Of a stretch of DNA of 27,500 nt, positions 1 to 27,500 are shown piece after piece. The stretch covers positions 3,560,001 to 3,587,500 of the forward strand of contig JACVTC010000003.1 of the NCBI GenBank assembly GCA_016946835.1. The letters are read 5' to 3'. Positions within the stretch are counted from its first letter, which is position 1. Every line of letters starts with the position of its first letter. The translations under genes were made by a program, and so were the position numbers. The DNA is from Neocallimastix lanati (nom. inval.) (taxonomy: Eukaryota; Neocallimastigomycota; Neocallimastigomycetes; Neocallimastigales; Neocallimastigaceae). The notes under the pieces were generated by a model that searched no databases, was not told the DNA's origin, and was given only the letters and a program-made list of their open reading frames with translations.

Positions 1-68
1 TATTATTATTATTATTGTTGTTGTTGTTGTTGATGTTTTATTTATTTTATTAAATTATTCATTATTAG

Positions 69-318
69 TGTTAAATATCAGAGTTAACGTGTTTAATTAC
101 ATTGTACCTAATACTAACATTACTAAATATAAAATAGTTCTATTTGAGAGTATCAACGAAGTGCACACTGTTAAATGATACCAAATAATGTTTGGGTAAT
201 TATAGAAAAAATAATTATTCAAATAACATATTAATGACTATATTCTTAATGTAAAAAAAAGCAATAAAAATAAATATATATAAACACATAACAAAATATA
301 GATATCATTTCTGATAAT
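69..318 (+). repeat. Diverged LTR copy 1 (Ty1/copia-type), solo or truncated
   Basis: This stretch aligns along its length with 5028-5285. Shared blocks include the start TGTTAA-n8-GTTAAC, the block ataacatat-taatgactatattc and the terminal atatcatttctga. The start is placed at TGTTAA because the homology begins there in both copies and TG is the usual LTR start. The 3' limit is only where alignment fades. No copia coding sequence follows it, so it is probably a solo LTR. It could be the far LTR of the element ending at 5285, but the roughly 5 kb between them holds only one RNase H fragment. Confidence 0.5.
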
Positions 319-344
319 AAGTATTATATTTAAAAATTATTATT

Positions 345-389
<45 letters not shown>

Positions 390-1239
390 TAATATTATTA
401 AATAGTATATTTAAATAAAAAAAAATAAAAAAATAAAAAATAAAAAATAAAAAATCATCCACAATTCACAAGAATAACTTAAATATTAATATTATTAAAA
501 AAAAAAGTATCCACAAGAATAACTTTATTTTTTTATCTTTTATTTTTTATTTTATTTTTTTTTTTTTTACAAATCTCCAAATATATAAATAAAATTTTTA
601 TATTTTTTATATATAAAAAAAAAATTAAAAAAAAATAAAAAAAATTTTAATTTTATATTTCCATCTTCATATTATATATATATAAAACTCATTAATAATA
701 TTTATAAAGATTTTTATTTTTCAAAAATATTTGAAAATTGAATATTATTATTATTATTATTTTTTTTTTAATAGTTTTATTATACTTTATATTTTATATT
801 TTGTATTATACATATATATATATATTATTTTAATTTTGTTAAAATATAAGAGTATTATTATCTAAAGTAAATTAATATTATATATATATATATATAAAGT
901 CTATAATGACTTTATTTTTATATTTTATATTTTTAAAAATAATATTATTTTTATAAAGAAAAAATATTATTATTATTTAATATATATATATTTAATATAA
1001 TTTATTTAAATATTGTATAAGTATGATTATTATCAGAAATAAAAAAAAATATTTATGCATATATTTTTCTTCATGATAATGATAACTCATACAATTTATT
1101 TATAATTTGTTTATTATTTTTTTTTTATTTTAATGGCATTTATTTATTTTTTTTTTTTTTTTATTTTTAATTTCTATTTTTTTTTTTTTAATTTCTATTT
1201 TTATTTCATTGTTTTATTATTTTTGTTTTATTATTTTAT

Positions 1240-1276
<37 letters not shown>

Positions 1277-1546
1277 TTTGTAATTTTTGGTATTTATTTT
1301 ATTTTATTTTATTATTATTTTTTTTTATTCGTTTTAAAATAGTTTTCCTTTATTTTATTTTATTTGATTTTTTTTTTTTTTTTTTTGAAATTGCTTCATT
1401 ACTTATGTCTATATGATAATAATAATACATAATATATAAATAAAATATATATACAATAATTTATACAATATAAAGTTAATACTTTTATATATAATTATAT
1501 TATAACTTTTTTTTTTATTGTGTATATTCAAATAAATAATATGTAT
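319..1546. other. AT-only low-complexity DNA, no gene seen
   Basis: The stretch is almost entirely A and T. It includes an A run of about 38 (349-386), a T run of about 33 (1242-1274), (AT)n patches near 810-895, and repeated AAAAAAT words. The phenylalanine/tyrosine-rich reading frame at 1133-1342 is just translated poly-T. A tatccacaagaataac word near 508 resembles DNA just beyond LTR copy 2 (near 5338), so the LTR may once have extended here. The part just below 1547 may be the intron of the small gene at 1553-1666. Confidence 0.6.
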
Positions 1547-1552
1547 ACATAC

Positions 1553-1666
1553 TCAATGTCTAAATGGTTTGAACTTGTTGAATAAATTTTCAATTTTTTC
1601 AACGAAATTTAAGATAGCATTAATAAAAAAGAGTTCTCTTTCGTATTTAGCAGTAGAAGAAGCCAT
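1553..1666 (-). CDS. Small hypothetical protein, 37 aa, or first exon of a small gene
   Basis: The ATG at 1666 follows an A-rich leader and opens a 37-residue frame starting MASSTAKYERELFF and containing FVEKIENLFNKF. Codon use (GCT, TCT, ACT, TAC, CTC, ATC, TTC, AAG) is far richer in C and G than the flanks, which suggests a real expressed gene. The stop TGA (1553-1555) is followed at once by GTATGTATA (minus strand), the same donor-like sequence that ends exon 1 of the gene at 20269-20536. A possible acceptor (catatag) lies at about 1409-1415. If spliced, the stop sits exactly at the exon edge, so either the intron is in the 3' UTR or one base is wrong. The product is unrecognised; the C-terminal half could form a short amphipathic helix. 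Confidence 0.4.
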   Translation of the reverse strand: MASSTAKYERELFFINAILNFVEKIENLFNKFKPFRH

Positions 1667-2261
1667 TTCTTTTTTTTTTTTTTAGATATTATAATTTTTA
1701 GGGTTTTTTTTTTTTTTTTTTTTTTTTTATTATTATTTTTATTATTATTTTTAAATTATTTTTTTCTTATTAATATTATTAATTTTTTTTTTTTATTTTA
1801 TTTTATTTTAAAATTTAAAAGAAATAAAATAAAAGATTTTTTTTTTTTTTTTATTTATATGAAAAAAAAAATTTTTTTTTTTTTTTCTATTATCTATCAC
1901 TTTTTTATGGCATTTTATAAAAAAAAAAAAAAATGAAACATGAATTTTTTTTTTTTTTTCTCTTGATTAAATTAATATTTATTAAAATTAATATATATTT
2001 TATTGATCGATCGAATATTTTTTTTTTTTTGAAAAAAAAAAAAAGTTAAATAATTATTATATTTAAAAAAAAATAAAAAGAAAATAGTTAAATAATTATA
2101 TTAAATATTAATTAATATTAATTATTTTTAAAGGTAAAAAAAAAGAAAGACTAAAGCAAATGGTTAATTTCAATAATTATTATAAAATAAAAATAAATAA
2201 ATAAATAAGCTTTATTCTCTTCATTTTTAAAGGAGTCATTTATTATCCATAATTAATATTA
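1667..2261. other. AT-rich intergenic DNA, homopolymer runs
   Basis: Alternating poly-T and poly-A tracts and AATAAA/TTATTA words. A TCGATCGA palindrome lies near 2006 (attgatcgatcgaat). No reading frame or RNA gene is supported. Confidence 0.6.
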
Positions 2262-2781
2262 TTCATTATTATTTATTATTATTTATTATTATTTATTATT
2301 TATTATCATTACTCCATAAATGATTTTAAGGTTCTACAAAAAGAACTCATAAACTTAAAAATTTATCATATGAAATAAATTATTTTAATAATATTATATT
2401 ATTTATTTAATTATATTTATTTAATTATTTTTCAATTATTAAATTATTATTATTATTATTTTTTTTTTTTTTTTTTTTTTTTTTGAAGGAAATTAAAAGT
2501 ACAACTTTAATTGTAACTTATGTTTTATTATAAATTTTAATAATTATTATTTATTATTTATTATTCAATTATTTATATTTATTATTTATTATTCAATTAT
2601 TTATTATTCAATTATTTATTATTATTATTTAATTATTTATTATTTATTATTTATTATTTATTATTTATTATTTATTATTTATTATTTATTATTTATTATT
2701 TATTATTTATTATTCAATTATTTTATTATTTATTATTTATTATTTATTATTCAATTATTTTTTACTTATTATTTATTTTTT
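2262..2781. repeat. TTATTTATTATT minisatellite, interrupted
   Basis: Runs of TTATTATTTATT occupy about 2262-2310 and 2545-2781, punctuated by TTCAATTATT spacers. This is the reverse complement of the AATAATTGAATAATAAAT arrays at 20838-22040, so both places carry the same minisatellite family in opposite orientation. Confidence 0.65.
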
Positions 2782-3507
2782 TTTTAATTATTTAACGTTA
2801 CACAAGTGAACATCCTCGTAAGTACAATAATAATAATTAAAGTTTTAATCTCCATTCCATTATTATGGAAAAGAAGGAAGAGCCTAAATTAAAAATAAAG
2901 TATTATGAGAGGAGATGGTGAATAACTTCCAGATTATGGAAACAAATCTATCAATCAATGATTAAAAAAAAAAAAGAAATACCATATTAAAAAATTAAAT
3001 ATTATGAAGTAAAAAGTATAAATAAATAAGTAAATAAAGTAAATAAATAAGTAAATAAATAATAAATAATAAATTTTTAACTATTTATTATTTAATAATA
3101 GAAAAGTATTTATTTTAAAAAAATATAAAATTATAAAATATAGTAAAATATATTTAATTATACGAATTATTCTTTTCGTTTGTTAGTTACTAATTATTAT
3201 TATCCTTATTATTAATACACTCTTTATTATTAATATTAATATTTAATATTTAATATTTAATATTTTATATTTAATATTATTTATTATTATTTATTATTAT
3301 TTATTATTATTTATTATTATTTATTATTATAAGCTCTTTATTATTGCTATCTATATTATAATATTATTATTACAAATATAATCTTACTATTAATATCCTT
3401 TTAGTTTTTTTTTTTTTTTTTTTTTTTAATTTTTTATTATTATTATAATTAAAGCAATTAGTATTATTATTATTATTATAAAAATATATAAATGAAGATT
3501 TAATTAT
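2782..3507. other. Intergenic DNA with a short more complex patch
   Basis: Positions 2795-2965 are less repetitive than their surroundings and contain an 18-codon ATG frame (from about 2866), too short to support. The rest is AT-rich, with TTATTATTA arrays at about 3285-3330 and a T run near 3408-3427. No gene is recognised. Confidence 0.5.
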
Positions 3508-3623
3508 TATAATCAAATAGAATAATTAATAAACTTCTTTTGACAACTTATATATTACAATTTAACGTGTCTACATTTCCAAGTTGACTTTAAATTTTTA
3601 AAATGTATAATAATAATATCTAA

Positions 3624-3664
<41 letters not shown>

Positions 3665-3745
3665 AAAAATAAAAAATTGACTCATTATATCATTAAAAAA
3701 AAAAAATTAAATATTTATATCTCAATTAAAATAATAATAATTTAG
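3508..3745 (+). repeat. Dispersed repeat, copy 1 of 3
   Basis: The motif ataatcaaatagaataatta (3508 onward) is shared with copy 2 at 5627. The motif acatttccaagttgactt (from 3573) and the following tail aaatttttaaaatgtataa are shared with copies 2 and 3. The downstream stretch ending in atatctcaat is shared with copy 3. A 37-A run (3626-3662) splits it. All three copies lie in the same orientation. Its class (MITE, SINE or LTR fragment) is unknown. Confidence 0.55.
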
Positions 3746-4082
3746 ACACACATAATGAGTGCCCATCTCCCCATTATGACCACAACAGATATAACTGTGA
3801 AGTGTCGATAATACTGGCATACGAATACAGCATCACCCCCTCCACACGTCGTTTACACGTCTGCCGATTGCTGTATTCCTTAAAAACATTCCTTCAAACT
3901 ATCTCCATTGACCATGAGCATCATGAATAGGAACCATTTCACCCCTCCCCAGTGGGTGTAATCATTGACGTGTAGACATAATATCATTCCATGCCCATAT
4001 AGGATTAAGATGTAGCGCAGTATTGTAGGGATTGGGTCCAATAGGCTGCCATAGGTATTCATATCTTAGTAAAGCAACAGTA
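3742..4082 (-). pseudogene. GC-richer island, probable decayed coding fragment of unknown origin
   Basis: About 340 bp with visibly higher G+C than anything around it, bounded abruptly by AT-only DNA. A 60-codon ATG frame (3880-4062, minus) exists. A second minus frame is longer, running through the whole island with only about three stops (TGA, TAG, TGA) and a soluble-looking composition including NTALHLNPIWAWND and HPLGRGEMVPIHDAHGQW. I prefer the second frame as the ancestral one. No family is recognised; a transposon or horizontally acquired fragment is possible. Confidence 0.35.
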
Positions 4083-4406
4083 ATCAAAAAAAAAAAAAAA
4101 TAAAAATAAAAAAATAAAAAAAAAAAACTTTAAATATAAATTAATTATCAAATTTTAATAATAAAATATTAATTCTTCCAAATTTTAATTTCTTTTATTA
4201 TATTAAAAAATAAAGGTTAATATTTATTTATTTTTATTTTTATTTTTATTTTTATTTTTTAAAAATAGATATTATTAAATATAATTTAAAAATATTAATT
4301 TTTATAAATAAAAAGATTATTACATCAAATACATTATAATTAAGAAATTAATACCTTTTTTCATCTCTTCAACTTTAATTATATTAACAAGAGATAATAA
4401 TAATAA

Positions 4407-4443
<37 letters not shown>

Positions 4444-4460
4444 CCCTAATTCATTAAAAC
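4083..4460. repeat. AT-rich DNA; part matches 8712-8778; (TA)n tract
   Basis: The stretch 4130-4195 (ending in ttaattcttccaaattttaa) is a diverged match to 8712-8778, the DNA into which LINE copy A inserted. This suggests the dispersed-repeat copies 1 and 3 belong to longer related segments. A (TA)n tract of about 31 bp lies at 4411-4441. No gene is seen. Confidence 0.5.
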
Positions 4461-4680
4461 GGAAAGAAAATTTTAAGAGTTTATTGGGATGCAGATTTCA
4501 CTACTAACGAAATTAAAAGAAGATCCAACCTCAGGATCTCTCAGGGTATATATCTTCATATTTAGGAAATTAGTCCAATAACATGGAAATCAATTACTCC
4601 GAAGAATATAGTCTCATCAACTAACAGAAGCCCGAATACTCAAGTTTAATAGAAATGGACAACACAAGCTCTATATGGAT
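4461..4680 (+). pseudogene. Ty1/copia RNase H fragment, decayed
   Basis: The frame at 4479 reads VYWDADFTTNEIKRRSNL and later ISPITWKS, then after an in-frame stop and a +1 shift a STTEA motif. This is the ordered signature of the Ty1/copia RNase H domain: Y-x-DAD, RRS, ISW-x-S, SSTEAE. The rest of gag-pol is not found. It lies about 350 bp upstream of LTR copy 2 in the same orientation, the expected position for the 3' end of a copia pol. At least one stop (TAG near 4560) and one frameshift show it is dead. Confidence 0.65.
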
Positions 4681-5027
4681 AAAAAAAAAAAATTAATAAT
4701 TAATAATCGAAAAATATTCAATAAGAATATTAGAATTAATATTAGAATAGATACTAAACCATGTTAAGATACCAATGAAAATAAAAAAAAAAAAAAAAAA
4801 AAAAAAAAGGGGGACAATACAAATTTATGGACATAAAAATACATTATATATATTCAAAATGAAATTATGAAATTATGAAAAATGAAATTAAATTCATTCT
4901 TCTTGACTCTAAAACTTAATAATGGTTGGTCCATTAAACCAAAAAGTATTTTTACTGGATCCAAGCTCAAATACTTTTTATCAATTTTTCATCATAAAAA
5001 ATGTAGAAAAATATAGAAAATGACCAA
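4681..5027 (+). other. Post-RNase H region of the copia relic
   Basis: This joins the RNase H relic to the downstream LTR. It holds an A run followed by GGGGG near 4789-4813 and a purine-rich run at about 5005-5020 just before the LTR, which could be the polypurine tract. No other coding signal is visible. Confidence 0.4.
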
Positions 5028-5285
5028 TGTTAAGTGGGAATGTTAACTACTGTAGTTAATGTACATTGTTAAAGGTATAATAGTTCTCTACAAGAGGATC
5101 AATTGCAGTTGTACTGGCAAATTTTTTACTAAATAATGCTAGACTATTTACAGAAAAATGATTATTTATATAACATATGTAATGACTATATTCTTAAATG
5201 AAGAGGTCTTTCTTAATTGTTAAAAAAAGTAATGAAATAAATATTAAATATATCCATATTTTAAAATATAAATATCATTTCTGAA
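5028..5285 (+). repeat. Diverged LTR copy 2 (3' LTR of the copia relic)
   Basis: Begins TGTTAAGTGGGAATGTTAAC and aligns with 69-318 over about 250 bp, with many substitutions and small gaps. The copia RNase H relic upstream in the same orientation supports a 3' LTR. The true end may lie further right (a ccaca word near 5340). Confidence 0.55.
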
Positions 5286-5519
5286 TTTTTTTTTTTGAAG
5301 TGTTCTATTTTACACTAAATATATATAAATTATACTTATTCCACAAATACAATAAATATTGAAATTATTTTATCTTTTTTTTTTTTTTTTTTAAAAAAAA
5401 AAAATAGTGTATTTCGAACACAGTTTCTTTTATTTATTTTATTATAATAGAAATATATATATATATATAATCCATATAAAATAAAAATAAAATTAAAATT
5501 AAAAATATATAAATAAATA

Positions 5520-5550
<31 letters not shown>

Positions 5551-5562
5551 TATATAAATAAA

Positions 5563-5623
<61 letters not shown>
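5286..5623. other. Homopolymer and microsatellite DNA
   Basis: Poly-T/poly-A junction near 5375-5404, an AATA-type array at about 5510-5580, and (ATA)n at about 5578-5623. No gene. Confidence 0.6.
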
Positions 5624-5624
<1 letters not shown>

Positions 5625-5756
5625 TATAATCAAATAGAATAATTAATATAAACTTTTTTTTTTTTATTTATTTTTTCATTCATCCGCTTATCTTAACCAT
5701 CATTAATTAATTAAATACTTTATGATAATAAAGGTTTTATGTGGACACTTCAAATA

Positions 5757-5808
<52 letters not shown>

Positions 5809-5880
5809 ATTTGAAGTCTTCACATTTCCAAGTTGACTATGAATTTTTAAAAAAGTATAATAGCTTAAAAAAAAAAAAAA
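5624..5880 (+). repeat. Dispersed repeat, copy 2 of 3
   Basis: Contains ataatcaaatagaataatta (as copy 1), then ttaaccatcattaa and aaaggttttat (as copy 3), then atttgaagtcttcacatttc and caagttgact (as both). A (TA)n tract (about 5763-5790) and poly-T interrupt it. It links the two modules seen separately in copies 1 and 3. Confidence 0.55.
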
Positions 5881-5987
5881 AAAAAAGATAAAATAAAACA
5901 GAAAAAAGTGCTAATTAAAATTTATTTCATGTAATAAATAATAATAATAATTTTATATTAAATAAACATTAATATTTAAAAAAAACC

Positions 5988-6019
<32 letters not shown>

Positions 6020-6100
6020 TAATGAGTAGCGTCATATTTACCTAAAAAAATTTTTTTTTTTTTAATTTATATATGTAAAATATTATAATAATAAGCATAA

Positions 6101-6136
<36 letters not shown>

Positions 6137-6258
6137 TGTCATACTAGGATTTTAAATTGAAATAAAAAAAAAGAAAAAAAAATTGCTAATAATTAGTATT
6201 ATTATTTTTCTTTTTTAAAAATAAAAAATTATACTTTTATGGCTGCGTATAAACTAAA
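5881..6258. other. AT-rich intergenic DNA
   Basis: Poly-A, poly-T and a (TA)n tract (about 6108-6131). Nothing coding before the ATG at 6259. Confidence 0.6.
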
Positions 6259-7015
6259 ATGAATGTTATACCACTAATCCGTAGTATTTTAACAAATTAT
6301 CATTCGGTTCCTCAAAAATTAGAAATACGCATCAATGGAAAAGATTATTCTTTTTTTTCGATGGTATCAGCATTATTGATTGTAATCAATTATCAAAGGA
6401 TAAATATATCATGAAATATAAAGATAATCAAATTTTAGATACTAATGATTTTGATATACAACAAAAATTAATGTTTATGTTTATTGATAGATTGGAAAGT
6501 ATTATTAGTAATAAAAATATAAAAAATCAAATATTATTTGAATGATATAATTCAACATCTTTTTATGTCACTATCGATATTCCAATCCGTCTCCTTAAAA
6601 AAAAGCTTATGATAAGGTGAAAAAAAAATATAAATCTTTCTCAGAAACTACACAATATATGATTTGTAAAATTGATGGTGTGAAATACATCCACTATTAT
6701 AAAAACTTCTTTCAATAAAACCTATCTTTATGAGCAAATACTCATGAATGATGACTATTCAAAATTAAAATCTATTATTAAAAATATAGAAAATTATCTC
6801 CTTATAAAGTTATGTCATGATCTCATATTATTAATTACTGCAGATAAAATAAGTTTTAAGGGAAAAAAAAAAAAAATTCGTATGATGGTATGATGTCTTT
6901 TTTGAAAATCTTAAAACCTTTTATTGAAATTTCTCCTGATGACGTTTTTCTTCAATGTGAACCCGCAAAAGTAACATTTACTTACCCTATCAGTAATAAA
7001 TTATAAATTATTTGA
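6259..7015 (+). pseudogene. Broken coding relic; weak resemblance to an NRPS-like adenylation domain
   Basis: From ATG 6259 the sequence reads as plausible protein in successive frames: MNVIPLIRSILTNYHSVPQ, then after a shift at a T8 run (about 6351-6358) FDGISIIDCNQLSKDKY, a stop at 6543-6545, then further segments. There are at least five frame changes or stops. A late segment with ISPDDVFLQC, followed further on by INTTIIIYPTKL (about 7089-7122), recalls the spacing after the A3 core of adenylation domains. The A3 core itself is not recognisable, so that assignment is weak. It could be an unrelated gene. Confidence 0.3.
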
Positions 7016-7126
7016 TAAGATGCTTCATTATATAACTGATTATTTGTATAGTTATGACTCTTCTTTTCCTTTCCTTGTCATCATGATCAATACCACTATT
7101 ATTATTTACCCTACCAAATTATAGAT

Positions 7127-7303
7127 ATGAATTTATTGTCTCCTCAACCTCTAATTTATTTATTTTCATGTCAAACTTTTACACATACAGCAGGCGCCTA
7201 CATCACTCTTGGTATATCTTGTACAATGATCCACAATCACAGGTCTTCTGAAAATATTTTTTCTACATCGTTTCTTCATCAGTCACGTCACTTTTATTTG
7301 TAA
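7127..7303 (+). other. 58-codon open frame, ambiguous
   Basis: An ATG frame ending TAA at 7301-7303. It may continue the plus-strand relic to its left. However, the opposite strand over its right part also looks coding, so only one reading can be right. No family is recognised. Confidence 0.2.
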
Positions 7304-7363
7304 ATAAATCATATATATTCGAAATCATGGTTTGTTCGTTGACACCATGAGGAATTATAAAAG

Positions 7364-7394
<31 letters not shown>

Positions 7395-7690
7395 GTATTT
7401 GGTTTAAGTAAGTCCGTCCTTATAATTTAAATTAATGTTATCTAACAATATTTCTTTATTTATGTTATAGTAATAAGTGTAGGTACTACTACCAATTATT
7501 TTAATATTATTAAATAATTTTTCATTTTTTAATGCCTTTTATGATTCAATATCACACTATCTTCTTGATTTGTTGCCATATATATACTACTATGATAGCC
7601 ACAATAACATTTTGACCACTGAATCTGTGATATGCATTTCCTTTTAGTCACAAGAACTGTATCATCACTTTCGTATAATATAATAATATT
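7130..7690 (-). pseudogene. Minus-strand coding relic; possible FLYWCH-type zinc finger segment
   Basis: The minus-strand segment from about 7683 to 7535 reads SDDTVLVTKRK, then QIQWSKCYCGYHSSIYM and ILNHKRH. The W-x-x-C...C...H-x2-H layout resembles FLYWCH/MULE-type zinc fingers (established as often transposon-linked). After a frameshift and stops, 7262-7370 reads FIIPHGVNEQTMISNIYDLF in a clean frame. Many stops follow. The family call is weak, the relic status stronger. Confidence 0.3.
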
Positions 7691-7932
7691 TGATTTGTTA
7701 GTGAGCCCTTTTCTAAAATTATTATTATTATTTAGAGTTTAATTTTTTTTTTTTTTTTGTGTCATTTTCATAATGATCCTAAACCACTTAAAATATTTCT
7801 TTTAATAGAATGATCCGAAAACTTTTTAAAATTCAAAAATAATTTTAGTCATATTAATACTAGTTGTATGAAATCCAAGGATTCATAGTGGCATGGTCTT
7901 CCTTCCTTCTTTCCTTCATCCTATCCCTATCT
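7691..7932. other. Intergenic or relic DNA
   Basis: Short minus-strand peptide-like pieces (for example KKFSDHSIKRNILSGLGSL) suggest the relic to the left once extended here. A CTTCC-rich patch lies near 7899-7918. Confidence 0.25.
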
Positions 7933-8170
7933 TAACCACCATTAATATTTAATATTTTAATCTATTAATAAATTAAATACTTAATGGTAATAAAGGTTTT
8001 ATATGGTTATTTCTTTACTTTTATATATAATTTTATTTGAAGTATCTACATTTCCAAGTTAACTTTAAATTTTTAAAATGTATAATAATATCTAAATAAA
8101 AAAAAAAAAAAAATGGGTTCACTATTTCATTAAATTGTATTAAATATTCATATCTCAATAAAACAACAAC
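7933..8170 (+). repeat. Dispersed repeat, copy 3 of 3
   Basis: Carries ttaaccaccattaa, aaaggttttat, atttgaagtatctacatttc and the ttttaaaatgtataataata tail, in the same order as copy 2 and, for the 3' half, copy 1. Confidence 0.55.
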
Positions 8171-8769
8171 CAAAAAAAAAAAAAAATTATATATATATAT
8201 ATATATATATTTATTATAAATACATAATATCATATGCTATATAATATATTACAATATGTTCTAATACTACTCCACAATAGATTATTATACTGCTTTACTA
8301 CATTTGTATTTAACATATTATTCTAACGAAAGAAAATAAAAATTAAAAAAAAAAAAATTTTTTTTAATATTAACACAAATATTTATATTTAACCAATAAT
8401 AATACAAAAAAAAAAAAAAAAAATTTTTTTTTCCTTATTTCATATGTAAACTTTATCATAACAATTATTAAAAAAGTTTATTTTAATAATAATTATGGCA
8501 AAATATATATAATTAACAAACAACAAACAAACAAACAACAAAAAATAAAAATAAAAATAAAAAAATAAAAAAATAAAATTAAATAAATATAATATATTAA
8601 ATTTAATATATATATAATATATTTATTTATTCTATTTCATTTTATCTTATTTTATTATATTTTTTTTATTCTTATTTTTTTTTTTTTTTTCTTTTAAATC
8701 TTTATTTAGATAGAAGATAAATTAATAATTAAATTTTAATTATAAAAATATTAATTCCTCCCAAGTTTT
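8171..8769. other. AT-rich intergenic DNA up to LINE copy A
   Basis: (TA)n at about 8189-8210, poly-A/poly-T pairs and AAACA/AAATA words. Positions 8712-8778 match 4130-4195. No gene. Confidence 0.55.
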
Positions 8770-8779
8770 ATTTCTTTAT

Positions 8780-8783
<4 letters not shown>
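8770..8783. repeat. Target-site duplication of LINE copy A, left
   Basis: atttctttattgat here is repeated exactly at 14117-14130. A preceding TT on both sides stretches the match to 16 bp; the TT is more likely shared with the element end, which reads CGGGTT in copy B. Confidence 0.85.
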
Positions 8784-8814
<31 letters not shown>

Positions 8815-8992
8815 GGCAGCAAACTTGTTTCATCTTTATTAATTAAATATTTGATAAAATACATGTAATAAAATAATAAAAAAAAAAAAAGATAAAAAAA
8901 TAAACAAAAAATAAAACACAAAATAAAAATAAAATAATGGTATAATATATTCTAGTTTCATTTAATTAATATTTGTAAGACTTCACAAGGGC

Positions 8993-9016
8993 ATTATTAT
9001 ACTGAAGTATAATAAT
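8993..9016 (-). other. Perfect hairpin in LINE 3' UTR (copy A)
   Basis: A 10-bp perfect stem with a 4-nt loop (TTCA on the element strand), about 32 nt after the stop codon. It is identical in copy B (14448-14471). It could help the reverse transcriptase recognise its RNA, as 3' stem-loops do in some LINEs; this is inference. Confidence 0.5.
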
Positions 9017-9047
9017 TAACTTTGACTTCGCAATGTTAATCATAATT

Positions 9048-12000
9048 TTAAGATACAAAATTATGATCTTCATTGGTTGCGCTAGCCCTGCTGGCCTGTC
9101 TTACTGTTTCTTCAGCATTGACACTCTTGGTAGTAGTAGTACGATTCGATTTGAACCTATTGAACAAAGACCATTGCTGGCCAATAGCAATAGGTATAAT
9201 CGATTGGAGAAGTGCCGCAGTAACCACTAAGAACGGAGTATCAGAATAAGCACCTGATTTCATCTGGCACTTAAATAGATCCTTCCATTCCCTTGTACTG
9301 TTATTAATACTTCGACCTCCAAGAAGGAAATTAAACACTTTTTCACACACACTAGAATCAATATACACATTATTTTCAATACTATTACTAACATTACTAA
9401 AAATACTATTACTAATATTATTATTACTATTATAACTATTACTATTATTACTATTACTATTATCATTATTACTATTAACAATATCATTTGTTAGGTTGCC
9501 ACGGTAAAAAGCATTATATAAAAATAAAATTTTATCATTAACTTTACTACGAGTATGATTGAAAAAGGGACAATCAATTAACCAATGACTTATCCATTGT
9601 TTATTACTTTTACAACAGGGACAAAAATTAGGACACATTTGGTCCACTATTTTTGCAGCTTTAGCAATTCTAGCATCTAATCTATATCCGCTTCGTGCTC
9701 TCAATAGCCAATAGAAACCATATGAAAGATCAGGATAGTCATAACAAAGTTTTATAAAATTTTGATGTTTCTTCGAATTTGTTTTTGTCATAAAACTCAG
9801 CTTTAATAGAATTGATTTTCATATCTCTTTTCCAATAAAAATCCTTGATTTTATTATCGTTATTACCTCTTTTCTCTAGTTTACGTTTAAGAGTTCTACT
9901 TTCTTTTGTCCATGTATATTTTCTAGATTTTGGAATATTATTAACTAAATAGGAAATAATACAATTTGAATTTTTCCATTTATCAAAACATTTGACCTGA
10001 GACAAAGCACACTTAGCTGACAATGGAGGAATATGTAAATCTTTTGAAATAGAATATACATTAATAAATGATTTGGCTTTTTGTATACCTGCAATCCATC
10101 TTAATCCTTTATTAATTAATTTCTGAGTATTATTTGTTCTCGTTTTATTCGAACCAAGTAAAGGTGCAAAGTAAGAGACTTTACTAAGTACATAAGAGTT
10201 AATTATAATCTTCTTAAATGGAATAGGAATTTTGGAATTTGAAAGAAATTTACTAACAGAAAAGAGAGCTTTAGTTACTTTAGAGTTAAGTAATTTAATA
10301 ATAGGTTTCAACGATAAGCTTTTATCAAATGGTATACCTAAATAGGTATAACATTTAGTTATTGGAATTGGTTGACCAGCAAGATAAAAAGTAGGATCTC
10401 TTTTATTTTGAAAAAGAGGTGTGTCTGGTCGAATCACCATCGTTGCACACTTATTAATTCCAAAATTCATCATATTAAATTTAGCCCATTCATTTACCTT
10501 CTTAAGCATTTTTTTCAACTTAGTTCTTGACGGTGCGCATAGAACAATATCATCTGCAAAGAGTCCACCACAACATCTAGATTCGCCTAAAGGAATTCCA
10601 AGTTCTGAAACATCATTAAAAATGTCATTAATAAAAAGATTGAAAAGAATTGGTGATAGTGGACAACCTTGTCTAACTCCTTTCATAATATTAAAAGATT
10701 CCGAATATTGATCATCAATTTTAACACTAGCTTTGGATGTCAAATATAGATTTTTTATAAATTGATAACATTTACCTCTAATACCTAAAGCATCTAATTT
10801 ATATAAAATATTACCTATTGGAACAGAATCATATGCCTTTTTTAAATCTAGAAAAGCTAGGTAAGTTTCTTTATTATCATTTTTACGCCTTTGACAAATT
10901 TCTCGAATTGAAATAAATAAACAAACACATTCTTCTTTAGTACGAAATCCAAATTGCTCTGGCCTAATAAAATTATTTTTAAGTCCATATTCTGAAATTC
11001 TTTTGGAGACTATTTTCGAAATGAGTTTAATACCATTGTTAATCAGAGAGATACCTCGATAATTGTCACAATCAGATAGATCATCTCCTTTTTTAGGAAT
11101 AGATATAATACTTGCTTCATTCCATGAGCTAGGAAATTCTCCATTCCAAATTCTTGAGTATATCTTCTGTAAACAATTTAAACCAGAAGAAGAATTATTT
11201 ACTGAATTTTCGTCATCCGGAGGAATTAAAGCTTTATAAAATTCAATAGGAATTCCATCCGGGCCTGAAGCTTTAAAATTTGGAGTAGCCAAAATTGCTT
11301 CTCTAATTTCTTCTATACTGATGTCTTGATTTATATCCCATTCATTGTGTCTCGTATACCTAATTGTTCCATTGGAAAATTATTATACCATTCGATTAAT
11401 GCACTATTGATATCAGAATGGCTTGAAGCAAGTTTTTTATAGTGATTGTGCCATACTTCTAACTGTTCTTTAGTAGAAGTAGCTAGTTTACCATTTTTGT
11501 CCTTTACTGGAGAATTTGACATATTTTTAAATTTATCTACTTTTGCTGTTGTTTTAAGCCATTTCCAAGCTTTTTTAGGGTTATGAGATTTCATATATTC
11601 ACATCCTGTATTAATCCAATGCTGGTATTCAGTTTTCCTATAAATATTACACATATGATGAATAATTTTGCACATTCTATTATATTTATCAATTAATTCT
11701 TCAAATTCATCTAAATTATGATAAGAACCTCTTCTTTTAATGGATTTATATAATTTCATTTTGAGTTTTTGCAAATTAAATATTTTCTGCGACATATGAA
11801 AAAAAGATTTTCGAACTTCTGAAATTGACGTGATATTAAGTTCCTTAGCAATATTGAATGAAGTTGAAATAAATTTCTTTGAAATATCATCAATACTAAT
11901 ATTAGGATCTGGAATCAATTCCTCTAATACACTAAAATAGTTGTTGTCAAAAATTGATTCTTTTTCATTTATACATTTTAATCTATCCCATTTAACTGTC

Positions 12001-13457
12001 TTTTTAGGCAGAGAGAAAGAATTATCTGAATTAACTGATGAAAAACATTTACTTTTTATTAATAAAGGTTTATGATCCGAAATGGGGGGAAAGTCAATAA
12101 AAGTACCATATGAAAGTAAATCTAACATATGATCATTGACAATCGCATGATCTATATCAGATTCTCTATTACCTCTACTCCATGAAATTGGGGAGCCCCA
12201 TAAGGGAAGAATTTTCCAATTACTAAATTTAGAGAGCAAATTACTTAATTTCTCAGTAGGTAAATTAAAATCACCAACCAACATTGAAGGATGAGAAGAG
12301 TGACTATTTAACCAAGACAATATTTCAATTCTAGCAGCTCTAGCATGAAGGCTATGGCCACTATGAGGTACGTACACATTACCAATAGAACATTTAGTGA
12401 AATTCCAAAAATTATAAGTATACAAGGAAATAATATACTCATAAGTGTTGTTTTCAAGAGAGGCTTGACAAGAATTATGAAACCCAATATAAAGACCTCT
12501 TTTACCGGGAATTTCATTATTAGCTTTTTTGAAGAAATGTTTGTAGTTTTTTAATGATACTCGACATGGATATTTACTGCTAGAACCTGAACCATTTCCT
12601 GTTTCCTGAAAGCATAAGAAAAGTGGTTTGTACATTGAAATAAAGAATTCAACACTGTCTTTTTTATCAAAGTTCCATCCATTAGTATTCCAACTGACAC
12701 ATAGAGAAAATTCTTTAACTGTATTATTATTAATATAAGTGTTATTAATATTATTGGAATTATTATAATTGATTGAACTGAAATTTGAATTTGAATCTGA
12801 GCTTGAAACTGAATTTAAACATAAATTTGAAATTGAACTTGAACTTGTACTTGAACTTGAACTTGAACTTGAACTTGAACTTGAACTTGAACTTGAACTT
12901 GTACTTGAACTTGTACTTGAACTTGAACTTGAAATTGTACTTGAACTTGGACTTGAACTTGAACTTGAGCTTGTACTTGAACTTGAACATGAATCTGTAT
13001 TTGAACTTGAATTTGAATTTTGACTTGAATCTGCATTTGAATTTGAAGTAGTGAATAAGTTGATATTATAAGATGAATTCACTTTTTCTGATAAGGCAAA
13101 ATGTTTCCTTTTGAGTGAAGAAAAACTGTATTTATGATTCCTTTTGCTACAATTAATAACGTTAATTGAAGCACGTTTGAAACTATTAACAATACAATCA
13201 GTAATAGATGTTAATTCTTCTTCATTACCTACTATTTTAATTTTAAAGAATGCATCATTAAAATTAGCAATACGTTTAACTGATAAAACCTTATCATTTA
13301 ATTCATTCAGAGTTTTCTTTAAATGTCTTCTCATTTTGATTTCTGGCCAAGATCGAAGTCCGCGGATAAAGAGTAGTTTCGTATTCTCCATTGGTATACC
13401 GTGGCACCTTGAACCTCTTAGAATGAAATTCTTATTTCTTATAAATTGGATTTCCAT
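9048..13457 (-). pseudogene. LINE copy A polyprotein, two frameshifts
   Basis: The same protein as copy B, split into three overlapping open pieces. Piece 1 (11331-13457) covers the RRM-like segment, Ser linker, endonuclease and the linker to RT. Piece 2 (9739-11292) covers RT, including DLKKAYDS, RQGCPLSP and FADD. Piece 3 (9048-9791) covers the CCHC motif and C-terminus. Compared with copy B there is a one-base deletion near 11377-11386 (a T run) and a one-base insertion in the A run at 9756-9759. Only about ten other residue changes are visible outside the Ser tract (for example K for Q at residue 9, M for L at 299, C for S at 870). The Ser tract is 72 nt shorter. Confidence 0.9.
12836..13010 (-). 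repeat. CAAGTT hexamer array coding Ser-Ser (copy A)
   Basis: On the coding strand the array alternates TCA and AGT codons, both serine, with some ACA/AGT changes giving Thr. It is 24 codons shorter than in copy B while the flanks are nearly identical. Long open frames in the other five phases here are shadows of the array. Confidence 0.8.
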
Positions 13458-14066
13458 AATAGTAATAAAAAACTAAAAATTAATAACTAAAAAAAAAAAA
13501 ATAAAAAAAAGTCAATTTTTATTATAAAGTCTTGAGTATAATGAGAATTGTAACAATTTTATATCTTTTTGGAGTAAATAATTTCGATAATTAGTAGTTT
13601 GTTGAATGATTGAAAAATAATTTGATTTAGCACTTTTTTCAGTATATTATTTAAATTGAATATCATAAAGTATTTAATGACTAAGATTGAATTGATGAAA
13701 TAAAATGGCACAAAATTAGTAAAGAGTTAAATAAATTACTACAAGATTTAGAGTGAATCAATCTCTTACAACGTGATACATGAAATATAAAGTTGAAATA
13801 CAATTGAATACAATAGATTCTTACATGAGAATAGTAATACTACATGAAAATAGAAATACAATGAAAATGTATTACTAATTCTTGGGTGTAACTTATTTAA
13901 CAATGTTCCAAAAATGCACCATTATATTCCGCAGTGAGTGTTCACCAGAAAAATTTTACCAATAACATTACCATTGCGCATAATGTTATTAATTAACACA
14001 AAATATAACTTTACTACTATTTTGCACCAGTACTGTGGATCTACTTTATAAGAGTAAAGTTAATTC

Positions 14067-14114
14067 CCCTTGCAGGCGATTTAAATACATAAATCGAGTA
14101 CACCCCTGCTCGGG
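14067..14114 (-). other. 5'-terminal stem-loop of LINE copy A
   Basis: On the element strand the first 48 nt can fold as CCC/GGG, a GA/AA internal loop, GCAGG/CCTGC, an 8-nt bulge, then CGATTTA/TAAATCG with a 6-nt loop. The same fold exists in copy B (19592-19639). It could be part of a promoter, translation or processing structure. I could not fit the HDV-like ribozyme fold found at some LINE 5' ends. Confidence 0.4.
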
Positions 14115-14116
14115 TT

Positions 14117-14130
14117 ATTTCTTTATTGAT
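14117..14130. repeat. Target-site duplication of LINE copy A, right
   Basis: Exact copy of 8770-8783, directly at the 5' end of the element. Confidence 0.85.
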
Positions 14131-14232
14131 ATAAATAAATAAATAAATAAATAAATAAAAATAAGATTTTTTTTTTAATTTTATTTATTATTATTTTTTA
14201 TGATTAAATTTAATGTGATTAAATTTTTTATA
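14131..14232. other. 102-bp spacer between the two LINE copies
   Basis: An (ATAA)n array followed by AT-rich unique DNA. It is pre-insertion genomic sequence, which shows the copies integrated separately. Confidence 0.8.
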
Positions 14233-14246
14233 TGAAAAAAAAAGAT
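14233..14246. repeat. Target-site duplication of LINE copy B, left
   Basis: tgaaaaaaaaagat, repeated exactly at 19642-19655. Confidence 0.85.
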
Positions 14247-14447
14247 TTTTTTTTTTTTTTTTTTTTTAACGGCAGCAAACTTGTTTCATCTTTATTAATT
14301 AAATATTTGATAAAATACATGTAATAAAATAATAAAAAAAAAAAAGATAAAAAAATAAACAAAAAATAAAACACAAAATAAAAATAAAATAATGGTATAA
14401 TATATTCTAGTTTCATTTAATTAATATTTGTAAGACTTCACAAGGGC

Positions 14448-14471
14448 ATTATTATACTGAAGTATAATAAT
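14448..14471 (-). other. Perfect hairpin in LINE 3' UTR (copy B)
   Basis: The same 10-bp stem and 4-nt loop as 8993-9016. Confidence 0.5.
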
Positions 14472-14502
14472 TAACTTTGACTTCGCAATGTTAATCATAA
14501 TT

Positions 14503-17500
14503 TTAAGATACAAAATTATGATCTTCATTGGTTGCGCTAGCCCTGCTGGCCTGTCTTACTGTTTCTTCAGCATTGACGCTCTTGGTAGTAGTAGTACGAT
14601 TCGATTTGAACCTATTGAACAAAGACCATTGCTGGCCAATAGCAATAGGTATAATCGATTGGAGAAGTGCCGCAGTAACCACTAAGAACGGAGTATCAGA
14701 ATAAGCACCTGATTTCATCTGGCACTTAAATAGATCCTTCCATTCCCTTGTACTGTTATTAATACTTCGACCTCCAAGAAGGAAATTAAACACTTTTTCA
14801 CACACACTAGAATCAATATACACATTATTTTCAATACTATTACTAACATTACTAAAAATACTATTACTAATATTATTATTACTATTATAACTATTACTAT
14901 TATTACTATTACTATTATCATTATTACTATTAATAATATCATTTGTTAGGTTGCCACGGTAAAAAGCATTATATAAAAATAAAATTTTATCATTAACTTT
15001 ACTACGAGTATGATTGAAAAAGGGACAATCAATTAACCAATGACTTATCCATTGTTTATTACTTTTACAACAGGGACAAAAATTAGGACACATTTGGTCC
15101 ACTATTTTTGCAGCTTTAGCAATTCTAGCATCTAATCTATATCCGCTTCGTGCTCTCAATAGCCAATAGAAACCATATGAAAGATCAGGATAGTCATAAC
15201 AAAGTTTTATAAATTTTGATGTTTCTTCGAATTTGTTTTTGTCATAAAACTCAGCTTTAATAGAATTGATTTTCATATCTCTTTTCCAATAAAAATCCTT
15301 GATTTTATTATCGTTATTACCTCTTTTCTCTAGTTTACGTTTAAGAGTTCTACTTTCTTTTGTCCATGTATATTTTCTAGATTTTGGAATATTATTAACT
15401 AAATAGGAAATAATACAATTTGAATTTTTCCATTTATCAAAACATTTGACCTGAGACAAAGCACACTTAGCTGACAATGGAGGAATATGTAAATCTTTTG
15501 AAATAGAATATACATTAATAAATGATTTGGCTTTTTGTATACCTGCAATCCATCTTAATCCTTTATTAATTAATTTCTGAGTATTATTTGTTCTCGTTTT
15601 ATTCGAACCAAGTAAAGGTGCAAAGTAAGAGACTTTACTAAGTACATAAGAGTTAATTATAATCTTCTTAAATGGAATAGGAATTTTGGAATTTGAAAGA
15701 AATTTACTAACAGAAAAGAGAGCTTTAGTTACTTTAGAGTTAAGTAATTTAATAATAGGTTTCAACGATAAGCTTTTATCAAATGGTATACCTAAATAGG
15801 TATAACATTTAGTTATTGGAATTGGTTGACCAGCAAGATAAAAAGTAGGATCTCTTTTATTTTGAAAAAGAGGTGTGTCTGGTCGAATCACCATCGTTGC
15901 ACACTTATTAATTCCAAAATTCATCATATTAAATTTAGCCCATTCATTTACCTTCTTAAGCATTTTTTTCAACTTAGTTCTTGACGGTGCGCATAGAACA
16001 ATATCATCTGCAAAGAGTCCACCACAACATCTAGATTCGCCTAAAGGAATTCCAAGTTCTGAAACATCATTAAAAATGTCATTAATAAAAAGATTGAAAA
16101 GAATTGGTGATAGTGGACAACCTTGTCTAACTCCTTTCATAATATTAAAAGATTCCGAATATTGATCATCAATTTTAACACTAGCTTTGGATGTCAAATA
16201 TAGATTTTTTATAAATTGATAACATTTACCTCTAATACCTAAAGCATCTAATTTATATAAAATATTACCTATTGGAACAGAATCATATGCCTTTTTTAAA
16301 TCTAGAAAAGCAAGGTAAGTTTCTTTATTATCATTTTTACGCCTTTGACAAATTTCTCGAATTGAAATAAATAAACTAACACATTCTTCTTTTGTACGAA
16401 ATCCAAATTGCTCTGGCCTAATAAAATTATTTTTAAGTCCATATTCCGAAATTCTTTTGGAGACTATTTTCGAAATGAGTTTAATACCATTGTTAATCAG
16501 AGAGATACCTCGATAATTGTCACAATCAGATAGATCATCTCCTTTTTTAGGAATAGATATAATACTTGCTTCATTCCAAGAGCTAGGAAATTCTCCATTC
16601 CAAATTCTTGAGTATATCTTCTGTAAACAATTTAAACCAGAAGAAGAATTATTTACTGAATTTTCGTCCTCCGGAGGAATTAAAGCTTTATAAAATTCAA
16701 TAGGAATTCCATCCGGGCCTGAAGCTTTATAATTTGGAGTAGCTAAAATTGCTTCTCTAATTTCTTCTATACTGATGTCTTGATTTATATCCCATTCATT
16801 GTGTCTCGTATACCTGATTGTTCCATTGGAAAATTTATTAGACCATTCGATTAATGCACTATTGATATCAGAATGACTTGAAGCAAGTTTTTTATAGTGA
16901 TTGTGCCATACTTCTAACTGTTCTTTAGTAGAAGTAGCTAGTTTACCATTTTTGTCCTTTACTGGAGAATTTGACATATTTTTAAATTTATCTACTTTTG
17001 CTGTTGTTTTAAGCCATTTCCAAGCTTTCTTAGGGTTATGAGATTTCATATATTCACATCCTGTATTGATCCAATGTTGGTATTCAGTTTTCCTATAAAT
17101 ATTACACATATGATGAATAATTTTGCACATTCTATTATATTTATCAATTAATTCTTCAAATTCATCTAAATTATGATAAGAACCTCTTCTTTTAATGGAT
17201 TTATATAATTTCATTTTGAGTTTTTGCAAATTAAATATTTTCTGCGACATATGAAAAAAAGATTTTCGAACTTCTGAAATTGACGTGATATTAAGTTCCT
17301 TAGCAATATTGAATGAAGTTGAAATAAATTTCTTAGAAATATCATCAATACTAATATTAGGATCTGGAATCACTTCCTCTAATACACTAAAATAGTTGTT
17401 GTCAAAAATTGATTCTTTTTCATTTATACATTTTAATCTATCCCATTTAACTGTCTTTTTAGGCAGAGAGAAAGAATTATCTGAATTAACTGATGAAAAA

Positions 17501-18984
17501 CATTTACCTTTTATTAATAAAGGTTTATGATCCGAAATGGGGGGAAAGTCAATAAAAGTACCATATGAAAGTAAATCTAACATATGATCATTGACAATCG
17601 CATGATCTATATCAGATTCTCTATTACCTCTACTCCATGAAATTGGGGAGCCCCATAAGGGAAGAATTTTCCAATTACTAAATTTAGAGAGCAAATTACT
17701 TAATTTCTCAGTAGGTAAATTAAAATCACCAACCAACATTGAAGGATGAGAAGAGTGACTATTTAACCAAGACAATATTTCAATTCTAGCAGCTCTAGCA
17801 TGAAGGCTATGGCCACTATGAGGTACGTACACATTACCAATAGAACATTTAGTGAAATTCCAAAAATTATAAGTATACAAGGAAATAATATACTCATAAG
17901 TGTTGTTTTCAAGAGAGGCTTGACAAGAATTATGAAACCCAATATAAAGACCTCTTTTACCGGGAATTTCATTATTAGCTTTTTTGAAGAAATGTTTGTA
18001 GTTTTTTAATGATACTCGACATGGATATTTACTGCTAGAACCTGAACCATTTCCTGTTTCCTGAAAGCATAAGAAAAGTGGTTTGTACAATGAAATAAAG
18101 AATTCAACACTGTCTTTTTTATCAAAGTTCCATCCATTAGTATTCCAACTGACACATAGAGAAAATTCTTTAACTGTATTATTATTAATATGAGTGTTAT
18201 TAATATTATTGGAATTATTATAATTGATTGAACTGAAATTTGAATTTGAATCTGAGCTTGAAACTGAATTTAAACATAAATTTGAAATTGAACTTGAACT
18301 TGTACTTGAACTTGAACTTGAACTTGAACTTGTACTTGAACTTGTACTTGAACTTGAACTTGAACTTGAACTTGAAATTGTACTTGAACTTGGACTTGAA
18401 CTTGAACTTGAACCTGTACTTGAACTTGTACTTAAACTTGTACTTGAACTTGAACTTGAGCTTGTACTTGAACTTGTACTTGAACTTGAACTTGAGCTTG
18501 TACTTGAACTTGAACATGAATCTGTATTTGAACTTGAATTTGAATTTTGACTTGAATCTACATTTGAATTTGAAGTAGTGAATAAGTTGATATTATAAGA
18601 TGAATTCACTTTTTCTGATAAGGCAAAATGTTTCCTTTTGAGTGAAGAAAAACTGTATTTATGATTCCTTTTGCTACAATTAATAACGTTAATTGAAGCA
18701 CGTTTGAAACTATTAACAATACAATCAGTAATAGATGTTAATTCTTCTTCATTACCTACTATTTTAATTTTAAAGAATGCATCATTAAAATTAGCAATAC
18801 GTTTAACTGATAAAACCTTATCATTTAATTCATTCAGAGTTTTCTTTAAATGTCTTCTCATTTTGATTTCTGGCCAAGATCGAAGTCCGCGGATAAAGAG
18901 TAGTTTCGTATTCTCCATTGGTATACCGTGGCACCTTGAACCTCTTAGAATGAAATTCTGATTTCTTATAAATTGGATTTCCAT
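14503..18984 (-). CDS. LINE single-ORF polyprotein: RRM-like, Ser linker, APE endonuclease, reverse transcriptase, CCHC
   Basis: 1493 aa. The ATG at 18984 is the first in frame (TAG lies upstream) and has A at -3 and G at +4. Residues 26-102 have an RRM-like strand-helix-strand-strand-helix-strand order (inferred). Residues 148-240 are Ser/Thr-rich. The APE-type endonuclease spans about 275-490: WNTNG (280-284), QET (308-310), GDFN (419-422), SDIDH (457-461) and SDH (484-486). Reverse transcriptase spans about 740-1070: NYRGISL, DLKKAYD with Asp895, RQGCPLSP (953-960), FADD (991-994) and YLG. A C-x2-C-x8-H-x4-C motif lies at 1303-1320, then an Asn-rich stretch (1350-1385). By family knowledge the endonuclease nicks target DNA and the RT primes cDNA from the nick (TPRT). 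The motif RQGCPLSP is closer to L1/Tx1/RTE than to Jockey/I types; the clade is not settled. There is no separate ORF1, so the N-terminal part may do that job. Confidence 0.95.
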   Translation of the reverse strand: MEIQFIRNQNFILRGSRCHGIPMENTKLLFIRGLRSWPEIKMRRHLKKTLNELNDKVLSVKRIANFNDAFFKIKIVGNEEELTSITDCIVNSFKRASINVINCSKRNHKYSFSSLKRKHFALSEKVNSSYNINLFTTSNSNVDSSQNSNSSSNTDSCSSSSTSSSSSSSTSSSTSSSSSSSTSLSTSSSTGSSSSSSPSSSTISSSSSSSSSSTSSSTSSSSSSSSSTSSSSISNLCLNSVSSSDSNSNFSSINYNNSNNINNTHINNNTVKEFSLCVSWNTNGWNFDKKDSVEFFISLYKPLFLCFQETGNGSGSSSKYPCRVSLKNYKHFFKKANNEIPGKRGLYIGFHNSCQASLENNTYEYIISLYTYNFWNFTKCSIGNVYVPHSGHSLHARAARIEILSWLNSHSSHPSMLVGDFNLPTEKLSNLLSKFSNWKILPLWGSPISWSRGNRESDIDHAIVNDHMLDLLSYGTFIDFPPISDHKPLLIKGKCFSSVNSDNSFSLPKKTVKWDRLKCINEKESIFDNNYFSVLEEVIPDPNISIDDISKKFISTSFNIAKELNITSISEVRKSFFHMSQKIFNLQKLKMKLYKSIKRRGSYHNLDEFEELIDKYNRMCKIIHHMCNIYRKTEYQHWINTGCEYMKSHNPKKAWKWLKTTAKVDKFKNMSNSPVKDKNGKLATSTKEQLEVWHNHYKKLASSHSDINSALIEWSNKFSNGTIRYTRHNEWDINQDISIEEIREAILATPNYKASGPDGIPIEFYKALIPPEDENSVNNSSSGLNCLQKIYSRIWNGEFPSSWNEASIISIPKKGDDLSDCDNYRGISLINNGIKLISKIVSKRISEYGLKNNFIRPEQFGFRTKEECVSLFISIREICQRRKNDNKETYLAFLDLKKAYDSVPIGNILYKLDALGIRGKCYQFIKNLYLTSKASVKIDDQYSESFNIMKGVRQGCPLSPILFNLFINDIFNDVSELGIPLGESRCCGGLFADDIVLCAPSRTKLKKMLKKVNEWAKFNMMNFGINKCATMVIRPDTPLFQNKRDPTFYLAGQPIPITKCYTYLGIPFDKSLSLKPIIKLLNSKVTKALFSVSKFLSNSKIPIPFKKIIINSYVLSKVSYFAPLLGSNKTRTNNTQKLINKGLRWIAGIQKAKSFINVYSISKDLHIPPLSAKCALSQVKCFDKWKNSNCIISYLVNNIPKSRKYTWTKESRTLKRKLEKRGNNDNKIKDFYWKRDMKINSIKAEFYDKNKFEETSKFIKLCYDYPDLSYGFYWLLRARSGYRLDARIAKAAKIVDQMCPNFCPCCKSNKQWISHWLIDCPFFNHTRSKVNDKILFLYNAFYRGNLTNDIINSNNDNSNSNNSNSYNSNNNISNSIFSNVSNSIENNVYIDSSVCEKVFNFLLGGRSINNSTREWKDLFKCQMKSGAYSDTPFLVVTAALLQSIIPIAIGQQWSLFNRFKSNRTTTTKSVNAEETVRQASRASATNEDHNFVS
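18291..18530 (-). repeat. CAAGTT hexamer array coding Ser-Ser (copy B, expanded)
   Basis: Same array as in copy A but 72 nt longer, with extra blocks punctuated by Thr codons. It sits between the N-terminal segment and the endonuclease. Confidence 0.8.
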
Positions 18985-19591
18985 AATAGTAATAAAAAAC
19001 TAAAAATTAATAACTAAAAAAAAAAAATAAAAAAAAGTCAATTTTTATTATAAAGTCTTGAGTATAATGAGAATTGTAATAATTTTATATCTTTTTGGAG
19101 TAAATAATTTCGATAATTAGTAGTTTGTTGAATGATTGAAAAATAATTTGATTTAGCACTTTTTTCAGTATATTATTTAAATTGAATATCATAAAGTATT
19201 TAATGACTAAGATTGAATTGATGAAATAAAATGGCACAAAATTAGTAAAGAGTTAAATAAATTACTACAAGATTTAGAGTGAATCAATCTCTTACAACGT
19301 GATACATGAAATATATAGTTGAAATACAATTGAATACAATAGATTCTTACATGAGAATAGTAATACTACATGAAAATAGAAATACAATGAAAATGTATTA
19401 CTAATTCTTGGGTGTAACTTATTTAACAATGTTCCAAAAATGCACCATTATATTCCGCAGTGAGTGTTCACCAGAAAAATTTTACCAATAACATTACCAT
19501 TGCGCATAATGTTATTAATTAACACAAAATATAACTTTACTACTATTTTGCACCAGTACTGTGGATCTACTTATAAGAGTAAAGTTAATTC

Positions 19592-19639
19592 CCCTTGCAG
19601 GCGATTTAAATACATAAATCGAGTACACCCCTGCTCGGG
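19592..19639 (-). other. 5'-terminal stem-loop of LINE copy B
   Basis: Identical pairing to 14067-14114. Confidence 0.4.
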
Positions 19640-19641
19640 TT

Positions 19642-19655
19642 TGAAAAAAAAAGAT
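19642..19655. repeat. Target-site duplication of LINE copy B, right
   Basis: Exact copy of 14233-14246. Confidence 0.85.
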
Positions 19656-19825
19656 GAAACTATCAAATGCAATTAATTACTACTACCCTTCTTTCTTTCT
19701 TTCTTTCTTCTTCTTTCTTCTTCTTCATTTTATAAATAACAAATATAATTATTATTAATTTTCAATTAAATAACTCGATAAAAATTTATATATTATCCAA
19801 AAGTAAACACTTTAAATTACATATG

Positions 19826-19874
<49 letters not shown>

Positions 19875-20185
19875 AACACAAAAGAAAAAAAAAATGATAA
19901 ATATTTCTAATTAATGTTTTTTTTTATTTGGGTTTTGTATTTATTTTATTTAATTTTTTTTTAATTTTTAAATAAATTTATTTAAGCCTTTTTTTTATTT
20001 TTTATTTTTTTATTTCTATTTTATTCTATTTTATTTTAACTTTTTTTTTTCATTTATTTAATAAATATATTACTCAATTACTATACAAAGGATATCTCTT
20101 ATATTTTTTTTTTCAAAAAATAGATATTCTTCATAATAATCTAAGTATATATTTATTTATTTATTTTGTTTATTTAGGTTTCTTG

Positions 20186-20217
<32 letters not shown>

Positions 20218-20268
20218 TTTTTATTTTATTTTTATTTTTTGGGTTAGCTAATTCTTAACTAATTCTTT
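19656..20268. other. Intergenic low-complexity DNA
   Basis: A CTTT/CTT pyrimidine tract at about 19688-19727, (TTA)n at about 19831-19873, then T-rich DNA with poly-T near 20188-20210. This may include the 3' UTR of the minus-strand gene to the right. No other gene. Confidence 0.55.
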
Positions 20269-20536
20269 TTAGCTTTTGCCCTTAAGCCTCTCTAAGCATT
20301 GCTTTTTCTAAATTACTATTTGAAAAAAAGATATTAAAAAGTAATAAATAAATAAATAAAAAATGTTATTTACCATTTATTGTATATTTCGATATTTATT
20401 TTAATTTATTATTTAGAATAAATTTTAAAATATTATATTATATACATACTTGCTTCTTGGAAAAGAAATTTTCAATTTTTTGCTTTAAATCAGCTAAGAA
20501 AACAGTAATGTAGATTGCAGTGTTATCGCCGACCAT
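20269..20536 (-). CDS. Small two-exon gene, 41-aa hypothetical protein
   Basis: Exon 1 (20450-20536, 29 codons) starts MVGDNTAIYITVFLADLK and ends KIENFFSKKQ. It ends exactly at a strong donor, GTATGT (20444-20449). A 142-nt AT-rich intron (20308-20449) would end at TTTAG. Exon 2 (20269-20307) then adds KKQCLERLKGKS and a TAA stop in frame. Codon use (GTC, GGC, AAC, ATC, TAC, AAG, GAG) contrasts with the flanks. An upstream acceptor (AATAG, about 20316) would stop translation immediately. The protein family is unrecognised. It shares a KIEN(L/F)F core and the GTATGTATA donor with the frame at 1553-1666. Confidence 0.5.
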
Positions 20537-20837
20537 TTTGATTAATATTTGTTTTTTTTTTTTTTATAAATAATTTATTTTTAAATTTGCTTTTTTTTTT
20601 TTTTTTTTTTTTAATATAGTTTAAATAAAGAGATGAAACAAAAAAAAATTTTTTTTAAGAATTCTTGTCATATTTATACTTTTTTTTTTTTTTTAGTTAT
20701 TACTTAAATTAATATTTATTAATTATTAATTTTTTTCTTTTCTTTTCTTTTTAATATTTTATACACGATGAATCTTTATGAATAATTATTAAATCGAATA
20801 TTTAATTTATTTAATTTATTATATGATAACACATAAC
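20537..20837. other. Presumed 5' flank of the small gene; AT-rich
   Basis: On the minus strand this is A-rich leader sequence before the ATG, typical of AT-rich fungal promoters. No specific element can be named. Confidence 0.4.
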
Positions 20838-21175
20838 ATAATAATAAATAATAATTGAATAATAAATAATAAATAATAAGTAATAAATAATAAATAATAA
20901 ATAATAAATAATAAATAATAAAATAAATAATAAAAAGAGTATTTATTAATAAATAATAAATAATAAATAATAAAAAGAGTATTTATTAATAAATAATAAA
21001 TAATAAATAATAAATAATAGAGTAATAAAAAGAGTATTTATTAATAAATAATAAATAATAAATAATAAATAATTGAATAATAAATAATAAATAAATAAAT
21101 AAATAATAAATAAATCATGAATAATATAAAGAGTATTTATTAATAAATAATTGAATAATAAAAATTAATTTATTA
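20838..21175. repeat. AATAAATAAT minisatellite, array 1
   Basis: Tandem AATAATAAAT words with a higher-order marker, AAAAAGAGTATTTATTAATA, at about 20932, 20972, 21027 and (variant) 21127. The marker contains the perfect palindrome TATTTATTAATAAATA. AATTGAATAATAAAT variants also occur. Confidence 0.75.
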
Positions 21176-21494
21176 AATGGAATTAACAAAAAAAAAAAAA
21201 TTTTTTTTTCTTTTAGATTAGAGAGATAAACTTTATTTAATAATAAATTTTAAAATCTTTAAAATTCTTCATAAATAATTTTATGTTTTTTTTTTTTTTT
21301 TATTTTTGTATAACATAAATTATAACTTAAATAAATATAAAATAAATTAAATTTTATGAAAAAGCAAAAAGCAAAACAACAAAAATGGAAAAAAAACAAA
21401 TAAAAAAATTAAATAAAAAGAGAATTTTAAATATAAAGAATAGATTGAATAAAAAATAAAAATAAATATCATAATTAACAATTTAAAAGTATAT
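21176..21494. other. AT-rich spacer between minisatellite arrays
   Basis: Poly-A/poly-T patches and an AAGCAAAA-rich stretch near 21359-21420. No gene is supported. Confidence 0.5.
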
Positions 21495-22040
21495 AAATAA
21501 TAAATAATAAATAATAAATAATAAATAATAAATAATAATTGATAATAATAAATAATAAATAATAAATAATAAATAATAAATAATAAATAATAAATAATAA
21601 ATAATAAATAATAAATAATAAATAATAATTGATAATAATAAATAATAAATAATAAATAATAAATAATAAATAATAAATAATAAATAATAAATAATAAATA
21701 ATTGAATAATAAATAAATAAATAATAAATAATAAATAATAAATAATTGAATAATAAATAAATAAATAATAAATAATAAATAATAAATAATAAATAATAAA
21801 TAATAAATAATAAATAATAAATAATAAATAATAAATAATAAATAATACATAATAAATAATAAATAATAAATAATAAATAATAAAAAAGAGTATTTATTAA
21901 TAAATAATAAGTAATAATATAATTTGAATGATAAATAATAAATAATAAATAATAAATAATAAATAATAAATAATAAAAAGAGTATTTATTAATAAATAAT
22001 AATGAATAATAGAATAATAAATAAATAATAATGAATAATA
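21495..22040. repeat. AATAAATAAT minisatellite, array 2
   Basis: A longer array of the same family. It has internal higher-order duplication: aattgataataataaat at about 21536 and again about 90 bp later, and attgaataataaataaataa twice near 21700 and 21746. The AGAGTATTTATTAATAAAT marker recurs at about 21886 and 21979. The hydrophobic minus-strand frames through here are translated repeat, not genes. Confidence 0.75.
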
Positions 22041-22951
22041 TTAATATTAATATAATAAAAATAATAATAAAAAGTAATAATCTTAATCTTAATAATAATA
22101 ATAATAATATTAGTGTTAATAATATTACTAATACTCCTAATATATATAAAATTTTAATCATTCCATACAACATGAAATATTATATTAAAAAAACAAAATT
22201 AATTTTTTATATCTTAAAATAGTTTATTTCATATGATATAGAAAAAAAAATTTTTTTTTTTATTTTTTAAAAAAAAAAAAATTTTTATTAATGCATGTCC
22301 ATCCATCTAAAACAAACAAAAAAACATCATAAATCATATATATACTACGATATTATAATTATTCTTTAAAAAAAAAATAATAATAAAATAAATAAATCAT
22401 AAGTAATAATTAATAAATAATAAATAATAAATATTTTTTTTTTAATGAAGCATGATACTTTAAATAAAAGTCTTAATATACTAAAGTCTTTTATACTTTG
22501 TATTATCACTAATATTCTTTTAAATTTTTATTATTAACAATAGAAATTTATTTTATTGTATTTTTTTTTTTTTTTTATTAACTGAACTCCTATAATATCA
22601 TTTATATTTTTTTTTCAATTTTTATTACTACTATAGAAGTTTATTTTAATTTGTTTTATTTTTATTGATTTATTTTTTGAACGAATGAACATTAATTATT
22701 ATATTATATTATATAAATATATATATATTTATAATTAATTTATTACTATTATTACTTAGTTTTTTTTTTTTTTTTTTTTGGTTTTTTTTAAAAAAAAAAA
22801 AATATTAAATATAATCATTTATGTAATTACTTTTATATTTTTCATTATTAGAAAATTATTTCATTAAACTTAATATCTTTTAATAATATCTTTTAATCAT
22901 ACTTTTTTTTTTTTTTTTAATTTAAACATTTATCTTCAATATTACATATAT
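22041..22951. other. AT-rich intergenic DNA
   Basis: AATAAT arrays to about 22110, poly-T/poly-A junctions near 22250-22285 and 22760-22801, and a short more complex patch near 22286-22350. No gene is seen. Confidence 0.55.
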
Positions 22952-23034
22952 TATTATTTAGATATACATCCATTCATTGTGGTAAATTATTTTATAATAT
23001 ATAATACAATGAATGGACATATATTTAAATAATA
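22952..23034. repeat. Foldback inverted repeat, about 29-bp arms
   Basis: TCCATTCATTGT (22969-22980) is inverted exactly as ACAATGAATGGA (23006-23017) across a 25-nt spacer. The arms extend outward to 22952 and 23034 with a few mismatches and one gap. Possible tiny MITE or hairpin; no convincing target duplication is seen. Confidence 0.55.
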
Positions 23035-23055
23035 AGTTTGATATTAAGTTTGAAT

Positions 23056-23086
23056 AAATATCAATTATAATGAACTATTGATATTT
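23056..23086. repeat. Small inverted repeat
   Basis: AAATATCAA (23056-23064) and TTGATATTT (23078-23086), perfect 9-bp arms around 13 nt, just right of the larger foldback. May be chance in such AT-rich DNA. Confidence 0.3.
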
Positions 23087-23521
23087 CATATTTTAAAATA
23101 AAATAAAAATTAAAATATTTATTAAAAATAAACATTTTGAATTAATAATTAATATCACAAAGGTTGTTTTTTTTTTTTTTTTTTGAAACCTTATAAATTA
23201 ATAAATAAACTTGAATTAAAATGTTCATTTCATTTCATACTAGTCTATATTTTTTGTGTTATGTGTAATTATTATTCTGATATTTGCTTTTTTTTTTTTT
23301 TAAAAAAAAAAAATATCATTAAATTTAATAAGAATTAACAATATTTTATCAATTATTAACTTTTGTGTTTTATTTTATTTTGTTTCATTTTATTTAATCA
23401 CTATTCTTTTTTTTTTTTATTATTATCATTATTATTAATTTAATACACCAAATAATAATTATAAAAAAATGTAAAAAAGTATTAAAAAAATAATACAAAC
23501 TAAATAATATAATTTTATAGC
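23087..23521. other. AT-rich DNA, possible 3' flank of the Cys-rich exon
   Basis: Poly-T runs (about 23167-23184, 23288-23301) and a TTTCATTTCAT-type patch. No gene. Confidence 0.45.
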
Positions 23522-23812
23522 TTATATGTTCCTATCATTATCTATAGGCTCATTAGGTTGTTTTTTACAATAACTACATTTCGAACAGCTTATTGATGTA
23601 CATTCATCATTAGTTTTACTTATATTTCCTATTGCTTTATCACAATGCATATATAAATAACTATCAAAAAAAAAAGAAAAAAAAAACGAATGACTATAAA
23701 TATAAGTACATAATTTAGTTGGATTTTCGTCTTCCTTAAACATGTAATAACTTTCAATGCATTTATTAGTCAAACATTGTGAATCGAAAAATACATTTAA
23801 AAGAAATAATAC
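23522..23812 (-). CDS. Cys-rich secreted-type protein, last exon (96 codons)
   Basis: The frame reads VLFLLNVFFDSQ, then CLTNKC, CTYIYSHS, SYLYMHCDKAIG, KTNDECTSISCSKCSYC and ends at 23522. The hydrophobic start looks like the end of a signal peptide. It is preceded at once by TTGTAG (stop in frame, and a good splice acceptor), so an upstream exon is expected but I could not place it. The YMHC and C-K-T-N-D-E-C-like spacing recalls small Cys-rich secreted proteins I associate with anaerobic gut fungi. One expected Cys is Ser (ISKTNDEC), and an F/S/F run coded by A-rich repeats interrupts it, so it may be decaying. Confidence 0.4.
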   Translation of the reverse strand, partial: VLFLLNVFFDSQCLTNKCIESYYMFKEDENPTKLCTYIYSHSFFFSFFFDSYLYMHCDKAIGNISKTNDECTSISCSKCSYCKKQPNEPIDNDRNI

Positions 23813-23877
23813 CTACAAGAATCAAAAAATTTTGATTATCATATCATATTCTTATTGTATATATAAGACTCTAAATT

Positions 23878-24050
23878 CAATTTAGATTTACCAATAAAAC
23901 TATAAATCAGTTTTAGAGCTGATATGATATAGTCATCGATGAAATACCTTAATAAACAATTTTCAATTTAGATTAATTAATAAAACTCTAAAATCAGTTC
24001 TAGAGCTGATATGATATAGTCATCGATGAAATAACTTAATAAACAATTTG
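23878..24050. repeat. Tandem duplication, two units of about 87 bp
   Basis: Unit 1 (23878-23963) and unit 2 (23964-24050) share a 31-bp perfect core starting agagctgatatgatatag. Each contains the palindrome TCATCGATGA, and the ATCAGTTCTAGAGCTGAT stretch of unit 2 is a near-palindrome. On the minus strand both units also encode a similar short peptide, YFIDDYIISAL. It lies upstream of the Cys-rich exon and could be a promoter repeat, an intronic repeat or a duplicated exon. Confidence 0.7.
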
Positions 24051-24103
24051 ATAAACTTTATTTAATAATTCCAAAACATCACTAATATTTTAATATTTTT
24101 ATT

Positions 24104-24147
<44 letters not shown>

Positions 24148-24478
24148 TAAATATTTTTTTTTAAATATATTTTTATACATATATATATTTTTATATATAT
24201 ATCTTTATATGTATATTTTTATATGTATATTGATATAGTTTCATATGATAGTAATAATAATAATAACAATAATAATAATAATAATAATAATAATAGGCAA
24301 TCTACAACATTGACGATATTTAAATATCTTTTCAATATTATTAAGAATATATATATATATCATTAAAATAAAACCAAAAAAAAAAAATAATAATAATAAT
24401 AATTTATTTCTTTTTATTATAAAAATAAAATTTATGTATTATACATTTAAATTGATATTTCAACTCATAATATTTATT

Positions 24479-24515
<37 letters not shown>

Positions 24516-24660
24516 TGAAAAAGAAAATATTTATCTATACAAAATATTTAGCATTTATAAATATATAAATATATTTTATAAAATTTAATTTCAAAATAGG
24601 AATGAAAGATTTTTATTTTATATAAACATAATCAATTAAATATTACAAAAAAAAATCATT
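24051..24660. other. Microsatellite-rich intergenic DNA
   Basis: (TA)n at about 24106-24145, ATAT/TTTTATAT repeats to 24230, (AAT)n at about 24251-24296 and an A29 run at 24483-24511. Presumed upstream region of the relic starting at 24661. Confidence 0.55.
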
Positions 24661-27500
24661 ATGAAATCAATTATACCATCTATTAAATATTTAGCATTAG
24701 AAAAACAAATTAGTTTATATATTATTTTAGAATGTATATATAAAGAAATAGACATTGTTAAAAGTAATCCTTATTTTAATGATATAAAGTTTTTAAATTT
24801 GAATTGGAATTTAGACTTCGTAATAAATATTTCAATATAAATTTAAATGATTTTCTTAGTACTAATTCTTGTCAATATTCGGAATTCTCTCATAGTGAAA
24901 ATACAAAAACACGATATAGAATAATATTTAATTCAACATTCCCTTGTACTAAAAATAAGAACGAAAATGAAACGACAGCAACTTCAATTTCCAATTTATA
25001 GACATTTCTAAATTTTTAAATTATTTGGAAAATAATAAAGATTAAGAAATCACAAATACCTTAAAAATTGTATAGAGTATACTAAAAAAATTAACCATTA
25101 TGACCATTCTATTATTTTATATTTAAAATTAATCTTAGTGTCGAAATTCCATTAGATTTATCGTCCATTAAGGAATATTTAAAATTGAAAATGAAAATGA
25201 AAATGAAAATGAAAATGAAAATGAAAATGAAAATGAAAATGAAAATGAAAATGAAAATGAAAATGAAAATGAAAATGAAAATGAAAATGAAAATGAAAAT
25301 GAAAATGAAAATGAAAATGAAAATGAAAATGAAAATGAAAATGAAAATGAAAATGAAAATGAAAATGAAAATGAAAATGAAAATGAAAATGAAAATGAAA
25401 ATGAAAATGAAAATGAAAATGAAAATGAAAATGAAAATGAAAATGAAAATGAAAATGAAAATGAAAATGAAAATGAAAATGAAAATGAAAATGAAAATGA
25501 AAATGAAAATGAAAATGAAAATGAAAATGAAAATGAAAATGAAAATGAAAATGAAAATGAAAATGAAAATGAAAATGAAAATGAAAATGAAAATGAAAAT
25601 GAAATGAAAATGAAAATGAAAATGAAAATGAAAATGAAAATGAAAATGAAAATGAAAATGAAAATGAAAATGAAAATGAAAATGAAAATGAAAATGAAAA
25701 TGAAAATGAAAATGAAAATGAAAATGAAAATGAAAATGAAAATGAAAATGAAAATGAAAATGAAAATGAAAATGAAAATGAAAATGAAAATGAAAATGAA
25801 AATGAAAATGAAAATGAAAATGAAAATGAAAATGAAAATGAAAATGAAAATGAAAATGAAAATGAAAATGAAAATGAAAATGAAAATGAAAATGAAAATG
25901 AAAATGAAAATGAAAATGAAAATGAAAATGAAAATGAAAATGAAAATGAAAATGAAAATGAAAATGAAAATGAAAATGAAAATGAAAATGAAAATGAAAA
26001 TGAAAATGAAAATGAAAATGAAAATGAAAATGAAAATGAAAATGAAAATGAAAATGAAAATGAAAATGAAAATGAAAATGAAAATGAAAATGAAAATGAA
26101 AATGAAAATGAAAATGAAAATGAAAATGAAAATGAAAATGAAAATGAAAATGAAAATGAAAATGAAAATGAAAATGAAAATGAAAATGAAAATGAAAATG
26201 AAAATGAAAATGAAAATGAAAATGAAAATGAAAATGAAAATGAAAATGAAAATGAAAATGAAAATGAAAATGAAAATGAAAATGAAAATGAAAATGAAAA
26301 TGAAAATGAAAATGAAAATGAAAATGAAAATGAAAATGAAAATGAAAATGAAAATGAAAATGAAAATGAAAATGAAAATGAAAATGAAAATGAAAATGAA
26401 AATGAAAATGAAAATGAAAATGAAAATGAAAATGAAAATGAAAATGAAATGAAAATGAAAATGAAAATGAAAATGAAAATGAAAATGAAAATGAAAATGA
26501 AAATGAAAATGAAAATGAAAATGAAAATGAAAATGAAAATGAAAATGAAAATGAAAATGAAAATGAAAATGAAAATGAAAATGAAAATGAAAATGAAAAT
26601 GAAAATGAAAATGAAAATGAAAATGAAAATGAAATGAAAATGAAAATGAAAATGAAAATGAAAATGAAAATGAAAATGAAAATGAAAATGAAAATGAAAA
26701 TGAAAATGAAAATGAAAATGAAAATGAAAATGAAAATGAAAATGAAAATGAAAATGAAAATGAAAATGAAAATGAAAATGAAAATGAAAATGAAAATGAA
26801 AATGAAAATGAAAATGAAAATGAAAATGAAAATGAAAATGAAAATGAAAATGAAAATGAAAATGAAAATGAAAATGAAAATGAAAATGAAAATGAAAATG
26901 AAAATGAAAATGAAAATGAAAATGAAAATGAAAATGAAAATGAAAATGAAAATGAAAAATGAAATGAAAATGAAAATGAAAATGAAAATGAAAGTGAAAT
27001 GAAAATGAAAGTGAAAATGAAAGTGAAAGTGAAAGTAGAGTTATAAATAATAGTGAAATAGAAATGTTAAATAAAAATATATAATAATAGTGATAGTATT
27101 ATCAATAATAATATAGAAACAGAAAACAAGTATATTGAAAAGAGTAATTTAGAAAATAATACTACAAATAATATAATATCTTACCAAAACAATTATATCG
27201 ATTCAGGAATTTCATTAACCATTTTAAAATACATTACACCTATTATTAAGAAAAGACGATCTTTTTTTAATGAAAAATGGTGTTCGTATTGATATGACAA
27301 CTTTTGATGATAAGAATCAATTAGAAGTCGATTTTTCAAATAATATTTTTTATGAGAAAGAGGATATTATAAATATGATTCATTCAATCATGTTATCGTT
27401 AGATTGTACAAATTTCATTCTGGATTATCTATTTTTTTTTTTTTGCCAAATTATGAATTTCTAGAAACCAATTACTCCTTCGCTTGATATTTTATATAAA
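24661..27500 (+). pseudogene. Frameshifted gene interrupted by a giant (GAAAAT)n array; possible NRPS-like C-terminal segment
   Basis: ATG 24661 opens a 59-codon frame (MKSIIPSIKYLALEKQIS...). The reading then jumps to the 24804-25001 frame (RLRNKYFNINLNDFLS), then to FIDISKFLNYLENNKD, then to a frame with VEIPLDLSSIKEY running into the hexamer array. After the array the Glu-Ser/Asn frame continues (SRVINNSEIEML), shifts near 27080, and again into 27270-27464 (VDFSNNIFYEKEDIINMIHS). This last segment resembles the end of an NRPS condensation domain (F-x-x-x-x-I...M...), a weak call. At least five frame changes are needed. It runs off the window. Confidence 0.4.
25187..27037 (+). repeat. (GAAAAT)n hexanucleotide array, about 1.85 kb
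   Basis: Almost pure GAAAAT from 25187 to about 26955, then variants with GAAAGT to about 27037. Single A deletions occur near 25602, 26447, 26632 and 26997, and an extra A near 26955. In the frame continuous with the downstream peptide it encodes Glu-Asn, then Glu-Ser. The Lys-Met frames are an alternative phase and not a gene. Confidence 0.95.

Follow-up and report, generated by a model that had tools for sequence, protein, structure and literature searches.

How did two full-length LINEs come to lie 102 bp apart in the same orientation in the genome of Neocallimastix lanati? In the window, i.e. the whole stretch of 27,500 nucleotides that was analysed, both elements are on the minus strand and each is enclosed by its own perfect 14-bp target-site duplication (TSD). 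Copy A (8784..14116) is flanked by ATTTCTTTATTGAT on the left (8770..8783) and on the right (14117..14130), and copy B (14247..19641) by TGAAAAAAAAAGAT (14233..14246 and 19642..19655). On the plus strand of the whole window these sequences have exact matches only at 8770 and 14117 and at 14233 and 19642, respectively. The element end AACGGCAGCAAACTTG was found exactly twice in the window (8812 and 14268), as was the element end CCCCTGCTCGGGTT (14103 and 19628). Between the insertions lies an AT-rich spacer of 102 bp (14131..14232), and the poly(T) tracts of the two copies are 29 and 22 long. The perfect 14-bp duplications described in the sequence-only reading hold for the forward strand; on the element strand their length is ~13-15 bp, with end bases that can be assigned to the tail or to the element. 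When flanks were paired at random, a TSD of at least 11 bp arose in ~1% of the trials. Because the two TSDs differ, a tandem segmental duplication is ruled out for this pair, as that reading had concluded; the tails differ as well and the spacer is not duplicated. In the arrangement given by the assembly, the two TSDs show that each copy of this APE-type LINE was inserted by a target-primed event of its own. ARAGORN (bacterial-gene setting) and Rfam (at the gathering threshold) gave no match in the window.

The copies were 97.9% identical by BLAST and differed by substitution at 26 of 4991 sites (0.52%), the variable serine-codon repeat being excluded. They are near-identical and full length as claimed, but an unbroken ORF is present in copy B only, the frame of copy A being broken by single-base length differences. 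The single ORF of copy B (14503..18984, minus strand, as are all features within it) encodes 1493 aa. An APE-type endonuclease domain (Exo_endo_phos, aa 278-486, 17527..18153; Pfam PF03372, E 2.1e-8) precedes a reverse transcriptase domain (RVT_1, aa 811-1067, 15784..16554; PF00078, E 6.2e-39), and towards the C-terminus there is a weak zf-RVT-like Cys/His motif (aa 1300-1324, 15013..15087; PF13966, E 0.0065), which at 17.5 bits is below the curated cut-off of 27.5. The serine-codon repeat (18228..18556) varies in length between the copies, copy A having gaps of 34 and 38 bases. Besides the AP-endonuclease-like domain N-terminal to the reverse transcriptase, the poly(A) tail, the TSDs at variable sites and the frequent 5' truncation are those of the APE-type non-LTR retrotransposons (LINEs), to which the element is assigned from its sequence.

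A search of the window's own genome (199 Mb, AT-rich) yielded 428 exact 3' ends versus 100 exact 5' ends. Among the matches listed (C1-C59), a 5' end was present at 5.15-5.7 kb from 21 of the 100 3' ends. In most copies the 5' end is truncated or altered, and many have only the 3' end in common. The supposed efficiency of full-length synthesis was therefore borne out in part. Recent activity of the family is supported by the low divergence of the pair, by the intact ORF and by the many fetched copies that, in the part seen, matched copy B at 99-100% identity, all of which is evidence from sequence. The TSDs were tabulated in 62 rows, of which 32 were full length; eight of the 20 fetched full-length pairs lacked an end motif and were omitted, and L077-L082, fetched for their 5' ends, had no element match and were left unused, likewise L076. 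A TSD of at least 11 bp was found in 20 of the 32 full-length copies with both flanks, and a short TSD was absent in 11.

The local target preference that the pair had suggested was examined by counting pairs among the first 100 listed matches of each of three families (the element's own, X and Y), the distance being that between 3' ends. Among the matches listed, pairs less than 3 kb apart were on the same strand in 59 cases and on opposite strands in two. The same:opposite counts were 45:8 at 3-8 kb, 21:4 at 8-15 kb, 27:9 at 15-30 kb and 40:28 at 30-60 kb, by which distance the bias had faded. These counts are non-independent, islands such as those on C24 giving many pairs. Below 3 kb opposite pairs occurred at the rate expected at random (2 versus 2.7), so that an orientation-blind hotspot is unnecessary, and same-strand pairs were ~20-fold above it. 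Adjacent 3' ends of the own family less than 7 kb apart (100 of the 428 being listed) were on the same strand 17 times and never on opposite strands, with 1.5 expected in all. The bias crossed family lines, the same:opposite counts being 18:0 for own-Y, 11:1 for own-X and 10:1 for X-Y among the matches listed. Islands of the three families (gap below 3 kb, C1-C34) were uniform in strand in 33 of 34 cases, versus a mean of 14.8 and a maximum of 26 in 2000 strand shuffles. Where the flanks of different insertions had DNA in common, it lay in the same direction in 429 matches and inverted in 18. Statistically, then, new copies of the own family and of at least two others land preferentially in or within a few kb of existing LINEs, in the same orientation. 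This preference is stronger than was first claimed, in that it extends to orientation and holds between families. A regional polarity was rejected, since own adjacent copies more than 15 kb apart were on the same strand in 18 cases and on opposite strands in 26 among the matches listed. A same-strand excess at 60-120 kb (72:31, partly from C24) and an opposite-strand excess at 120-300 kb (104 same, 144 opposite), again among the matches listed, are not needed by a strictly local model and stay unexplained.

The same polarity was seen in individual insertions. Those with a short TSD in or near LINE coding DNA were sense in 18 to 20 cases and antisense in none; apart from the window pair they number 17 to 19. 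All five TSD insertions inside LINE DNA in which the host ORF continues across the joined site were sense, and so were three less directly shown (L020, in the 5' region of its own family, and the short ones of L018 and L031). Nesting in copies of the own family, always sense, occurred in L039 and L056/L057, where the host ORF runs through the junction, and in L020. With the window pair counted once, insertions with a TSD of at least 11 bp outside simple repeats and with LINE coding DNA seen in the flank were sense in 10 of 10 cases, or 12 of 12 when L074 (simple repeat) and L023 (9-bp TSD) were added; L017 and L038, which have A-run TSDs and sense neighbours, were omitted. Antisense LINE coding neighbours were found at L028 (3' flank) and L029 (upstream), neither with a recognised TSD. 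The 3' flank of L030, a copy likewise without a recognised TSD, contributed 11 of the 18 inverted matches.

The base preference of the endonuclease was considered as the cause of this polarity and rejected as far as a strong effect is concerned. What the 23 nick sites with a TSD (L017, L022 and L074, in poly(A) or simple repeats, being omitted) had in common was a weak context around A|T, partly set by the trimming of poly(A), and not one fixed target sequence as in the site-specific LINEs (R1/R2, telomeric SART/TRAS). L1 target sites start with an A run; unlike these, the TSDs here have no initial A run. A weight matrix from 18 sites outside LINEs predicted sense:antisense ratios from 0.97 (ORF) to 1.20 (whole element), i.e. 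~1:1, a coarse estimate, as held-out sites scored -0.95 on average and so weak a matrix rules out only a strong effect. In the ORF, A4 runs on the sense strand outnumber those on the other strand by a factor of 1.7 (94 versus 54), an excess that could bias orientation modestly.

That side-by-side and nested LINEs tend to face alike points to an unusually directional choice of insertion sites. In the reading that we prefer, with a probability of about 60%, LINE insertion is drawn to resident LINEs and copies their polarity, with some reuse of sites and some template jumping in addition. A first insertion of random orientation would seed an island and later arrivals would inherit its polarity, the nick of the endonuclease falling on the resident LINE's template strand. 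Two causes of this strand choice may be considered, the regeneration of sites at poly(A)/TSD junctions and a strand-specific opening of LINE DNA that is transcribed.

It is conceivable, if rather doubtful, that the first of these would suffice: as in the human CLIQUEs, poly(A)/TSD junctions would recreate endonuclease sites of fixed polarity, on which later insertions stack alike. Reuse of sites was indeed found. On C33 TAAGAATAAAA is present three times, and on C57 the downstream flank of a full copy repeats DNA starting at the poly(A) of a short copy. The C57 pair was also considered as a duplication, its 3' flanks being nearly the same, but it fits an insertion at the poly(A) of the short copy with a TSD of ~350 bp. 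In L097, which has a 43-base tail, the TSD is at the end of a poly(A) tract. The CLIQUEs are biased too, with an inverted:direct ratio of 0.385 for adjacent full-length Alu pairs in clusters and one of ~0.07 where the spacer is no longer than 24 bp, according to PMC3215922. The same source gives nearly equal numbers of the four Alu pair types at spacers of 51-500 bp, whereas the bias described here spans kilobases between 3' ends. Moreover, insertions inside LINE ORFs, away from such junctions, are also sense (the five directly shown), and site reuse fails to explain the window pair because its two TSDs differ.

Template jumping, by which one integration would chain several LINE RNAs head to tail and each uniform island would be a single cDNA, is unlikely as the general explanation and insufficient as the sole cause. 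Jumping from end to end of templates by the R2 reverse transcriptase is reportedly the subject of a paper cited in PMC2881922, and head-to-tail joints without an intervening TSD resemble its products. In L008 positions 1-159 of the element are followed by position 3 onward within one TSD, which is a template jump, and the poly(A) of one LINE passes directly, with no TSD, into another copy, truncated or full, in e.g. L027, L029, L034, L050 and L059. Insertion into existing tails should lengthen them, but full-length copies that lack a short TSD had tails with a mean of 22.5 (n=11), no longer than the mean of 29 (n=20) in copies that have one. Twelve copies flagged as adjoining an upstream poly(A) had tails of 6-43; one of these copies (L039:4079) is in fact the remainder of a host copy. 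L097, on the other hand, fits insertion into a tail, and the LINE-associated sense insertions with their own short TSDs argue against jumping. The window pair is not a jump product of the R2 type, because each copy has its TSD. Jumps between LINE RNAs would contribute extra head-to-tail pieces and could account for part of the polarity. A loss of inverted pairs, by which insertion is unbiased and close inverted repeats are unstable and deleted, was proposed for Alu pair exclusion in human (PMC3215922), but it is very improbable here, as opposite pairs below 3 kb were not below the random rate (small numbers), the same-strand pairs being in excess instead, and as the bias also holds between families with unrelated 3' ends. 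With 428 exact 3' ends in a genome of 199 Mb a few neighbours could arise at random, but chance is equally improbable, since own-own pairs below 3 kb numbered eight on the same strand and none on opposite strands versus ~0.32 expected per orientation (C1-C59, among the matches listed).

Eight copies were initially candidates for long TSDs. After a check of the edges two were secure, L068/L069 (identical at all 251 positions) and L101/L102 (at 184 of 188). L043 probably has a long TSD, of about 350 bp and in tandem repeats, and L060 possibly has one; L058, L089, L121 and L037 were rejected, their match being family sequence or not extending to both junctions. Because the flanks have LINE families in common, random pairs scored high (269 trials, 95% point 101, top scores 201-453), and the case for L101 (178), L068 (251) and L043 (281) is therefore made by the exact edges and not by the score. 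In the copies examined, long TSDs were found only in or beside LINE sequence. A literature search by title found no paper on long LINE TSDs or on LINEs of anaerobic fungi. Within the preferred reading, attraction to resident LINEs, it may be speculated, with little confidence, that integration is tied to transcription of the resident LINE or to its R-loop state. The template strand would then be nicked and polarity inherited whatever the family, and the cut in the displaced strand would lie close by in some cases (TSD of 13-14 bp) and far off in others (251 and 188 bp, probably about 350 bp).

Neighbouring human retrotransposons have a moderate orientation bias, which PMC3215922 explains by the endonuclease sites of TSDs and of A-rich stretches. 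Among close neighbours the bias described here is near-absolute; it persists over kilobases, holds between families and is not accompanied by an excess of opposite pairs below 3 kb. For these reasons the LINEs of this genome form a good system for asking how the strand is selected in target-primed reverse transcription, whether by sequence, by transcription or by the resident element. They also bear on the origin of LINE arrays of the type that become centromeres in algae. The closest known systems are the human CLIQUEs and the Zepp arrays of green algae. CLIQUEs (Alu, L1, SVA) are catenated clusters of mixed families that share a TPRT route and have a preferred orientation (PMC3215922), and the three-family islands resemble them in being mixed and biased in orientation. 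Direct pairs are in slight excess out to 350 kb in human, as reported there. Unlike in CLIQUEs, the opposite:same counts here are 2:59 below 3 kb and 8:45 at 3-8 kb (between 3' ends, not as spacer; among the matches listed). Zepp and Zepp-like LINEs (L1-type) insert into existing copies and form nested tandem arrays of mostly 3' ends; in Coccomyxa each chromosome has a single cluster, which is taken to be its centromere (PMC8226300). Insertion into existing copies was likewise observed here, always sense. In contrast to Coccomyxa, however, there is no single cluster per chromosome at a telomere or centromere but many small islands along the contigs, several of them interior on one contig (e.g. 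C1, C24, C30), and, unlike in Zepp arrays, these mix at least three families.

An exact-repeat search of the window bore out the proposal, made in the sequence-only reading, of two LINEs that each carry their own perfect 14-bp duplication and are separated by 102 bp of spacer DNA, which is AT-rich. Together with the reading of the window it placed both copies on the minus strand, A spanning 8784-14116 and B 14247-19641. Copy B contains a single open frame of 1493 aa with AP-endonuclease-like and reverse transcriptase domains (a zf-RVT match was weak and below threshold). The element is an APE-type LINE built around one long ORF. Copy A shares this organisation, but its frame is interrupted by single-base length differences. 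The ORF includes a serine-codon repeat (18228-18556 and 12773-13047) whose length varies among copies. When this repeat was left out, the two copies differed at 26 of 4991 sites (0.52%). By comparison with three other full-length copies, five substitutions were private to copy A and 16 to copy B, and five sites were undecided; because of this difference copy B may perhaps be the older insertion. The window also holds, at 25182-27034, a very pure tandem array of some 310 AAAATG units (6 bp, 99% matches), whose long Met-Lys frames are unlikely to be genes; at 20840-22080, a degenerate 1.2-kb array of a 7-bp A/T unit (AATAATA), in which AT and GC skew are unusual; and an 87-bp tandem duplication (two copies, 92% matching) at 23876-24049.

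In the assembly (199.0 Mb, 762 contigs, the window lying in C223) the element's final 16 nt plus six A gave 428 exact matches (219 forward, 209 reverse), and a 24-mer of the 5' end gave 100 genome-wide (61/39). The size of this genome and its very low GC content would fit an anaerobic gut fungus. The places of the first 100 of the 428 3' ends and of all 100 5' ends were used. On contigs C1-C59, 21 of the 100 3' ends had a 5' end at 5.15-5.7 kb, and many fetched copies were 99-100% identical with copy B over the part compared. The family appears to be young and to contain a sizeable minority of full-length copies. At L006, L003 and L007 an intact 5' end is soon followed by distant or foreign LINE sequence, as internal deletions or chimeras.

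Adjacent 3' ends of this family less than 7 kb apart lay on the same strand in 17 cases and on opposite strands in none, with 1.5 expected in all; beyond 15 kb the figures were 18 and 26 (C1-C59, first 100 of 428). The same-strand bias was found again, inside families and across them, for two further LINE families, X (3' end ...TTTATTCCTAGTCT-poly(A), 325 exact matches) and Y (...ATTCTCTTCCCTGTCT-poly(A), 617). When the first 100 matches of each of the three families were taken, 59 same-strand and two opposite pairs, not all independent of each other, were closer than 3 kb among the matches listed. As 2.7 per orientation are expected at random, with effective lengths inferred from the counts, opposite pairs were at chance level and same-strand pairs at about 20 times chance. 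Among the same matches the ratio of same to opposite pairs was 45:8 at 3-8 kb, 21:4 at 8-15 kb, 27:9 at 15-30 kb, 40:28 at 30-60 kb, 72:31 at 60-120 kb and 104:144 at 120-300 kb. The excess at 60-120 kb shows some longer-range polarity, partly from C24. Over about 150 kb of that contig (606764-754186) the minus strand carries all 11 LINE 3' ends among the matches listed, which belong to three families. Of 34 islands (LINE groups with gaps below 3 kb; C1-C34, 218 elements) 33 were uniform in orientation, compared with a mean of 14.8 and a maximum of 26 in 2000 shuffles. Genome-wide, four pairs of neighbouring 5' ends were less than 12 kb apart, all on the same strand (one being the doubled 5' end of L008), and a fifth pair, 23 kb apart, was on opposite strands.

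A target-site duplication (TSD) of at least 11 bp, mostly 13-15 bp, was present in 20 of the 32 full-length copies with both flanks, the window pair included; random pairing of flanks gave one in about 1%. One other copy had an 8-bp TSD where a poly(A) ends, and 11 were without short TSD. In 17 of the 20, the TSD was separated from the element by 1-3 bases, mostly pyrimidines, which are presumably non-templated. The nick context (23 sites) was weak: T-rich sequence precedes the nick, position -1 is A and position +1 is T, an A|T boundary that depends partly on poly(A) trimming. Two full-length insertions without short TSD showed direct duplications reaching both junctions, an exact one of 251 bp (L068/L069) and one of 188 bp with 184 identical (L101/L102), and a third, L043, probably has one of about 350 bp; the score control behind this test was poor. 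All three lie in or beside LINE sequence. The first two far exceed the usual TSD length.

To study nesting, each insertion was excised in silico together with one copy of its TSD, and the sequence across the rejoined site was translated. The host ORF was continuous through the junction, in sense orientation, in five cases (L052/L016, L056/L057, L039, L066/L067 and L072/L073), the hosts of L056/L057 and L039 being copies of the same family as the insertion. Three more TSD insertions within LINE DNA, on less direct evidence, were also sense: L020 in the family's own 5' region, the short copy of L018, where the reading frame of the host stays open through the junction and LINE matches follow downstream, and that of L031, whose host lacks an ORF match of its own and is related to the L018 host (70% identical, same direction). 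Another ten insertions with a TSD of at least 11 bp, the window pair counting as one, had LINE coding sequence in the flank examined (about 450-1500 bases per side), all sense; L074 and L023 would raise these to twelve. In seven others (L062, L064, L048, L091, L103, L117 and L049) a LINE coding match was absent from the flanks examined. Antisense neighbours occurred at L028 (3' flank), L029 (upstream) and L030 (via shared non-coding DNA), and no TSD was recognised in any of them. Across 62 insertions, DNA shared between flanks matched in the same direction 429 times and inverted 18 times, 11 of the 18 involving L030. Shared flank DNA departs from the same-direction rule chiefly beside this short copy, where an inverted stretch about 260-510 bases into the 3' flank resembles family Y in its 3' region.

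Three processes can be made out. Reuse of a site is seen at C33:82553-82669 (L065 41-170), where a full copy and one of about 48 bases adjoin and the TSD sequence TAAGAATAAAA occurs three times, and on C57, where the downstream flank of a full copy repeats DNA starting at the poly(A) of a short one. Template jumping is seen in several copies joined directly onto another poly(A) and at L008 (1500-1661), where element positions 1-159 precede a complete 5' end with one TSD around both, as a jump to a second RNA would produce. Sense insertions made independently, in LINE bodies or close to them, account for the window pair and the nested and near-LINE TSD cases. A weak target-base matrix from 18 non-LINE sites gave a sense:antisense ratio of 0.97 when applied to the ORF and 1.20 when applied to the whole element; A4 runs are distributed 94:54 in favour of sense, possibly a modest contribution to orientation. 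Loss of inverted pairs does not explain the bias, since opposite pairs show no depletion and families with unrelated 3' ends share it. Targeted and polar insertion of LINEs is well supported; for the strand-choosing step we infer that the resident LINE would determine which strand is nicked, via regenerated sites, transcription or both.

The same combination was not found in literature searches by listings, which does not prove its absence from print. According to PMC8226300, the green-algal LINE Zepp forms tandem arrays, mostly of 3' ends, by nested insertion in existing copies, with one cluster per chromosome in Coccomyxa. Human CLIQUEs are described in PMC3215922 as mixed, orientation-biased queues of Alu, L1 and SVA with an inverted:direct ratio of 0.385 and a bias that peaks at spacers of at most 24 bp. 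The present islands share features with both systems, and their bias is stronger and reaches over a wider range.
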